This document shows positions 1 through 64,000 of a stretch of DNA of 64,000 nucleotides, one piece after another. Under the pieces are notes generated by a model. It saw only the letters and a program-made list of their open reading frames with translations, searched no databases and had not been told where the DNA came from. Origin of the DNA: Sulfuricaulis limicola. Lineage in GTDB: Bacteria > Pseudomonadota > Gammaproteobacteria > Acidiferrobacterales > Sulfurifustaceae. Position 1 is the stretch's first letter, and each line of letters begins with the position of its first letter. Location of the stretch: contig NZ_AP014879.1 of NCBI RefSeq assembly GCF_002355735.1, positions 930,001-994,000 of the forward strand, written 5' to 3'. Both the position numbers and the translations under genes were made by a program.

Positions 1-93
1 TCCGATGGACAAAATAAGCAGGGCAACCAGCACCTCGACCAGGGAGAAGCCCTGGTTTTGCGAGGCGATGCCAGTTTTTTTCTCTGGTATCAT
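1..93 (-). CDS. pilV: PilV-like type IV prepilin, N-terminus only (cut by window edge)
   Basis: On the minus strand the reading frame starts with ATG at 93 and runs off the window at position 1. The 31 visible residues contain a class III prepilin signal: a short polar leader ending in QNQG, then FSLVEVLVALLILSIG, with Glu at mature position 5. This is the standard signal for cleavage by PilD and for pilin-like helix packing. It starts 10 bp after the stop of the fimT-like gene, so the two are probably co-transcribed, as minor pilin genes usually are. PilV is preferred because FSLVEVLVALLILSIG is the usual PilV start, but another minor pilin (PilW, PilX) cannot be excluded from the N-terminus alone. 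Confidence 0.75.
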   Translation of the reverse strand, partial: MIPEKKTGIASQNQGFSLVEVLVALLILSIG

Positions 94-103
94 GAAATGG
101 CTC

Positions 104-712
104 TCAGCAAGTACCGCTGGAAACGGATGTTTGGCCGACGACTGTAATGTCGATCATGCGGGTTTGATTCCGTTTTGGATCGCAAACTGTAAATTTGTAG
201 GTGTATGTCTGCGAAGAAAAGGCGCCGCTTTTGCTGAATGTCATCGTATCGATGGAAGATGTTGTGTTGGTGCCGGTATCGGTACGCGTTCCCGATAAAG
301 TGTTGTTTCCGGTTAGCGCCTCATGGGCTTTCATTACGACGTTGTTGCCTGCGGTGCAGCCAGAGGGATCCCCTGTCGGACAGACGTAATAAACCAGCCA
401 GCCGCTGGCCCAGTTGCCACTAACGGTGCATCCAGTGCCTGACGTAGACGCACAGATACCCGCGTTTACATTTCTTTTTATGGCCTCACTTCTTGCAAGA
501 CTTATATCGGCCAGTAAATCGTTGACTTGTGTGGTCAGGCGGTTGCTGGAGACAAACTTTTGCATGCTGGGACCCGCCAAGGCCGCTAAAATCCCTGCAA
601 CCGTTAAGACAATGATCAATTCAACCATCGTTAAACCACGGTTTCTGACAAAAGGTATATTCCAGCTGATGAAAGGACTTATCGCCGATTTCTTTGAGCA
701 GACGAACGGCAT
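104..712 (-). CDS. fimT: GspH/FimT-family minor pseudopilin
   Basis: Type IV pilus or type II secretion minor pilin. The minus-strand protein has the prepilin motif RNRG|LTMVELIIVLTVAGILAAL followed by a GspH/FimT-like globular domain (NRLTTQVNDLLADISLARSEAIKRN, then a Cys-containing beta-rich part with GTGCTVSGNWASGWLVY). Start choice is uncertain. The open frame extends upstream to 835, with ATGs at 778 and 712, but a long leader before the G|L cleavage site is unlikely, so the nearest ATG (712, 26-residue leader) is given; none has a good ribosome binding site. It lies directly upstream of the pilV-like gene in the same orientation. It is core genome, outside the islands. Confidence 0.8.
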   Translation of the reverse strand: MPFVCSKKSAISPFISWNIPFVRNRGLTMVELIIVLTVAGILAALAGPSMQKFVSSNRLTTQVNDLLADISLARSEAIKRNVNAGICASTSGTGCTVSGNWASGWLVYYVCPTGDPSGCTAGNNVVMKAHEALTGNNTLSGTRTDTGTNTTSSIDTMTFSKSGAFSSQTYTYKFTVCDPKRNQTRMIDITVVGQTSVSSGTC

Positions 713-1082
713 ATTCAGGCAGATAAAAGGATGTACCTTCTGAATGGCGCGTCCTGGCTTGTGAATTTCGTTACGCATGATCAGTTCAAATAGTGCCTGA
801 AAAACCCGGATAAACTGAAATTTAGAATGCCTCAAGGACTTAAGTCTAATCGCGCATCAGCTATCCGCAATTGCCGCAAATTGTCATCAAATTGTCTGAT
901 TCCTTCACATTGCTGTCAGATCGGTATTTACTGAGTATTGACGAATGGTCACAAAAGACAGATGAGCGGTATATATATTTTTATATTTTCATGAACATAA
1001 CCGGCATATTTTTATGATTTTTATATGCAATCTGGCACGTCATTGAGGATTGGTAAAAATTAGACTTCGCTTATATCGTTAT

Positions 1083-1097
1083 TTATAATTGTTCTAA
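1083..1097 (+). promoter_or_regulatory. PerR/Fur-like box overlapping the fur-family start
   Basis: TTATAATTGTTCTAA directly precedes the ATG at 1098. It matches the PerR/Fur-type 7-1-7 inverted repeat (TTATAAT-N-ATTATAA) at 12 of 14 arm positions. The surrounding 850-1097 stretch is AT-rich and otherwise without a recognisable gene. An autoregulatory operator is the simplest reading, but its position right on the start codon means either a leaderless message or use of the second ATG at 1107. Confidence 0.4.
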
Positions 1098-1523
1098 ATG
1101 AATGCAATGTCACATCCTGAATCAGAAGCGGAAATAGTTTCACTTCTGCGTAACCATGATATATACCCTACAACGCAAAGGGTGATTATCGCGCGCCTGC
1201 TGTTCGAAAAGTGTACCCATCTGTCGGCAGAGGATGTGTTCCGTCTGGTCAACGCGGACAATCGTCACGTTTCCAAAGCCACGGTTTACAACACGCTCGG
1301 CCTACTGGCAGAGAAAGGCGTGGTCCGGGAAGTGATTGCCGATCCCACGCGGATTTTCTACGACCCGAACACACAGCCGCACCACCATTTTTTCGATGTC
1401 GCCACCGGCGAGCTGACGGACATCAGCGCAGATCAAATACAGGTCAGCAGTTTGCCGCCGTTGCCGCCGGGTGCCCGGCTCGAAGGGGTGGATGTTATCG
1501 TGCGTTTGCGTCCCGCCAAGTAA
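1098..1523 (+). CDS. Fur-family (PerR/Irr-like) transcriptional regulator
   Basis: A 141-residue metal-dependent repressor of the Fur superfamily. The N-terminal half is the winged helix (ILRNHDIYPTTQRVIIARLLF then VSKATVYNTLGLLAEKGVVREV, the recognition helix). The C-terminal half is the dimer/metal domain with the HHHFFD motif at about residues 95-100. The C-terminal CxxC zinc pair of classical Fur and PerR is absent, so it resembles the shorter Irr/PerR-like branch. No strong ribosome binding site is visible before 1098; the ATG at 1107 is an alternative start. It stands alone between the pilin genes and tRNA-Thr. Iron, peroxide or haem sensing cannot be told apart by sequence alone. Confidence 0.85.
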   Translation: MNAMSHPESEAEIVSLLRNHDIYPTTQRVIIARLLFEKCTHLSAEDVFRLVNADNRHVSKATVYNTLGLLAEKGVVREVIADPTRIFYDPNTQPHHHFFDVATGELTDISADQIQVSSLPPLPPGARLEGVDVIVRLRPAK

Positions 1524-1601
1524 TTCTGCCTTGCCGGCAGTGCCGCGGTTGGTTCAGCCGGAAGAACCGCTTATACTTCGGCCCGTTTCAAAATAACCCA
1601 G

Positions 1602-1677
<76 letters not shown>

Positions 1678-1724
1678 TAATCAATGACTTACGCGCGTTT
1701 TTATTTGGCGCTGTCTAATATTTG

Positions 1725-1743
1725 TTGGACAATTATTGGACAG
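1725..1743 (+). promoter_or_regulatory. Candidate integrase arm-type repeats, left end
   Basis: TTGGACAATTATTGGACAG contains two direct TTGGACA repeats 10 bp apart just inside the left attachment site. TGTCCAA and TTGGACAA copies also occur in both right ends (25156-25230 and about 63070-63146). A degraded version (TTAGATAATTATTAGACAG) lies at the left end of island B. The arrangement fits arm-binding sites for a tyrosine recombinase; this is inference. Confidence 0.4.
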
Positions 1744-2022
1744 TTATCGGAAAGCGACGGGGTTCACGCGCCGAAGCAACTGACAAACGCGTTTCGTTGT
1801 GCGTGGGTCATCGTGCCCCAGTAGATCCTGCGCGTTTTCCAGCTCGCTTCCCGCCTTCGCGCGCAGGTCATGGAAGGTAAAGCTCTGTTCGAGGACCTTG
1901 TCCTTGATTGCCTTGGCCATCAGCTTTTGCCAAGCGGTCGAGAAACCATCGAGCGTGTAGTGGCCCCCGCGATAGTCTCGAGGTTTCGAGCAGATTGACC
2001 AAATTCTTTTTCCAAGAATCAT
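1744..2022 (-). pseudogene. Tyrosine recombinase (integrase) C-terminal remnant
   Basis: The 92-codon minus-strand frame reads FTFHDLRAKAGSELENAQDLLGHDDPRTTKRVCQLLRRVNPVAF. This is recognisable as the C-terminal catalytic part of a phage-type integrase: the HDLRAK box and the LLGHDDPRTTKRV box. The position where the nucleophilic tyrosine is expected (RVYQRR in relatives) reads Cys, and the N-terminal two thirds are missing. It lies next to the tRNA attachment site, as integrase genes of such islands do, so it is the dead integrase of island A. Confidence 0.8.
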
Positions 2023-2111
2023 TCACTCAGGAGCCAGTTCAATCAGCGAGTATAGATGTTAACTGGCCTCTGCTGTTTAGCGTGGCCAATTCTGTAAATC
2101 CGCCTGTGAGA

Positions 2112-2492
2112 TCGGAGCCGCAAATCGGGGATTCACTGTTCCGCATCCACCGGGACACGTGATTTTCTGGTGCTAAGAGCCCCTACAAGACTTATGTCGG
2201 TATCCGTTTCCGGGACGGCGACACTATGACGTCCTCGAAATGCACCGGGCCGCTCTTCTACGTCGAGTTTGATACGACAAGTCTGCGGCTGGGCGTTGGC
2301 GTGAAGGAGTTCGACAACGCGACGCTTGCGGCGTATCGCCATGCGGTGGCAAACAGGCGAGCGGCCAAGGTACTCGGCGACAGTGTCGATAAGGCTCGGT
2401 TTTACAAGTCGGGACCAGAAACTGTGCAAGACGCTACGGCGCGGCGCAGCTGCTTCGTGAAGGTTACGCGCGCAATCGCACGGGTCCACTGA
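2112..2492 (+). pseudogene. DUF2461-family protein remnant with in-frame stop
   Basis: The frame reads EPQIGDSLFRIHRDT, then TGA at 2160-2162, then FSGAKSPYKTYVGIRFRDG and, further on, GPLFYVEFDTTSLRLGVGVKEFDNATLAAYRHAV. This is the order of DUF2461/TIGR02453 proteins (FRIHRDTRFSKDKSPYKT, then the F/YVE...GVG part). The stop replaces the Arg/Lys codon of the RDT[RK]F motif, and the N-terminus is missing. A related, further decayed segment exists at 25729-25828, so this piece belonged to the ancestral island end. Confidence 0.65.
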
Positions 2493-2660
2493 ATTGTTCG
2501 GAAGCCCGCGCCTTCTCAAAAGTAGTACCGCACGCACAGTTCGATCCGGCGGTAGTTCTATTTTCGCCAAACTGGGTGAGCCACGCGCCCTCGGGAAAGA
2601 ACAAGCGCGCCGACGCAGATTGAGAATTTCGGGAAGACGGGCTTTCCATCGCTTGCCGGT

Positions 2661-2690
2661 TTGACAACCTTGTCAATGCTAGGCTATGGT
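2661..2690 (+). promoter_or_regulatory. Promoter with palindromic -35 region before the czc-like operon
   Basis: TTGACA at 2661-2666 and TATGGT at 2685-2690 are separated by 18 bp and lie just before the ATG at 2699. The -35 box is part of the inverted repeat TTGACAA-CC-TTGTCAA (2661-2676), a plausible operator for a metal-responsive regulator. The predicted transcript start would leave almost no leader. No regulator gene sits next to it. Confidence 0.45.
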
Positions 2691-2698
2691 CGTCCACC

Positions 2699-3025
2699 AT
2701 GAAATGGATTGCCAGAATCCTGCTCCTGTTCGTTTTGTTCACGTCGGTTGCCACGGCGTGGGACAGCGACAATTGCGGGCAGGACCTCGTGTTCGATTCG
2801 GCCGGCGCCGCTCAGGGCCACGACAACGGATCGTCGTCCGGCAACTTCAATGATCTTTGCGGCCATTGCGGTCATATGGGGTCGCATCTGCTCGGTTATG
2901 TCGCGAGCACCCCGTTCGCCGTTTTCTACGCCGACCGTGCGTGGCAGGACCGTTCCGCGACCGTTTCTCCCAAACCTTCCTTAAATCCACTTTTCCGTCC
3001 TCCCCGTAACTCCTTCGCCGCCTGA
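2699..3025 (+). CDS. Small secreted CzcI-like protein
   Basis: 108 residues with a clear Sec signal peptide (MKWIARILLLFVLFTSVATAW) and a short mature part holding a Cys/His cluster, DLCGHCGHMGSH, at about residues 53-64. Small periplasmic proteins of this kind (CzcI/CopL type) commonly precede RND or copper resistance operons; their role is poorly defined but thought to be regulatory or metal-binding. It is the first gene of the czcC-czcA-DUF3240-ATPase unit. Three other proteins of similar size and build occur in the window (10428, 27628, 32480). The family name rests on architecture and context rather than a diagnostic domain. Confidence 0.6.
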   Translation: MKWIARILLLFVLFTSVATAWDSDNCGQDLVFDSAGAAQGHDNGSSSGNFNDLCGHCGHMGSHLLGYVASTPFAVFYADRAWQDRSATVSPKPSLNPLFRPPRNSFAA

Positions 3026-3105
3026 GTATTGAACCCGGTCATCCGCCGCGGCCATTGCCGCGCGGCTGTCATCCGGAATAAATCGGTTGAGTGCGAGGAG
3101 TTGTC

Positions 3106-4470
3106 ATGGATTTCCATGCATTTTTTTTGACGTTGCGCCCGAGCTTGAGGCCGGATCAGAAGCTATTTTCCAAAAAGCCGGGAACTTTTTTTCATAAATC
3201 AGTTATGACCAAGGCTTGCCGGCTGCTGCCCGCGGGCCTGTTGTTAATGTTTGTGCCGCTTGTGACTCTGGCGCAAGACGATATCTGGAGCCTGGAGTCC
3301 GCCATCCAGCGCGCCCTGGAAATCGCCCCCGAAATGCGCGCCGCCGAAGCCGATGCACAGGCGCTCCAAGGTGAGCTGACACAAGTGGGTTCCTGGCCCA
3401 ATCCCACGATCGATCTGCGCGCCGATGACAGGCTCGGCCAGGAGGACGGCCGCGGCGGCACGGACTTCACGCAACTGGCGCTTTCCCAGCCGTTGCCGCT
3501 GCGGCGCGTAGCGCGTGAGCGCGCGGTGGCTGAATCGCGGCTCGCCGGTGCCGAAGAGAACCGCCGCCTGCGGCGGCTGGAGCTGGAGCGCGCGACCGCG
3601 CAGGCGTTTCATGATCTGCAACTGGCGCAGGCCAGGCTCGATGTCGCGCAGGCGCGGCTGAAGGAGACCGAAGGCTATCCTGGCGGCGCCAAGGGCGCGC
3701 GCGACCGGCTGGTGCGTTATCTCGCGCCGCTGGAGCGTGCGCGTCTGGCCATCCTGCGCGAGGAGACGAACCAGGCCGTCATCGCCGCCGAACGCGAGCG
3801 CGAGCAGGCGCTGATCGCGTTTCGCGCGCGGCTCGCGCTGCCGGCGGATGCCGCGGCCGAGACAACGCCGTTCGGGGAACCGCCCACGCCAGCCGCGCTC
3901 GAAACGCTGGCGCGCAATCTCGACAACCATCCCGCGCTCGCCGCCGCGCGCAAGGAATACGAAGCCGCCGAGGCCAACATCGCGGCGGCGCAGTCGCAGC
4001 GCTTCGCCGATCCGGCGTTGAACCTGTTTCGCGAGCGCGACATTCTCGCCGGCGCCCGGCGCGACGTCACCGGCGTGGGCTTGAGCGTGCAGGTACCGCT
4101 GTGGAACACCAATCCCGGTATTGTGGACAAGGCCAGGGCCGAGGCTCTGGGTGCGCGCACGGACTATGAAATCACCGCACGCGAGGCGCGCGTGCGCCTG
4201 GACCAGGCGTACACCGAACTCACGCGCGCGCTGGTGCAGGTGCAGCGCCTGCGCGTCAGCCTGCTCGAACCGGCGCAGCGCTTGAACGACCTGGCGCGCC
4301 GAAGCTTCGCCGCGGGCGAGGCGAGCGTGCTCGCGCTCATCGACGCCGCCAACAGCTATTTCGACGCCCAAACGCGTTACGTGGAACTGCTGGCGCGAGC
4401 TCAGGCGGCGCAGGCCGGGTTGCGGCTGGCCGCCGGGCAGTCGCTGTTGAGCGGGGAGGGGCGGCCATGA
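3106..4470 (+). CDS. czcC: Outer-membrane efflux protein of an RND metal pump (CzcC/TolC family)
   Basis: Trimeric outer-membrane channel subunit of a heavy-metal efflux system. The mature part shows the TolC-family repeat pattern: ALEIAPEMRAAEADAQALQGELTQVGSWPNPTIDLRADD and a second repeat NHPALAAARKEYEAAEANIAAAQSQRFADPALNL, with long amphipathic helices between. ATG 3106 has an AGGAG seven bases upstream, but the signal peptide (MTKACRLLPAGLLLMFVPLVTLAQ) starts at the internal ATG 3205, so either start is possible. It overlaps czcA by 4 bp (ATGA). No periplasmic adaptor (CzcB) gene follows or precedes it. Confidence 0.85.
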   Translation: MDFHAFFLTLRPSLRPDQKLFSKKPGTFFHKSVMTKACRLLPAGLLLMFVPLVTLAQDDIWSLESAIQRALEIAPEMRAAEADAQALQGELTQVGSWPNPTIDLRADDRLGQEDGRGGTDFTQLALSQPLPLRRVARERAVAESRLAGAEENRRLRRLELERATAQAFHDLQLAQARLDVAQARLKETEGYPGGAKGARDRLVRYLAPLERARLAILREETNQAVIAAEREREQALIAFRARLALPADAAAETTPFGEPPTPAALETLARNLDNHPALAAARKEYEAAEANIAAAQSQRFADPALNLFRERDILAGARRDVTGVGLSVQVPLWNTNPGIVDKARAEALGARTDYEITAREARVRLDQAYTELTRALVQVQRLRVSLLEPAQRLNDLARRSFAAGEASVLALIDAANSYFDAQTRYVELLARAQAAQAGLRLAAGQSLLSGEGRP

Positions 4471-7400
4471 TTACCGCGCTGATCCGGTTTTCGCTGATCC
4501 AGCGACTGATGGCGCTGTTGTTCGCCGTAGGGCTCACCGCCGGCGGATTGTGGGCCTTCAAGGCCCTGCCGATCGACGCCTTCCCCGACATTTCGCCGCC
4601 GCAGGTGCAGGTGATCGTGAAGGCCCCGGGGCTGGCACCCACCGAGGTCGAATCGCGCATCACCTTCCCCATCGAGATGGAGATGCAGGGCATCCCGAAC
4701 CAGAAGATCCTGCGCTCGACCACCAAGTACGCCTTGAGCAACATCGTCATCGACTTCGAGGACGGCACTGACATCTACTGGGCGCGCCAGCAGGTGAGCG
4801 AGCGCCTGACCCAGGCGCGCGAGGCGCTGCCCGCGGGTGCCGAGGTCGTGCTCGCGCCGATCTCCACGCCCCTGAGCGACATCTTCATGTACCGCGTCCA
4901 GGGCGAGGGCTACAGCCACAGCGAGCTGCGCACGCTCCAGGACTGGGTGATCCGCCTGCGGCTGCGCGCCGTGAACGGGGTGGCCGACGTCAATTCGCTC
5001 GGCGGCTTCGTGCGCGCCTTCGAGGTGCAGCCCGACCCACGCCGGCTCGCGGCGCAGGGTCTCTCCATCGACGATCTCAAGCATGCCATCGAGCGTAACA
5101 ACCGCAACGCCGGCGGCGACCGCATCAACCGCGAGAACAGCATGCTGCTGGTGCGAACGCTGGGACAGTTGCGCGACGCCGACGACATCCGACGCATCAC
5201 CGTGGTCACGCGCAGCGGCACGCCGGTGCGCGTCAACGACGTGGCCAGCGTGCGCGAGGGATCGTTGGTGCGCTACGGCGGGGTGACCGCCGACGGCCAG
5301 GGCGACGTCGTCACGGGACTGGTGCTGCTGCGCGTCGGCGCCAACAGCCGCACGGTGGTCGAGGCTGTCAAACAGGAGCTCGCCCGCCTGGCGCCGACGC
5401 TCCCCAAGGGCGTGACCATCGAGCCGTTCTACGACCGCGCCGATCTCATCAACGCCGCCGTGCTCACGGTGGAGAAGGCGCTTGGCGAGGCGGTGTTGCT
5501 CGTGGTCCTGGTGCTGATCGTGCTGCTCGGCAACCTGCGCGCGGCGCTGACCGTGGCGTTGATCCTGCCGCTGTCGGTGCTGTTCACCTTCATCATGATG
5601 AATGCCTTCGGCGTGACGGCCAATCTCATGTCGCTCGGGGGGCTCGCCATCGCCATCGGCATCCTGGTGGACGCGGCGGTTGTGGTGGTGGAGAACATCC
5701 ACACCCAACTCGCCCGCGCGCCCAAGGGCGTGAGCCGGCTGCATCTGGTGTTCCGCGCCGTGACCGAGGTCGCCACCCCGGTGCTGTCCGGCATTCTCAT
5801 CATCGCCATCGTGTTCTTGCCGCTGTTCTCGCTGACCGGCCTCGAGGGGCGGCTGTTCGCGCCGCTCGCGCTCACCATCGTGTTCGCGCTGCTGGGCTCG
5901 CTGCTGCTCTCTCTGACCGTGATCCCGGTGCTCGCGAGTTTTCTCATGCGCGAAGGCGGGTCGCACAAGGAGGATCGCGTGCTGGCGGCCATCAAGCGCG
6001 TCTACCTGCCGGCGATGCGCTGGGCGCTGGCCCATCGCAAGACCGCGGTCGGCGGCGCGCTGATCGCGCTCGTTTTCGCCACGGCCCTGTTCCCCTTCAT
6101 CGGCAAGGAGTTCATGCCGGTGATGGACGAGGGCCAGACCGTGGTCAACCTGGAAAAAGCCTCGGACATCTCGCTCGAGGCCTCGCTCGCCCTGGATGCG
6201 CCGGTCCAGAAGGCGGTCCTGGAAATCCCGGAGGTCACCGGCATGATCTGCCGCAGCGGCGCGGACGAGCTGCGCCTCGACCCGATGGGCTTCTACCAGA
6301 CCGACTGCTTCCTGCGGACCAAGCCACGCGAGGAATGGGGCTACGGGCTGGAGACGCTGCACGAAAAGCTGCGCGCAAAACTCGAGCCCTTCGCGAAAGA
6401 CGAAGTCGAGCATGGCTTCAGCCAGCCGATCGACATGCGCGTCTCGGAGATGCTCTCCGGCGTGCGCGCCGACGTGGCCATCAAGCTGTTCGGCGACGAC
6501 TTCGCGGTGCTGGAGGAGAAGGCCGGGCAGATCGAGGAGATCGTCCAGCGCACGCCCGGGGCGAGCGACGTGTTCCGCGCGCGCCTCTCCGGCCAGGGCT
6601 ATCTCACGGTGGATATCAAATCGGAGCAGCTCGCGCGCTACGGTCTCAATAACGAGGACGTGAACGACGTCGTGGAAACCGCTGTCGGCGGCAGGGTCGT
6701 GACAGAGGTGATCGAAGGCAACCGCCGCTTCGGCGTGCTGCTGCGCTACCCCGAGCCGGCGCGTACCTCGCCCGCCGACATCGAGCGGTTGCTCATCAAG
6801 ACCGTGGGCGGCGCCATGGTGCCGCTCGGCATGGTCGCGAAGATCACCGAAGTCGATGGGCCGGTGTTGATCCAGCGCGAGCTGGCGCGGCGTTACGTGG
6901 CGACGCGCACCAACGTCGAGGGGCGCGACGTGGTGAGCTTCGTCGAAGACCTCAAGGCGGCGATCGAGCGCGAGGTGCAACTGCCACAGGGCTACTACAT
7001 CGACTATGGCGGCCAGTTCGAGAACCAGCAGCGCGCCGCCGCGCGCCTGGGCGTGGTGGTGCCGGTGGCGATCGCGCTCATCTTCTTCATGCTGTTTTCC
7101 ACGTTCCGCTCGGTGCGCCAGGCGGGGCTCATCATACTTAATATCCCGTTCGCCCTGATCGGCGGCGTTGTGAGCTTGTTCGCCTCGGGGCTGTATCTCT
7201 CGGTGCCAGCCTCGGTAGGCTTCATCACGCTGTTCGGCGTGGCGGTGCTGAACGGCGTGGTGATGGTGGCGTATTTCAACCAGCTGCGCGAGGCCGGGCA
7301 CACGGTGCTGCAGGCGGTGCAGGAGGGCGCGGAACGACGATTGCGCCCCGTGCTCATGACCGCGCTCATCGCGAGCTTGGGGCTCGTGCCGATGCTACTT

Positions 7401-7565
7401 GCCACCGGCCCGGGTTCGGAGCTGCAACGGCCGCTCGCAGTAGTGGTGATCGGCGGCCTCTTCACCTCGACACTGTTGACGCTCGTACTGCTGCCGACGC
7501 TCTATGCCTGGCTGGAAGGCCGCGCCGAGCGCAGGTTGAAACGGGCCAAAGGAGAATCGCCATGA
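4467..7565 (+). CDS. czcA: Heavy-metal efflux RND transporter, CzcA/CusA family
   Basis: 1032-residue inner-membrane proton/metal antiporter. It begins with the HME-RND start (MITALIRFSLIQRLMALLFAVGLTAGGLWAFKALPIDAFPDISPPQVQV) and has two large periplasmic loops and 12 expected membrane segments. The TM4 motif is AIAIGILVDAAVVVVEN, keeping the Asp and Glu of the proton relay but with Ala where CzcA has its first Asp, so it is closer to the CusA-like arrangement. DPMGFYQTDCFLRTKP is the HME porter-domain signature. Metal specificity (Cu/Ag versus Zn/Co/Cd) cannot be settled by eye. It overlaps czcC upstream and the DUF3240 gene downstream by 4 bp each, so translation is coupled. Confidence 0.92.
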   Translation: MITALIRFSLIQRLMALLFAVGLTAGGLWAFKALPIDAFPDISPPQVQVIVKAPGLAPTEVESRITFPIEMEMQGIPNQKILRSTTKYALSNIVIDFEDGTDIYWARQQVSERLTQAREALPAGAEVVLAPISTPLSDIFMYRVQGEGYSHSELRTLQDWVIRLRLRAVNGVADVNSLGGFVRAFEVQPDPRRLAAQGLSIDDLKHAIERNNRNAGGDRINRENSMLLVRTLGQLRDADDIRRITVVTRSGTPVRVNDVASVREGSLVRYGGVTADGQGDVVTGLVLLRVGANSRTVVEAVKQELARLAPTLPKGVTIEPFYDRADLINAAVLTVEKALGEAVLLVVLVLIVLLGNLRAALTVALILPLSVLFTFIMMNAFGVTANLMSLGGLAIAIGILVDAAVVVVENIHTQLARAPKGVSRLHLVFRAVTEVATPVLSGILIIAIVFLPLFSLTGLEGRLFAPLALTIVFALLGSLLLSLTVIPVLASFLMREGGSHKEDRVLAAIKRVYLPAMRWALAHRKTAVGGALIALVFATALFPFIGKEFMPVMDEGQTVVNLEKASDISLEASLALDAPVQKAVLEIPEVTGMICRSGADELRLDPMGFYQTDCFLRTKPREEWGYGLETLHEKLRAKLEPFAKDEVEHGFSQPIDMRVSEMLSGVRADVAIKLFGDDFAVLEEKAGQIEEIVQRTPGASDVFRARLSGQGYLTVDIKSEQLARYGLNNEDVNDVVETAVGGRVVTEVIEGNRRFGVLLRYPEPARTSPADIERLLIKTVGGAMVPLGMVAKITEVDGPVLIQRELARRYVATRTNVEGRDVVSFVEDLKAAIEREVQLPQGYYIDYGGQFENQQRAAARLGVVVPVAIALIFFMLFSTFRSVRQAGLIILNIPFALIGGVVSLFASGLYLSVPASVGFITLFGVAVLNGVVMVAYFNQLREAGHTVLQAVQEGAERRLRPVLMTALIASLGLVPMLLATGPGSELQRPLAVVVIGGLFTSTLLTLVLLPTLYAWLEGRAERRLKRAKGESP

Positions 7566-7870
7566 AGAAACTGACGCTGATCGTGCACGCCGACGTCGAA
7601 CAGGCGCTGGCCGACGTCCTGCGCGGCATGGACCAGGTGACGGGATTCACGTTTACGCGTGTGGAGGGCCACGGCGCCCAGGACAGCCGTGATCCGGCGC
7701 TATCCGCGCGTGACCTCGTGGTCGGCTATACGCCGCACGTGCGCGTGGATATCGTGCTGGAGGAACAAGATGTGGATGGCGTGCTGGCGGCGCTGGAGCG
7801 AAGCCACTGCGGCATGACGGGGCGCTGCCTTTATTGGGTGACCAAAGTGGAACGGCACGGGCGCTTGTAA
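7562..7870 (+). CDS. DUF3240 family protein (PII-like companion of CzcA)
   Basis: 102-residue cytoplasmic protein with alternating beta-alpha-beta elements (KKLTLIVHADVEQALADVLRGMDQVTGFTFTRVEGHG, then VDIVLEEQDVDGVLAALERSHCGMTGRCLYWVTKVERHGRL). This is the DUF3240 layout, a ferredoxin-fold relative of PII and CutA proteins that is usually encoded directly after czcA-type genes. Two Cys and several His near the C-terminus could bind metal. The 4-bp overlap with czcA points to coupled expression. A sensing or regulatory role is inferred from the fold and context only. Confidence 0.8.
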   Translation: MKKLTLIVHADVEQALADVLRGMDQVTGFTFTRVEGHGAQDSRDPALSARDLVVGYTPHVRVDIVLEEQDVDGVLAALERSHCGMTGRCLYWVTKVERHGRL

Positions 7871-7906
7871 CCTCACCAATGTAGCCATAAAGGAGTCGTG
7901 ACACCC

Positions 7907-9820
7907 ATGACAGAAAGTTCCGATGACCACGGTTTTGAAGGCCCTTGGTGGCTCTATCCCCCGCTGCGCAACGCGCTGCTCGCCGGCCTGATTGCCGCCG
8001 TGGGTTTCGCGCTGGCGCATCTCGGCTTTCTTCCGGAACGTATCGAAAACATCTTTTACTGGCTTGCGATCCCGCTCGGCGGCTGGCACTGGACGCGCGA
8101 GGGCATCGAGAAACTGATCGAAGACAAAGAAGTCGGCATCGAGATACTGATGATCGCCGCCACCGCCGGCTCCGGGATTCTGGGCCTGTGGGACGAGGCT
8201 GCGGCGCTGGTGTTTCTCTATGGCGCGGCCGAGGGCACGGAGGAGTACACCTACGCGCGCACGCGCGCCAGCATCCGCGCGCTGCTCGATCTCGCGCCGA
8301 AGGAGGCGCGCGTCCTGCGCGATGGCAAAGAGAGCACGGTTCCGGCCGAGAGCCTCAAGGCCGGCGACATCTTTGTCGTGCGCCCGGGCGAGGCGCTGCC
8401 CACCGACGGCGTCATCCGTTCGGGAAATTCCAGCCTCGACGAATCGCCCGTGACTGGCGAATCGGCGCCGGTGGACAAAGGACCGGGCATGAAGGTGTTC
8501 GCTGCCTCGATCAACAAGCAGGGCGCGCTCGAAATCGAGGCCACGGCGGCGTTCGCCGACAACTCGCTCTCCAAGATCATTCATCTGGTCGAGGAAGCGC
8601 AGGAAAGAAAAGGCAAGGCCCAGCAATGGATCGAACGCTTCGGCCGGCGTTATACCCCGGCGGTGCTCGCGGGCTCGGTGTTGCTGCTCGTGGTGCCATG
8701 GTTGATGAATCTGCCGCTCGCCGAGTGGTCGGCGCGTGCGGTGTTATTGCTCGTCGCTGCCGCGCCCTGCGCGCTCATCATGTCCACACCCGTGGCCATG
8801 GCCGCCGGCATCGGTTCGGCCGGCAAGCGCGGCATCCTCATCAAGGGCGGTGCGCACCTGGAACATCTCGGCGTCATCCGCGCGGTCGCCTTCGACAAGA
8901 CCGGCACGCTCACGCACGGTGAGCCGGTCGTCACCGACATTGCCGCGCTGAAGGGTTCGGAGCCGGAACTGCTCGCCGTGGCCGCGGCGCTCGAACATTT
9001 CTCGGAGCATCCGCTGGCGCGCGCCATCGTCGAGGAGGCACGGAAACGGGGGATTGCTCCGCCGCCCGCCGAGGCGTTCGAGGCCCTCACGGGCGCCGGC
9101 GTTAAAGCCCGGATCGACGGCAAGCCGTGGCACATCGGCAATCCCGATCTGTTCGTACGGCTGGGCGTCGACCTCGCAAGCGCGCGCGAGCGCATCGGCG
9201 CGCTCCAGGAACAGGGCAAGACCGTGGTGCTGATCGGGAACGAAGCCGGCGTGCACGGGCTGGTCGCGCTGCAGGACCGCCTGCGGGCGGACGCCAAAGC
9301 AACTATCGCGGGGCTGCATGCGCTCGGAATCCGCACCGCCATGCTCACCGGCGACAACGCGCGCACGGCGCACGCGGTGGCGCGCCTGCTCGGCATCGAC
9401 GACGTGCGCGCCGGGCTCAAGCCCGATGAGAAGGTCGCCGCGGTGCAGCAATTGCAGAAACAGTATGGCGCCGTGCTCATGGTGGGTGACGGTGTCAACG
9501 ACGCCCCGGCGCTCGCCGCCGCCACCTGCGGGATGGCGATGGGCGCGGCCGGCACGGATGCGGCGATCGAGGCGGCGGACATCGCGCTCATGGCCGACGA
9601 TCTCGCCAAGGTGACTGAGGCGCTGCACCTGGGGCGGAAAGCGCGGCGCGTGAGCGCGCAGAACATCGTGTTTTCGATTCTGATTCTCACGGTCATGATC
9701 CCGCTCGCCCTCGGTGGATTCCTGAGCGTGGCGCTGACGGTGCTGGTGCACGAGGCGAGCGAATTGCTGGCGGTGGTCAACGGATTGCGGGCGGGACGGG
9801 GATCGACAAGCCATGCATAG
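7907..9820 (+). CDS. P1B-type heavy-metal ATPase with APC instead of CPC
   Basis: 638-residue cation-exporting ATPase lacking any N-terminal HMA domain. Visible motifs from ATG 7907: TGES in the actuator domain (about residue 183), APCALIMSTP in the transport helix (residues 286-295), the phosphorylation site DKTGT (330), HPLA in the nucleotide domain, MLTGDN and [11 protein letters not shown]. The first Cys of the usual CPC is Ala, so metal selectivity may differ from ZntA/CadA types. An AAGGAG 11 bp upstream supports ATG 7907 over the in-frame GTG at 7898. It follows the RND genes closely and probably feeds the same metal to the periplasm for onward export. Confidence 0.88.
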   Translation: MTESSDDHGFEGPWWLYPPLRNALLAGLIAAVGFALAHLGFLPERIENIFYWLAIPLGGWHWTREGIEKLIEDKEVGIEILMIAATAGSGILGLWDEAAALVFLYGAAEGTEEYTYARTRASIRALLDLAPKEARVLRDGKESTVPAESLKAGDIFVVRPGEALPTDGVIRSGNSSLDESPVTGESAPVDKGPGMKVFAASINKQGALEIEATAAFADNSLSKIIHLVEEAQERKGKAQQWIERFGRRYTPAVLAGSVLLLVVPWLMNLPLAEWSARAVLLLVAAAPCALIMSTPVAMAAGIGSAGKRGILIKGGAHLEHLGVIRAVAFDKTGTLTHGEPVVTDIAALKGSEPELLAVAAALEHFSEHPLARAIVEEARKRGIAPPPAEAFEALTGAGVKARIDGKPWHIGNPDLFVRLGVDLASARERIGALQEQGKTVVLIGNEAGVHGLVALQDRLRADAKATIAGLHALGIRTAMLTGDNARTAHAVARLLGIDDVRAGLKPDEKVAAVQQLQKQYGAVLMVGDGVNDAPALAAATCGMAMGAAGTDAAIEAADIALMADDLAKVTEALHLGRKARRVSAQNIVFSILILTVMIPLALGGFLSVALTVLVHEASELLAVVNGLRAGRGSTSHA

Positions 9821-9959
9821 ATCAACGACATCAGATGGAAGAGAGCGCCAGATTTGGTGGAACTTCCGCCCATAGTGGCGGCCAAAAAGGTGAAAAATGA
9901 AGGCCGTGAAACATGAGCAATCGAACAGTTCCAATTGAAAACATAATCGAGGAAATTCC

Positions 9960-10352
9960 ATGGACACGAAGTACGGATTCGGCAAGACCGTCAAGCTCGG
10001 TTTTGATACCGCTGTTGAACGCGTGACACAGGAGTTACAGAAGGAAGGTTTCGGCGTGTTGACCGACATCGACGTCGCCGCGACGCTCAAGAAAAAGCTC
10101 AACCAGAAGATGCCGCCTTACCGTATTCTCGGCGCCTGCAACCCGCCGCTCGCGCACCGCGCGCTCGCGGCTGAACCTTCCATCGGGCTGCTGTTGCCGT
10201 GCAACGTCGTGGTGCGTCAGGACGAGACCGGCGCGGTCTTAGTCGAGATCATGGACCCGAACGCGGTGCTCGATCTCGTGGACAAGCCGGCCATCGCGGA
10301 ACTCGCGCGCGAGGTGCGGCAGAAGCTGGAGCGGGTGCTGCAGGCGGTTTAG
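9960..10352 (+). CDS. DUF302 family protein
   Basis: 130 residues matching the DUF302 pattern: FGKTVKLGFDTAVERVTQELQKEGFGVLTDIDVAATLKKKLNQKMPPYRILGACNPPLAHRALAAEPSIGLLLPCNVVVRQ. The conserved block ILGACNPPLAHRAL...GLLLPCNVVV includes two cysteines. Such proteins are widespread in sulfur-oxidising and metal-exposed bacteria; no biochemical role is established. It has no signal peptide, so it is probably cytoplasmic. The 139 bp between the ATPase and this gene hold no other gene. Confidence 0.85.
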   Translation: MDTKYGFGKTVKLGFDTAVERVTQELQKEGFGVLTDIDVAATLKKKLNQKMPPYRILGACNPPLAHRALAAEPSIGLLLPCNVVVRQDETGAVLVEIMDPNAVLDLVDKPAIAELAREVRQKLERVLQAV

Positions 10353-10427
10353 AACCGGTCCATCGCTGCACTTGTGAATTTGACCAGAATCAAAGTTTGG
10401 CGCGAGGCTTTACGGTAATTTTTCAAC

Positions 10428-10745
10428 ATGTTTCGCACCATCACATGGTTCCTCATCGTATCGCTGTTCACGCTGAACATGGCATGGGCGATTGATAATT
10501 GTGCGTTCAGCGATCCTTCGGACTCCGGCGCCGGTATGACACAACCGTTCGATCCGGCGCCCGAAGACTCCACCAGCACCACCCCGGCCTGCGGCCAATG
10601 GTGTCCTGGGTGGGTCAGCCTTGTGACATTGCCTGTTTCCCAGGTTCTGCTGCCAAGCCTCCTGTCCACTTTCGAGGGCGGGTTTGGCGCGGACCCGTAC
10701 GTCTTCCTGCCGGCGCCACCGCCGATCCATCCTCCCATCGCCTGA
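10428..10745 (+). CDS. Small secreted Cys-containing protein, CzcI-like
   Basis: 105 residues with signal peptide MFRTITWFLIVSLFTLNMAWA and a mature region with cysteines at DNCAF and TTPACGQWCPGW, ending in a Pro-rich tail (LPAPPPIHPPIA). Its build mirrors the protein at 2699 (same size, signal peptide, CxxxC cluster in mid-protein, Pro-rich end), suggesting the two are distant paralogues. The likely place of action is the periplasm. Function unknown; a role in metal binding or in tuning the neighbouring efflux genes is inference. Confidence 0.55.
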   Translation: MFRTITWFLIVSLFTLNMAWAIDNCAFSDPSDSGAGMTQPFDPAPEDSTSTTPACGQWCPGWVSLVTLPVSQVLLPSLLSTFEGGFGADPYVFLPAPPPIHPPIA

Positions 10746-10886
10746 TCCCGTGAATCCGCGCGGGCATCCGCTCGCGCCGTCCGAGTGCCCGCACGGCTTT
10801 TGCTGACCGGGCGAGTTTCAAGACTGTGAGATATCCGGCGCGTGCCGCGAACCGCGCGGCCGCCCGGTCATTCCAAGGAGAAGGTC

Positions 10887-11330
10887 ATGATCCGCATATT
10901 ATTTCTTGTCTGTGCCGCGCTCTTGTCGGCCACGAGTTTGGCCGAGACGAACGTCTATGGCGAAACCAACCCCGAGTACGACGGCAAGCTGTCGGACCCC
11001 CGGCTTGCCGTGCCACCGGCTTTCAGTGCGAAGACCGAGCCGGAGATCGCGCTGTGCGACTATCCGCTGGGCGTCATCACGAAACAGGTGGCGTTTTCGC
11101 GCCACGGCTCGCCGCACAAGATAGTCACGTTGGCAAACAGCAAGGAGGGTTGGGTCTACGAGATTCCGCACGCGCGCGGACGCAATACCTATACGCTGGA
11201 GTTCGACGACGGTGTGGTGATCGACGTCATCTACGAAGACGACGACGGCCTGGGCACGGGCACCGGTGTCACGGCCACCGAGATGCAGGCGCACAAGGCG
11301 CAGCCGGTCGCGCCCGTACCGATGCCGTGA
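10887..11330 (+). CDS. Secreted protein of unknown function
   Basis: 147 residues. The start is chosen at ATG 10887, which has an AAGGAG ribosome site and gives a clean signal peptide (MIRILFLVCAALLSATSLA). The mature part is acidic and beta-rich (YGETNPEYDGKLSDPRLAVPPAFSAKTEPEIALCDYPLGVITKQVAFSRHGSPHKIVTLANSKEGWVYEI, then FDDGVVIDVIYEDDDGLGTGTG). There is a single Cys. I do not recognise a named family. It lies in a run of small periplasmic or membrane proteins (CzcI-like, SHOCT, Spy-like) typical of metal islands. Confidence 0.6.
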   Translation: MIRILFLVCAALLSATSLAETNVYGETNPEYDGKLSDPRLAVPPAFSAKTEPEIALCDYPLGVITKQVAFSRHGSPHKIVTLANSKEGWVYEIPHARGRNTYTLEFDDGVVIDVIYEDDDGLGTGTGVTATEMQAHKAQPVAPVPMP

Positions 11331-11431
11331 AATCGGTGGAGCAAGAGCTGTATCGATGGCCGGCTCTTGCTCCAGCGCCGCGCTACGCAGATGGCGAAAC
11401 GAGTAATGGGTTTTTCGAAGGAGGTGAAACG

Positions 11432-11689
11432 ATGATGGACTATGGCATGGGTTGGGGTATGGGGTGGGGCTGGCTCGGCATGACGCTGTTCTGGCTGATT
11501 CCGCTGCTGGTCGTGATCGTGCTGGCCGCGGTGGCGGTCAAGTATCTGTTCTCGGGCAGCGCGCGATCCACTACCGGATCGCACGAGGACCGGAACCGGG
11601 CGCTCGAAGTGCTGGAGGAAAGATATGCCCGCGGCGAGATCAACCGTGAGGAGTACCTTCAGAAACGTGACGATTTGAAGCGGCGCTGA
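11432..11689 (+). CDS. SHOCT-domain membrane protein
   Basis: 85 residues with three parts: a Gly/Met/Trp-rich N-terminus (MMDYGMGWGMGWGW), one transmembrane helix (MTLFWLIPLLVVIVLAAVAVKYLF) and a C-terminal SHOCT motif (ALEVLEERYARGEINREEYLQKRDDLKRR). A near-perfect GGAGGTGA lies just upstream of ATG 11432. SHOCT (short C-terminal) domains are small, usually terminal alpha-helical segments of unclear function. Two other proteins with the same plan occur in island B (33825, 35689), with the YARGEIxREE core conserved. Confidence 0.8.
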   Translation: MMDYGMGWGMGWGWLGMTLFWLIPLLVVIVLAAVAVKYLFSGSARSTTGSHEDRNRALEVLEERYARGEINREEYLQKRDDLKRR

Positions 11690-11751
11690 GACGCCGCAGG
11701 AAAGGAAGGGAGCAAACTGTGCAATCGCAGATTCATTGAAAGGAGACTGAC

Positions 11752-12402
11752 ATGATTCGCAAGAAACCAATTGTTCAAGCGCTTACCGCGCTCGCATTGC
11801 TGACCGCCACCGCCGCGCTTCCGGCCGCCGACCCGCAGCAACCGGCCGGCGGATACGGGCCGGGTTACGGTATGCACCCCGGCATGATGGGCGGCTATGG
11901 CATGGGCCAGGGAATGATGGGACCCGGCATGATGATGGGACCTGGTATGGGCATGGGACCCGGCATGATGGGAATGATGGACGATGGGTGCTCGGGCGGT
12001 GGGATGGGCATGATGGGCCCGGGAATGGGCATGGGGATGATGGGAATGGGGCCGGGCATGATGATGGGTCCCGGAATGATGGGCGGCTATGGCCCCGGAG
12101 GCACGCTCGGTTTCAACGAGTCGCAGCAGAAGCGAATCACGCAGATCCAGGACGAGCTGCGCAAGAAGCACTGGAACCTCATGGGTAAGATGAACGACGA
12201 ACGCGTGAAACTGCGCGATGTGTACGCCTCGGGCAAACGTGACCCGGCCGCGATCGGTCAGCAACAGCAACGCATATACGACCTGCGGCGCCAGATGCTG
12301 GAGTCCTCGGTCGAGGCGCAAAACCGCATCGAGGCGGTGCTGACTTCCGAGCAGAAGGAGCAGCTGCGCGGTTACTACGGTCAGGGCTGGATGATGTGGT
12401 AG
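11752..12402 (+). CDS. Periplasmic Spy/CpxP-like protein with Gly-Met-rich N-terminus
   Basis: 216 residues: a signal peptide (to about residue 25), then roughly 95 residues composed almost only of Gly, Met, Pro and Tyr in GPGMMMGPGMGMG-type repeats, then a helical domain with the LTxxQ-family signature (FNESQQKRITQIQDELRKKHWNLMGKMNDERVKLRDVYASGK, then RIEAVLTSEQKEQL). The helical part resembles Spy/CpxP/CnrX-type periplasmic chaperone-sensors. The Met-rich part looks suited to Cu(I)/Ag(I) binding. Close spacing to the SHOCT gene suggests one transcript. Confidence 0.8.
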   Translation: MIRKKPIVQALTALALLTATAALPAADPQQPAGGYGPGYGMHPGMMGGYGMGQGMMGPGMMMGPGMGMGPGMMGMMDDGCSGGGMGMMGPGMGMGMMGMGPGMMMGPGMMGGYGPGGTLGFNESQQKRITQIQDELRKKHWNLMGKMNDERVKLRDVYASGKRDPAAIGQQQQRIYDLRRQMLESSVEAQNRIEAVLTSEQKEQLRGYYGQGWMMW

Positions 12403-12465
12403 CGGGTGGGATGTGACGGGCGCGAAGCTGGTCGTTTGGTTATGTGATTGGCTGAAGCCACGGCG

Positions 12466-14271
12466 TTATTGCATCTCGTTGCGCCGTGAAATGGAGAGTG
12501 GGTCGGTCTCGTCGTGCGGATGCACCCGGTTGCGTCCGCCATCCTTGGCGGCGTAACAGGCCATGTCGGCCGCGCTCAGGACTTCCGTCAAGTCGGCGTT
12601 CGCCCGGTCCACTGCGACCAGGCCGATGCTGGCGCCGATGTCGAACGGCCGGCCGCGCCAGGCGAAGCGGAAGCCCTTGATGGCATGCAGCAGGTTGTCG
12701 GCGATGTGCCGCGCCTGTTCGAGCGGACAGCTTTCAAGTAGGACGCCGAATTCGTCGCCTCCCAGCCGTGCCACCGTGTCGTTGTCGCGCACCTTCGCCG
12801 CCAGCAGTCCGCCGAGTTGCCGCAGCAACTCGTCCCCGGCGGCGTGACCGCAGCTGTCGTTCACGATTTTGAACTGGTCGAGGTCGATATAGAGGACGGC
12901 ATGTGTCAGCCCGCGTTCGCGGGTATCCGCGAGCGCCTGTTCCACGCGATGTTCGAATTCGTGGCGGTTGACCAGCCCCGTCAGAAGATCGTGGGTTGCC
13001 TGCCATGAGAGCTGGGAGGCGAGCCGGCGCTCCTCGGTGACGTCATGAAACACATGGATCTCGCCCATCACCGTGCCGCCCTGGTCGCGGATGGGTGAGA
13101 CGGATTTGTCGATGGATATCTGGGTGCCGCCGCGGCGCGTAAGCAGCACCTGTTGTTTCTTGTCGGTGACAGTCTCATCCGTGGCGTTACTCACGGTTGT
13201 CCGGCTTTTCACCGAGTGAGATGGGGCGTCTCGCGTCAGGCGCAGAGCACGCTCGATCGGTTGCCCCCTTACTTCCGCCGTGTGCCAGCCGGTCAGGTGT
13301 TCGGCTACCGGATTCATGTATTCGATGCAACCTTGGACATCAGTGGTGATTACGGCATCGGCAATGGAGTGCAGCGTCACCTGGGCGCGCACTTTCTCCC
13401 GGAACAGAGCGTGCACGCTGTCACGCAGGCGGTAAAAAATATAGGCGGTGTAGATAAGCAGGAGCACGGAGAACAGGTACAGCAAGATGCGATAATTATT
13501 GGCTTCGCGCATGGACTGTTCATGCTCGGTCGCATAGGCCTGATACAGCTCATCGGCCTGCCGCGCGCTCGGTAACGCGAGAATTTGCGCCAGCTGCGCT
13601 TCCACCCTGTCGGCGTATTCCAGGATGATTTCGGTGTGTCGAACGGCGTGTTCCACGCCGGGGCGCAGCGCCGGCGTCCCGGCGTAGTCGCGCACGGCGT
13701 TCACGCACATTTCAGCGGCTTCGCGCCGTTCCGGATCGCCGCTCTGGATATATTGCAGGATGCCGCCCAGCAGGTCGGGCCCAAGTTGCCGCAGTCCGGC
13801 CGGGAGGCGTACCTTGGTTGCGCCCATCGTTGTTTCGACGACGGAAATTTGCTGGAGCGCGAGGGGATAATAGCTCAGGGAGTTTTTAAGCACGGCGTTG
13901 TCGGACTTGAAATAGTCCACGAGCACGGCTTTTTGTTTCAAGGTTTCCGTGAGCCGCGCAAGTTTTGTGTCGATTTCCGTGGAATGGGACCCCTTCCCGT
14001 GATTCTGGTGCTGGGTTTGCCGGACCTGCTGCAGAAGCCGGTCCGATTTTCCAATGGCCTCGACCAGCGGATCGTAGTTGACGAGCAAACGGTAACGGGC
14101 GCGGATCACGTCCTGATTGAGCGTCGCGTCCACCGCCTGTAATTCACCCAGCGTGTTGACCAGACGGTTGTGCGATTCCATGTCGTGGATCTGCGTCTTG
14201 GCGAACAATATTGCCGAGAGCAGGACCAGACCCAGCCACACCATGATCGGCTTGATGAGGGAATGATTCAT
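12466..14271 (-). CDS. Membrane diguanylate cyclase, DAHL-PAS-GGDEF
   Basis: 601 residues. TM1 is near residues 9-25. A long helical periplasmic sensor follows (VNTLGELQAVDATLNQDVIRARYRLLVNYDPLVEAI, the DAHL type) and closes with TM2 (RILLYLFSVLLLIYTAYIFY). A PAS domain comes next (VTLHSIADAVITTDVQGCIEYMNPVAEHLTGW), then GGDEF at residues 504-508 with an RxxD inhibitory site (RDND) five residues before it. Product: cyclic di-GMP from 2 GTP, with product inhibition likely. There is no EAL domain. The start overlaps the stop of the upstream peroxidase gene (ATGA), so the two form one operon and the sensor may respond to a related redox signal. Confidence 0.9.
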   Translation of the reverse strand: MNHSLIKPIMVWLGLVLLSAILFAKTQIHDMESHNRLVNTLGELQAVDATLNQDVIRARYRLLVNYDPLVEAIGKSDRLLQQVRQTQHQNHGKGSHSTEIDTKLARLTETLKQKAVLVDYFKSDNAVLKNSLSYYPLALQQISVVETTMGATKVRLPAGLRQLGPDLLGGILQYIQSGDPERREAAEMCVNAVRDYAGTPALRPGVEHAVRHTEIILEYADRVEAQLAQILALPSARQADELYQAYATEHEQSMREANNYRILLYLFSVLLLIYTAYIFYRLRDSVHALFREKVRAQVTLHSIADAVITTDVQGCIEYMNPVAEHLTGWHTAEVRGQPIERALRLTRDAPSHSVKSRTTVSNATDETVTDKKQQVLLTRRGGTQISIDKSVSPIRDQGGTVMGEIHVFHDVTEERRLASQLSWQATHDLLTGLVNRHEFEHRVEQALADTRERGLTHAVLYIDLDQFKIVNDSCGHAAGDELLRQLGGLLAAKVRDNDTVARLGGDEFGVLLESCPLEQARHIADNLLHAIKGFRFAWRGRPFDIGASIGLVAVDRANADLTEVLSAADMACYAAKDGGRNRVHPHDETDPLSISRRNEMQ

Positions 14272-15365
14272 AGCGGCTGGCCGTCGTATTCGCCGTTCAA
14301 GGTATGCAGGAACTGAACGATGAGCTTGACCTCGCGTGGTTCGATGGGTCGTCCGAGCATGAATTTGGACATGCCCTTGACCGCGTCTTCCAGCGTCTTG
14401 ATGCGGCCGTCGTGCAGGTAGGGCGCGGTCAGTGCCACATTGCGCAGTCCCGGAACGCGGAACATGTGGCGGTCGCGTTCCAGGCCCGTGACGTTAAAGC
14501 GCCCAAGATCGGCCGGGGTCAGGTCGCCGCGTTTGTCGAAGTAATCGCCCATCACTCCAACCTTCTGGTACATGTTGCCGCCGGCGTTCACGCCCTGATG
14601 GCATGCGGTGCAGCCGTAGGCTTTGAACAGGCGATAACCTTCTTTTTCCTCCGCGGTGATCGCATTCTGATCGCCGCGCAGATAGCGGTCGAAGCGCCCG
14701 TTGGGCGTGACCAGCGAGCGCTCGAAGGTCACGAGCGCATCCTGGACGGCGGCCACGGTCAGGCCATCGGAATAGGCGGCCGAAAACGCCGAGACGTAGG
14801 AAGCATCCTGTCGCAGTCGCTGTAACGCCACCTCCCAGTCGGTGCCGGTGTCCTCCATCGGTCCCTGGATATGTTCTGCGAGCGAGCCCGCGCGTCCGTC
14901 CCAGAACAGACGAAAATTGAGCATGGCGTTGAAGATGCTCGGTGTGTTGACCGGCGTGGCCATGCCGCCCGGCCGGAGAGAGCGGGGCTTGCCGTCGGCG
15001 CCACCCAGCTTGAGGTTGTGGCAGGTCGCGCAGGCAGTTTTCTGGTCACGCGACAGCCGCGGGTCGTGGAACAACTGCTTCCCCAGGGCGAGCTTGCGTG
15101 GATCCAATGCAGGCGGTGGCGGGAGCGGCTGAATCGGCTCGTTGCTCAGGGCCGTGCCGGCTGTTTCGGTATTTTCAACCACCGCTGTTACTGTTGACGC
15201 AGTGATCAGGCAAAGCAGCGCGGCCAGTCCGGCAATGAATGCCGACAGGGCGTATCCAGCCTTGGTAGCCGATGTTTTTGGCTTGCTCGTTCGTCGGTAG
15301 GCAAGGTGTCCGGCGGTTCGGCCATGGCCAGCGATATGGATCGGTCGTCCTGGTTTGAAAGGCAT
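14268..15365 (-). CDS. Di-haem cytochrome c peroxidase family protein
   Basis: 365 residues. A basic N-terminus with a membrane anchor or signal segment (AGYALSAFIAGLAALLCLITASTVTAVV) precedes the CcpA/MauG-like domain. Two haem-binding sites are seen: CATCHNLKLGG and, later, CTACHQGVNAGG, separated by the usual about 145 residues. RVPGLRNVALTAPYLHDGRIKTLEDAV is a family hallmark. The function is periplasmic reduction of hydrogen peroxide or a MauG-like oxidation. It is the first gene of a two-gene operon with the diguanylate cyclase. It is transcribed divergently from the Crp/Fnr gene at 15610, and the 244-bp gap must hold both promoters. Confidence 0.88.
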   Translation of the reverse strand: MPFKPGRPIHIAGHGRTAGHLAYRRTSKPKTSATKAGYALSAFIAGLAALLCLITASTVTAVVENTETAGTALSNEPIQPLPPPPALDPRKLALGKQLFHDPRLSRDQKTACATCHNLKLGGADGKPRSLRPGGMATPVNTPSIFNAMLNFRLFWDGRAGSLAEHIQGPMEDTGTDWEVALQRLRQDASYVSAFSAAYSDGLTVAAVQDALVTFERSLVTPNGRFDRYLRGDQNAITAEEKEGYRLFKAYGCTACHQGVNAGGNMYQKVGVMGDYFDKRGDLTPADLGRFNVTGLERDRHMFRVPGLRNVALTAPYLHDGRIKTLEDAVKGMSKFMLGRPIEPREVKLIVQFLHTLNGEYDGQPL

Positions 15366-15609
15366 AGAGAGTTGATCGGCTTTTCAAAAATACAGCAAAA
15401 GCCGTGCCGATTGCTTGCCCGTCGCGAATCATTCAGGTGGATTTATGTGTAACTTTAGGTACATATCGAGAGTCTGGCCTTGTTTGTTAGCCGAGTTTGC
15501 CTTAAATGTTGCCTGGTTGTGAGCAATACCGCCGGGTGTATGGGGAGCCCATCAAAAAAGACTGCATCCCGGCCAGAAGAACGAGACAGATCGGTTGGAG
15601 GAGAGTGGC

Positions 15610-16293
15610 ATGAGCAACGCTGGATCAACCGGCCATAAATGGCTTTCCGTCTTTCCGGAACTCGCGGCGATACAAGATGATGCCTGGCTGGAAACGTTGC
15701 GCGCCGCCAGGGAAATGGTGATGCCCGCGGGCACGATCGTGATCCGGCGCGGCGACGCGTGCCAAAATTTTCTCATGGTCACGCGCGGCACGGTACGCGT
15801 GTACGAAAGCTCGGAAAGTGGACGCGAGATCGCGCTTTACCGAACCGGTAGCGGCGATATCTGCATCCTGACACTGAGCAACCTTCTCGCCGGCACGGAC
15901 TACGCTGCCGAAGCCGTGACCGAGGATGAAGTAGGAGTGGTCATGATCCCCATGCCTTTTTTCCAGAACGCCATGGCCCGGTCAGAAGCCTTCCGCAATT
16001 TCATCATGGCCACGCTGGCGCGTCGCCTGAGCGACGTCATGCGGGTGGTGGAGCAGGTGACCTTCCAGCGTCTCGATCTGCGGCTCGCCTGCCTGCTCGG
16101 CCAGCTCTTCGAGCGCAACAAATCGAAAGCTATTTCGATGACGCACGAGGAGCTGGCGCGCGAATTGGGCACCACGCGCGTCGTCGTCAGCCGCCTGCTC
16201 AAGGAATTCGAGCGCATGGGCTGCATACGCCTGCACCGCAGCCAAATCGAATTGTTGTCGCCCGAGGCGCTGGCCCGGGTATCGCGGGATTGA
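15610..16293 (+). CDS. Crp/Fnr-family transcriptional regulator (paralogue 1 of 3)
   Basis: 227 residues from ATG 15610 (GGAGG just upstream; an in-frame TTG at 15595 is rejected). The N-terminal cyclic-nucleotide-type sensor domain (MPAGTIVIRRGDACQNFLMVTRGTVRVYESSESGREIALYRTGSGDICILTLSNLL) is followed by the dimer helix and a Crp-type helix-turn-helix (MTHEELARELGTTRVVVSRLLKEFERMG). The FNR cysteine cluster is absent, so it is not an iron-sulfur sensor of the FNR type. It shares SGREIALYR, GDICxLTLSNLL and VxSRLLKEFER with the genes at 18185 and 19007. It is divergent to the peroxidase-cyclase operon, which is a plausible target. Confidence 0.88.
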   Translation: MSNAGSTGHKWLSVFPELAAIQDDAWLETLRAAREMVMPAGTIVIRRGDACQNFLMVTRGTVRVYESSESGREIALYRTGSGDICILTLSNLLAGTDYAAEAVTEDEVGVVMIPMPFFQNAMARSEAFRNFIMATLARRLSDVMRVVEQVTFQRLDLRLACLLGQLFERNKSKAISMTHEELARELGTTRVVVSRLLKEFERMGCIRLHRSQIELLSPEALARVSRD

Positions 16294-16463
16294 TGCTGTG
16301 TATCTTTTGTAGCAGATATGTCAGCGATACCTCTGTAAATTACGGCATGTAGGGCCTGAAGCAATAGACTCCCTTTGTTGTCCCGGGAAAGATTTCAGGC
16401 TCTGACCAAGGTTCGGGTACGGTAGCTTTTCTCTCCCTGTTACCAATCCCCGACTGGTCGTTG

Positions 16464-16497
16464 AGGCGCCGAAGTTTTCTCTTGGCGCCTATTTTTT
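16464..16497 (+). terminator. Strong rho-independent terminator
   Basis: AGGCGCC-G-AAG, a TTTTCT loop, CTT-GGCGCCT, then ATTTTTT. The stem is GC-rich with one bulge and is followed by six T. It lies 170 bp after the Crp/Fnr stop, so it ends either a long 3' UTR or an independent short transcript beginning in 16300-16400. The remainder of 16294-16693 shows no gene. Confidence 0.75.
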
Positions 16498-16693
16498 ACT
16501 TGGGGTTGTTCTTGCCATTTTTGATTGATGTGTCCAGATTCCTTGCCCAAGTGCCTTACGTTACAAACTCGGCGGCGAGGTAAATGCCTGCTCCTGATGC
16601 TGAAAACATCCGGTTCCAGAAGAAAAGCATTGAGGGAAGTTGTCCTCACGAGGCGCTCTTTAAGTTTCGCAAGTGATGCTGGAGGAAACTCAA

Positions 16694-16882
16694 ATGAAAA
16701 AGAACCGTGGCGCTGAGTTCTTAAAGAGCAGGGAAGCCCGCATGGCGGCCGCTTTAGAGGAGCGGTCACCTCAAAGAATCGTCAGGATGTATCAAGACCA
16801 GAAAATAGGAATCATGGTCAAAGTTTATTCGCCACCGCAAGACGTGCCATATCGGAGACAACCGGTGGGGTGGTCAGAATAA
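16694..16882 (+). CDS. Small protein with conserved PPQxxPYRRQPVGWSE tail
   Basis: 62 residues starting at ATG 16694 with GGAGG upstream. Highly basic and helical at first (KKNRGAEFLKSREARMAAALEERSPQRIVRMYQDQKIGIMVKVYS), ending in PPQDVPYRRQPVGWSE. There is no signal peptide. The last residues recur at 23004-23057 with only synonymous differences over the final 11 codons, so this tail is under protein-level selection. I do not recognise the family; DNA/RNA binding or a peptide adaptor are open possibilities. Confidence 0.6.
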   Translation: MKKNRGAEFLKSREARMAAALEERSPQRIVRMYQDQKIGIMVKVYSPPQDVPYRRQPVGWSE

Positions 16883-17049
16883 TGCAGAGAAGATAGTTGC
16901 TACCAGTGAAAAAATAATAGAAATTTCCGAGCCGGAGGAGCTGTCACCGCCTCCTTCTGGATGGGCGGCGTCTCGGCGGCAAACCGTATTTTTCTGAAAG
17001 TTTCGAGGGCTATATCCGCACGTCAAATCCAACTTGTTCAGGAGAAACC

Positions 17050-17337
17050 ATGAATGCAACGGGAAGCATATCCTTCTTCAACAAACGTAGAGGTATCGTC
17101 CTCGCCACGGCAGCGGCTTCACTCTTTTTCGCGGCACCGTCCGCTCACGCCGCTCAAGAAGAGGCCGTCATTCATTGTGCAGGCGTCAACGCATGCAGAG
17201 GTCAAGGACGCTGCGGTACGGCGGAACATTCATGCAAAGGCGCAAATGCCTGCAAGGGTCAAGGAATTTTGCCCATGACCAAAGAGGAATGTGAGGCCAA
17301 AGGCGGAAGACCGAAAGAGCTTGTCGCCCCTAAGTAA
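17050..17337 (+). CDS. Bufferin-like Cys-rich secreted peptide (BufA2-type), orphan
   Basis: 95 residues with signal peptide (RRGIVLATAAASLFFAAPSAHA), then a Cys-rich core: HCAGVNACRGQGRCGTAEHSCKGANACKGQGI, followed by KEECEAKGGRPKE. The CxGVNACxGxG...SCKGxNACKGQG pattern is that of the bufferin-like precursor family (BufA2), whose cysteines are in known cases modified by a DUF692 (MNIO) enzyme with a DUF2063 partner to bind copper. No such modifying gene is visible in this window, so the peptide is an orphan here. It lies among the Crp/Fnr paralogues. Confidence 0.75.
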   Translation: MNATGSISFFNKRRGIVLATAAASLFFAAPSAHAAQEEAVIHCAGVNACRGQGRCGTAEHSCKGANACKGQGILPMTKEECEAKGGRPKELVAPK

Positions 17338-17414
17338 TCTTAACGGAAAAAACGATGCGCCTAGCAGGAAACGGCAGATCCTATTGCTATACGACGCCGG
17401 TGAAGAGTTCAGCG

Positions 17415-17981
17415 TTAAGTATGTCGTTTCCACCGACCGAAGCCGACCAATCCGAACAGTCCGGCGCCGAACAACCATGCTGCGGAGGGCAGCGGTACCG
17501 GGCTCGGGGGTAGTGGGTCGCTAATCTGCCCACGGATAGCACCGTTCGGAAAATCCGCATTGTGCAGGTTGATGTAGAAACCCTTCGGGTTAGCGATGAC
17601 GTTCGCGACATCCGGATCGACGAGGCCAGCTCCGTTCAACTGGGCATTGAAATTCACGACGACCGGGCCGTTGGTGCCGGCGACACCCTGGTGGATGTGC
17701 GCGCCGGTCAGCGGCAGAGCAATGTTCGCCACGGAAAATTGCCAAGCGATCGTGTTCGTGCCCGAATCGATCAACAGATCGGCGACGCCGAATCCATCCG
17801 TATCGCCGTTGTTAAATTGATTCGGCGCATTGACCTCCTGAAAACCGGTCAGGGCGATCTGGAAATGTACAATCGCGGCGGTCGCCGGATTCGAGCACCA
17901 TAGTCCTGTTGTGGCAACCAGGATCGCAACAAGTGTTTTTGTTTTGACGGTAGAAATTATGGATGCAAAAGAAGATTTCAT
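17415..17981 (-). CDS. CHRD-domain protein with PEP-CTERM-like sorting tail
   Basis: 188 residues: signal peptide, then a CHRD domain (FQIALTGFQEVNAPNQFNNGDTDGFGVADLLIDSGTNTIAWQFSVANI, with AHIHQGVAGTNGPVVVNF and GFYINLHNADFPNGAIRGQI), and a C-terminal VPLPSAAWLFGAGLFGLVGFGRWKR. That end is the VPLPxAxWLFGxG variant of the PEP-CTERM signal recognised by exosortase systems: motif, hydrophobic helix, basic end. The protein is therefore probably delivered to the envelope or exopolysaccharide. A good ribosome site (GGAGGAG) precedes ATG 17981. No exosortase gene is present in the window. Confidence 0.88.
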   Translation of the reverse strand: MKSSFASIISTVKTKTLVAILVATTGLWCSNPATAAIVHFQIALTGFQEVNAPNQFNNGDTDGFGVADLLIDSGTNTIAWQFSVANIALPLTGAHIHQGVAGTNGPVVVNFNAQLNGAGLVDPDVANVIANPKGFYINLHNADFPNGAIRGQISDPLPPSPVPLPSAAWLFGAGLFGLVGFGRWKRHT

Positions 17982-18078
17982 TTTTATGTCTCCTCCAAGC
18001 CCAGATAAGAATTTAAAAAATGATTTTCAAGATGAGGCGGAGCGTATTCAACAATACTGACTTCCCATCGATATGAAA

Positions 18079-18091
18079 GTGACAAGGTCAC
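18079..18091. promoter_or_regulatory. Palindrome GTGAC-N3-GTCAC upstream of Crp/Fnr paralogue 2
   Basis: GTGACAAGGTCAC lies in the 203-bp divergent region between the CHRD gene and the Crp/Fnr gene at 18185. The same GTGAC-N3-GTCAC form recurs at 18862-18874 before paralogue 3. The half-site resembles the Crp TGTGA/TCACA half-site but the centre is shorter than in classical sites. Binding by one of the local regulators is a hypothesis. Confidence 0.4.
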
Positions 18092-18184
18092 ATAAAAATA
18101 AAATTGAGGATTGATGCATACAATGATGAACGCATCAAACTCAGCATGGTTTGCTAGGTATTTCCACATACTCTGGTGCGCAAG

Positions 18185-18865
18185 ATGGGTGACCGTATCG
18201 AAACGAAGTGGCTGACGCGTTTCCCCGAATTGGCCAAGATTTCCGATGGTGCTTGGACCGAGGCGGTCAAGGCGGCCAGCGTGCGGACCATTCCCCACGG
18301 GACGGTGCTTTTCCGGCCGGGAGATCCCTGTATGAGCTTCGTGCTGGTGTTTGCCGGTACCGTGCGCGTGCATATACCCGGTGAAAGCGGCCGAGAAATC
18401 GTGCTTTATCGCGTGGAGTCGGGCGAAATTTGCGTCCTCACGCTTTCCAACATGCTCGGCGGCATAACCTATTCGGCGGAAGGGGTGACCGAAACCGACG
18501 CGCAGCTCGTTGTGATTCCACCGCAACCATTCGAGCATGCCTTGACCGCTTCCCCCGCTTTCCGCCGTTATATTTTTTCGATGATCGGACGGCGTTTGGG
18601 GGAGATGATGCTACTGCTGGAAGAAATCACCTTTAAACGCTTGGATATCCGCTTGGCGCAATTGCTGGCACGAGCAGCCGATGAGAACGAAAATCGTCCC
18701 CTGCATAAAACCCATCAGGAACTTGCGGCTCTCCTCGGATCGAGCCGCGAGGTCATCAGTCGGTTGCTCAAGGAATTCGAGCGTAATGGCTGGGTCAGGC
18801 TCAATCGCGGGAATATCGAAGTGCTGTCGCGCACCGCGCTGGAGCATTTCCCCATGCATAAGTGA
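18185..18865 (+). CDS. Crp/Fnr-family transcriptional regulator (paralogue 2 of 3)
   Basis: 226 residues from ATG 18185 (a GTG at 18176 is also in frame; homology of the WLTRFPELAKI start to paralogue 1 favours 18185). The sensor domain has PHGTVLFRPGDPCMSFVLVFAGTVRVHIPGESGREIVLYRVESGEICVLTLSNMLGG; the helix-turn-helix is KTHQELAALLGSSREVISRLLKEFERNGWVRL. No FNR-type cysteine cluster. It lies between the CHRD gene (divergent) and paralogue 3 (same direction, 141 bp downstream). Effector unknown. Confidence 0.88.
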   Translation: MGDRIETKWLTRFPELAKISDGAWTEAVKAASVRTIPHGTVLFRPGDPCMSFVLVFAGTVRVHIPGESGREIVLYRVESGEICVLTLSNMLGGITYSAEGVTETDAQLVVIPPQPFEHALTASPAFRRYIFSMIGRRLGEMMLLLEEITFKRLDIRLAQLLARAADENENRPLHKTHQELAALLGSSREVISRLLKEFERNGWVRLNRGNIEVLSRTALEHFPMHK

Positions 18866-18876
18866 CTAAGTCACTT
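18860..18876. promoter_or_regulatory. Perfect 17-bp palindrome before Crp/Fnr paralogue 3
   Basis: AAGTGACT-A-AGTCACTT overlaps the stop codon of paralogue 2 and lies about 130 bp before the start of paralogue 3. It contains the GTGAC-N3-GTCAC core also found at 18079. No T-run follows, so a protein-binding site is more likely than a terminator. Confidence 0.45.
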
Positions 18877-19006
18877 TACAGTCCTTATCTCTAAAGGCAA
18901 TGTGTAATAAAAGTTTCATCTGAGATCCGTCGTAGTTTTCTAGAGATAAAGAATCGACCCCACGCGCCGCGCGTGGTCGTTTGCTGAAGAGGGATATTGC
19001 ATTTTT

Positions 19007-19726
19007 ATGCTTGCGCTCCATCGCTCCAAGTCCGATTCCGATCCCTCATGGTTTGCCGCTTGCCCTGAACTCGCGGCCATCCGCGAGCCCGCCTGGCTGG
19101 AAGCCACTAAGGCGGCGCAGCGGCATAACATACATGCCCGGCGACGGCTATTTTCCGATCACGAACTCAATCGCAGTTTTTTGATCGTCATCAAAGGGCG
19201 TGTCCAAATTTATAAGTCGGAGCGGGGTCGGGAAATCGCGCTTTATCGTCTCGAAGAGGGGGATGTTTGTCTTTTCAACGTAGTGTCACAGCTTTTCGGC
19301 AACCCTTTTTACCGGGTGACCGCCATCACCGAAACGGAGGTCGAGATCGCCAGCATCCCACCCGAGCATTTCAAGCGTGCCTTCGAAGATTCGGCCGAGT
19401 TCCGTCACTTTATTGTGACGTCACTGGTGCGTCGTTTAACCGACATGATGCAGTTGTTGGAAGGTATCGTCTTTCAGCGCCTGGATGTGAGGCTCGCCAA
19501 ATTATTGCTCGCGCGGACGTGCGATTCGGAAGGTTGCGTCTGCATCACGCACTCCGACATTGCCAAGGAGTTGGGTTCCTCGCGCGAGGTGATCAGCCGC
19601 CTGCTCAAGGAGTTCGAGCGTAAAACTTGGATCAGCCTCGCGCGCGGCGAAATCCGTATTCAAAAATTTAAAGATCTGCACGATTTTATTCAATGTCGTG
19701 CCCCGTTGACTGAGCCTCCGAAGTGA
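19007..19726 (+). CDS. Crp/Fnr-family transcriptional regulator (paralogue 3 of 3)
   Basis: 239 residues. It begins SDPSWFAACPELAAIREPAWLEATKAAQRHNIHARRRLF, in register with the other two paralogues. The sensor domain carries SERGREIALYRLEEGDVCLFNVVSQLFG; the helix-turn-helix is ITHSDIAKELGSSREVISRLLKEFERKTWISL. The C-terminus is longer (IRIQKFKDLHDFIQCRAPLTEPPK). It lies 155 bp upstream of the multicopper oxidase gene on the same strand, with a strong inverted repeat in between, so control of the oxidase cluster is plausible but unproven. Confidence 0.87.
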   Translation: MLALHRSKSDSDPSWFAACPELAAIREPAWLEATKAAQRHNIHARRRLFSDHELNRSFLIVIKGRVQIYKSERGREIALYRLEEGDVCLFNVVSQLFGNPFYRVTAITETEVEIASIPPEHFKRAFEDSAEFRHFIVTSLVRRLTDMMQLLEGIVFQRLDVRLAKLLLARTCDSEGCVCITHSDIAKELGSSREVISRLLKEFERKTWISLARGEIRIQKFKDLHDFIQCRAPLTEPPK

Positions 19727-19771
19727 TTTTGTCTCTGTCGGCGACTTTATCACCGAGATTCTCCTGTCTTT

Positions 19772-19795
19772 AAAGTCTGGAATAACGCAGACTTT
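19772..19795. promoter_or_regulatory. Inverted repeat before the multicopper oxidase gene
   Basis: AAAGTCTG, 8 bp, CAGACTTT: perfect 8-bp arms 46 bp after paralogue 3 and about 87 bp before the oxidase start. It is followed by one more T and then CCCG, so it could be a weak terminator of the regulator gene or an operator of the oxidase. Confidence 0.4.
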
Positions 19796-19881
19796 TCCCG
19801 TTGAGTTCGATCTAATTTTCATAACGCGACCTGTCTTGCATCCTGCTGCAAAGGGTCATATCAACGGGGAGATTATCAACC

Positions 19882-21549
19882 ATGCCCAACGAAGTCAGCC
19901 GCAGTAAATTAACGCGCCGCCATTTCCTGAAACTGGGAGCCGCCGGTGGATTGATTGCCAGTGCCCCCTATATCCTTACTTCCAAGAAAGGCGCCATGCT
20001 TGCTGATGTGCTAATGCCCCAAGCCAATGCCCTGATGGGCCCCGGTGGCGGTACCGTCGGCACCAGCCCGCCGGTCACGCCTTTTACCGTCGAGATGCCG
20101 CTCCCGCCGGTGAAGACAACGATACCGTCCCTCTCGCCCGCGCCGGTCACCTCCCAGTTCCAGTATTACAGCCAGTACCCGGCTCAAGAGCTGTACGATG
20201 TGAACGTCAAGGAATTCCTGCACAGCTTTCACCCCTCGCTGCCGCTGAACAAGGCCTGGGGCTATGACGGCATGGTGCCGGGACCGCTGTTTAAGGGCAC
20301 TTATGGCAAGCCCATGATCGTGCGTTTCCGCAACAACCTGCCGGTGACGTCCACGGGTTTCGGCGACCCTAAGATTATCACCCACCTGCACAACGCCCAT
20401 TCGGGGTCGGAAAGTGACGGCTTTGCCGGCGATTTCTACGCGTCCGGCACGTACAAGGACCACCACTACCCACACATGCTGGCGGGCGGCGATGCGCGCG
20501 AGGCGCTGGGAAGCATGTGGTACCACGACCATCGTGTAGACTTTACCGCGGCCAACACCTATAAGGGGCTCGTCGGGACGTTTTTCCTGTTCGATAAGGT
20601 GGATTCCGGCGACGAGACGGACACCACTGCCGAGGCGCTGCGGCTGCCAAGCGGGGACTACGATGTCCCGCTGTTCCTCGCCGATAAGCAGTTCGACGCC
20701 AACGGCGCGCTGATCTTCAACCAAAACGACACGAACGGCTTCGTCGGCGACCGCTTCACGGTCAACGGCGTCATTCAGCCGTATTTCAAGGTCGCGCGGC
20801 GTAAGTATCGCTTGCGCTTCTACAACGGCGGGCCGTCGCGCTGGTACGGCATAAAATTCAGCAACGGGATGTCGTTCAAACTGATCGCGACCGACGGTAA
20901 CCTGCTGGACAGTCCCACTACCTTGACCCGATTTGTGCATTCGCCCTCCGAGCGTTTCGATATCGTGGTCGACTTCTCGCAGTTTCCCATCGGCACGCAG
21001 ATCGTGTTGCAAAACGACGTCGCCCAGACGAGCGGCCGCGGCCCTTCCGGCACGCTCGGCACGCCGATCCAGCTCATGCGCTTCGACGTCGACCGCAACG
21101 CGGCCGACCCGAGCCAGGTGCCGGCGACGCTGCGGCCCTTGCCGCCGATTCCCACGGCGACAGTGACGCGCAACTGGCAATTTCAAAACATGGGCGGCGC
21201 CTGGACCGTGAACGGCCGCTTGTTCGACTTGAACCGGGTCGACGCAGTCGTCAAACGCGGCACCGTGGAGCGCTGGAATCTGAGCAGCATGGGGATGTGG
21301 TCGCACCCGATTCACATTCACCTGGAGGAGTTCCGCATTCTGGCGCGCGGGGACGCCGCGCGGCGAGCCATAGAGCGCGGCCGCAAGGACGTCGTCCAAC
21401 TGGGCAGCGGGATGATGGGATCGATAGCGCCGTCCAGCGCCTCCGTCGTCATCAACTTCCGCGACATGTTGGGCAAATACATGATGCATTGCCACAACAC
21501 GGTTCACGAAGACCATGCGATGATGGTGCGCTTCGACGTCGTACCGTAA
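19882..21549 (+). CDS. Tat-exported multicopper oxidase (CotA/laccase-like)
   Basis: 555 residues. Twin-arginine signal LTRRHFLKLGAAGGLIASAP. Three cupredoxin domains with all four copper-binding clusters in order: HLHNAHSG, MWYHDHR, HPIHIHLEEF and MHCHNTVHEDHAMM (the HCH cysteine is the type 1 ligand). The YDGMVPGPLFKGTYGKPMIVRFRNNLP block is of the spore-coat CotA, bilirubin oxidase and manganese oxidase branch rather than the CueO/CopA branch. Acts in the periplasm; the substrate could be Mn(II), Fe(II), Cu(I) or phenolics. It is followed by a Sco-like gene and an Ig-like protein on the same strand. Confidence 0.92.
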   Translation: MPNEVSRSKLTRRHFLKLGAAGGLIASAPYILTSKKGAMLADVLMPQANALMGPGGGTVGTSPPVTPFTVEMPLPPVKTTIPSLSPAPVTSQFQYYSQYPAQELYDVNVKEFLHSFHPSLPLNKAWGYDGMVPGPLFKGTYGKPMIVRFRNNLPVTSTGFGDPKIITHLHNAHSGSESDGFAGDFYASGTYKDHHYPHMLAGGDAREALGSMWYHDHRVDFTAANTYKGLVGTFFLFDKVDSGDETDTTAEALRLPSGDYDVPLFLADKQFDANGALIFNQNDTNGFVGDRFTVNGVIQPYFKVARRKYRLRFYNGGPSRWYGIKFSNGMSFKLIATDGNLLDSPTTLTRFVHSPSERFDIVVDFSQFPIGTQIVLQNDVAQTSGRGPSGTLGTPIQLMRFDVDRNAADPSQVPATLRPLPPIPTATVTRNWQFQNMGGAWTVNGRLFDLNRVDAVVKRGTVERWNLSSMGMWSHPIHIHLEEFRILARGDAARRAIERGRKDVVQLGSGMMGSIAPSSASVVINFRDMLGKYMMHCHNTVHEDHAMMVRFDVVP

Positions 21550-21609
21550 CGAAATTTTACTTCAACCAGCAGTCCCCTCCCGCACCGGGAGTGGGCCGAA
21601 GGAGTTCCG

Positions 21610-22272
21610 ATGGATAGACGCGCATTTCTTTCCCTGTCGGGCGCCGCCGGGACCGTCGCGGCCGGCCCGGGTTGGGCGGCAACGCCGGAAACTGCAACGC
21701 CCGCGCGCCGGGTCGCCCCCGATCCCGTGCCCACGGCCTTGGCGCTGCCCAACCTCACCCTCTGGACGCACGAGAACAAAAAGGTCCGGCTGTATGACGA
21801 CCTGCTCAAGGACAAAATATTCCTCATAAACATGTTCTTCGTCGCCTGCACCGACGGCCAATGCCCGCTGATAACGGCCAACTTGGCGCGCGTGCAGCCG
21901 CTCATTGGCGAGCGGCTTGGGCGCGATATCTTCATGTATTCCATTTCGCTCAATCCGGTAATGGACACCCCCGAGAGCCTGCACGCCTACGTCAAACACT
22001 TCAACGTGCGCCCCGGCTGGCTGTTCCTGACCGGCGACAAAGACAAACCCGACGAGATCGAGCACCTGCGAAAAGCGCTCGGTTATTGGGATCCGGATCC
22101 CGAGCTGGACAAGGATAAAACGACCCATATCGGCCTGGTGCGGGTGGGCAACGAGCCCGTGGATCGCTGGACCAGTGCGCCGACGCTGGCCGAGCCGCGC
22201 GAGATCGCGCGCATGTTGAGCTATGTCGATTGGCCGAAGGGCTGGACGGGCAGACGACACCGCGCCGCCTGA
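21610..22272 (+). CDS. SCO1/SenC-like copper chaperone
   Basis: 220 residues, N-terminal export signal (MDRRAFLSLSGAAGTVAAGPGWA, short Tat-like), then a thioredoxin-fold domain. FVACTDGQCPLITANLARVQPLIGERLG supplies the CxxxC(P) copper/thiol motif, and the distal His lies in TTHIGLVRVGN. LIGERLGRDIFMYSISLNPVMDTPESLHAYVKHFNVRPGWLFLTGD is typical of Sco proteins. Likely role: loading copper into the adjacent multicopper oxidase or another cuproprotein, which explains the gene order. Spaced 60 bp from the oxidase stop. Confidence 0.88.
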   Translation: MDRRAFLSLSGAAGTVAAGPGWAATPETATPARRVAPDPVPTALALPNLTLWTHENKKVRLYDDLLKDKIFLINMFFVACTDGQCPLITANLARVQPLIGERLGRDIFMYSISLNPVMDTPESLHAYVKHFNVRPGWLFLTGDKDKPDEIEHLRKALGYWDPDPELDKDKTTHIGLVRVGNEPVDRWTSAPTLAEPREIARMLSYVDWPKGWTGRRHRAA

Positions 22273-22319
22273 CCGCGATGCGCACCCTCTTGCAGGGGCG
22301 GCCGTTGCAGGAGAGTCAC

Positions 22320-22985
22320 ATGAAAACGAGATGGTTGGACAAGGTGCTCGCCGGGGTGATCGCCGCAATGGGCGCCGCGCCGGCTTGGCCGCTGGTAATT
22401 CAAAGCCCGCAACCCGGTGAGTCCGTGTCGCCGGGGCAGACAGTGTGGTTGATCGTCAACCCGAGTTCGCCGGCCGAAAGCGATATTCAGGCCGTGCGGA
22501 TAATGGCGCCCGGGGCGAGCGGCTGCGAGGACGTGCCGCCGAGCGTGCCGGTTCAATGCCCGTTGACCATCCCCGACGGGTCGGACGATGCCGCTATTCC
22601 CACCGCCGTCGATATCCGCGTGCAGGTGACCTTCGCCGATGGCACCGAGGCGCAGGCCAAGACGAGCGTGACTGTCACCGAGACTCGGTCGTTGCAGGCA
22701 CTGGAAGGCGACCCGCGCGCCTCACCCCTGGTGTTCAATGCGATCGGTGAAGAACGCGATTTTCCGGTTTTTGGTATATCGACCGACGGGGGGTTGCACG
22801 ACCTGCGCGGCCGCCGCCAGGGGACTATGTACGACATCAGCGATCCGGCGGTGGTAAAGGTGCGTGACGACGGCCGCGTGGTCGCACAAGCTGTGGGCGC
22901 GGCGACAATCACGGTACGAAACGGCGCCTTCTCTTTTGAAGTGCCGGTATTCGTGCTCGATGGAACCAAGGCGAGAAGACCGTGA
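22320..22985 (+). CDS. Secreted protein with bacterial Ig-like (Big_2-type) C-terminus
   Basis: 221 residues from ATG 22320 (GGAGAG upstream), signal peptide ending near APAWP. First part: beta-rich, LVIQSPQPGESVSPGQTVWLIVNP. C-terminal part: YDISDPAVVKVRDDGRVVAQAVGAATITVRNGAFSFEVPVFVL, the VxVxxDGxVxAxxxGxATITV pattern of Big_2 Ig-like domains. Two Cys (GCEDVPPSVPVQC) could form a disulfide. No catalytic residue is apparent. Same strand and 47 bp after the Sco gene, so probably part of the oxidase operon; the role is unknown. Confidence 0.7.
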   Translation: MKTRWLDKVLAGVIAAMGAAPAWPLVIQSPQPGESVSPGQTVWLIVNPSSPAESDIQAVRIMAPGASGCEDVPPSVPVQCPLTIPDGSDDAAIPTAVDIRVQVTFADGTEAQAKTSVTVTETRSLQALEGDPRASPLVFNAIGEERDFPVFGISTDGGLHDLRGRRQGTMYDISDPAVVKVRDDGRVVAQAVGAATITVRNGAFSFEVPVFVLDGTKARRP

Positions 22986-23003
22986 AGAACCGGAAAGCGT
23001 TGA

Positions 23004-23057
23004 ATGCCGCCACAAAAGGCGCCGTATCGGAGGCAGCCGGTAGGATGGTCGGAATAG
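23004..23057 (+). CDS. Mini-ORF repeating the PYRRQPVGWSE tail
   Basis: 17 codons: MPPQKAPYRRQPVGWSE and stop. The last 11 residues and the PPQ are identical to the end of the protein at 16694, although 6 of 35 bases differ; all six changes are third-position synonymous. Just upstream, in another frame, GTGAAGAACCGG (VKNRKAL) resembles the start of the 16694 protein (MKKNRGAE). This may be an internally deleted copy or a real micro-peptide; no strong ribosome site is visible. Confidence 0.35.
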   Translation: MPPQKAPYRRQPVGWSE

Positions 23058-23104
23058 TGGGATGAGCAGTGACCTCCAGTTGCCTGATCCAGACGCGGAT
23101 TGCA

Positions 23105-24646
23105 TCATCGTAAATTTTTATTTACCGGGACCTGCTCAGTCGGCGGTACGTTAAGATTCACTTGGTCTATCTCCAGACGGTTACGGCCGCCTTCCTTGGC
23201 CGAATAAAGCGCCTGATCAGCGCGCCGGAACAACTCCGTGGGATTTCGTGTAATCGCGCATTCGGCAAATGCCGCACCGATACTGAGCGTGCAAACAGAA
23301 TCCCCGGATGTCAAGGGATCGTCCTTGAGCGCCGCCTGGAAATCCGCGCACATTCGCTGCGCCCAGGCAGGCAGATGGTTTTTCTGCATGTTCGTTACCA
23401 CCACGGCGAATTCATCGCCACCCAAGCGAGCTGAAAAGTCAGATTTACGTGTATTGTGCCGCAGGCACGCGGCCAGCAGCTGCAATACCCGGTCGCCGAC
23501 CGCGTGTCCCGCCGAGTCGTTGATTCGCTTGAAGCGGTCTATATCGATCAACAACAGACCGACTTGCACGCCGCGCTGGGACAGGTTGCAGGCCCGTTCC
23601 ACCTCCATATTGAATCGGCGGCGATTCGGCAGTTGGGTTAATTCATCGGTCAGGCTCAATGCAACGAGCTTGGTTTGCTTTTCCTGAATATCTTGTGCGA
23701 TCGCCTGGATGACCGGAAGAACCTGCTCGGTCTCCTTGAGCGGGCTGTCGGTCATCGTGATAGATTCGCCGGCATGAATCTGGTCGAGAAGGGTTTTGAT
23801 GCGGCTAAATTCAGCCAAGAAAAGACGCACCATGAGAATGGTGACGGTCATGAATGCCGTGACGATTAACACCGATGTGGCCAGGTTGGTTCCACCTAGA
23901 GCCAGATAGACGGGAACCGTATTGGTTTCGGCGCGTATCAACTCCAGCCGCCAAGTGCTCTCGGGAACTTTCGCTTCGTGATGGAGGATTTCATGTCCAT
24001 CCGGGGCGTTGCCGGCCTTGGCAATCGTCGCCCCCGATTCGTCGCGCAGTATCAGGACCTCGTGCGGCAGAACGCTTTGCGTCAGCACTGCCTGCAGGGT
24101 GTCGAGACTGAAGCTCACGAACAACGTTCCCAGCGCTTCACCCAGCGAATCCGTCACCGGTTCCGTCAGGTCAAAATGCGCGAGCTGGGGGTTGTCACGA
24201 TGCACCAGCGGTTCAGCCAGCGATTGACGGGAAGATTTCTTGCGGAGATCGGCGACGCAGGACGGGCCCAGGCGCAGTTCCACCGGTGTGCCAAGGACCT
24301 TCCCGTCGGGATCCACCAGGGCGAGCCCGATGTTATGGGGAAGATAGCGCTGCTGCCGTTCCGCCCATTCCTGGGCAGTGGCGATATCGTGCATGATCAG
24401 GATATCCTGCGCTTCGCCCCGGCGGGCAAGTTGCTTTAGGACGCTCCGATAGAATTGCAATTGCTGGCTGATGTTTTGCGCATGCTGGTTTAAGGCCCGC
24501 TCCCCCTGATCGGTGTCGATTTGATGGATATGTTGATGGATGACCCACAGATTGACGCCCAGCGAAAGTACCATCGCGGCCAGAACCATTCCCGCGCGCC
24601 GGTACGCGAGAGTGAGGAGAGATATTTTTCTCATGCTTTTGACCAT
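23105..24646 (-). CDS. Membrane diguanylate cyclase with periplasmic Cache-like sensor
   Basis: About 513 residues from ATG 24646 (ATG 24634 is an alternative). TM1 (YRRAGMVLAAMVLSLGVNLWV), a periplasmic region of about 220 residues with a Cache-like layout (NIGLALVDPDGKVLGTPVELRLG, then LFVSFSLDTLQAVLTQSV), TM2 (VLIVTAFMTVTILMVRLFL), a HAMP-like linker, then GGDEF (ARLGGDEFAVVV) with an RxxD site (RKSD) five residues before. It makes cyclic di-GMP and is likely product-inhibited. Last gene of island A; its stop lies 47 bp from the mini-ORF transcribed towards it. Confidence 0.88.
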   Translation of the reverse strand: MVKSMRKISLLTLAYRRAGMVLAAMVLSLGVNLWVIHQHIHQIDTDQGERALNQHAQNISQQLQFYRSVLKQLARRGEAQDILIMHDIATAQEWAERQQRYLPHNIGLALVDPDGKVLGTPVELRLGPSCVADLRKKSSRQSLAEPLVHRDNPQLAHFDLTEPVTDSLGEALGTLFVSFSLDTLQAVLTQSVLPHEVLILRDESGATIAKAGNAPDGHEILHHEAKVPESTWRLELIRAETNTVPVYLALGGTNLATSVLIVTAFMTVTILMVRLFLAEFSRIKTLLDQIHAGESITMTDSPLKETEQVLPVIQAIAQDIQEKQTKLVALSLTDELTQLPNRRRFNMEVERACNLSQRGVQVGLLLIDIDRFKRINDSAGHAVGDRVLQLLAACLRHNTRKSDFSARLGGDEFAVVVTNMQKNHLPAWAQRMCADFQAALKDDPLTSGDSVCTLSIGAAFAECAITRNPTELFRRADQALYSAKEGGRNRLEIDQVNLNVPPTEQVPVNKNLR

Positions 24647-24734
24647 TAGCCGTAATGTGCCCGCCTTCGATGAAGACGGTATGCCTGGCCAAATTACAGG
24701 CAATAGTTATGCCAAGTATCGAAACCGGGCCAGG

Positions 24735-25144
24735 TCAAGATGGTAAAGTTAGAGCCAGATCATGTACCCCGACTCGAAGCGGTGCGACAGCGCGGGGTGA
24801 AACGGGAACAGGCGAACCTTGTAGTGCTGCATGCAAGCCCGGGAGCCTCGGGTAGAGGTCCAGCTTGAACCGGGTCTCGCCCGCTTCGTCTGTTTCCTCC
24901 GGGCGCGCGTCGCGCATCTCGAACAGGAGCTTGAGAAAGTCAAGCGTCGCCTCGCCGCTTGAAGCGCGAGAAGGGCGGCTCGCTCGCTCGTGTATGCCGA
25001 GAGCAATACCGACGGTTGAACCGGTGGCTCCGAATCGGGTCGTTGGTGGCGGTCAGCGTTATCCCGTATCGGATCAGAGGGTGATGGCGGCTGTTCATCT
25101 AGACCGACAGGCCGCCTGACTCGGGGCAGGGTATCGTTGACCAA
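24735..25144. other. Decayed sequence at the right end of island A
   Basis: No intact gene. On the minus strand two frames carry protein-like stretches separated by a frameshift (LDFLKLLFEMRDARPEETDEAGETRFKLDLYPRLPG in one frame, YKVRLFPFHPALSHRFESGYMIWL in the other). They suggest the tail of a broken gene I cannot name. The segment runs up to the conserved right-end repeat. Confidence 0.4.
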
Positions 25145-25290
25145 GTGTTTCCCCCTGTCCAATATGGTTGTCCAACGCAACGCCAACTTACTGATCCCTA
25201 TCGCACCGTTACGTGCTGGTATTATTGGACAATGATGCGGTAATATCTTGATGTTAATGGATAACGCGCCGGATTCGTAATCAGTAGGTC
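25145..25290 (+). repeat. Island right-end repeat, copy 1
   Basis: About 145 bp nearly identical to 63061-63204 (a 2-bp indel and a few substitutions), running through the attachment core. It contains TGTCCAATA and TATTGGACAA elements that could be recombinase arm sites. The pair shows that islands A and B end in the same element-specific sequence. Confidence 0.85.
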
Positions 25291-25318
25291 AGGTGTTCGA
25301 TTCACCTCACCGGCACCA
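25272..25318 (+). repeat. Attachment-site repeat copy 2 (junction of islands A and B)
   Basis: Identical over 47 bp to the tRNA-Thr 3' half at 1631-1677. The 5' half of a tRNA is absent, so this is not a functional tRNA gene. The following about 130 bp also match the sequence after the tRNA at 1678-1800. Confidence 0.9.
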
Positions 25319-25387
25319 AATTCAATGACTTACGTGCGTTTTTATTTGGCGCTGTCTAATATTTATTAGATAATTATTAGACAGTTA

Positions 25388-25447
25388 TTAAAAAGTGACG
25401 GGCTTCACGCGCTGAAGCAACTGACGGCCAACGCGCTTCATTGTTTT
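25388..25447 (-). pseudogene. Tyrosine recombinase C-terminal remnant, second copy
   Basis: Reads KTMKRVGRQLLQRVKPVTF and stop, matching the last residues of the remnant at 1744-2022 (TTKRVCQLLRRVNPVAF) in both sequence and position relative to the attachment repeat. The catalytic tyrosine is absent. Only about 20 codons are recognisable. Confidence 0.6.
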
Positions 25448-25976
25448 CCGGATTACGTGACAGGCAAGGCTGTCCATGCTTAACGACGAACTATGCGGTC
25501 GGAAGTTTGAATCACTCGAGGCGTGCCAAAAACATAACGAAAGGCTCCGGGCTCCAGACTGGCACCAGGGGGACACCTCACCCCCTGCGCAGCTTTCCCT
25601 AGAACCTCTTACGGGAGTTTACAAGTAACGAACTCCGTTGGGGACGCCAGTTTTATTCTTATTTAACAGCGCACTGAAGAAATCCGGGTTGAACGTCTTA
25701 TTGGTTTTCTGAATTCAAGCCGAGACCCGAAACTGTTAGACGCCACGGTGCAACACAGCTGCTTTGTAAAGGCTGTACATGTGTGCGCAGATTCATTGAT
25801 TAGCCCGGAAGCTCGCGCCTTGCGATGACGAAGTTCAGTCCGACAATCATCAAGGATATAAGAGATTTCCGACAGAACGTCGTTGGCCCACAATCAGCCA
25901 ACCAAAAACCGCGGTGCGGGCGGGAAGTAGCTGCACGAGCATCGCCGCTTCGACTATGGGCCAATAACGCGCCCGG
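25448..25976. other. Decayed left end of island B
   Basis: No intact gene. 25729-25828 aligns with 2415-2515 of island A (AGACCCGAAACTGT...CAGCTGCTT...GCCCGGAAGCTCGCGCCTT), showing that the two left ends share ancestry beyond the attachment site. The remainder holds nothing I recognise. Confidence 0.5.
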
Positions 25977-26405
25977 CTACTTCTTGGTATTGCGTTCCAA
26001 ACTCGCGATGATAGGACAGGGAGGCTGATTACCCGCGCGGCAGGTGCGGATGAGTTTGCCGAGCGTGGCGCGCATGGATTGGAGGTCGCGGATGCGTGCC
26101 TCGATGTCCGTCAACCGGTGTTCCGCGATCGCCCGGGTTTCCTTGCAGGAACTGTCGCCGAGTTTCAGCAACTCGGCGATCTCGCGCAGCATGAAACCCA
26201 ACTCCTGCGCACGTCTGACAAAACGCAGACGGGCGAGTGTTTCAGGAGAATAGCGGCGCACGCCGCCCAGCGGGCGGCGTGGCGTGACGAGCAGGCCGCG
26301 ACGCTGGTAGTAGCGGATCGTCTCGATATTGACGCCCGCCGCCTGCGCCAGACGGCCGATGGTCATGGCCGTTGGCGATCCGCGTGATGCGGTTTTCACG
26401 GACAT
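25977..26405 (-). CDS. merR: MerR-family mercury-responsive regulator
   Basis: 142 residues. The N-terminal winged helix TIGRLAQAAGVNIETIRYYQRRGLLVTPRRPLGGVRRYSPETLARLRFVRRAQELGFMLREIAELL is typical MerR. The metal-binding cysteines are in place: one at the dimer-helix start (SSCKETRAIAEHRL) and two in the C-terminal loop (RTCRAGNQPPCPII), the three-Cys set that binds Hg(II) in MerR. It is the last gene of a three-gene minus-strand unit rather than divergent from it, so it would be activated by its own target promoter at 27453-27484. Confidence 0.9.
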   Translation of the reverse strand: MSVKTASRGSPTAMTIGRLAQAAGVNIETIRYYQRRGLLVTPRRPLGGVRRYSPETLARLRFVRRAQELGFMLREIAELLKLGDSSCKETRAIAEHRLTDIEARIRDLQSMRATLGKLIRTCRAGNQPPCPIIASLERNTKK

Positions 26406-26410
26406 TCGCT

Positions 26411-26677
26411 CTATAGAGATTGTCCGATGCTGGCAGCCCGCAGCGTCGTTTCATCCGGTCCGCGCCCGGCGCAGCAATCGGCGAGCTCTCCGTTGATGGC
26501 GACGGCGGGAACCGAGCGTATGCCGAGACGCTTGGCGCGGGCGGCCACCTCGGAGCGGCGCATATCCAGTACTTCCACCTCACACGACGGACAAGCGATG
26601 CGATTGACGAGATTGATCGTCTCCTCGCACACCGGGCAGCCGGCGCTGAAGATCTCGATTTTGCGTTTTGCACTCAT
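26411..26677 (-). CDS. Thioredoxin-like protein with CPVC motif
   Basis: 88 residues from ATG 26677, which has AAAGGAGG upstream (the in-frame GTG at 26683 is too close to it). Thioredoxin/glutaredoxin fold: KIEIFSAGCPVCEETINLVNRIACPSCEVEVLDM, then the cis-proline segment GIRSVPAVAINGEL, and a CC pair (ADCCAG). The second CPSC adds to the thiol content. Between merC-type and merR genes it may move Hg(II) or reduce thiols; the function is inferred from context. Confidence 0.8.
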   Translation of the reverse strand: MSAKRKIEIFSAGCPVCEETINLVNRIACPSCEVEVLDMRRSEVAARAKRLGIRSVPAVAINGELADCCAGRGPDETTLRAASIGQSL

Positions 26678-26689
26678 AGACACCTCCTT

Positions 26690-27430
26690 TCAGGCGATTG
26701 GTTTGGTTAAGTCCGTGTCGGTCACACAGGCGGGACAGGGCGCGGTTGGATTTTGGCGCGGCCAGCTGTTCCACAGGGAAGCGCCGACCAGCAACGAGAT
26801 GCCGATGTAGGTGGCGGCATCGGAATCAAAGTGGAATTTCCCGATAAGTACGATGGCCGCGGCTAACACCCCCAGCCCCAACGGCCCGTAGCCGCGTCGG
26901 GAACTGGCGCGCCACGCCAGAGTGCTCAGCACCACTGCCAGAAACACACTGGTGAGCGGCAGCAGAAGAGGGCTGTAGTTGATGAAGCCTAGACCCATAG
27001 CGCTCAACAGGCCGGTGTACGCCGGCCAGCAGGCAGGGCAGATGAGCTTCGGCATGACGGCGGTTCCGATGGCCGGCAAAAGCGGCGCGAGCTGGCGTCG
27101 GATCGGTGTGGCAGCGGCAGATGCGTGGACTCCAGTGAGAGCGGCGGCGATCAGTGCCACCGGCGGTGCTCCCTCGTGTTTTCCGTCTCCGCCGGCATAA
27201 ATCCGACAACAGGCGGCATCGGCGGTGTCCGATTTGGCGACGTCTTTGCCGTTAACCAAGACCGTCGGTGAGCCGTAGGCACGTACGTGTTCAGGTGCTT
27301 CGGCATCGGCGCGGTCCCATTCCTGCCAGCGCGGTGTCAACCCCGCCAGGCCGAAGGCGCGCAAAAGATTCTCCCGCGCCTGCGGCACATTCGGGCAATC
27401 GCGGTCGTATATAAGCTCAATAGTTGGCAT
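26690..27430 (-). CDS. MerC-type mercury transporter fused to a thioredoxin-like domain
   Basis: 246 residues. The start ATG 27430 follows GGAGG by 11 bp. The N-terminal about 85 residues form a thioredoxin-like domain (PTIELIYDRDCPNVPQARENLLRAFGL, then YGSPTVLVNGKDVA and a CC pair ADAACCRIYAGG). A MerC-like membrane part follows with the metal motif PKLICPACWPAYTGLLSAMGL and about four membrane helices, and a C-terminal CPAC. Likely role: uptake of Hg(II) across the inner membrane with thiol handover inside. No merA reductase, merP or merB gene is present, so the fate of the imported metal is unclear. Confidence 0.78.
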   Translation of the reverse strand: MPTIELIYDRDCPNVPQARENLLRAFGLAGLTPRWQEWDRADAEAPEHVRAYGSPTVLVNGKDVAKSDTADAACCRIYAGGDGKHEGAPPVALIAAALTGVHASAAATPIRRQLAPLLPAIGTAVMPKLICPACWPAYTGLLSAMGLGFINYSPLLLPLTSVFLAVVLSTLAWRASSRRGYGPLGLGVLAAAIVLIGKFHFDSDAATYIGISLLVGASLWNSWPRQNPTAPCPACVTDTDLTKPIA

Positions 27431-27452
27431 GAAACATTCGACCTCCAAAACA

Positions 27453-27484
27453 AGCCTAAGCTCCGTACCGGGGTACGGAGTCAA
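27453..27484 (-). promoter_or_regulatory. Canonical mer promoter/operator
   Basis: On the minus strand: TTGACT (27479-27484), a 20-bp spacer, TAGGCT (27453-27458). The spacer holds the perfect dyad CTCCGTACC-CC-GGTACGGAG (27461-27480). This is the classic MerR arrangement with an over-long spacer that needs MerR-Hg(II) untwisting. It drives the merC-type gene, the thioredoxin-like gene and merR. Confidence 0.9.
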
Positions 27485-27627
27485 GCCAGAATTTTGGGCA
27501 AGTTGATCGAGGCCCGAATCCAGGCTAACCCACCACGTTAACCATATCCAGATTGCCAGTATTAGGCCTCATGAAGAATGACCAAAATGGCCTGGCTGGA
27601 AAATGAAGTTGCAATTGAAGACAGGTC

Positions 27628-28122
27628 ATGGTTATAGTTTCGCCGATGCATCAGGAGTACGTGTTACACCACGTACGGGAAGCATTTGACGTAATGGAAC
27701 AAGCAACCTATTTTTCCGCGACCTCCATGCCCGCCCCTAAGCGGCGTGCGATGGTTTTCGTCATTCTGTTCGCTTGGCTGGCGTTGCTGTTGACCTGTCC
27801 AACTGAAATGGACGGCGGCAGTAATCTTGCGTCCGCTGACAAGGAACACGTCTCCCACACAACGACGGGTTCCACGCACGACACCTCGCATGACGATCTC
27901 TGTTGTACCACCGCGCAGCATACCGCGGTACTGGCGACCGCCCAGAAATTCAATCTCACCGCCTTTCTCACGCTGATATCAGTGCCGCCGGTTATTGTGA
28001 TGTCGCTGATTATTCTGGTCGCAGCGACGACGAATCGCGGCTTCCTACGAAGTTCAAGATCGAGTTGGACCAAGAACTCGCCACTCTTTCGCACCCTCTG
28101 GCCACAAGCCCCACCTCATTAA
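27628..28122 (+). CDS. Small membrane or secreted protein before copA
   Basis: 164 residues, start uncertain (ATGs at 27628, 27646 and 27694). A hydrophobic segment (RRAMVFVILFAWLALLLTCP) is followed by a His/Cys-containing hydrophilic stretch (HVSHTTTGSTHDTSHDDLCCTTAQHTAVL), a second hydrophobic segment (LISVPPVIVMSLIILVAAT) and a basic tail. The His-rich loop with CC could bind copper. I do not recognise a family. Its position 272 bp upstream of copA and its plan recall the small CopL-like proteins that precede copper operons. Confidence 0.5.
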   Translation: MVIVSPMHQEYVLHHVREAFDVMEQATYFSATSMPAPKRRAMVFVILFAWLALLLTCPTEMDGGSNLASADKEHVSHTTTGSTHDTSHDDLCCTTAQHTAVLATAQKFNLTAFLTLISVPPVIVMSLIILVAATTNRGFLRSSRSSWTKNSPLFRTLWPQAPPH

Positions 28123-28393
28123 TCCCGTTTTTATCGGGATGTCTGTAGTACGGTTCTGCACTGGCTTGTCCGGGCGACATATTTTCCTTGGCTGCCTCGC
28201 CGATATATCTCGATAGATGTTTCAGATAGCTTGAGGCCTGATGTCTTCGTTGTGACGGAAGGTTCAACGCTAGTCCCATAGCCCGTTACGTTGTGTCATT
28301 GGCGTCCCTGAGTGGCGTAGAAGATTCACAACATGGGTGATTTGATGAACGAGATGCGTCATGAGATCTCTTTACTGAAGAGGACAAACTACG

Positions 28394-30169
28394 ATGAAGA
28401 GAATTCCCAAGCTTCTCTGCGGCCTGCCCAATCTGCCTCGCCGCCGGTTTATTCAGGGCCTGGCGGCGGGCGGGGTGTTGCTCGGTGTTTCGCCCTGGCT
28501 CAGGCCGGCCTGGGCGCAGGTAACCGACACCACCACGGGTAGCGCCCCGGTGCTCAGCGGCACCGAGTTCGACCTCACGATCGCGGAAACGCCGGTCAAT
28601 TTCACCGGCCGTCCGCGTCTGGCTACCACGATCAATGGCTCGATCCCAGCGCCCACACTGCGCTGGCGACAGGGCGATACCATCACCCTGCGGGTCACCA
28701 ACCGGCTGCCGGTGGACACCTCGATCCACTGGCACGGCATCCTGCTGCCGTTTCAGATGGACGGCGTCCCGGGCATCAGCTTCAAGGGCATTGCGCCGGG
28801 AGAGACCTTCATCTATCGCTTCAAGGTGCAGCAGACCGGAACTTACTGGTATCACTCCCATTCCGGCATGCAGGAACAGACCGGCATGTATGGCGCGATT
28901 GTCATCGAGCCGGCGCGTGGCGGGCCGATCCGCGCCGACCGCGATTACATCGTGCAGCTGTCCGACTGGACCGACGAGGACCCGATGCGAGTCCTCGCCA
29001 AGCTCAAGATGCAGAGCGACTACTACAACTTCAACCAGCCGACGGTGGTCGATTTCTTCCGCGACGCCGCCAACGACGGCGTTTCGGCCGCCATGGCCAA
29101 GCGGCGCATGTGGCAACAGATGCGCATGAACCCGACCGATCTGGCCGATGTTTCCGCCTACACCTACACCTATCTCATGAACGGCACCACCCCGGCCGGC
29201 AACTGGACCGGGCTGTTCCGTCCGGGAGAGAAGATACGGCTGCGCTTTATCAATTCCGGTGCGATGACGTTTTTCGACGTGCGTATCCCGGGGCTCAAGA
29301 TGACAGTGATTCAGGCCGATGGTCAGGATGTCGAGCCGTTTACGGTGGATGAAATCCGCATCGGAGTCGCCGAGACCTATGACGTGATCGTCGCGCCCAA
29401 GGATGATGCGTACACCATCTTTGCCCAGTCCATGGATCGCACCGGACACACCCGCGGCACCCTGGCCGTGCGCGCCGGCATGACCGCCGACGTGCCGGCG
29501 GTGGACAAGCCCGAGCCGCTCAGCATGGGGGACATGATGGGCGACATGGGCGGCGGGATGGGCGGGATGGATCACAGCGCCCACGGCGGTATGGCCATGG
29601 ATCACAGCCAGCACGCCATGGGCGCCATGACCATGGGCGGTGGACAGGTGCGTGCGCGCCACGCCCGCACCGAGTACGGCCCCGGCGTGGACATGCGCGT
29701 GGACATGCCACGCACCAACCTGGATGACCCTGGCATTGGCTTGAGGAACAACGGTCGCCGCGTGCTGACCTATGCCGATCTGCACACGATAGGCGGCCCA
29801 CTTGACAGACGCGGACCCGAGCGGGAGATCGAGCTGCATCTCACCGGCAACATGGAACGTTACACCTGGTCGTTCGACGGCCTGGAGTTCGGCAAGTCCA
29901 CGCCGGTGCATTTCCGTCACAACGAGCGGCTGCGCGTGATTCTGGTCAACGACACGATGATGACTCATCCCATGCACCTCCACGGTATGTGGAGTGAACT
30001 GGAAAACCCGGACGGACGCTTCCAGATTCGAAAGCACGTCATCAATGTGCAACCGGCGCAGCGCGTGAGTTTTCTCGTCACCGCCGATGCCCTGGGACGC
30101 TGGGCCTGGCATTGTCATCTGCTCTTGCACATGGACGCAGGCATGTTCCGCGAAGTGGTCGTGGCGTGA
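28394..30169 (+). CDS. copA: Copper resistance multicopper oxidase CopA
   Basis: 591 residues, Tat signal PRRRFIQGLAAGGVLLGVSPW. Copper motifs in order: HWHGILLP, WYHSHSGMQEQTG, HPMHLHGMWSE and WHCHLLLHMDAGMF. A Met/His-rich insert lies between the second and third domains (MGDMMGDMGGGMGGMDHSAH and MDHSQHAMGAMTM), the hallmark of PcoA/CopA. It oxidises Cu(I) and binds extra copper in the periplasm. Directly followed by copB 18 bp downstream. Distinct from the CotA-like oxidase of island A. Confidence 0.95.
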   Translation: MKRIPKLLCGLPNLPRRRFIQGLAAGGVLLGVSPWLRPAWAQVTDTTTGSAPVLSGTEFDLTIAETPVNFTGRPRLATTINGSIPAPTLRWRQGDTITLRVTNRLPVDTSIHWHGILLPFQMDGVPGISFKGIAPGETFIYRFKVQQTGTYWYHSHSGMQEQTGMYGAIVIEPARGGPIRADRDYIVQLSDWTDEDPMRVLAKLKMQSDYYNFNQPTVVDFFRDAANDGVSAAMAKRRMWQQMRMNPTDLADVSAYTYTYLMNGTTPAGNWTGLFRPGEKIRLRFINSGAMTFFDVRIPGLKMTVIQADGQDVEPFTVDEIRIGVAETYDVIVAPKDDAYTIFAQSMDRTGHTRGTLAVRAGMTADVPAVDKPEPLSMGDMMGDMGGGMGGMDHSAHGGMAMDHSQHAMGAMTMGGGQVRARHARTEYGPGVDMRVDMPRTNLDDPGIGLRNNGRRVLTYADLHTIGGPLDRRGPEREIELHLTGNMERYTWSFDGLEFGKSTPVHFRHNERLRVILVNDTMMTHPMHLHGMWSELENPDGRFQIRKHVINVQPAQRVSFLVTADALGRWAWHCHLLLHMDAGMFREVVVA

Positions 30170-30187
30170 ACGTGGTGCAAACGAACA

Positions 30188-31267
30188 ATGGAGAACGTAA
30201 CGATGATGAACAATAAAATTAGTCTGCCCAGCGCGTCCCCGCGTCTCGTTCCGGCCGCACCGGAGCTGATGCGACGACCCGAGGGGCGAAGCCCATGGAC
30301 AGGCCGGATAAAATCTGCTCTGGGTCATTTTTTGATTGCCGCCATGATGGTGCTCGGTGTGTCATCCGTCCGGGCACAGGAGCCACCGACCCCGGCAAAG
30401 GAGACCGAACAGATGAAGGCCGTGCCGGACATGGACCATAGCCAGATGGACCACAGCAAGATGGATCATGGCGCTGCACCCCCGCCGGATCCAGCGACCC
30501 TGAGTGATCCGGGTGCGGACAGCGGTATGAACCATGGCTCCATGCAAGGCGGATCGGCCCCGCCCGATGCCCGTGACCCACATGCCTATTCGGGGGGTTA
30601 CACCCTCGATCCTGCCCGACCGCTGCGAATGGCGGACGAGCACAACTTTCATTCATTGCTGGTCGATCGGTTCGAAAGGGTGCGCACGCGCGACAACTCA
30701 TCCACGGAATATGATCTGCAAGCCTGGTTCGGCCGGAATTACGACCGCGTCGTGCTGAAAGCCGAGGGCGAGGCGGATGACGGCAGGATCGAGGATGCGC
30801 ACACCGAACTGCTTTGGGGGCATGCCGTGGCGGCCTACTGGGATACGCAAGTCGGCGTGCGTTACGACAGCGGCAAGAATCCTGACCGGAAATGGCTGGC
30901 GTTCGGTATCCAGGGGCTGGCGCCGTACTGGTTCGAGGTGGATGCCACCGCCTACGTGGGTGAGTCGGGACGTACCGCGTTACGGCTGGAAGCTGAATAT
31001 GAATTGTTGCTGACGCAAAAACTCGTCCTGCAGCCGCGCATCGAGGCCAATTTCTACGGCAAGCGCGACGCCCAGCGCGAACTCGGTTCCGGTTTGTCCG
31101 ACCTCGTGCTGGGGCTGCGCCTGCGTTACGAGATCCGGCGCGAGTTCGCGCCTTATATCGGCATCGAGCGGTCCGGGGAGTTCGGTGGCACCGCGGACTT
31201 CGCGCGGGCGGACGGCGAACGAACCAAAGAAACGCGATTCGTCGCGGGACTGCGTTTCTGGTTCTGA
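30188..31267 (+). CDS. copB: Copper resistance outer-membrane protein CopB
   Basis: 359 residues. Signal segment near residues 40-62 (the first ATG gives a long N-terminus; a later start is possible), then a Met/His-rich region (MDHSQMDHSKMDHGAA), then the CopB beta-barrel (MADEHNFHSLLVDRFERV and LQAWFGRNYDRVVLKAEGEADDG, through GIERSGEFGGTADFARADGERTKETRFVAGLRFWF). Ends in Phe, as outer-membrane barrels do. Forms a pair with copA; thought to bind copper or let it out through the outer membrane. Confidence 0.93.
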   Translation: MENVTMMNNKISLPSASPRLVPAAPELMRRPEGRSPWTGRIKSALGHFLIAAMMVLGVSSVRAQEPPTPAKETEQMKAVPDMDHSQMDHSKMDHGAAPPPDPATLSDPGADSGMNHGSMQGGSAPPDARDPHAYSGGYTLDPARPLRMADEHNFHSLLVDRFERVRTRDNSSTEYDLQAWFGRNYDRVVLKAEGEADDGRIEDAHTELLWGHAVAAYWDTQVGVRYDSGKNPDRKWLAFGIQGLAPYWFEVDATAYVGESGRTALRLEAEYELLLTQKLVLQPRIEANFYGKRDAQRELGSGLSDLVLGLRLRYEIRREFAPYIGIERSGEFGGTADFARADGERTKETRFVAGLRFWF

Positions 31268-31325
31268 GCGACGCAAGCCGACATAGCGAGTTGTAATTAT
31301 TTTACATCTCATAAGGAGCAAAGTA

Positions 31326-31778
31326 ATGACACAAGTGAATGCAAACGTTTTTCGCCAGGCAGTGTTGCTGTTGTCATTGATTGGCCTGCCGTCGGCCGTG
31401 TTCGGCGACGCGGCCACGAGCGCCCACTGGATGGCGCCGGAAGAGGCGGCCCGGCGCGTGAACCCTGTCCCCGTCGACAGCGCTTCGCGCGAGCGCGGGC
31501 GTAAGTTGTTTGAGGCGAACTGCGTCAGTTGTCACGGGCCGACCGGCCGCGGCAACGGGCCCATTGCCGCCCGGTTGGAGACGCTGCCGGCAGACCTCGC
31601 GGCGATGGCCGGGCAACACCCGGACGGCGATTTCGCCTGGAAGATCGCCGAGGGCCGTGGCGCCATGCCGGCCTGGAAGAAAGTGCTCAAGGATAAGGAG
31701 ATTTGGGATCTGGTGAATTACATCCAGAATCTGGGCAAGTCTGACGATTCGCAAAGAGGACACTCGCATGCACACTGA
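31326..31778 (+). CDS. Periplasmic mono-haem c-type cytochrome
   Basis: 150 residues, signal peptide ending near VFGDA. One haem site CVSCHGPTGRGNGPIA and an axial Met in GRGAMPAWKKVLKDKEIWDLVNYIQNLG, the cytochrome c class I layout. The C-terminus ends in a His-rich HSHAH, which could bind copper. Close behind copB with an AAGGAG site. Likely takes electrons from the multicopper oxidase reaction or another periplasmic donor; the partner is unknown. Confidence 0.88.
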   Translation: MTQVNANVFRQAVLLLSLIGLPSAVFGDAATSAHWMAPEEAARRVNPVPVDSASRERGRKLFEANCVSCHGPTGRGNGPIAARLETLPADLAAMAGQHPDGDFAWKIAEGRGAMPAWKKVLKDKEIWDLVNYIQNLGKSDDSQRGHSHAH

Positions 31779-31889
31779 ACATTTATAGACGCCCACGCTC
31801 ACAAATTGGTCTGCGGGCACGCGTACGCAGCTTGAGCTGTCTGTTGGCTAAGAATTGAATTCGAATGAATCAACAATTCAAATATTCGT

Positions 31890-32315
31890 ATGCAAAATAC
31901 GATACAAAACCTGATTACCTGGATGACGTCGGCCGCTCTGCTGAATTCCCTCTGGGAGTTGGCGCAGCTTCCTTTGTACGGCCTGTGGAGCGATCCGGAT
32001 GGGAGCCGAATCGTGGCCTATCTCATCCATTGCATTTTAGGCGATGTGTCGATCGCCACGGTGCTGTTTTTTCTGACCTCGATGATCCTGAAAAGCCTGG
32101 ATTGGCCGGCCGTCCATCCGTGGCGGGGCGGTGCTCTGGTCATTGGCCTGGGAATTGCCTATACCGCGTTCAGCGAATGGTATAACGTGTATGTGGTCAC
32201 CGCTTGGTCCTATGCGCCGTCCATGCCGCTCATCGGCGGGATCGGCATCGCGCCCTTGCTTCAATGGTTCGTGGTGCCGGCATTAATGATTATTGCGATG
32301 CGACGTTTGCACTAA
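31890..32315 (+). CDS. Four-helix membrane protein of unknown function
   Basis: 141 residues with about four hydrophobic helices (NLITWMTSAALLNSLWELAQLPLYGLW, IVAYLIHCILGDVSIATVLFFLTSMIL, WRGGALVIGLGIAYTAFSEWYNVYV, IGGIGIAPLLQWFVVPALMIIAM). Conserved-looking polar residues in or next to the helices (NSLWELAQ, HCILGD, FSEWYN) suggest a transport or electron-transfer role. I know no name for it. Found in the cop cluster on the same strand, 111 bp after the cytochrome. Confidence 0.7.
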   Translation: MQNTIQNLITWMTSAALLNSLWELAQLPLYGLWSDPDGSRIVAYLIHCILGDVSIATVLFFLTSMILKSLDWPAVHPWRGGALVIGLGIAYTAFSEWYNVYVVTAWSYAPSMPLIGGIGIAPLLQWFVVPALMIIAMRRLH

Positions 32316-32479
32316 AGCGCATCGGTGAAGATCACTGCCATTAGGAATGGTTATTGCAAAAACCTTATACAGGGCAACGATTCTTCTCGCGGAAGGTAAA
32401 CAGTGATTTTGATCCGCATCAAGCTTTATGGCACGATTTCCATTAAGGTTGGAGCCGATTGTTTCATGGAGGAGTACGG

Positions 32480-32917
32480 ATGTCGCCAAGCCTGATAAGA
32501 ATAGGCGCTGCGAAATCGAGGACATCCATCTCCTCGCGATTGCTTGTGGTCTGGCTGTCGCTGTCGCTGTTTCTGACCCTGACCCCTTGTTGCGAAATCT
32601 TCGCTGACGCCCTTGCGTCGCCCGCTGATGCGGCACTTGATCATGCGCATCAGGAACCGGACGGCGCGTCGCACTCACCGGCGTCGAACGGCTTCCATGA
32701 TCCGTGCGCGCAATGGCTGGATCGTGCCGACTACACGCTGAACTCGCTTCACCTCGCCGTATCGTCGGGATCGGGTTCACAGCAAGACATTCCCGTCGCA
32801 CCGCTGTTGCTGCTGGTGCCCCACGCAGACGCTCCGGTGATGGCACGACTTTCGTATCATCCTCCGCCGGATCCAACGCTACCCCTGTACCTCCGCATCA
32901 AGCACCTGCTGCTTTAG
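32480..32917 (+). CDS. Small secreted CopL/CzcI-like protein
   Basis: 145 residues from ATG 32480 (GGAGGA upstream). Hydrophobic export segment (RLLVVWLSLSLFLTLTPCCEI), then a His/Cys-containing mature part (DHAHQEPDGASHSP, FHDPCAQWLDRADYTLNSL) and a C-terminal segment ending in LYLRIKHLLL. It resembles the other small secreted proteins that head metal units in this window. Metal binding is possible through the HxH and Cys residues. Not assigned to a known family with certainty. Confidence 0.55.
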   Translation: MSPSLIRIGAAKSRTSISSRLLVVWLSLSLFLTLTPCCEIFADALASPADAALDHAHQEPDGASHSPASNGFHDPCAQWLDRADYTLNSLHLAVSSGSGSQQDIPVAPLLLLVPHADAPVMARLSYHPPPDPTLPLYLRIKHLLL

Positions 32918-33298
32918 ATACCTGCCTTAACCGGCGCCATCGTGGCGCGACGTGGGGTGGTTTGATATTCCCCGCGTGATCGCCATCCGGCTCCGCGTTT
33001 ACTTTCCATGCGATTCGTCGTTTGGCGATCAATGTGCCCATGGCACAGCGCTCTATATTCCGAGAGAAAACCACGAAGCAAAGGAGTCTGCACTGCTGTG
33101 TTGTCTTAGTCGCTGGAACGGATGCCGATCGGCGGTGTCTCTAACTTAGAGAAAGTTTTATGGAGGGCAAAGCATGGCAACCACGGGATATGACTGTAGA
33201 TTTATTTTTTCAGGATGAGTCTGCGACAGTGGCATGTTTTCGATACAAGAACAGCAATGAAAGCAGTTATACATTTTTGACTAACGAAGGAGAAATGC
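32918..33298 (+). other. Gene-poor spacer in the cop cluster
   Basis: About 380 bp without a convincing gene. Short frames exist but have no family resemblance and use codons unlike their neighbours. Base composition falls in AT-rich direction from about 33150, next to the Met-rich gene, so a promoter for 33299 is likely there, though I cannot pick the boxes with confidence. Confidence 0.4.
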
Positions 33299-33748
33299 AT
33301 GAACAAGCTAGCATGGTTTACGACACTGGTGGCATTGACGTTTTCGATTCCCCAGGCGTTCGCGGTGGAAGAACATCATCTGGATAAACCCGGGAGCCCG
33401 GCCCAGACGGCGCGAAACAAGGACGGTAAAGCACCTCCCACCAAGCAAGGCGGCATGTCGATGGGCATGATGCAAGACAGCATGCTCAAGATGCACGAGC
33501 AGATGCACAAGATCATGCAAACCAGCGATCCCCAGGAGCGCGAGAAACTCAAGCAGGAACACATGCAGCTGATGCAGGACCACATGAAAATGATGGGCGG
33601 CATGATGGGTCCGGGAATGATGATGGGCGACGGCATGGCCGGCGGCAAGGCCGGTCCCGCCGGCGGCCCGGTGGAAAAGCGTCTGCAAACGATGGAGCGC
33701 CGCATGAACATGATGCAGAAGACGATCGAGCAGATGCAGAAGCACTAG
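33299..33748 (+). CDS. Met-rich periplasmic protein
   Basis: 149 residues: signal peptide (MNKLAWFTTLVALTFSIPQAFA), then a helical, Met-rich body with MSMGMMQDSMLKMHEQMHKIMQTSDPQEREKLKQEHMQLMQDHMKMMGGMMGPGMMMGDGM and a C-terminal MERRMNMMQKTIEQMQKH. The spacing of Met and His on helices suits Cu(I)/Ag(I) binding. A shorter relative without a signal peptide is at 47131 (shared MxQxSMLKMHEQMHK and PQERExL). Good ribosome site (GAAGGAG). Confidence 0.75.
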   Translation: MNKLAWFTTLVALTFSIPQAFAVEEHHLDKPGSPAQTARNKDGKAPPTKQGGMSMGMMQDSMLKMHEQMHKIMQTSDPQEREKLKQEHMQLMQDHMKMMGGMMGPGMMMGDGMAGGKAGPAGGPVEKRLQTMERRMNMMQKTIEQMQKH

Positions 33749-33824
33749 GCCCGGCCACGTGGAAGAAGACGCTTTCGTGAGATCACGGCCACCTGCAACG
33801 CAGACGGCCCAAGGAGGCTAAGAC

Positions 33825-34052
33825 ATGAATATGGACGGCTGGGGCATGGGATTCGGCGGAATCGGGATGATCCTGTTTTGGGTGCTGATCATCGCAGGCA
33901 TCGTGGTTCTGACGAAGTGGTTAGCCGACGGACCACGGAGAAGCGATACGCCACGTGAAAATTCCGCGCTTGATGTTCTCAAGCAGCGTTATGCCCGCGG
34001 TGAAATCAACCGCGAGGAATTCGAGCAGAAAAAGCGCGATCTAAACCAGTGA
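33825..34052 (+). CDS. SHOCT-domain membrane protein
   Basis: 75 residues: MNMDGWGMGFGG start, one membrane helix (GMILFWVLIIAGIVVLTKWLA) and SHOCT end ALDVLKQRYARGEINREEFEQKKRDLNQ. Same plan as 11432 and 35689. Follows the Met-rich gene by 76 bp; ribosome site AAGGAGG. Exact role unknown. Confidence 0.8.
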   Translation: MNMDGWGMGFGGIGMILFWVLIIAGIVVLTKWLADGPRRSDTPRENSALDVLKQRYARGEINREEFEQKKRDLNQ

Positions 34053-34073
34053 CGATGACTGAAGGAGATAGGT

Positions 34074-34391
34074 ATGACCAAACTTAATCCGCTGGTAGTG
34101 GGCGGGGCGCTGGCGATAACGCTCGCGGCGCTCTATAGCCTGTGCGCCGCGGCCTTCGCCATCGCGCCGGCAGCAACCATCGATTTCTTCAACGCCTGGT
34201 TTCACGGGCTGAACCTCGCCGGGATGCAGGCCGGCGCCAAGCCGTTCACGCCGGGCGTGTTTGTCTATGGTCTCGTTGGTCTGACGGCGTCCGCCTTCGT
34301 CGGCGGCGTGGTGTTCGCCGTCAATTACAACCTGATCCGTCTTTGTCCCGGTTGTCGCAGCCGGGAGCAGAACAAGGTTATGGAATCTTAA
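34074..34391 (+). CDS. DUF5676 family membrane protein
   Basis: 105 residues, two membrane helices (LVVGGALAITLAALYSLCAAAFAI and VFVYGLVGLTASAFVGGVVFAVNYNLI) separated by the segment TIDFFNAWFHGLNLAGMQAGAKPFTPG, typical of DUF5676 proteins found in copper islands. The C-terminal RLCPGCRSR is a cytoplasmic or periplasmic CxxC that could bind metal. It lies 21 bp after the SHOCT gene, so one transcript. Function unknown. Confidence 0.75.
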   Translation: MTKLNPLVVGGALAITLAALYSLCAAAFAIAPAATIDFFNAWFHGLNLAGMQAGAKPFTPGVFVYGLVGLTASAFVGGVVFAVNYNLIRLCPGCRSREQNKVMES

Positions 34392-34469
34392 CGCCATGGC
34401 CGGATGCGTCTTCATTAAACGACGTATAGCAAAACTCGGTACATCCGATTAACTCAAAAGGAGCAAACC

Positions 34470-34877
34470 ATGAAACACACGATGTTACGCAAAGTTGGCA
34501 CAGTATTGTTGATCGCTGGAATCGCCCTCGCGGTTCCGGTCTATGCCGCGAAACATGGCGGGCCGGGCATGATGGACGGTAAGAATGGCGGCATGGGTGG
34601 GCCCGGCATGCAACAGATGACCGGCATGATGCACGACATGTCGGGCGAGATGGTGGAAATGTCCAACATGATGGAACGCGGCCAGATGAAACCGGACGCG
34701 ATGAAGAAGATGTCGGGCCAGATGAAGCAGATGGGCGAGATGATGGAGATGATGTCCGGCATGATGGGCAAGGGCATGATGATGGATGCCGATCAGCAGA
34801 AGCAAATGGGCCAGATGCGCATGCAGATGGATCAGATGCGGAAGGACATGCCGATGGCGCCGACAAAGAAGCAGTAA
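34470..34877 (+). CDS. Met-rich periplasmic protein (MKHxxLRxVG family, copy 1)
   Basis: 135 residues. Signal peptide MKHTMLRKVGTVLLIAGIALAVPVYA; mature part starts KHGGPGMMDGKNGGMGGPGMQQMTGMMHDMSGEM and continues as Met-rich helix (MKKMSGQMKQMGEMMEMMSGMMGKGMMMDADQQKQMGQMRMQMDQMRKDM). Close paralogues are at 41038 and 47994, with the same leader and the same MDAxxQKQM(G)QMRxQMDQMRKDM end. Probably a periplasmic Cu(I)/Ag(I) sponge; a single copper induces no obvious site here. Confidence 0.75.
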   Translation: MKHTMLRKVGTVLLIAGIALAVPVYAAKHGGPGMMDGKNGGMGGPGMQQMTGMMHDMSGEMVEMSNMMERGQMKPDAMKKMSGQMKQMGEMMEMMSGMMGKGMMMDADQQKQMGQMRMQMDQMRKDMPMAPTKKQ

Positions 34878-34914
34878 GCCGGAGCCGCCCCAGCGGCGTC
34901 ATCGCCGCCGGGGA

Positions 34915-35637
34915 TTACCCGGAGCGGGATCGGTTCGACTCCGCGCGCGTCAAGGAGCTCCAGGTGAAATGTTCATAGACACCCGACCAGTAGAGACCGA
35001 AAGCGATGGCCCAGGCAAGTTCTTCAATGGGTATGCCGAGGACGAGCAGACCGGAGAGCGCGGAAAGGTTCCATACCCGCTCGATATACCCGGGTGCGGA
35101 CCATTCGAGTCCGAGCAGGAACACGATGTAGTAGCTGAGGAACAGCAGGCCGCCGACCCAGGTCTTGGTCTTAAGATCGGGGCGACAGACGACGGTGGCA
35201 ACGGCGCCGATCGCCATGGCGATGATGCCCGGATAGATGGGGTTCCACGGAAGGAAATAAAGAATTGGAAAGGCAATGAACGGCGAAGCCAATGCCTTGT
35301 AGTGATGCCGATGCAGCGGCTGATGCTTATCGCGTACCGCCATGGGCTGTGTGCCACGACCGGTCAAGATGGGATAGAGCACGGCGGCGGCACCGCCGAT
35401 AGCGAAGGTGAAAATGAGGCTTTCGATATCGAAGCCCGTGTACTGCGCGAGGCTGAAGAGACTCGGCGGGTTCCAATATTTGGGCACGAACAGCGGTTCG
35501 CTGAGACCGAATGGCATGGTGAACAGACTGGCCCACAACATGGTTTGGCGGTTTTTGGGAAAGGCGAGATAGAGCACTGCCCAGGGCGCGAGAAAGGCAG
35601 ATGCCCACGTGAGCCATACGTATCGGTCACCGATCAT
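34915..35637 (-). CDS. Polytopic membrane protein, lycopene-cyclase-domain-like
   Basis: 240 residues with about seven membrane helices. The pattern YVWLTWASAFLAPWAVLYLAF at the start, the central GFDIESLIFTFAIGGAAAVLY, and above all the end ALSGLLVLGIPIEELAWAIAFGLYWSGVYEHF (P-x-EE motif in the last helices) recall lycopene-cyclase-domain proteins (CrtYcd/CarR type). No other carotenoid gene is near. It is the only minus-strand gene in this part of the cop cluster apart from czcE. The function in a metal island is unknown. Confidence 0.65.
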   Translation of the reverse strand: MIGDRYVWLTWASAFLAPWAVLYLAFPKNRQTMLWASLFTMPFGLSEPLFVPKYWNPPSLFSLAQYTGFDIESLIFTFAIGGAAAVLYPILTGRGTQPMAVRDKHQPLHRHHYKALASPFIAFPILYFLPWNPIYPGIIAMAIGAVATVVCRPDLKTKTWVGGLLFLSYYIVFLLGLEWSAPGYIERVWNLSALSGLLVLGIPIEELAWAIAFGLYWSGVYEHFTWSSLTRAESNRSRSG

Positions 35638-35688
35638 GCCATGAGGTTAATACCTGAATTCTCGAAGTACAACCGGGAAGGAGTGAAT

Positions 35689-35937
35689 ATGACGAAGCAT
35701 TATCAGAGAGGAGACGCAGGGGTTGCCATGGTCATCGTGATGGTGGTGATGATGATCGGGTTTCTCTGGCACGGCGGAGGGGGGCACGGCGGTGATCGCG
35801 GCAGCCACATGTCCTCCGGCGCGCCCACGGGCACGACGACAAAATCGCCGCTGGATCTGCTGGACGAGACCTACGCGCGCGGCGAGATCAGTCGCGAAGA
35901 GTATCTGCGAAGACGCGAGGATTTGCTGAAGCGCTGA
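35689..35937 (+). CDS. SHOCT-domain membrane protein with His/Gly-rich linker
   Basis: 82 residues from ATG 35689 (AAGGAG upstream). One membrane helix (GVAMVIVMVVMMIGFLW), a HGGGGHGGDRGSHMSSG linker and SHOCT end SPLDLLDETYARGEISREEYLRRREDLLKR. Third member of the SHOCT set in the window. The His-rich linker is specific to this copy and may bind metal. Confidence 0.78.
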   Translation: MTKHYQRGDAGVAMVIVMVVMMIGFLWHGGGGHGGDRGSHMSSGAPTGTTTKSPLDLLDETYARGEISREEYLRRREDLLKR

Positions 35938-35979
35938 CGAACAGATGAGTCAACGATTTCTCGAAAGAAAGGAGTGACG

Positions 35980-36654
35980 ATGGCAACCGATCCGGTATGT
36001 GACATGAATGTCGAGAAGTCATCGGCGGCCGGCAAGCTGTTGCACGAGGGAACGGTCTATTATTTCTGTTACACCGACTGTCTCGGCAAGTTCAAGGCCA
36101 ACCCCGCCACCTATGGCCGGCGCACGGAGGCAGCCATGAATTGCCTCTCGATTCGCCTTATGGTTTTCCCGGCTGCGTTCGCGGTCAGGCGCCACGATGA
36201 GCGCGCGCCCCGGCGCCGCCGTGAAAGCGGCGTCTGGGGTACGGTGTCTCCCCACGCCGCGGTAACCGCTGCGCGTGGGCGCCTGGGCGACTCAGCCGGA
36301 CGTTTGTTGCGGGTCGGGCGAGACGTAGACCTTGATCGAGCGACCGTCGAGCATCCCGGCCGGCGCGATCTTGTCGAGATCGAACACCGGACTGGTGTTG
36401 AACGTATCAAAGCGCCAAGAAAAGCTCTTGCCGCCCACGACGAACCTGATGGTCTCGCCTCCGGTCACGTTGGCCCACTTCGCGCCGGCATCGAGCACGA
36501 TGGTGCGGTCGGCGCTTTCATCGTGCACCGGCGTGCCCAGGTTCGGGCTGGCCGCGGGGTGGTTGGCGAACGCGGGTGCCGCGGCGGCGAAGGCACCGGC
36601 GATGGCGAGGGAAACGAGATGGGTGTGCAGCGTCTTCATGATGATCTCCTTTAA
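35980..36654 (+). CDS. YHS-domain ORF, unusually extended over czcE
   Basis: Start ATG 35980 with AAAGGAG. The first about 47 codons are a YHS domain: DPVCDMNVEKSSAAGKLLHEGTVYYFCYTDCLGKFKANPATYG, with the CDM and CYTDC cysteines that bind metal. After that the frame stays open for another about 175 codons, largely antisense to czcE (36292-36639), with Arg/Asp-rich low-quality sequence. Free-standing YHS proteins are about 50-70 residues, so the gene has probably lost its normal stop or its original downstream partner. Only the first part is likely functional. Confidence 0.6.
   Translation: MATDPVCDMNVEKSSAAGKLLHEGTVYYFCYTDCLGKFKANPATYGRRTEAAMNCLSIRLMVFPAAFAVRRHDERAPRRRRESGVWGTVSPHAAVTAARGRLGDSAGRLLRVGRDVDLDRATVEHPGRRDLVEIEHRTGVERIKAPRKALAAHDEPDGLASGHVGPLRAGIEHDGAVGAFIVHRRAQVRAGRGVVGERGCRGGEGTGDGEGNEMGVQRLHDDLL
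36292..36639 (-). CDS. czcE: CzcE-family periplasmic copper-binding protein
   Basis: 115 residues: signal peptide (MKTLHTHLVSLAIAGAFAAAAPAFA), then the CzcE fold (NLGTPVHDESADRTIVLDAGAKWANVTGGETIRFVVGGKSFSWRFDTFNTSPVFDLDKIAPAGMLDGRSIKVYVSPDP). The His and aromatic residues near GTPVH and the WANVTGGE/FRF core are family features. Strong ribosome site AAAGGAGAT. Divergent from the two-component system at 36789, a frequent pairing; the 149-bp gap holds a perfect palindrome. Confidence 0.85.
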   Translation of the reverse strand: MKTLHTHLVSLAIAGAFAAAAPAFANHPAASPNLGTPVHDESADRTIVLDAGAKWANVTGGETIRFVVGGKSFSWRFDTFNTSPVFDLDKIAPAGMLDGRSIKVYVSPDPQQTSG

Positions 36655-36749
36655 AAAAAAGTGTTGAAGATGAACCTACCGGATATCTCCGATAGCAAGC
36701 CCATCGTAGGCGATGCACGCGAACGCCAGCCTGACCCGGAGATTACATT

Positions 36750-36765
36750 TTCGCAAGCTTGCGAA
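36750..36765. promoter_or_regulatory. Perfect palindrome between czcE and the response regulator
   Basis: TTCGCAAGCTTGCGAA, a 16-bp perfect palindrome, lies 24 bp before the response regulator start and 110 bp before czcE. It is placed to act as a shared operator for the two divergent units. Whether the encoded regulator binds it is untested. Confidence 0.45.
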
Positions 36766-36788
36766 GCGCCTCGCCGGGAGATGTCAGA

Positions 36789-37481
36789 ATGGATGTACTT
36801 AACATGCGGGTGCTGATCGTGGAAGACCAAATCAAGACGGGCGATTACCTGCGCCAGGGACTCACGGAAAACGGTTTCGTGGTCGACGTCGCGCGCAATG
36901 GACTCGACGGCCAACACCTCGCGCTCACCAGCGAGTACGATATCGTCGTGCTCGACGTGATGCTGCCGGGCGTTGATGGTTGGCAGGTGCTGCGCGAGCT
37001 GCGCCTCCAGGGCAAGCAGACCCCGGTGCTGTTCCTCACCGCGCGCGACAAGGTCGAGGACCGGGTGAAGGGGCTTGATCTCGGCGCCGACGATTACCTC
37101 GTCAAGCCGTTTGCGTTCTCAGAGCTGCTCGCGCGCGTACGCGCGTTGACTCGTCGGGGAGGGATGCACGAGCCCGAAATCTTGCGCGTGGCGGATCTCG
37201 AGGTCGACCTGCTGCGGAGGCGGACCATGCGCGCGGGCAAGCGGATTACGCTGACGGCCAAGGAGTTCACGCTCCTGGCGCTCCTCATGCGGCGCTGCGG
37301 CGAGGTGCTCTCGCGCACCCTGATCGCCGAGCAGGTGTGGGACATGAACTTCGACAGCGACACCAACGTCGTGGAGGTCGCCGTGCGCCGGCTGCGCGCC
37401 AAGATCGACGATCCCTTTGAACATAAACTGATTCGCACGATTCGCGGTATGGGATACGTGTTGGAGGAGCAAGAGGATTGA
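36789..37481 (+). CDS. OmpR-family heavy-metal response regulator (CopR/CzcR/CusR type)
   Basis: 230 residues from ATG 36789 (GGGAG upstream; the in-frame ATG 36804 is an alternative). Receiver domain: [40 protein letters not shown], phospho-acceptor Asp in [15 protein letters not shown], conserved Lys in [23 protein letters not shown]. Winged-helix output domain with [55 protein letters not shown], the exact pattern of CopR, CusR and CzcR. The stop is 2 bp before the kinase start, so they form one operon. Cu(I) or Zn/Cd as signal cannot be told. Confidence 0.93.
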
Positions 37482-37483
37482 CG

Positions 37484-38968
37484 ATGCTCGAACGCGCCTC
37501 CATCACGTTCCGCCTGAGCCTGCTGTTCGCAGTGGCGTCCGTGTTGATGCTGGCGGGCATCGGTGCCTACCTGTATCGCTCGCTCGAGTACCGGTTCGCG
37601 CAGCGTGACACCGACGAACTCGTGGGCAAGGTGGAACTGGTGCGCTACATACTCTCCGGAACGTCCTCGCGCCAGGATGTTCCATCGCGCCGCCAGGACT
37701 TCGCGCACGTGGTCGTCGGACACCCGTCGCTGTATCTGGCCGTGCTCGACGAAGACGGTGAGGCCCTGTTCGCCTCGTCGCGCCTGCGGCTGCCGGAGGC
37801 GCTGCTCCGCAAGGCCGTGGACGCATCCACGACACCGACATCCACCGAGTTGTGGCAGCCGTCGCCCGATCAGCGTTACCGCACGCTCGCGGCCTGGGTG
37901 GATCTCGCCAGTGAGTCCAATCAGCGGGTGCTCATCGCGCTCGCGCTTGATACCGCTGAGCAACGGGCACTGCTCGCGAGTTACCGGCATCACCTGGTCA
38001 TTGCTCTTTTGAGTGGCGGGGTGCTTGCCGCGCTGATGAGTTTTCTCGTCGTCCGTCACGGATTACGTCCGCTGCGGCGCATGGCGGCGACCGCGTATCA
38101 AATCTCGGTGGACCGCCTGAGTGAGCGACTCAACATCGAGCACGTGCCGGCGGAGCTCAAGCAGCTTGCCACGGCGTTCAACGCGATGCTTGCGCGCATC
38201 GAGGACTCGTTCGGGCGACTCGCGGGTTTTTCGTCGGACCTCGCGCACGAGCTGCGTACGCCGATCAATAACCTCATGGGGCAAACCCAGGTCGCGCTGA
38301 CGCGCACACGGTCAGCGGAGGAGTACCGCCGAGTCCTTGAATCCAACCTGGAGGAGTGCGAGCGTCTCGCGCGCATGATCGCCGACATGCTGTTCCTCGC
38401 CAGGGCGGACCACGCGCAGGTGACGCTGCGAACCGAATCGGTTGACCTGCGAGCCGAGCTCGACAAGGTGGCGGAGTTCTACGAGGCGCATGCACAGAAT
38501 TGCGGCGTGCGCATCGTGTGTGCGGGCGAGGGCCGCGTCGCCGCGGATCGCCTGCTCGTGCAGCGCGCCGTGAGCAATCTGCTCTCCAACGCGATCCGCC
38601 ACACTCCAAAAGGCGGCGAAGTCAGGCTGTGGACCGTTCACGATGACAACGCTACGGTCACCGTGAACGTCAGCAATCCGGGCCCGGGCATCCCGCGCGA
38701 ACACCTCGATCGCGTTTTCGACCGCTTCTATCGCATCGACAGCTCGCGCGGCGTCTCGCACGAGGGGGTGGGCCTCGGGCTCGCGATCGTACGATCAATC
38801 ATGGTGTTGCACGGCGGCCGCGTGAGCGTCGCGAGCATGCCGGACAGGGTGACGACATTCGCCCTGCATTTTCCCGCCGTCCCAGCGGGCGTCGGGCGCG
38901 GGCCAGACAGGGCCGTCCCGCCCACGCTGTCACGGGAGGCTTTCCGCCGGAAGGGGCTGACGGCGTGA
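37484..38968 (+). CDS. Heavy-metal sensor histidine kinase (CopS/CusS type)
   Basis: 494 residues. TM1 (FRLSLLFAVASVLMLAGIGAYLY), a periplasmic sensor of about 145 residues, TM2 (HHLVIALLSGGVLAALMSFLVV), HAMP, then the H-box FSSDLAHELRTPINNLMGQTQVALTRTRSAEEY, N-box RAVSNLLSNAIRHTPKGGEV and the G-box region SHEGVGLGLAIVRSIMVLHGG. Matches the heavy-metal sensor kinase family by length and by the SxDLAHELRTPIxNLxGQTQVxLxxxR signature. Cognate partner is the upstream response regulator. Confidence 0.93.
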   Translation: MLERASITFRLSLLFAVASVLMLAGIGAYLYRSLEYRFAQRDTDELVGKVELVRYILSGTSSRQDVPSRRQDFAHVVVGHPSLYLAVLDEDGEALFASSRLRLPEALLRKAVDASTTPTSTELWQPSPDQRYRTLAAWVDLASESNQRVLIALALDTAEQRALLASYRHHLVIALLSGGVLAALMSFLVVRHGLRPLRRMAATAYQISVDRLSERLNIEHVPAELKQLATAFNAMLARIEDSFGRLAGFSSDLAHELRTPINNLMGQTQVALTRTRSAEEYRRVLESNLEECERLARMIADMLFLARADHAQVTLRTESVDLRAELDKVAEFYEAHAQNCGVRIVCAGEGRVAADRLLVQRAVSNLLSNAIRHTPKGGEVRLWTVHDDNATVTVNVSNPGPGIPREHLDRVFDRFYRIDSSRGVSHEGVGLGLAIVRSIMVLHGGRVSVASMPDRVTTFALHFPAVPAGVGRGPDRAVPPTLSREAFRRKGLTA

Positions 38969-39032
38969 ACCCTGTCTGCCTCGACCGCCGGCCATGCAGG
39001 CAAGCCCGGTGAAACCTTGGAGGAAGGAAATC

Positions 39033-39266
39033 ATGAATCACTCGCACAACGAACGACAGGGTAATGAGTCACGGTCACTGTGGCGCTCGCGCACGGGGCT
39101 CGCGCTGCTCGGTTTTCTCGCCATAGCGGGGTTCTTTCTTTTCACGGAACACCGGGCGCATCTGCTGGGCGCGTTGCCGTTCGTGCTGCTGGCGCTCTGC
39201 CCGCTGCTGCATCTGTTCGGCCACGGCGGGCATGATCACGGCGCGGAAAAAGGAGACAAGCCATGA
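39033..39266 (+). CDS. DUF2933 family membrane protein
   Basis: 77 residues from ATG 39033 (GGAGGAAGG upstream). Two hydrophobic stretches (TGLALLGFLAIAGFFLFTEHRAHLLGALPFVLLALCPLLHLFG) and a His-rich end HGGHDHGAEKGDKP. This is the DUF2933 layout common in copper and mercury islands. The C-terminal His cluster could bind metal. Overlaps the next gene by 4 bp (ATGA), so translation is coupled. Confidence 0.82.
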   Translation: MNHSHNERQGNESRSLWRSRTGLALLGFLAIAGFFLFTEHRAHLLGALPFVLLALCPLLHLFGHGGHDHGAEKGDKP

Positions 39267-39922
39267 ACCCGGCCACCTCCGCCCCTGCCTACGGCCTCTG
39301 GACACTGGTCGTGATCAATTCGGCTGTGTTCATCATCTTTCTCTACAGCTTCGCCAAGCCGCAAACCACGCGCGACTGGCGCTCCTTCGGCGCCATCTCG
39401 GCGTTCCTGGTGGCGCTGTTCACCGAGATGTACGGCTTTCCGCTCACGATCTATCTCCTTTCCGGCTGGCTGCAAAGCCGCTATCCCGGCGTGGACTGGC
39501 TCGCGCACGACGCCGGCCACCTGCTCGAGACGCTGTTCGGCTGGAAGGCCTACCCGCATTTCGGTCCATTTCATCTGCTTTCCTTCGCGTTCATCGGCGG
39601 CGGGTTCATCCTGCTGTCGAACGCCTGGCGGGTGCTGTACGCGGCGCAGAAGAACCGCACGCTGGCGACGACCGGCCCGTACGCGCGCATCCGCCATCCG
39701 CAGTACGTCGGCTTCGTGCTGATCATGCTGGGCTTCCTGGTGCAGTGGCCGACGATCCTGACGCTCGCCATGTTTCCGGTGCTGGTGTTCATGTACGTGC
39801 ATCTTGCCCGGCGCGAGGAACGCGAGGTCGAGCGCGAGTTCGGCGAAGTGTACGCGCGCTATGCCGCACGCACGCCGGCATTTATCCCGCGTTTGGCGGC
39901 AGCACCACGCACGTCGCCATGA
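39263..39922 (+). CDS. Isoprenylcysteine carboxyl methyltransferase-like membrane protein
   Basis: 219 residues, five or so membrane helices. The C-terminal half carries the ICMT/PEMT signature TGPYARIRHPQYVGFVLIMLGFLVQWPTILTL with the following EEREVEREFGEVYARYAARTPAFIP, which binds S-adenosylmethionine in relatives. The N-terminal half has three further helices. Such genes follow DUF2933 genes in many metal islands, so the pair is probably a functional unit; the methylated substrate is unknown. Confidence 0.82.
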   Translation: MNPATSAPAYGLWTLVVINSAVFIIFLYSFAKPQTTRDWRSFGAISAFLVALFTEMYGFPLTIYLLSGWLQSRYPGVDWLAHDAGHLLETLFGWKAYPHFGPFHLLSFAFIGGGFILLSNAWRVLYAAQKNRTLATTGPYARIRHPQYVGFVLIMLGFLVQWPTILTLAMFPVLVFMYVHLARREEREVEREFGEVYARYAARTPAFIPRLAAAPRTSP

Positions 39923-40013
39923 GGTGGTGGGAAGCTTACCAGACGACATTCGTCCGGACCGGGCACGATGTTAATCAAGGGGGCGATCCCCGCACACAGA
40001 AAGGAGCAAAACC

Positions 40014-40829
40014 ATGGAACAGTCGATAACACGAAACATGATCCGCGTGGCGGTTCTCGTGACGGCGAGCGCCGTGGCTCCGCTCTGCACCGCGGCCGAG
40101 AGCGACCTGAGCGTGAGCTTCGGCGCCGAATACACGACCGGGGACTACGGCACTGGGACCGATACCTCGATCTGGTATTTCCCACTCTCGTTCAGCTACG
40201 GGAGCGAGGTGACGACCTTCTCGGTCACGGTTCCCTACCTGATCGTTGAAGGTCCGGGCAATGTCACGCCCGCCATCGGCGACACGCCGCGCGGCATGTC
40301 GCCGGGCATGGGTGCCATGCAGGTGGTACGTCCCGGGCCGGTCGGGGCTACCCGCCGGGAGTCAGGTCTGGGTGACGTCGTGCTCTCGGGCTCAGTGCGG
40401 CTCGTCGCGGAAGCGCCGGCGCAACCGCGCGTCGATCTCACCGGCAAGATCAAGCTCGCCACGGCGGACGAAGACGACAATCTGGGCACCGGCGAAAACG
40501 ATTACGCCGTGCAGTTGGATTTGGAGAAGGGGATCTTCTTCGGCTATCTCGGTTACCGGGTGTACGGCGATCCGCCGGGGATCAACCTGGACAATGTCGC
40601 CTACGGCCTCGTCGGCCTGTCCCGCCCGCTGGATGCGGCCACGCGCGCGGGCGTATCGCTTTATGCACAGCAGGCGGCCACCGCCGGCACCGACGATCAG
40701 ACCGAGTTGAGCCTGTTCCTCACCCGCAAGCTCGGCAAGGGCAATCAACTGCGCCCGTACGTGGTATTCGGGCTCTCCGACGGCAGCCCGGACTGGGGCG
40801 TGGGCGTGACGCTCGCGTTGTATCGCTGA
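40014..40829 (+). CDS. Outer-membrane beta-barrel protein of unknown substrate
   Basis: 271 residues with a signal peptide (to about residue 28: VLVTASAVAPLCTAA) and repeating amphipathic beta strands (LSVSFGAEYTTGDYGTGTDTSIWYFPLSFSYGSEVTTFSVTVPYLIVEG, then GIFFGYLGYRVYG and LRPYVVFGLSDGSPDWGVGVTLALYR). Ending in an aromatic-xR strand fits an outer-membrane barrel. No channel family is identifiable. Located after the ICMT-like gene, same strand, with ribosome site AAAGGAG. Confidence 0.7.
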   Translation: MEQSITRNMIRVAVLVTASAVAPLCTAAESDLSVSFGAEYTTGDYGTGTDTSIWYFPLSFSYGSEVTTFSVTVPYLIVEGPGNVTPAIGDTPRGMSPGMGAMQVVRPGPVGATRRESGLGDVVLSGSVRLVAEAPAQPRVDLTGKIKLATADEDDNLGTGENDYAVQLDLEKGIFFGYLGYRVYGDPPGINLDNVAYGLVGLSRPLDAATRAGVSLYAQQAATAGTDDQTELSLFLTRKLGKGNQLRPYVVFGLSDGSPDWGVGVTLALYR

Positions 40830-41037
40830 TCTATAGGGCGTGTTCGGCCGAGTCGCTAATTACGGCATGCGCATCGGCCATTATTCCGCGCTTCGACATA
40901 AAGCGCGCGCTGCCGTGAGAGCAGGGTGTCTGTACGGCGGCAATGATTTCGGAGTCGATTGATCCGGAAAAGGAGCGTCCCGTCACGGGACGTCATGACA
41001 ACCGGGGAGCAATCCCCGCAACACAAGGAGTGAAACC

Positions 41038-41508
41038 ATGAAACAGTCAACGTGTAACAGCTTGGGAGCAGGTCTGCTGGTGCTGGGACTTGCGCTGGCG
41101 CTGCCCACTTATGCCCAGATGGGCAGTGGCACGATGGGCGATCAGAAAGGCGGCGGCATGATGGACGGCGGCAAAGGGATGGGTTCCGGCGCACAGCAGA
41201 AGGGCGGCAAGATGGGCGGGCAGCAGGGCATGGACGGGCCGGGCGCGCAGCAGATGTCCGGCATGATGCACGACATGAGCGGCATGATGACGGACATGTG
41301 GGCCCAGATGGAGGGAGCCAAGTTGAGTGCCGAACAGCAAAAACAAATGTCCGCGCGCATGAAGCAGATGTCGCAAATGATGGAAATGATGTCGGGCATG
41401 GCGGGCAAGGGCATGATGATGGATGCCGACATGCAGAAGCAGATGGATCAGATGCGCAAGCGCCTGGACGAGATGATGAAGCCATCGGCCGGAGGTTCGA
41501 AGAAGTAG
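41038..41508 (+). CDS. Met-rich periplasmic protein (MKHxxLRxVG family, copy 2)
   Basis: 156 residues: signal peptide (MKQSTCNSLGAGLLVLGLALALPTYA), a Gly/Met-rich region (MGSGTMGDQKGGGMMDGGKGMGSGAQQKGGKMGGQQGMDGPGAQ) and the shared Met-rich helix (MSGMMHDMSGMMTDMWAQMEGAKLSAEQQKQMSARMKQMSQMMEMMSGMAGKGMMMDADMQKQMDQMRKRLDEMMK). Longer Gly/Met linker than its paralogues at 34470 and 47994. Probable periplasmic Cu(I)/Ag(I) binder. Confidence 0.73.
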   Translation: MKQSTCNSLGAGLLVLGLALALPTYAQMGSGTMGDQKGGGMMDGGKGMGSGAQQKGGKMGGQQGMDGPGAQQMSGMMHDMSGMMTDMWAQMEGAKLSAEQQKQMSARMKQMSQMMEMMSGMAGKGMMMDADMQKQMDQMRKRLDEMMKPSAGGSKK

Positions 41509-41566
41509 GTGGTGTTGCCAGCGGTCGGAAACCTCCGCCCGCTGCTGTTTCTTATGGAGGTGCATC

Positions 41567-42025
41567 ATGACGACGGCATACGTAACAAGACTTGGGTGGC
41601 TGCTCGCTGGGCTGCTGGTGGTCGTGCCCGCCGCCGTGGCGGTGGGTGGCTATCGCCAGGTCGTGGACGGTGTGGCCATCTACTTCGGCATCTTGCCGGC
41701 CGAGCTGGTGCGCGGGCATCCGCCCAGTCACCCCGAGAGCGGGATGCACGGCGGTGTGCCGGTGGGCGAGAACCATCTCACCGTGGCGCTGTTCGAGGAC
41801 AAGACTGGCGTGCGGATTACCCGCGCCAAAGTCAGCGCGACGATCACGGGCCCGGATAGCTTCAAGGTGACAAAGAAACTCGAGCCGATGATCATCGCCG
41901 GCAGCGCCACCTATGGCAATTACTTTTCCATGCCGGGTCCCGGCCCTTTCCGCATCGTGCTGCATATCCAGGCACCGGATGCCAGGGAAGGTATCGAGGC
42001 AGTGTTCGCCTGGGCGCGGTCGTAG
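41567..42025 (+). CDS. Membrane-anchored periplasmic protein, YtkA/FixH-like fold
   Basis: 152 residues. One N-terminal helix (WLLAGLLVVVPAAVAVGGY) then a beta-rich domain: GVPVGENHLTVALFEDKTGVRITRAKVSATITGPDSFKVTKKLEPMIIAGSATYGNYFSMPGPGPFRIVLHIQAP. The order HLTVALFEDKTGxRI...AxVxATITGP...YGNYFxMPGPGPFRIxLxI resembles FixH/YtkA-like Ig-fold domains used in copper trafficking. A HPPSHPESGMHGG segment could be a metal site. Family name is tentative. Confidence 0.6.
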   Translation: MTTAYVTRLGWLLAGLLVVVPAAVAVGGYRQVVDGVAIYFGILPAELVRGHPPSHPESGMHGGVPVGENHLTVALFEDKTGVRITRAKVSATITGPDSFKVTKKLEPMIIAGSATYGNYFSMPGPGPFRIVLHIQAPDAREGIEAVFAWARS

Positions 42026-42079
42026 GCGACGGACGTTGCCGGGAATCATCCATGTCTTTTACCTCACGGAGGTTTGACC

Positions 42080-42322
42080 ATGACTGAACGCAACAGCATC
42101 ACCACAGAAAAGCTTTCATCTTCGAGACAGGCCGCGTCGGGTTCCGCCGTCAAGGCCGGACGCCGCAGCGGCATCAATTCGGTCAGTACGGAAGAACGTG
42201 AGCGCATGATTGCCGTGAAAGCATATTACTGTGCCGAGCGCCGCGGCTTTGCTCCGGGCCACGAGCTGGAGGACTGGTGCGAGGCCGAGATGGAAATCAA
42301 CCGGCAACTCGGGCGCGAGTGA
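42080..42322 (+). CDS. DUF2934 family protein
   Basis: 80 residues from ATG 42080 (TTG 42074 also in frame). Polar N-terminus, then EERERMIAVKAYYCAERRGFAPGHELEDWCEAEMEINRQLG, the DUF2934 pattern (IAxxAYxxAExRGFxPGxELEDWLxAExEI). Cytoplasmic, function unknown; common next to phosphoketolase genes and in stress islands. Sits between the cop cluster and the carbon module. Confidence 0.82.
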   Translation: MTERNSITTEKLSSSRQAASGSAVKAGRRSGINSVSTEERERMIAVKAYYCAERRGFAPGHELEDWCEAEMEINRQLGRE

Positions 42323-42381
42323 GCACACCCATGGCCGAAGGACAACGTGCATGCCGCGTGCCCCGGCGGTGAAGACCGGTC

Positions 42382-42990
42382 ATGGATAACGCCGTCGCGC
42401 TGGTGCAGGCCTACCTGCAGGTGAACGGTTACTTCACCGTCACCGAGTACCCGGTGCTCGAAGCGGCGCGGCACGGCATCGAGACTGCCACCGATCTCGA
42501 TGTGCTGGCGTATCGTTTTCCCGGCGCCGGGCGCCTGCTGCCGGCCAAGACGGGAGGCCCCGAACGCTGGATGACGACAATTGATCCGGCGCTGGGCTGT
42601 CCGGCCGACCAGGTGGACATGATGATCGGCGAGGTCAAGGAGGGGCGCGCTGAGCTGAACCGCGCAGCGCGCGATCCGCAGGTGTTGCGCGCCGTGCTGG
42701 TAAGTTTCGGTTGCTGTGCCGAACAGCATGTCGCGCCGGTCGTCGAACGCTTATTGCGTAACGGCGTGGCCAGCTTGCCGTCCGGTCACCAGGTTCGTCT
42801 CGCCGCCTTCGGTTCCACGGTCGAAGCCGGCAGCCATGGTTATCACGCCATGGAACTCGGCCACGTGGTCAAGTTCCTGCAGCAATACCTGCGCGACTAT
42901 TGGGACGTGCTGCGACACGCCCAGTTCAAGCACCCGGCGTTCGGGTTCTTGATGACCCTGGAGAAGGCCGCGCGCGGCGGTAACCGGTAG
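42382..42990 (+). CDS. Putative PD-(D/E)xK-fold nuclease-like protein
   Basis: 202 residues, no signal peptide. N-terminal part: ALVQAYLQVNGYFTVTEYPVLEAA..., then TDLDVLAYRFPGAGRL and VDMMIGEVKEGRAELN. The order helix, T-D-L-D-V-L, then I-G-E-V-K is that of PD-(D/E)xK nuclease-type cores (E-x-K catalytic pair and upstream Asp). The C-terminal half is helical with a CC pair. Encoded 12 bp before ackA, as part of that transcript. Function inferred from motif only; no DNA modification gene is near. Confidence 0.5.
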   Translation: MDNAVALVQAYLQVNGYFTVTEYPVLEAARHGIETATDLDVLAYRFPGAGRLLPAKTGGPERWMTTIDPALGCPADQVDMMIGEVKEGRAELNRAARDPQVLRAVLVSFGCCAEQHVAPVVERLLRNGVASLPSGHQVRLAAFGSTVEAGSHGYHAMELGHVVKFLQQYLRDYWDVLRHAQFKHPAFGFLMTLEKAARGGNR

Positions 42991-43002
42991 CGGGGCGACG
43001 TA

Positions 43003-44151
43003 ATGAACAGAGATCAGGTGATTCTTACCGTCAACGCGGGCAGTTCCTCGCTGCGACTGGCGGCGTTCGTCGCGGCGGGCGACGCGTTATCGCTGTTGGC
43101 GCGCGGGCATTTTTCCGACGTCCGGAATGGCCTCGTGGATATCCTGCGCGGCTTTCTCAAGGATCACGGCATCGAGGAAGTGGCGGCGGTGGCGCACCGG
43201 ATCGTTCACGGCGGAGCGCGCCTCGTTGCATCTTGCCTGTTGGACAGAGAGACAGAAGCCGAAATCGAGCGCCTTATCCCGTTGGCGCCGTTGCACAACC
43301 CACCGGCCCTCGCGGGGGTACGTGCCTGTCGCACGCTCTTCCGCGCGGACATGCCGCAAGTGGCGGTGTTCGACACGGCGTTCTACGCGGATCTTCCGGA
43401 AGCCGCGCGCACCTACGCGATCCCGCATGACCTCGCAAACAAGCACGGGCTGCGTCGCTACGGTTTCCACGGGATCGCGCATCAGGCGATGTGGCGGCGC
43501 TGGCGGGAATTGCGGCCCGACATCCGCGAAGGCGGGCGCGTGATCTCGGCTCAGCTCGGCGCGGGCTGTTCCATGACCGCGGTCGAACACGGCGCGCCGC
43601 GCGATACGTCGATGGGTTTCTCGCCGCTCGAGGGCCTGATGATGGCCACCCGCGGCGGCGACATGGACCCGGGCGTGATCACCTGGCTGCAGCGGCGCGA
43701 AGTATTCAGCCCGGAGGTGATCGAGCGGCTGCTCTATTACGACTGCGGCCTGCAAGGCGTGGCCGGAGAAAGCGACATGCGCCGATTGCTGGCGCGCGAC
43801 GACGCGGAGGCGCGGTTGGCGGTGGAAATGTACTGCCACCGTGCGCGCAAATATCTCGGCGCCTATCTCGCGGTGCTCGGCGGCGCCGAGGCGATTCTCT
43901 TCGGCGGGGGCGTGGGTGAGAACGCCCCGTTCGTGCGCGCGAAGATTCTGGCTGATATGGAGTGGGCCGGCATCGAACTCGACGCCCAAGCGAATAGCGC
44001 GGCTATGGCCACCGAGGCGCGCATCAGCCGGCCGCAGAGCCGGGCGGAGATTTGGGTTATCCCGGTGGACGAGGCCGCCATCCTGGCACAAGAGGCCGTG
44101 GCCGTGACGCGACCGCATGAAGCGATCGGTCGCAAGGAGAACAAGTCATGA
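43003..44151 (+). CDS. ackA: Acetate kinase
   Basis: 382 residues converting acetyl phosphate and ADP to acetate and ATP. Motifs: [14 protein letters not shown] at the start, [89 protein letters not shown] and [17 protein letters not shown]. Slightly shorter than the E. coli enzyme (400). The usual HLGNG motif reads QLGAG, a deviation near the active site worth a note. Overlaps the phosphoketolase gene by 4 bp, so the two enzymes are made together. Confidence 0.93.
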
Positions 44152-46547
44152 ACGAGGCGGCAATTCAACCCAAGGTGGAGAAGGGTCCGCTGTCGGTGGA
44201 CGAGCTGTGCCGCATCGACGCCTACTGGCGGGCGGCGAATTATCTTTCGGTCGGGCAGATTTATCTGCTCGACAACCCCTTGCTCATGGAATCTCTGAAG
44301 CTGGAGCATGTGAAACCGCGACTGCTCGGCCACTGGGGCACGACACCAGGGCTCAACTTTATATATGTTCATCTCAACCGCGTTATCAGGCAGCACGATC
44401 TGAATGCGATTTATATCGCCGGCCCCGGTCACGGTGGACCCGGACTCGTCGCCAACACCTGGCTCGAAGGCAGCTACAGCGAGTTCTACCCCAACGTGCC
44501 GCAAACCGTCGAGGGTATGAAGCGATTGTTCAGGCAGTTCTCCTTCCCCGGCGGTGTGGGCAGCCATGTCACCGCCGAGACCCCGGGTTCGATCCACGAG
44601 GGCGGCGAACTCGGTTATGCGCTCTCGCATACCTACGGTGCCGCTTTCGACAACCCCGACCTCCTTGTTGCCTGTGTCGTCGGCGATGGCGAGGCCGAGA
44701 CTGGACCGCTCGCGGCCGCTTGGCATTCGAACAAGTTTCTCAATCCCGCCACCGATGGCGCCGTGCTGCCGGTCCTGCATCTCAACGGCTACAAGATCGC
44801 CAATCCCACGGTGCTCGCGCGCATCCCGCACGCGGAACTCGAAAGTCTGTTCCTCGGCTACGGTTACCAGCCCTATTTCGTCGAGGGGGATGAGCCCGAA
44901 ACCATGCATCAGCAGATGGCGGCGACACTCGATGCCGTGATCAGTGATATTCGCACGATCCAGAAACGGGCGCGTGCAGGCGGAGTAATCGAGTATCCGC
45001 GCTGGCCGATGATTATCCTTAGGACTCCCAAGGGCTGGACCGGCCCGAAGGAAGTGGACGGCCTGAAGACCGAAGGCAGCTGGCGTTCGCACCAGGTGCC
45101 GTTCGGTGAACTGACGAAGCCGGAACATCTGAGACTTCTCGAGCAGTGGATGCAGAGTTATCGACCCGAAGAGCTGTTTGACAACAACGGTGTGCTGAAA
45201 CCGGAGCTGGCGGCGCTCGCGCCTCAAGGCGCGCGGCGCATGGGCGCCAACCCGCACGCCAACGGCGGCCTGCTGCTCAAGGACCTGCGGTTGCCCGACT
45301 TCCGCGGCTACGTCGTGGACGTCCCGCAACCGGGACAGGCACAGGCGGAACCGACGCGGGTCATGGGCCGATACCTGCGCGACGTCATGAAGCTCAACCT
45401 CGATGCTCGCAACTTCCGCGTCGTAGGGCCGGACGAGACCGCCTCCAATCGGCTGGGCGCGTTGTTCGAGGTAACGGACCGCGCTTGGGTGGCCGAGCGC
45501 TTTCCCGAAGATGACCATCTCGCGCCCGATGGTCGCGTCATGGAAATCCTTTCCGAGCACACCTGCCAGGGCTGGCTCGAGGGCTATCTGCTCACTGGCC
45601 GCCACGGGCTGTTCTCTTGTTATGAGGCCTTCATCCACATCGTGGACTCGATGTTCAACCAGCACGCCAAGTGGCTCAAGGTGAGCCGCGAGATTCCCTG
45701 GCGGCGGCCGATCGCGTCGCTGAATTATTTGTTGACCTCGCATGTCTGGCGCCAGGACCACAACGGCTTCTCGCACCAGGATCCGGGTTTCATCGACCAT
45801 GTGGTGAACAAAAAGTCCGACGTCATCCGCGTGTATCTCCCTCCCGACGCCAACACGCTGCTCTGTGTCACCGATTGTTGCCTGCGCTCGCGTCATCTGG
45901 TGAACGTCATCGTCGCTGGCAAAAACGACCAGCCGCAGTGGCTAGCCATGGACGCCGCCATCAAGCACTGCGCGGCCGGGATCGGCCTCTTTGAATGGGC
46001 GAGCAGCGACACCGACGGTGAACCGGACGTGGTCATGGCTTGTGCCGGCGATGTGCCGACGCTCGAAACTCTGGCGGCGGTCGATTTGCTGCGCCAGCAT
46101 CTCCCCGATCTCAAGGTGCGCGTGGTGAACGTCGTGGACCTGATGACGCTCCAGCCCAGGGAGGAGCACCCGCATGGACTCACGGACCGGGAGTTCGACG
46201 GGCTGTTCACTACCGACAAGCCGATCATCTTCGCCTACCACGGCTACCCGTGGCTGATTCACCGGCTCACGTATCGCCGCACCAATCACAAGAATCTGCA
46301 CGTGCGCGGCTACAAGGAAGAAGGCACGACTACGACGCCGTTCGACATGGCGGTGCGCAACGACCTCGACCGCTTCCATCTCGTGACCGACGTGATCGAC
46401 CGCGTACCGAAGCTCGGCTACAAAGCCGCCTACTTGAAGCAGCAGATGCGCGACAAGCTCATCGAGCATCGTGAGTACATCGAGCGCCATGGCGAAGACA
46501 TGCCCGAGATCCGTGACTGGAAATGGCCGGGAAACACCCATGCTTGA
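44148..46547 (+). CDS. xfp: Xylulose-5-phosphate/fructose-6-phosphate phosphoketolase
   Basis: 799 residues, the normal family length. Thiamine-diphosphate enzyme that splits Xu5P or F6P with phosphate to acetyl phosphate and GAP or E4P. Motifs: [84 protein letters not shown] (TPP site) and [13 protein letters not shown]-like [13 protein letters not shown]. Follows ackA with a 4-bp overlap. Its stop overlaps a fragment of a glucan phosphorylase gene (46540), pointing to a former xfp-glgP order. Confidence 0.97.
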
Positions 46548-46599
46548 CGAATTCATCCACGAGCCGCGCACCGCCTACTTCTCGATGGAAATTGCGCTC
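46540..46599 (+). pseudogene. 5' fragment of a glucan phosphorylase gene
   Basis: Twenty codons read [20 protein letters not shown], matching the first 20 residues of the intact phosphorylase at 51414 (MLEQFILAPRIAYFSMEIAL). After 46600 the frame continues into unrelated sequence. It overlaps the phosphoketolase stop exactly as an operonic glgP would, so a phosphorylase gene once followed xfp directly. Confidence 0.75.
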
Positions 46600-46728
46600 A
46601 GTTTGGCCATCCTGACCGGTTTTTGGAAAACACTGAGTTACGGCTTGAGACTGACACTGCACGCGGTCTCCACGCTCGTGACGTACCGCGAACTGCTCTC
46701 ACCCTTCGGTAAGAATCATATGTACCTC

Positions 46729-47003
46729 CACGATTCTACCGATCCGCAGCAGCGGCTCGCCGAGATAATCAACCGCACCGTGAAGCGCGGCGGCGCGGTG
46801 ATCGTGCCGGCGTTCGCCGTGGGTCGCGCCCAAGCGTTGATGTACCTCATCCATCTGCTTAAGGAATCGAACGCGATCCCCGACATTCCAGTGTTACTCA
46901 ACAGCCCCATGGCGGTGAATGCCACGCGCGCGCGGCGGCCATGCTGAACGGTGCCGAGTCGATCAAGATCCACGGTGAGTATGTGCCGGTGCGCGCCGAG
47001 TCT
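46729..47003 (+). pseudogene. Fragment of a beta-CASP metallo-beta-lactamase RNA nuclease gene
   Basis: HDSTDPQQRLAEIINRTVKRGGAVIVPAFAVGRAQALMYLIHLLKESNAIPDIPVLLNSPMAVNAT is followed, after a frameshift near 46930, by MLNGAESIKIHGEYVPVRAE. These are internal and C-terminal motifs of Ysh1/CPSF-type beta-CASP exonucleases; the metal-binding N-terminal HxHxDH part is missing. A dead piece, joined to the phosphorylase fragment by a rearrangement. Confidence 0.72.
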
Positions 47004-47130
47004 TGGATGCATTTTGCATGTATTAACTGTGTGTTCGATAACGTACGGAACAACCTGTACTTTCAATGTAAACGTAGCTATGTAAATCCTGGATTTAAGA
47101 TTTCTGATCAATTCATTTTTGGAGAATACG

Positions 47131-47394
47131 ATGAAAAACCCGCAAGACATGGACAAAAGAATGGGCGTGATGCAGGAAAGCATGCTGAAGATGCATGAGC
47201 AAATGCACAAAAGCATGGATACAAAGAATCCACAGGAGCGCGAGCAGCTCATGCAAGAGCACCAACACATGATGCATCAGCACATGCAGGCCATGAAGGA
47301 CGGGGGCCTGATGGGTCAGGGCATGATGGGCGGTGATGCGAAAAGTGGTTCGGGCGCAGGCAAGGAACAAAAACACGGCGAAAAGCATCAATAG
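47131..47394 (+). CDS. Met/His-rich protein without signal peptide
   Basis: 87 residues from ATG 47131 (GGAGA upstream; TTG 47119 also in frame). MKNPQDMDKRMGVMQESMLKMHEQMHKSMDTKNPQEREQLMQEHQHMMHQHMQAMKDGGLMGQGMMGGDAKSG. The body matches the exported protein at 33299 but the export signal is missing, and the sequence upstream does not encode one in any frame. It could be a truncated, now cytoplasmic copy. Function uncertain. Confidence 0.55.
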   Translation: MKNPQDMDKRMGVMQESMLKMHEQMHKSMDTKNPQEREQLMQEHQHMMHQHMQAMKDGGLMGQGMMGGDAKSGSGAGKEQKHGEKHQ

Positions 47395-47498
47395 CAGCGC
47401 GAAGAATTACGGCCTGTGCCGCCAGCAAAATGTGCCAGGTTGGCGTCGTTCCACCCACAGGCGTTAATCAAACCAGCTAACACAAGGAGGTTAATCTC

Positions 47499-47717
47499 AT
47501 GAACGCAACAATCAAAGCAGCCCTCGTCATCGCGTTTGCCATTGTCGCAGTAATGCTTCTGCTGTTCGGCGGTGGGACGATGACAGGGGCCACGCTGAGC
47601 GGCGGGATGATGGGGAACGGAGCGATGGGCGGGATCAGTTGGATGTGGATTCCTACTTTACTAATGCTCGGTCTCGGTGTCCTGCTCGTTTGGATCATCT
47701 TTGGGCAAAAGAAGTGA
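47499..47717 (+). CDS. Small two-helix membrane protein, Gly/Met loop
   Basis: 72 residues with two hydrophobic helices (AALVIAFAIVAVMLLLFGGG and WIPTLLMLGLGVLLVWIIFG) and a Gly/Met loop (MTGATLSGGMMGNGAMGGISWMW). Resembles the N-terminal part of the SHOCT membrane proteins but ends before a SHOCT motif. Ribosome site AAGGAGG. No family name known to me. Confidence 0.6.
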   Translation: MNATIKAALVIAFAIVAVMLLLFGGGTMTGATLSGGMMGNGAMGGISWMWIPTLLMLGLGVLLVWIIFGQKK

Positions 47718-47734
47718 CCGACCTAAAAAGATGA

Positions 47735-47878
47735 ATCGCCAAGCAGACTTGCAAGCCGTGCGCGGACATCTGCAACTGGTGTGCGAAACAACGCGACGCG
47801 CATGACATGGATCGCTGTAAGCGCTGCGCCGAGGCGCGTCGTCGTTGTGCCAAAGCTTGCCGCAAGATGGCTGGTTGA
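47735..47878 (+). pseudogene. C-terminal fragment of a four-helix-bundle copper storage protein (Csp/DUF326)
   Basis: In one frame: AKQTCKPCADICNWCAKQRDAHDMDRCKRCAEARRRCAKACRKMAG and stop. The CxxCAxxCxxC...CxxCAxxxRRCAxxCRxMA pattern is the C-terminal half of Csp/DUF326 cysteine-rich copper storage proteins. The N-terminal half is absent and a stop codon lies just before 47735, so this is a remnant. Confidence 0.65.
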
Positions 47879-47993
47879 TCGGAAAAACGCCACCGGAACA
47901 AGTGCAATGCGAAATCGCGCGACGGCCGTTTTTGAGTCCGGCAAAGTGCAGCAATAACTTCAGGGTATGTACCCGTTAACCAAGGAGTAAACC

Positions 47994-48386
47994 ATGAAAC
48001 ACTCAGTCTTGAGAATAGTTGGATCGGCATTTCTGATTATCGGACTCGCCTTCGCGCTTCCTGCCTATGCGGAAAAGCATGGCGGGCCGGATATGATGGG
48101 TGGCAAGGGCGAGCTTGGCGCGCAGCAGATGTCGGGGCTTATGAACGACATGTCAAGTGAGATGAAGGATATGTCCGGCATGATAGAAAGCGGCAGCATG
48201 AACCCGGACACGATGAAGAAGATGTCGGCCCAGATGAAACAAATGGGCGGCATGATGAACAACATGTCGGGCGTGATGAACAAGAATATGGCGATGGATG
48301 CCGGCATGCAGAAGCAGATGGGCCAGATGCGCAAACAGATGGACCAGATGCGCAAGGACATGCCTGCTTCACCCGCGAAGAACTGA
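47994..48386 (+). CDS. Met-rich periplasmic protein (MKHxxLRxVG family, copy 3)
   Basis: 130 residues: signal peptide MKHSVLRIVGSAFLIIGLAFALPAYA, then EKHGGPDMMGGKGELGAQQMSGLMNDMSSEMKDMSGMIESGSMNPDTMKKMSAQMKQMGGMMNNMSGVMNKNMAMDAGMQKQMGQMRKQMDQMRKDM. Paralogue of 34470 and 41038. It ends in an obvious terminator. Probably binds Cu(I)/Ag(I) in the periplasm, next to the CPD-type ATPase downstream. Confidence 0.75.
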   Translation: MKHSVLRIVGSAFLIIGLAFALPAYAEKHGGPDMMGGKGELGAQQMSGLMNDMSSEMKDMSGMIESGSMNPDTMKKMSAQMKQMGGMMNNMSGVMNKNMAMDAGMQKQMGQMRKQMDQMRKDMPASPAKN

Positions 48387-48395
48387 GCGCGCTAG

Positions 48396-48422
48396 ACCAG
48401 GCGGTCTACCCGCCTGGTTTTC
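48396..48422 (+). terminator. Rho-independent terminator after Met-rich gene copy 3
   Basis: ACCAGGCGG-TCTAC-CCGCCTGGT followed by TTTTCC: a perfect 9-bp GC-rich stem with a 5-nt loop. Ten bases after the stop codon at 48386. Confidence 0.8.
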
Positions 48423-48585
48423 CTCCGGTCATGGCTTCGGTTTTACGGCATTAAGCAGGCTTTGAAAATTTCGTTAACCCCATGACGCTAGGGAAAAGGA
48501 TTCTGAATTGAAAGAGAAATACCTTGGCGTCCTGGCGGTTCATTGAGTTATTCAGGATTTCCTTAAATTTTTTTTGGAGGCCACT

Positions 48586-48828
48586 ATGGATGTAATGATC
48601 ATAGCGACGAAAGTCTGTACGCATCGTAAAAACCTGGAAAAGGAACTCGGCTCCTTGCGGATACCCTATAGCGTGTGTTTCGTGGAAGACTGCGCTGACC
48701 TTGTCCAAAGGTTCGGCATCCGGCATTCGCCGAATCTGGTGGTGGACGATGAAGTCGTGTTCCGGAAACAACCGACAGAAGCGGAACTACACGCTTTTTT
48801 TCAGAACAAAAACAGCAAACCGACATAG
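48586..48828 (+). CDS. Thioredoxin-fold small protein with single N-terminal Cys
   Basis: 80 residues from ATG 48586 (GGAGG upstream). MIIATKVCTHRKNLEKELGSLRIPYSVCFVEDCADLVQRFGIRHSPNLVVDDEVVFRKQPTEAELHAFF. Glutaredoxin/thioredoxin-like order with the cis-Pro segment HSPNLVVDDEVVF, but the usual CxxC is reduced to C-T-H-R, so a redox-active disulfide at that site is unlikely. Between the Met-rich gene terminator and the ATPase gene. Role unknown, perhaps metal handover. Confidence 0.68.
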   Translation: MDVMIIATKVCTHRKNLEKELGSLRIPYSVCFVEDCADLVQRFGIRHSPNLVVDDEVVFRKQPTEAELHAFFQNKNSKPT

Positions 48829-48971
48829 AAAACGTGTCGCGGTCGCGCTGTCTGTAGCTACGCTGCATACAGAGGGCATATTGAAAAAGCGACAAGATGC
48901 AGACGCACCGCGCCACAGCAAATTAAAAAAGTCCAAGAAGCACCTCTTTCAAAAACCTGGTTGGAGCCGCG

Positions 48972-51356
48972 ATGAAAACGACCGTCATTGATGTGCGCGA
49001 CCTGCTCTCCCCGTTGAGCGCCCGGGGTGTAGAGAAACAATTGGCCAAGGTGCCGGGGATAAAGCAGGTCGAGGTCAACTACGTCGCCGGTAGCGCGACG
49101 GTCATTTATGACGAGGCTGTCACCGACCTTAAGGCCATCAAGGCCCATGTGCATGAGTGCGGCTATCACTGTGCGGGCGAGCGCCTGCCAAAACACGTTT
49201 GTGTGCCGGAGGACCCGCCGGTCGCGGCCGCCGGAATCGCCATTGCGCCCGTGGCCCACGCCGGTCACGTGCACGAAGGTCACGCCGCCCATACAGGGCA
49301 CGAGATGCCCGCCGAGCACGTCGCGCCGGTGAGCAAGGAAGACGCGATGATGCACGAGATGGGCCACGGCGCGGGCATGGACATGCACGCCATGGCGCTC
49401 GATATGCGTAACCGCTTTTGGATTGCCCTGGCCTTCACCATTCCGGTTTTCGTGTACTCACCGATGGGCGGAATGTTTACGCCGCCGGCGCCGCCGTTCG
49501 GGCTTCCGCTCAACATCTGGCTGTTCCTGCTGGCGAGCGCCGCGGTGATCTACCCGGTCTGGCCGTTCGCGATCGCGGCGTGGCGCGCGCTCAGGAACGG
49601 CGTGCTCAACATGGCGGTGCTGGTGATGCTCTCGGTCGGTACCGGCTACGTCTTCAGCGTCGGTGCGACCTTTTTCTTCGAGGGCGTGCAGTTCTACGAG
49701 GCGGTGGCGGTGCTGCTGGTGTTCATCCTGCTCGGTCACTGGCTCGAGATGCGCGCCCGCGCCGGCGCCTCCGAGGCGATCCGCGCGCTGCTCGACCTCG
49801 CCCCGCCCATGGCCGCGGTCATCCGCGACGGTAAGGAGGTCGAGTTGCCCACCGCCGAGGTCGTGGCGGGCGACACGGTGCTGATCCGCCCGGGCAACAA
49901 GATCCCGGTGGACGGCGAGGTGATCGAGGGCGAGTCGCAGGTGGACGAATCCATGCTCACCGGCGAGTCCATGCCGGTCGGGAAGAAACCCGGCGACACG
50001 GTCATCGGCGCGACTATTAATAAGAGTGGCAGTTTCCGCTACCGCGCCACCAAGGTCGGCGCTGACACCGCGCTGGCGCAGATCGTGAAGCTGGTGCAGG
50101 AGGCGCAGAATTCCAAGGCCCCGGCGCAACTGCTCGCCGACCGCGCCTCGCAGTGGTTGGTGCTGATCGCCGTGGTGATCGGGCTGGCAACCTTCGCGGT
50201 ATGGTTCTGGTGGATCGGCCAGCCGCTGTTGTTCGCCCTCACGCTTACTATTACGGTATTCGTTATCGCCTGCCCCGATGCCCTCGGGCTGGCCACGCCC
50301 ATGGCGGTCATGGTCGGCACCGGCCTCGGTGCCATGAATGGCATTCTGTTCAAGAACGCCGCGGCGCTTGAGGACGCGACCAAGCTGGACGTCATCATCT
50401 TCGACAAGACCGGCACGCTCACCCTGGGTCAGCCCGAAGTCGTTGAAGTCGTGGCGGCGCCGGGCACGGGCGCCGACGCCGCGCTCGCGCTCGCCGCCGC
50501 GGTCGAGCAGGGCTCTGACCACCCCTTGGCACAGGCGATTCTGCGGCGCGCCGCCGGCCTCAACGCCGAAAAAGCGAGTGGCTTCGCCAATATCGAGGGC
50601 AAGGGGGCACAGGCCGAAGTGGCCGGGCGCACGGTGTTCCTCGGCAACCGCCGGTTGATGGACGAGCAGCGGATCGACATGGCCGGACTGGCAGAGAAGG
50701 CGCAGGAACTCCAAGGCGGGGGGCGGACAGTGGTGCACGTAGCGCACGGCGGCAAACTCGTCGGGCTGATCGCCATCGCCGACGCGGTACGTCCGAGCTC
50801 GGCAGACACGGTCGCGGCGCTCAAGCGGCGCGGCGTGCAGGTGGCGATGCTCACCGGCGACAATCGCGGCACCGCCGAGCGCATCGCCGGCATGCTCGGC
50901 ATCGACATCGTGCTGGCCGACGTGCTGCCAGGGCAGAAGACCGACAAGGTCAAGGAACTGCAGGCCGGTGGCAAGAAGGTCGGCATGGTTGGCGACGGCG
51001 TCAACGACGCGCCGGCGCTCACCCAGGCCGACGTCGGTTTCGCCATCGGCGCTGGCACCGACGTGGCCATGGAATCCGCCGATGTGGTGTTGATGAAAAG
51101 CGATCCGTTCGACGTGGTCGGCGCGATCGTGCTGTCGCGCGCCACATTACGCAAGATGCACCAGAACCTGTGGTGGGCGGTGGCCTACAACGTGATCGCC
51201 TTCCCGGTGGCGGCCGGCGTGTTTTACCCGTTCGTCATCAGCCCCGAGGTCGCGGCGCTCGCCATGTCCGGCAGCTCGGCGCTGGTGGCGGTGAACGCAT
51301 TGTTGCTCAAGCGTACCCGGCTCGAAGGCATACACAGCCCGATGGTGGTGTCGTGA
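48972..51356 (+). CDS. P1B-type copper-class ATPase with CPD transport motif
   Basis: 794 residues. N-terminal ferredoxin-like HMA-type domain (residues 1-65) in which the metal CxxC is replaced ([15 protein letters not shown]), followed by a CGYHC and a His/Met-rich linker ([35 protein letters not shown]). Eight-helix P1B core: TGES at about 330, the transport motif [10 protein letters not shown] at 434-443, DKTGT (phosphorylated Asp 478), HPLA and [13 protein letters not shown] (P1B-1) and CPH (CopB) are the usual forms; CPD is a variant. [29 protein letters not shown] matches copper-class ATPases. Upstream are Met-rich and thioredoxin-like genes. Confidence 0.9.
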
Positions 51357-51413
51357 TGACGCTTAGAACGGCGGGACCGCCGCCAACATTGGGCGTTATA
51401 CGGGGGCAGGTCG

Positions 51414-54865
<3,452 letters not shown>

Positions 54866-54921
54866 GTTAGCGTTGGAGGAGCAGTGAGGGGTGAAACCGT
54901 TTCAATACCGGAAGCGCCTGC

Positions 54922-56148
54922 ATGAATATTGCGGACGACGCGACCCGCGGGTGGAGCATCAGACTTTTCCTGTTGTTGGCCGCCGCGTTCACGATTGCGG
55001 TGGGCTACGGGGTGATCCTGCCGGTGCTGCCATTTTTTCTGGAACGCGTGACGGCGGAGGGCGGTCGTTTCTCGGTATCGTGGCATACGGGGATGTTAAC
55101 CGGCGTGTACATGTTCGCGCTGTTCGTGTTTGCGCCCCTGTGGGGATATATCTCGGACCGTCTCGGACGCCGTCCTGTGATTCTGCTAGGGCTCGCCGGT
55201 TTCAGTGCGACCATGGTGCTGTTCGGTCTGGCGGGGAATCTGACGATTGCCTATCTCGCCCGCGCCCTGGGCGGGTTGTTCTCCGCGGCCGTGCTGCCGG
55301 TAACCCTGGCCTACGTCGGCGACGCCAATGCGCTCGCGCAGCGGGCGCGCGGTTTTGCGTGGTTGAGCGCGGCCAACGCCCTCGGGTCTCTGACCGGACC
55401 GGCGCTGGCCGGTTGGTTGTCCAATGTGCGCCTGCCCGCCGCCATAGCGGGGGATATCTTGCCGGCCGGCAGCATCGCGCTGCCGTTCTTTGCGGCGGCC
55501 GTCATGGGCGGGCTCGTCTGGCTGGGAATTTATTTTTGGTTTTCCAAAGCGGCGCCGGTACCACGTGCTGAAGACGTCAACACGTCGACGCCGAAGAATC
55601 AGCCCTTGACCGGGCTGCTGATTTTGACGCTGCTCGTCACGTTCGGTCACGGCAGCTTCATGGTCGTTATCGCCTTGCTGGGCCAGCAGATATTGAATCT
55701 TGCTCCGTCCCGCATCGGCATCATGTTCATGGAGTGCAGCCTGGTCATGATCGTTGCGCAGGTGCTGATCTTTATGCCCCTGGTCAAGCGCCTTGGCCGC
55801 CATCTGTTGGCGCCGGCATTCATTGTCATGGCCGTCGCTGTGGGATTGATTCCTTACACCGTGAACTATTCGATCCTGCTGGTTCTGGTGGGACTGACTG
55901 CCGTGACCTCCGGACTGCTGATTCCGGCGCTGACCTATTTGATTTCATCCGCTGGCGGGTCGCAGCAGGGCGCGGCCTTGGGTCGACAGACCTCCGTCGC
56001 CAGCCTCGGTCAGGCGCTGGGCTCGGCGGCGGCCGGTGTGCTGTTCGGGCTTATGATGCCGGCGCCGTTCTGGCTCACCGCCGGGTTGCTCGTGATCGGC
56101 GCGGGGATCGGTTTGGTTGTGGCGCGTCGGGCGTTGTTCAGGGGCTGA
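54922..56148 (+). CDS. MFS transporter
   Basis: 408 residues, twelve membrane helices in two halves. N-terminal: LFLLLAAAFTIAVGYGVILPVLPFFLERV, the loop motif GYISDRLGRRPVILLGLAG. Second half begins near LLILTLLVTFGHGSFMVVIALLGQQI with MFMECSLVMIVAQVLIFMPLVKRLGRHLL. Belongs to the general drug/sugar-type major facilitator group; substrate unknown. It follows phosphoglucomutase on the same strand and may export or import a metabolite of the glycogen/phosphoketolase route, or be unrelated. Confidence 0.88.
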   Translation: MNIADDATRGWSIRLFLLLAAAFTIAVGYGVILPVLPFFLERVTAEGGRFSVSWHTGMLTGVYMFALFVFAPLWGYISDRLGRRPVILLGLAGFSATMVLFGLAGNLTIAYLARALGGLFSAAVLPVTLAYVGDANALAQRARGFAWLSAANALGSLTGPALAGWLSNVRLPAAIAGDILPAGSIALPFFAAAVMGGLVWLGIYFWFSKAAPVPRAEDVNTSTPKNQPLTGLLILTLLVTFGHGSFMVVIALLGQQILNLAPSRIGIMFMECSLVMIVAQVLIFMPLVKRLGRHLLAPAFIVMAVAVGLIPYTVNYSILLVLVGLTAVTSGLLIPALTYLISSAGGSQQGAALGRQTSVASLGQALGSAAAGVLFGLMMPAPFWLTAGLLVIGAGIGLVVARRALFRG

Positions 56149-56217
56149 AATAAAGTATTAAAGTATTTAAGCAAATTCTAATCTGGCAAATATGAGTGAT
56201 GCCCATGAGTTATTTTA

Positions 56218-56231
56218 TTGACATAAATCAC
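56218..56231 (+). promoter_or_regulatory. FNR/DNR-type box before the cupredoxin pair
   Basis: TTGACATAAATCAC matches the FNR/DNR consensus TTGAT-N4-ATCAA at 8 of 10 positions. It lies about 155 bp before the first cupredoxin gene in an AT-rich 237-bp spacer. One of the three Crp/Fnr paralogues of island A, or a chromosomal FNR, could bind. Confidence 0.4.
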
Positions 56232-56385
56232 ACATAAAGAAGAATGTTATTTTTGATAAGCCGGATAACAATAGTCGGGAGAGACATTCAAGGAAGTTCT
56301 TGCCATCCGGCATTTCAGCAAGTGGCAGAGAGGAGCATCGACAATACAAAACCCATTATTGATCTTTCACCCATGGAGGAAATTC

Positions 56386-57309
56386 ATGAAATGGCATCTT
56401 GTTGTCAGGGTTGTTGCAGCGTGTCTTCTGTTTGGTCTGGCCTCGTCGGCGGGTGCTGCTACCCGCAATTACACGCTGTACATCACCGCCGGAACGTTGA
56501 CGATTAACGGAAGTGGCGGCGCTTCGATGGCCGCCTGGGGTTACACCGAAGTCGCGGGTACCCCGAAATTCCCCGGACCGACATTGACGGCGAATGAAGG
56601 CGATACCGTCAACATTACGGTCATCAACAACCACACCATCAACCACAATTTTCTTGTCAACGGTATAACGACGGATACCGCCGCCATCGCCCCGGGGGCC
56701 AGTCGCGTCTACTCCTTCACGGCCAGCACAGCTGGCACTTATCTCTACTACGACACGCTCAACAACAACATCAATCGCGAGATGGGCTTATACGGCATGC
56801 TTTGGGTCGGACCGGCCGATGGCAGCAACAAGGCTTGGACCAATGGGCCGTCGTACAGCTTCCAGCGTTTGTGGGTGCTGGGTGAGGTGGACAAACCGCG
56901 CTGGAACGATGTCGCCGGCAGTGGCGGGACCGTCAACACTTCGGTATACAAGCCGAATTATTTTCTCATTAACGGTCAGGGTGGATTCGATGGCATGCAT
57001 AACACCGCCACGACCATTGACGGTGGCGTGGGGCAGACCGCGCTGGTGCGTATCGTCAACGGCGGGCAGTTCGCGCAATCGTTGCACTTCCATGGCAACC
57101 ATGTGCAGGTGCTGACGATAAATGGCATACGCCAGAGTTCGCCATACAAGCAGGTGGATGTGATCAACATTCCTCCACTCGGAAAAGCCGACGTGCTGTT
57201 TCCCCTGAACCAGCTTGGCGAGTATCCGATGCACAATCACACGGCCCAGATGGAAACCGCCAATGGCGTGTACCTGAACGGCGTCGCCACCATGATCATC
57301 ATGCGCTAA
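56386..57309 (+). CDS. Secreted two-domain cupredoxin protein, half 1 of a split multicopper oxidase
   Basis: 307 residues from ATG 56386 (GGAGGAAATTC upstream). Signal peptide to about residue 25, then two cupredoxin domains. Domain 1 (YTLYITAGTLTINGSGGASMAAWGYTEVAGTPKFPGPTLTANEGDTVNITVINNHTINHNFLVNG, ending NREMGLYGMLWVGP) has no copper-ligand set. Domain 2 carries SLHFHGNHVQVL and GEYPMHNHTAQMETANGVYLNG: two HxH motifs (HFH, HNH) but no Cys where the type 1 site would be. The next gene supplies the complementary motifs. 22 bp separate the two genes. Confidence 0.8.
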   Translation: MKWHLVVRVVAACLLFGLASSAGAATRNYTLYITAGTLTINGSGGASMAAWGYTEVAGTPKFPGPTLTANEGDTVNITVINNHTINHNFLVNGITTDTAAIAPGASRVYSFTASTAGTYLYYDTLNNNINREMGLYGMLWVGPADGSNKAWTNGPSYSFQRLWVLGEVDKPRWNDVAGSGGTVNTSVYKPNYFLINGQGGFDGMHNTATTIDGGVGQTALVRIVNGGQFAQSLHFHGNHVQVLTINGIRQSSPYKQVDVINIPPLGKADVLFPLNQLGEYPMHNHTAQMETANGVYLNGVATMIIMR

Positions 57310-57331
57310 TGCACGGAGGAGAAATCAAATC

Positions 57332-58351
57332 ATGAATATTTCATCAATGATCAAGACCGGCATTGCTGGCATGTTGGCGCTGGTCGCCAGCGTTATTTTC
57401 AGCACGGCGCATGCCGTCAACATCAATCTCACCAAGTGCGTCACCACCCTGAACAAGACCATGAGCGATGGTCAGCGTGTCACTTTCTGGGTCTTCGGCA
57501 CGGGCGGCATGATGTGCGGAGGAGGAACGTTGCCAGGCGCGGTGGTTGAAGTAGGTGTTTATCCATCCGGCGTCAGTACCACTGACACCCTTAACCTCAC
57601 ACTTAATATGATGATGGCCCCGCAGGAGGCCGCGCCGTACAACGGCCACACCATCCACCTGCACGGGGCAGACGTGACGACCAGCGAGGACGGCGTGCCG
57701 GAGACCGGGGCGCCGGTGAACGGCGATACCTATACCTGGACGCCGACGCGCGATATGGCCGGGAGTTATATGTACCACTGCCATGTGCATACGGTGAAAC
57801 ACCTGGAGATGGGTATGTATGGGGCGCTGATCGTGCGACCCAGGAACGCTGGCGGTACTTTCCTCAATCAGCTCACGCACAACACGGCGACAGCGTATAA
57901 CTACGTGCAGAACTATGTGCTGGGCACGGTGGACCCGGCGTATCACACCGCCACCGGCGACTCGACCGTGTTCGCCGACTACAACCCGCGCTACTTCCTG
58001 ATCGCCGGCAACGAGGGCCGGACCACTTCCGCACCCGCGATCAGCCTGACGGCGGCACGGAGCAGCAAGGTGGCACTGCGGTTGATCGGACTGCATTCGG
58101 CGAACAGCACTTTCGCCGTCAAGGACGGGTCCGGCAACGCCAAGTCGTTCACGGTGTACACGCAGGACGGGCGCGAGCTGTCATCGCCCCAGACGGTGAC
58201 GAGCCTCGATATCACCCCGGGACAGCGCTTTGACATCATCTTCACCACGCCGTCCACGGCCGGCACCTGGTATCCGCAAGTGACATACAAGGACCTGCGT
58301 AATAACACGGCTTACACGAATGGGGCCGTCTATGGTCGGGTGACGTTCTAG
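57332..58351 (+). CDS. Secreted two-domain cupredoxin protein, half 2 of a split multicopper oxidase
   Basis: 339 residues with a signal peptide (to about residue 28). Domain 1 has the type 1 copper cluster: HTIHLHGADV (H-x2-H-x-H) and YMYHCHVHTVKHLEMGMYG (HCH, a further His, and the Met of GM). Domain 2 (LTAARSSKVALRLIGLHSANSTFAVKDG, ending GTWYPQVTYKD) has no HxH motif. A laccase needs four HxH motifs; this protein has HLH and HCH, and the upstream protein HFH and HNH. A terminator follows at 58378. Confidence 0.82.
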   Translation: MNISSMIKTGIAGMLALVASVIFSTAHAVNINLTKCVTTLNKTMSDGQRVTFWVFGTGGMMCGGGTLPGAVVEVGVYPSGVSTTDTLNLTLNMMMAPQEAAPYNGHTIHLHGADVTTSEDGVPETGAPVNGDTYTWTPTRDMAGSYMYHCHVHTVKHLEMGMYGALIVRPRNAGGTFLNQLTHNTATAYNYVQNYVLGTVDPAYHTATGDSTVFADYNPRYFLIAGNEGRTTSAPAISLTAARSSKVALRLIGLHSANSTFAVKDGSGNAKSFTVYTQDGRELSSPQTVTSLDITPGQRFDIIFTTPSTAGTWYPQVTYKDLRNNTAYTNGAVYGRVTF

Positions 58352-58377
58352 GCTTTTCGCAGCAGGCAGTCATGGGC

Positions 58378-58403
58378 GGGCCGCTGGTAACAGCGGCCCG
58401 TTT
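58378..58403 (+). terminator. Rho-independent terminator after the cupredoxin pair
   Basis: GGGCCGCTG-GTAA-CAGCGGCCC followed by GTTTGC. Perfect 9-bp GC-rich stem with a 4-nt loop, 27 bp after the stop codon; the T-run is short. Confidence 0.7.
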
Positions 58404-58519
58404 GCGATACTCAGTCTGGCCCGTGCTTTGAGAAGTTGCTGGCGCTCCACATGGCGGTTTATGCACGGCGCTGTGGGTCACATTGGGCTTCCCACCTCAG
58501 AATGTTGCGATGACTACAC

Positions 58520-59542
58520 GTGGATTACGATAATTCCAAACAATCCGGTTATCTGAACACCGGCCAGACGAGCTGCCACGATGAGCACGGGCGGATCATC
58601 CCCTGCGCCGGCAGCGGACAGGACGCCGAGTTTCACACCGGCATTCCGTGGCCGAGTCCGCGCTTCGAGGTGCGGGATGAGATCGTGCTCGACCGCCTGA
58701 CGGGTTTGATGTGGACGCGCAACGCCAATCTCGCGGAGTACCCGTTGACCTGGCAGGAGGCGCTCGGTTTCGTCGCCGGCACGAACCGCGAATGCGCCAT
58801 GGGCTGCAACGACTGGCGCCTGCCCAATCGACGCGAACTGCGCAGCCTCGTCAGTCATCAGACGCACCGACCGGCGCTGCCAGAGGATCATGCTTTTATT
58901 AACGTCTTTCCTAGCTGGTACTGGACTTCAACCACCGCCGCGATCAGTCCGGGGCATGCTTGGTACGTGAATCTGGACGGTGCACGCATGTTTTACGGTG
59001 GCAAGGATCAGTCGTATCTCGTATGGCCGGTGCGCGGTGAAAGTCACGTGCTTCCTGTTACCGGGCAGGGGCTTTGTTCTGATGTGCAAGGTCAGGAAAT
59101 TCCTTGCCGTGGAACCGGGCAAGATGGCGAACTGCGCGCCGGGTCTGCTTGGCCTCAGCCACGTTTCACGGGGCAGGGCGACAGGGTGTTTGATTGTCTC
59201 ACCCATCTGTATTGGATGCGGCATGCCAATCTGACGCACGAGCCCGTCAGCTGGTCTGAAGCGCTGGCGGCGGTTGCTGCGCTGAATCGTGAACAGTTCC
59301 AAGGTGGATACTGGCGGTTGCCGAACATCAACGAATTGGAGTCGCTCGTGGATTGCTCTGCGCACAGCCCGGCATTAACAGCAGGACACCCCTTTAGCAA
59401 CGTGCGCGATGTTTACTGGTCATCCACCACGAGCCTGTTCGAACCCGATTGGGCCTGGGCATTGTATATTGACAAGGGCGCGGTCGGCGTCGGACAGAAG
59501 CGGCAGGCGCGGTTTTACGTCTGGGCGGTGAGTGACACGTAA
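58520..59542 (+). CDS. Protein with two DUF1566 (Lcl C-terminal-like) domains
   Basis: 340 residues, GTG start at 58520 (no better start in frame). Two similar halves: LDRLTGLMWTRNANLAEYPLTWQEALGFVAGTNRECAMGCNDWRLPNRRELRSLVSHQTHRPALP...YWTSTT, and FDCLTHLYWMRHANLTHEPVSWSEALAAVAALNREQFQGGYWRLPNINELESLVDCSAHSPAL...YWSSTT. The WRLPNxxELxSLVD and YWSSTT blocks define DUF1566, often found on surface or adhesin-like proteins. No signal peptide is seen. Role unknown. Confidence 0.85.
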   Translation: MDYDNSKQSGYLNTGQTSCHDEHGRIIPCAGSGQDAEFHTGIPWPSPRFEVRDEIVLDRLTGLMWTRNANLAEYPLTWQEALGFVAGTNRECAMGCNDWRLPNRRELRSLVSHQTHRPALPEDHAFINVFPSWYWTSTTAAISPGHAWYVNLDGARMFYGGKDQSYLVWPVRGESHVLPVTGQGLCSDVQGQEIPCRGTGQDGELRAGSAWPQPRFTGQGDRVFDCLTHLYWMRHANLTHEPVSWSEALAAVAALNREQFQGGYWRLPNINELESLVDCSAHSPALTAGHPFSNVRDVYWSSTTSLFEPDWAWALYIDKGAVGVGQKRQARFYVWAVSDT

Positions 59543-59661
59543 TCAGCGGGCCGAACAACTATTTTGCTCCACCGCTGACTTCGCCTGAGCGCCGGCAGGC
59601 GGAACTGGCAGGGTGGATTCTCGGGGTTGGGTAGCCCATGAACTGCAAGATCGGTAGATAC

Positions 59662-60618
59662 CTACAACCGGTCTATCCACGCCTGGATCTTCCCCAGAAT
59701 GACCTCGAACGGAATTTGCTCGTTGAAGTAAAGCGGTGCCGTGGCCTGGTAGGCGAGGGTGTATTGTTTCCGGGTTGCCGGGTCCGATAAAAGAAACGCC
59801 TCATTTTCAGCGATATTCAGATCGTCGCCTGTTCTGAAACGGTGTTCCTTCCGCGCGCGATATTCAGGGGTGCCGATGAAGGCGATGACCTCCGGATGGT
59901 CCAGGAGTTGACTGATGTCGTAATAATGCCGTAGGAAGTTGGGCGGCAGTTCCCCCTTTTCCTGCTGTTGCCGGAACTTGGTGGAGACGGTTTGCAGCTT
60001 TTCGACGAAGGTATAACCAGGGTGGTAACAAGGAACGTCGACGGCTCGGTTGTCTTCGATGGTTATATGGCTTTCCGATGCCTTGTCGAAGGCCCAGGAA
60101 GAGATCGTCCGGGGCATGTTCGGCAGGGTGTCATCGAAGCCGAGCTCCAGGAGAATGCCCTCCTTCAGCCCGGCGGGATGGTCAAAGGCGCTGTCGTAGC
60201 GTAACCGGATGCCGCCGCTGCGGTATTTCTCGTCATCGAAGGCACGATCGCGTGACACCTCGCTGATACCTGTGATTCGAATCGTATCGCCGAGCCAGTC
60301 GTAAAACTGTTTTCGGGATGCGATATGGCGTGCCTTCTTGGTTTGGGTCGGTGCGGTGAAGACCTCGAAGGGGGCGCCGGCCGGGTCGATGCGAATGTCG
60401 AGGTCTTCCGAGAAACGCTGGACGATGCCGAAACCCTTAGACAGCGAGGTGCCGCCCTTGAGTTCGAAAACGAAACCCTGTGCCGCCAGCCCGTACAGGC
60501 AGTGCATGATCCAGTAGTCTTTCTCCACGAGCGCCGGTAACAGCTGGCGCTCGGCGGCGACGATCCGGATCAGATCGGCAAAATCAGATCGCTCGTGCAG
60601 GTAGGGGTCAGGCGGCAT
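59662..60618 (-). CDS. AbiEii-family nucleotidyltransferase toxin (module 1)
   Basis: 318 residues from ATG 60618, whose start overlaps the antitoxin stop by 11 bp. Nucleotidyltransferase motifs: VEKDYWIMHCLYGL, FELKGGTSLSKGFGIVQRFSEDLDIRIDPAG (G-G-T-S-L-S-K and the D-x-D-x metal pair), and a later helical domain. Matches AbiEii/type IV toxin-antitoxin toxins, which modify tRNA 3' ends or other targets and act in phage defence. Paired with the AbiEi-like gene upstream. Confidence 0.88.
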   Translation of the reverse strand: MPPDPYLHERSDFADLIRIVAAERQLLPALVEKDYWIMHCLYGLAAQGFVFELKGGTSLSKGFGIVQRFSEDLDIRIDPAGAPFEVFTAPTQTKKARHIASRKQFYDWLGDTIRITGISEVSRDRAFDDEKYRSGGIRLRYDSAFDHPAGLKEGILLELGFDDTLPNMPRTISSWAFDKASESHITIEDNRAVDVPCYHPGYTFVEKLQTVSTKFRQQQEKGELPPNFLRHYYDISQLLDHPEVIAFIGTPEYRARKEHRFRTGDDLNIAENEAFLLSDPATRKQYTLAYQATAPLYFNEQIPFEVILGKIQAWIDRL

Positions 60619-61195
60619 CCGCCAGCGCCTGGTCGAAGAATTTTCGGGTGGCGACCTTGCCGTAGTCACGCGCGGCCAGCCGGAGCTTGCCGGCGTTCAA
60701 CTCCTTGGCTTTGGCGCGCGCCCGCGCACGCAGTGTTTCCACGTCTTCGGCCAGCGCGGGCAGATTATTCAGGAGATCCACGAGCAGAAATTCTTCCGTG
60801 AGTTTCCGGGGGAAGCGGGGTTTGCGGCGGAACTCGAAGGCGTGGCCGCCCAGCGTGAAGCGGCCATGGCGCTTGTGGTTGTAGACGACGTGGGTGTTAT
60901 AGAGCTGGGTCGTGCCCAGGCCCAGGGTGTTGTAGGCATTCGGGGAGGTGAGCAGGAAGTCGTCCTCCTTCAGAAAGCGGCGGACCAGCTCCCGCTCCTC
61001 TGCCGGCACCCGCCCGAAGACCGAGGCCTTGGGGTAGTAATACAGCCCGTTCTGAAGTTTCTGCAGCACGCCCGCCGCGACCAGCTCACGGGCATGCCGG
61101 TCGACGCTTTTCGACCATTGAGCCAGGTCCGCGCGCCGGTACACGCGACCGGGGCACAGGTGCCTTTTCAGCTGTTCCGAGCGATTCATGGCCAT
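60608..61195 (-). CDS. AbiEi-like antitoxin (module 1)
   Basis: 195 residues. Winged-helix N-terminus (SEQLKRHLCPGRVYRRADLAQWSKSVDRHARELVAAGVLQKLQNGLYYYPKASVFGRVPAE) then an AbiEi-type C-terminal part (DDFLLTSPNAYNTLGLGTTQLYNTHVVYNHKRHGRFTLGGHAFEFRRKPRFP). Co-transcribed with the toxin gene (11-bp overlap). Usually represses its own promoter, here in the 208-bp gap shared with module 2, which is transcribed the other way. Confidence 0.82.
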   Translation of the reverse strand: MAMNRSEQLKRHLCPGRVYRRADLAQWSKSVDRHARELVAAGVLQKLQNGLYYYPKASVFGRVPAEERELVRRFLKEDDFLLTSPNAYNTLGLGTTQLYNTHVVYNHKRHGRFTLGGHAFEFRRKPRFPRKLTEEFLLVDLLNNLPALAEDVETLRARARAKAKELNAGKLRLAARDYGKVATRKFFDQALADAA

Positions 61196-61324
61196 TTCCT
61201 CTGATAAAGAATATAACGCCGGTCGCCATGAATGACAAGAAAATTATTAAAAAAACATGCATTATGTTATATAAGTTACTGTAATATAAATAAATATGTT
61301 GTTACATAAGTCGTTAAAACAAGG

Positions 61325-61358
61325 CTGTGCCTGGCGAATTGCAATTCGCCAGGCACAG
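61325..61358. promoter_or_regulatory. Perfect 34-bp palindrome between the two AbiE modules
   Basis: Arms CTGTGCCTGGCGAATTG and its exact reverse complement meet at the centre, giving a 34-bp perfect palindrome with no loop. It lies about 45 bp before the module 2 start and 130 bp before the module 1 start. No T-run follows on the plus strand. It may be an operator, a REP-like element or a cruciform site. Confidence 0.6.
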
Positions 61359-61374
61359 GTTCATTCTTGAAATC

Positions 61375-61402
61375 TGTCAGAAAAATGTATATATTTCTGA
61401 CA
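61375..61402. promoter_or_regulatory. Candidate autorepressor site at the module 2 start
   Basis: TGTCAGAAA, 10 bp (AATGTATATA), TTTCTGACA: perfect 9-bp arms ending one base before the ATG at 61404. The spacer contains a -10-like TATATA. The antitoxin would then block both RNA polymerase and the start codon, or the message is leaderless. Confidence 0.55.
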
Positions 61403-61403
61403 T

Positions 61404-62015
61404 ATGAAAAAGGTCACGCTAACGTTGATGCAACAGATCCTGGCGCAGGTCGCGGGAGCGCCCGAAGGTGCCACGCTCTCCGCGAAAGCGTTATTGCACC
61501 TGGGCAGCCGGGCGGCACTGGATCAGGCATTGTCACGCCTGGTGCGCCGGAGACAGCTCATGCGAGCAGGGCGAGGGGTCTATGTACGCCCGGTTGAAAC
61601 GCGCTTTGGTGTCCGCGCACCCTCCGTGGAAAAGGTGGTCGAGGCCATCGCCAGCCGGCGGGGCGAAACGGTGGTTTCGCACGGGGCCGCTGCTGCCAAT
61701 GCGCTGGGCCTCACATCGCAGGTACCCGTCCGTATGGTCTACCTGACCTCCGGTCGAAGCCGCCATTTGAAGCTGGGCGCGCAGGTCGTGGAGTTGAAGC
61801 ATGCGCCGGGGTGGCAACTCATCAAGGCCGGAGAACCCGCGGGCGAAGCCGTGCGTGCACTCGCGTGGCTGGGTCCCGCCCATGCCCCCGAGGCACTCAA
61901 GACCTTGAAGCGGAAACTGTCCGAGTCCGAGTTTCGGGCGCTGGGAGCCACCCGGCACGTGCTGCCGGGATGGCTGGCCGAGCAGGTGAGTGCCGAGCTG
62001 GCCGCAAATGGCTGA
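61404..62015 (+). CDS. DUF6088/AbiEi-like antitoxin (module 2)
   Basis: 203 residues from ATG 61404 (a second ATG at 61428 is an alternative, because the first has no room for a ribosome site). Winged-helix N-terminus (QQILAQVAGAPEGATLSAKALLHLGSRAALDQALSRLVRRRQLMRAGRGVYVRPVETRFGVRAPSVEKVVEAIASRRGE) and a beta-rich middle (SHGAAAANALGLTSQVPVRMVYLTSGRSRHLKLG). DUF6088 antitoxins neutralise AbiEii toxins. Overlaps the toxin gene by 8 bp. Confidence 0.82.
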   Translation: MKKVTLTLMQQILAQVAGAPEGATLSAKALLHLGSRAALDQALSRLVRRRQLMRAGRGVYVRPVETRFGVRAPSVEKVVEAIASRRGETVVSHGAAAANALGLTSQVPVRMVYLTSGRSRHLKLGAQVVELKHAPGWQLIKAGEPAGEAVRALAWLGPAHAPEALKTLKRKLSESEFRALGATRHVLPGWLAEQVSAELAANG

Positions 62016-63027
62016 GATCTTTCTGCGACTCTCTCCCGAAGAGCGGCTCGAGGCGCTGGGCGTCGCCGCGACCAGTTCGGGGCGGCCGCTGCATCTGCTG
62101 GAGAAGGATGTCTGGGTCGTGTGGGCGCTGGCGGCACTGTTCGAATCACGCTTCGCCGGTCATCTCGTCTTCAAGGGCGGGACCTCGCTATCGAAGGCCT
62201 ACCAGGCGATCCGGCGGTTCTCGGAGGATATCGATGTCACCTATGATATCCGCGAGTTGGCCCCCGATCTGGTCGGGGATGCCCCGGAGGCGCTGCCTGC
62301 CAACCCCAGCCAGGAGAAGAAGTGGACCAGCACGATCAGAAAGCGGTTGCCGGCCTGGGTGGCAGAACAGGCGCTGCCCCTCATCCAAGCCCGGCTGAAG
62401 GAGATCGATGTCCCGGCCAGGGCAGAGGCTCATGGTGAGTTCATCCGTATTGCGTACGATGCCCTTGCTCATGGAAAGGGGTACGTGGCACCGGTGGTGA
62501 CGCTTGAGTTCGGGGCGCGATCCACGGGCGAGCCGTGCGCGGTCAGGCCCGTGACATGCGATGCCGCCAGATTCTTGTCTGGTCTGGTGTGGCCCGAGGC
62601 CTCGCCCCGCGTCATGCGTATCGAGCGGACCTTCTGGGAGAAGGCGACGGCCATTCACGTGTTCTGCCGCCAGCAGCGGTTACGGGGCGAGCGGTTCGCG
62701 CGTCACTGGCACGATCTGACGCGACTCGACATCGCCGGATATGCGACCAAGGCGCTCGACGATCGGGATCTGGCCCGTGCCGTCGCGCGACACAAGGCGT
62801 TGTTCTTTTCGGAGAAGGACAAGGCAGGAAACGAGATCGACTACAAGGCCGCGGTCTCCGGCGACCTGCAACTCGTTCCCACAGGCAGGGCACGGGAGGC
62901 GCTGGAGGCGGATTATGATCGAATGGTGGAGGATGGCATTCTGCTCGACGATGTGGATCCGTTCGCTCTCGTGATCGACCGCTGCCGTGCCATCCAGGCA
63001 CGGGCCAATGTCGGGTCAGGGAGCTGA
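62008..63027 (+). CDS. AbiEii-family nucleotidyltransferase toxin (module 2)
   Basis: 339 residues from ATG 62008. Motifs: EKDVWVVWALAALFESRFAGHLVFKGGTSLSKAYQAIRRFSEDIDVTYDIRE, the nucleotidyltransferase GGTSLSK and D-x-D pair, then YVAPVVTLEFGARSTGEPCAVRPV and ERTFWEKATAIHVFCRQQRLRGERFARHWHDLTRL. Not a duplicate of module 1: the toxins share only the motif region. The last intact gene of island B; the right-end repeat begins 34 bp later. Confidence 0.87.
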   Translation: MAEIFLRLSPEERLEALGVAATSSGRPLHLLEKDVWVVWALAALFESRFAGHLVFKGGTSLSKAYQAIRRFSEDIDVTYDIRELAPDLVGDAPEALPANPSQEKKWTSTIRKRLPAWVAEQALPLIQARLKEIDVPARAEAHGEFIRIAYDALAHGKGYVAPVVTLEFGARSTGEPCAVRPVTCDAARFLSGLVWPEASPRVMRIERTFWEKATAIHVFCRQQRLRGERFARHWHDLTRLDIAGYATKALDDRDLARAVARHKALFFSEKDKAGNEIDYKAAVSGDLQLVPTGRAREALEADYDRMVEDGILLDDVDPFALVIDRCRAIQARANVGSGS

Positions 63028-63060
63028 TGCCGTCTAATCCCGCTTGACCCATCGGCATCG

Positions 63061-63204
63061 GTGTTTCCCTGTCCAATATGGTTGTCCAATGCAACGCCAA
63101 CTTACTGATCCCTATCGAACCGTTACGTGCTGGTAATATTGGACAATGATGCGGTAATATCTTGATGTTAATGGATAACGCGCCGGATTCGTAATCAGTA
63201 GGTC
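63061..63204 (+). repeat. Island right-end repeat, copy 2
   Basis: Nearly identical to 25145-25290 up to and including the first 19 bp of the attachment core. Marks the end of island B. Confidence 0.85.
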
Positions 63205-63232
63205 GTCGGTTCGACTCCGGCCACCGGCACCA
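63186..63232 (+). repeat. Attachment-site repeat copy 3 (attR, original tRNA-Thr 3' half)
   Basis: Starts with the same 19 bp as the other two copies (GATTCGTAATCAGTAGGTC) and ends in CACCGGCACCA, but the T arm is GTCGG-TTCGACT-CCGGC instead of AGGTG-TTCGATT-CACCT. It is best read as the chromosomal 3' half displaced by the islands, so the crossover lay in the anticodon/variable region. Confidence 0.85.
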
Positions 63233-63299
63233 TTTTCCGGTTGTCGGCTACAATTTCTGCATGATTTCGCGCCGGACTGCCAGAAAAACCCGCGGCACC

Positions 63300-63848
63300 A
63301 TGAAAATTGATCCCGCCAGTGGTCTCGTGCGGGGAGTGCAGTTCGTGGCCTCACCCAATCATGATGCCCGTCCGGATGGCGCGCCGGTCGACATCCTGGT
63401 CATTCATTCCATCAGCCTCCCGCCGGGAAAATTCGGCGGTCGCGGTGTAGAGCAGCTGTTTTGCAACTGCCTCGATCCTGACGAGCATCCCTATTACCGC
63501 GAGATCAGGGATTTGACGGTTTCCGCGCATTTTCTCATCCGTCGTAATGGCGAAATCATCCAGTTCGTACCCTTGCACCGGCGTGCCTGGCACGCCGGGC
63601 AGTCGTATTGCGAGGGGCGCACGCGGATCAACGATTTTTCCATCGGCATCGAGCTGGAAGGCACGGACGATATGCCGTTTGAAAAAGCACAGTACGAATC
63701 TCTGGGCAGACTGACCAAAATCATCCGGCGGCGCTATCCCGCCATCACCCCTGAACATGTCTACGGGCATGGCGACATCGCACCCGGTCGCAAGACCGAT
63801 CCCGGACCAATGTTCGACTGGCAACGATATCTAAAGTCGCTCGCCTAG
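63300..63848 (+). CDS. ampD: 1,6-anhydro-N-acetylmuramyl-L-alanine amidase AmpD
   Basis: 182 residues from ATG 63300 (ATG 63261 also in frame). Cytoplasmic zinc amidase that cleaves anhydromuropeptides in cell-wall recycling. Motifs: RGVQFVASPNHDARPDG, VDILVIHSISLPPGKFGG (first zinc His), VSAHFLIRRNGEIIQFVPLHRRAWHAGQS, INDFSIGIELEGTDDMPFEKAQYESL and EHVYGHGDIAPGRKTDPGPMFDW (second zinc His and catalytic region). Core gene flanking the islands on the right. Confidence 0.95.
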   Translation: MKIDPASGLVRGVQFVASPNHDARPDGAPVDILVIHSISLPPGKFGGRGVEQLFCNCLDPDEHPYYREIRDLTVSAHFLIRRNGEIIQFVPLHRRAWHAGQSYCEGRTRINDFSIGIELEGTDDMPFEKAQYESLGRLTKIIRRRYPAITPEHVYGHGDIAPGRKTDPGPMFDWQRYLKSLA

Positions 63849-63911
63849 GGCTTGCCATGCGCCAGCCATGGCCAGTACATTAGATGCAAACAAGGATGAA
63901 GAACGATCGGC

Positions 63912-64000
63912 ATGAGTGAGATACTGATTATAGTTCTGCTGGCGATCCTGCTGGATCACCTGATTCCCGATCGTCACGGTTTCAAGCCTTTTGTCTGGTA
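63912..64000 (+). CDS. AmpE-like membrane protein, N-terminus only (cut by window edge)
   Basis: Starts MSEILIIVLLAILLDHLIPDRHGFKPFVWY and runs off the window. The single hydrophobic helix followed by a basic segment, and its place 63 bp after ampD, fit AmpE, the usual partner of AmpD. Too short to be certain. Confidence 0.55.
   Translation, partial: MSEILIIVLLAILLDHLIPDRHGFKPFVW

Follow-up and report, generated by a model that had tools for sequence, protein, structure and literature searches.

The six domains of ceruloplasmin form a ring, of whose trinuclear sites only one survives, and its type 1 sites lie in the even-numbered domains. In the MnxEFG manganese oxidase, MnxG alone is a complete multi-domain oxidase and MnxE and MnxF are accessory, and copper nitrite reductase holds a type 2 site with three His. 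The two-domain multicopper oxidases are described as homotrimers with every ligand in a single polypeptide, and their classes A, B and C are told apart by the position of the type 1 copper within one chain (PMC13151041, PMC3192119). The fungal laccase POXA3, which is called heterodimeric, consists of a laccase and a small protein (PMC3129051).

The stretch of Sulfuricaulis limicola DNA analysed here (64,000 nucleotides, hereafter the window) contains two adjacent genes on the same strand, P1 and P2, the features of which are collected in Table 1. The original prediction, made from the letters of the window, had described them as two neighbouring secreted cupredoxin proteins, and both do carry signal peptides. 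Its description of the motifs was right throughout, with HFH and HNH in domain 2 of P1 and HTIHLH and HCH...H...GM in domain 1 of P2, and the claim that the other domain of each protein lacks copper motifs also stood, as P1 domain 1 and P2 domain 2 are both without ligand positions. The Pfam models matched above cut-off are Cu-oxidase_3 and Cu-oxidase_2 for P1, and Cu-oxidase_3, Cu-oxidase and Cu-oxidase_2 for P2, while no family cut-off was reached by either protein in a search of NCBIfam. P1 and P2 share 27% identity across 188 aligned columns, which corresponds to a distant kinship, and the reading frames of both genes are intact.

Table 1 Features of the P1-P2 locus and its surroundings (positions in the window)
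Feature	Position	Strand	Length or basis
Candidate FNR/Anr-like palindrome TTGACATAAATCAC, about 168 bp upstream of P1	56218..56231	+	9/10 consensus positions
P1, secreted, two cupredoxin domains, half of the trinuclear-site ligands (domain 2)	56386..57309	+	307 aa
P1 Sec-type signal peptide MKWHLVVRVVAACLLFGLASSAGA	56386..56457	+	sequence, hydrophobicity scan
P1 domain 1, all seven type C ligand positions lost	56467..56820	+	conservation count, joint alignment
P1 domain 2 ligands H234-x-H236 and invariant H239 (HFHGNH)	57085..57102	+	81/81
P1 domain 2 ligands H283-x-H285 (HNH; PM-H283-N-H285)	57232..57240	+	81/81
Intergenic gap, 22 bp, with ribosome-binding site GGAGGAGA (57315-57322)	57310..57331	+	sequence
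P2, secreted, two cupredoxin domains, type 1 copper and the other trinuclear half (domain 1)	57332..58351	+	339 aa
P2 Sec-type signal peptide MNISSMIKTGIAGMLALVASVIFSTAHA	57332..57415	+	sequence, hydrophobicity scan
P2 domain 1 H106 (type 1), H109 and H111 (trinuclear); H106-T-I-H109-L-H111-G	57647..57664	+	conservation, type C alignment
P2 domain 1 H149-C150-H151 (trinuclear, type 1, trinuclear), H157 and M162 (type 1)	57776..57817	+	conservation, type C alignment
P2 domain 2, all four ligand positions lost	57854..58351	+	joint alignment
AbiEii homologue, beside smaller gene	59662-60669	-	
AbiEii homologue, beside smaller gene (DUF6088)	61990-63027	+	

The ligands were compared in a joint alignment at 11 positions, with homomeric type C enzymes of the same class (L108-L120) as the reference, all of which have the 11 ligands within one chain. 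In every row P2 keeps 7/7 of the domain 1 ligands and 0/4 of those in domain 2, and P1 keeps 4/4 in domain 2 and none of the domain 1 set. Many P1 sequences do have a His at the first of the domain 1 positions, but it makes no site without the remaining ligands. The motifs of P1 domain 2 contain no Cys, and P1 has no type 1 site. The type 1 site and the eight-His trinuclear set are complete in the pair jointly and in neither protein alone. Among 81 distinct neighbouring pairs, H234, H236, H239, H283 and H285 of P1 are each found in 81/81, as are H106, H111, H149, C150, H151 and H157 of P2, with H109 and M162 at 80/81 each. The pattern used to fetch the loci (HTIHxHG or VxHxEMGM) had been derived from a portion of the P2 motif, and the conservation of the P2 columns which this pattern covers is therefore partly selected for; since it covers nothing in P1, the invariance there is free of this selection effect, and H149-C150-H151 of P2 likewise fall outside the pattern. 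A search by profile only, with no motif pattern, returned 10 pairs, 8 of which were new, and all ligands are present in 7 of these 8. The eighth (L137) has an apparent frameshift in P1 ahead of the last HxH, which is still encoded in another frame; it is either a sequencing error or real. The invariance of the ligands across the 81 pairs reaches down to about 28–30% identity, and in alignments of 16 P2 and 17 P1 sequences the invariant columns are the copper ligands and a few structural residues. A family-wide lack of one HxH pair, which had been named as evidence that would speak against a shared site, was looked for in the 81 pairs and is absent. At the level of the sequences, the split of the ligands between P1 and P2, and its conservation, can be regarded as established. 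The fifth His of P1 (H239, 57100-57102; HxHGNH), also invariant, is placed one residue further than in the HxHGH of the homomeric enzymes.

The loss of half of the homologues' ligands in each protein could also be explained if P1 and P2 were decaying copies of a single oxidase, but the retained half is invariant over a very large divergence and many genera, and the frames are intact; we consider this reading extremely improbable.

Homologues of P1 from the same order have a P2 homologue immediately after them. Further relatives were sought with the P2 alignment in a GTDB set holding a single genome for each species, and the best 80 of the 511 reported were kept, which together with the earlier loci gave 99 P2 loci. 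P1 lies directly upstream of P2 and on the same strand in 92 of them. Of the seven others, four are truncated at, or close to, the end of their contig; two form a tandem of P2 copies on the same contig, in a genome whose P1 ends another contig; and one is an extra P2 adjoining a complete P1-P2 pair. The search for the pair as neighbours across genomes, proposed as a check with the original prediction, bore it out. In 229 genomes across the class, P1 and P2 profile hits above about 150 bits lie side by side, the apparent exceptions to their co-occurrence being contig ends, and neither is present in 298 further genomes of the phylum. Most of the 81 distinct pairs are from Pseudomonadota; the labels Planctomycetota, Bacteroidota, Aquificota, Campylobacterota, Krumholzibacteriota, Nitrospirota, Spirochaetota and Chloroflexota are each found on one to three records, although most of the pairs come from metagenome bins and some of these phylum labels may be mis-binned; the Chloroflexota-labelled P1 has a start identical to that of P1 in a Chromatiales record. 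No natural P1-P2 fusions were seen among the fetched loci. In a maximum-likelihood tree, P1, P2 and the homomeric type C enzymes form three separate groups with strong support. The trees of P1 and P2 mirror each other, with a correlation of r = 0.87 between patristic distances (permutation maximum 0.12). Judging from gene order and phylogeny, the pairing of P1 and P2 is obligate. In three loci (L052, L051 and L057) P1 and/or P2 has an additional N-terminal domain (...SLSTDTVNIAVTENGSWTISGNDGG...) that the window pair does not have; in L052 it is on both partners, where it possibly serves a shared anchoring or location. Four other loci (L040, L058, L060 and L061) have very long N-terminal extensions of P1, with open frames of 645 to 1268 aa which include repeat-like secreted stretches.

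The way in which the two proteins would be exported differs within the family. A signal-less protein encoded beside one with a twin-arginine (Tat) signal is the hitchhiker pattern, in which a folded complex is needed before export. The window pair is Sec/Sec, and the combination of a Tat signal with a signal-less partner is found in about half of the family. In 38 pairs P2 starts without a hydrophobic signal, and P1 has a Tat motif in 38/38 by automated scan, although in one of them (L068) P2 may have a signal of its own. Among the remaining 43 pairs the crude Tat motif was matched in 5/43 P1 sequences, of which three are false on reading (L034, L041 and L057), one is ambiguous (L094) and one is a start-codon artefact (L075, the P2 of which is also without a signal). 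The export trait was then placed on the trees using labels corrected by hand from these readings, and a minimum of two changes is required on the P1 tree and likewise on the P2 tree; since the changes are few, the 38/38 linkage does not represent 38 independent events. With this reservation, the linkage between the export signals of P1 and P2 is evident from the proteins as encoded, and a Tat-bearing P1 beside a signal-less P2 is the pattern of a folded complex exported together.

Clustering of the neighbouring ORFs revealed no other gene common to most pairs. SCO1-like copper chaperone genes lie at most about 650 bp downstream of the pair in ten loci, a Crp/FNR-type regulator is encoded upstream of it in thirteen, and RND efflux genes are near several pairs, and these neighbours suggest copper handling. 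The window itself contains a metal-resistance island (4467-51356) with an RND efflux pump, P-type ATPases and two multicopper oxidases, one of them CopA-like, according to the ORFs and the Cu-oxidase_3 matches. Directly downstream of P2 is a protein with two Lcl_C domain stretches (58520-59542), which is followed by two divergent AbiE-type toxin-antitoxin-like pairs (59662-63027). The copper genes around the window pair, and the SCO1-like or Cus genes near several others, would also be in line with P1 and P2 acting separately and being adjacent through copper handling, with P2 as a homo-oligomeric blue copper carrier or small oxidase and P1 as a copper-binding protein or chaperone, and P2 domain 1 could by itself bind a type 1 copper. 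We find this very improbable: the four trinuclear-type His of P2 and the four of P1 are kept almost always although neither protein completes the site alone, and the obligate adjacency, the mirrored trees and the linkage of a Tat signal with a missing one are unexpected for independent proteins.

The FNR/Anr-like box upstream of the window pair has similar counterparts in a congener (L007) and in L015. As evidence of a shared FNR-type box this was set aside, since 6/80 loci have one with at least 9/10 positions versus about 3.6 expected from shuffles, which is a slight excess. The box in the window would nevertheless suit a complex of P1 and P2 that is no O2-reducing oxidase, being instead a copper enzyme like nitrite or NO reductase, or serving copper storage. 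The best NCBIfam hit of P1 is indeed to copper nitrite reductase (TIGR02376), but at 63.6 bits it is far below the cut-off of 296.3 bits. All eight His of the trinuclear site are conserved here, against the three-His type 2 site of nitrite reductase, and the closest solved relative of P2 by sequence is the type C oxidase 3g5w. P1 was accordingly rejected as a copper nitrite reductase, and the reading of the complex as something other than an oxidase appears very improbable.

No solved structures were found within the P1 and P2 families, and the assembly was approached by structure prediction. In many loci P1 and P2 share a reading frame that is interrupted by a single stop. By reading the stop as a residue, both chains were brought into one prediction with 25 paired rows; this carries no claim of read-through in the cell, and the joined chain may favour a tandem arrangement in the prediction. 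The window pair is not in one frame, and two relatives were folded in its place with AlphaFold2. The first (L029), a Sec-type pair close to that of the window, gave a mean pLDDT of 88 and a pTM of 0.88, and the second (L093), a distant Tat-type pair, also gave a pTM of 0.88. In both models the pLDDT falls below 50 in the linker region only. A pTM of 0.88 across the domains of two chains indicates that their relative placement is confident. The best Foldseek matches of the four-domain models are factor V, factor VIII, ceruloplasmin and MnxG (9bxa), over 740–860 alignment columns with TMq of 0.5–0.6 and rmsd of 7–9 Å, and at these values the arrangements are alike without being identical. A single two-domain half of the model finds its counterpart in the type C oxidases 3g5w and 2zwn (TMt 0.72). 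As P1 precedes P2 in the order of the ceruloplasmin-type chains, domain 2 of P1 should meet domain 1 of P2, and we infer that this would be the type of interface at which the trinuclear site is located both in ceruloplasmin and in trimers of type C. The expectation of a complex in which HFH/HNH and HLH/HCH face each other is supported as regards a confident single assembly, obtained twice, and the facing of the motifs is read from the structural match.

The number of subunits can be approached through related loci. Six of these (L121, L122, L123, L124, L125 and L126, in genomes G049, G064, G132, G156 and G192) are cassettes of three genes in the order P2-like, P1-like and a third two-cupredoxin gene, with the ligand sets (domain 1/domain 2) HHHHCHH/none, none/HHHH and none/none, respectively. 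The third, ligand-free gene is readable in five of the six, the contig of the sixth ending within it, and the L121 cassette lies in one frame. In the tree the P2-like genes side with P2, and both the P1-like and the ligand-free genes with P1. Two loci have two P2 genes per P1 (L118/L079, on the same contig, with L119; and L082), which suggests a P1-P2-P2 ring there. Together, the cassettes and the double-P2 loci speak for a ring in which three two-domain subunits share one complete site, which could be described as a “ceruloplasmin in pieces”, the three-gene cassette being possibly a three-piece ceruloplasmin. They favour this ring over the 3:3 complex, which the original prediction had listed, beside a 1:1 one, among the complexes to be modelled, and which is not supported in particular. 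It is possible, if doubtful, that the same hetero-enzyme is an open 1:1 dimer or a 3:3 assembly: the 1:1 chain alone is predicted with high confidence, but it fills just 4/6 places of the matched ceruloplasmin-type ring, and the related loci have a gene for a third subunit or a second P2.

Overall, P1 and P2 are very likely obligate non-identical subunits of one periplasmic multicopper oxidase. The idea of a hetero-oligomeric oxidase built from two gene products, on which the original prediction centred, is supported by the pairing, the conservation of the ligands and the confident predicted assembly. The best reading of this enzyme is as a split relative of the homotrimeric type C two-domain enzymes, probably forming a pseudo-trimeric ring with one active site. 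The assembly is a predicted one, and we infer the chemistry, the stoichiometry and the physiological role along the following lines. The type 1 copper of P2 domain 1 would take electrons singly from a reductant, candidates for which are copper, another metal or a phenol, and the electrons would travel via the His-Cys-His link to the trinuclear copper site, to which P2 domain 1 and P1 domain 2 would contribute four His each and at which O2 would be converted to water. The ancestor was probably a homotrimeric, type C-like two-domain oxidase, the gene of which was duplicated, with each duplicate then losing a complementary half of the ligands. After such a loss the number of active sites would be lower than in the homotrimer, with probably a single one for each ring of three two-domain subunits. 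For the window pair, the remaining position in the ring would go to another copy of P1 or P2; some lineages would fill it with the product of their second P2 gene, and the three-gene cassettes with their dedicated ligand-free subunit.

In a search of the open-access literature, which leaves preprints and most subscription journals outside its scope, the only heteromeric, split or Tat-hitchhiking multicopper oxidases found were POXA3-type laccases and Mnx, and within the same scope the statement that the two-gene arrangement is no described class held. Its novelty is therefore provisional, and lies in the distribution of one active site between two genes, the chemistry being of a known kind. 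We think it reasonably probable that P1 and P2 represent a widespread class of obligate hetero-oligomeric multicopper oxidases with a trinuclear site made by two gene products, of which the three-gene form would be a ceruloplasmin split in three, and that they are a living parallel to the supposed step from a homotrimer to a single chain of six domains. Classification counts ligands per chain, and a class that needs two gene products would be missed or misnamed by annotation; in one plasmid the two genes are annotated as ‘hypothetical protein’ and ‘multicopper oxidase domain-containing protein’. The complementary loss of ligands after duplication would be an example of a homomer becoming an obligate heteromer, and of a possible route toward ceruloplasmin-type enzymes which is open to domain-swap work. 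The family also makes it testable whether two polypeptides that share an active site have to assemble it in the cytoplasm before Tat export.

Among the known systems closest to P1 and P2 are the type C enzymes (Nitrosomonas europaea blue copper oxidase, 3g5w, and a metagenomic laccase, 2zwn). These also have two cupredoxin domains per chain, with the type 1 copper in domain 1, as in P2, and a trinuclear site that lies where domain 1 of a chain meets domain 2 of its neighbour. However, their ligands are all in one polypeptide, which is active as a homotrimer, whereas P1 and P2 hold half each, and by tree P1 and P2 group apart from homomeric type C. Copper nitrite reductase (NirK) resembles the pair in having two cupredoxin domains, the type 1 copper in domain 1 and a catalytic copper at the subunit interface, but it differs in being a homotrimer with a three-His type 2 site. 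POXA3 has in common with the pair that it is named heterodimeric, but does not consist of two complementary cupredoxin proteins. MnxEFG is likewise a hetero-oligomeric multicopper oxidase, and its MnxG is among the best structural matches; MnxG is nevertheless complete by itself, whereas P1 and P2 each carry half of the ligands. Ceruloplasmin, hephaestin and factors V and VIII offer the best structural matches of the predicted P1-P2 assembly, the similarity to the ceruloplasmin-type ring being one of predicted quaternary shape only, from a four-domain match with TMq of 0.5–0.6. The six domains of those proteins are in one chain, whereas here there are two domains per gene, in two or three separate genes.
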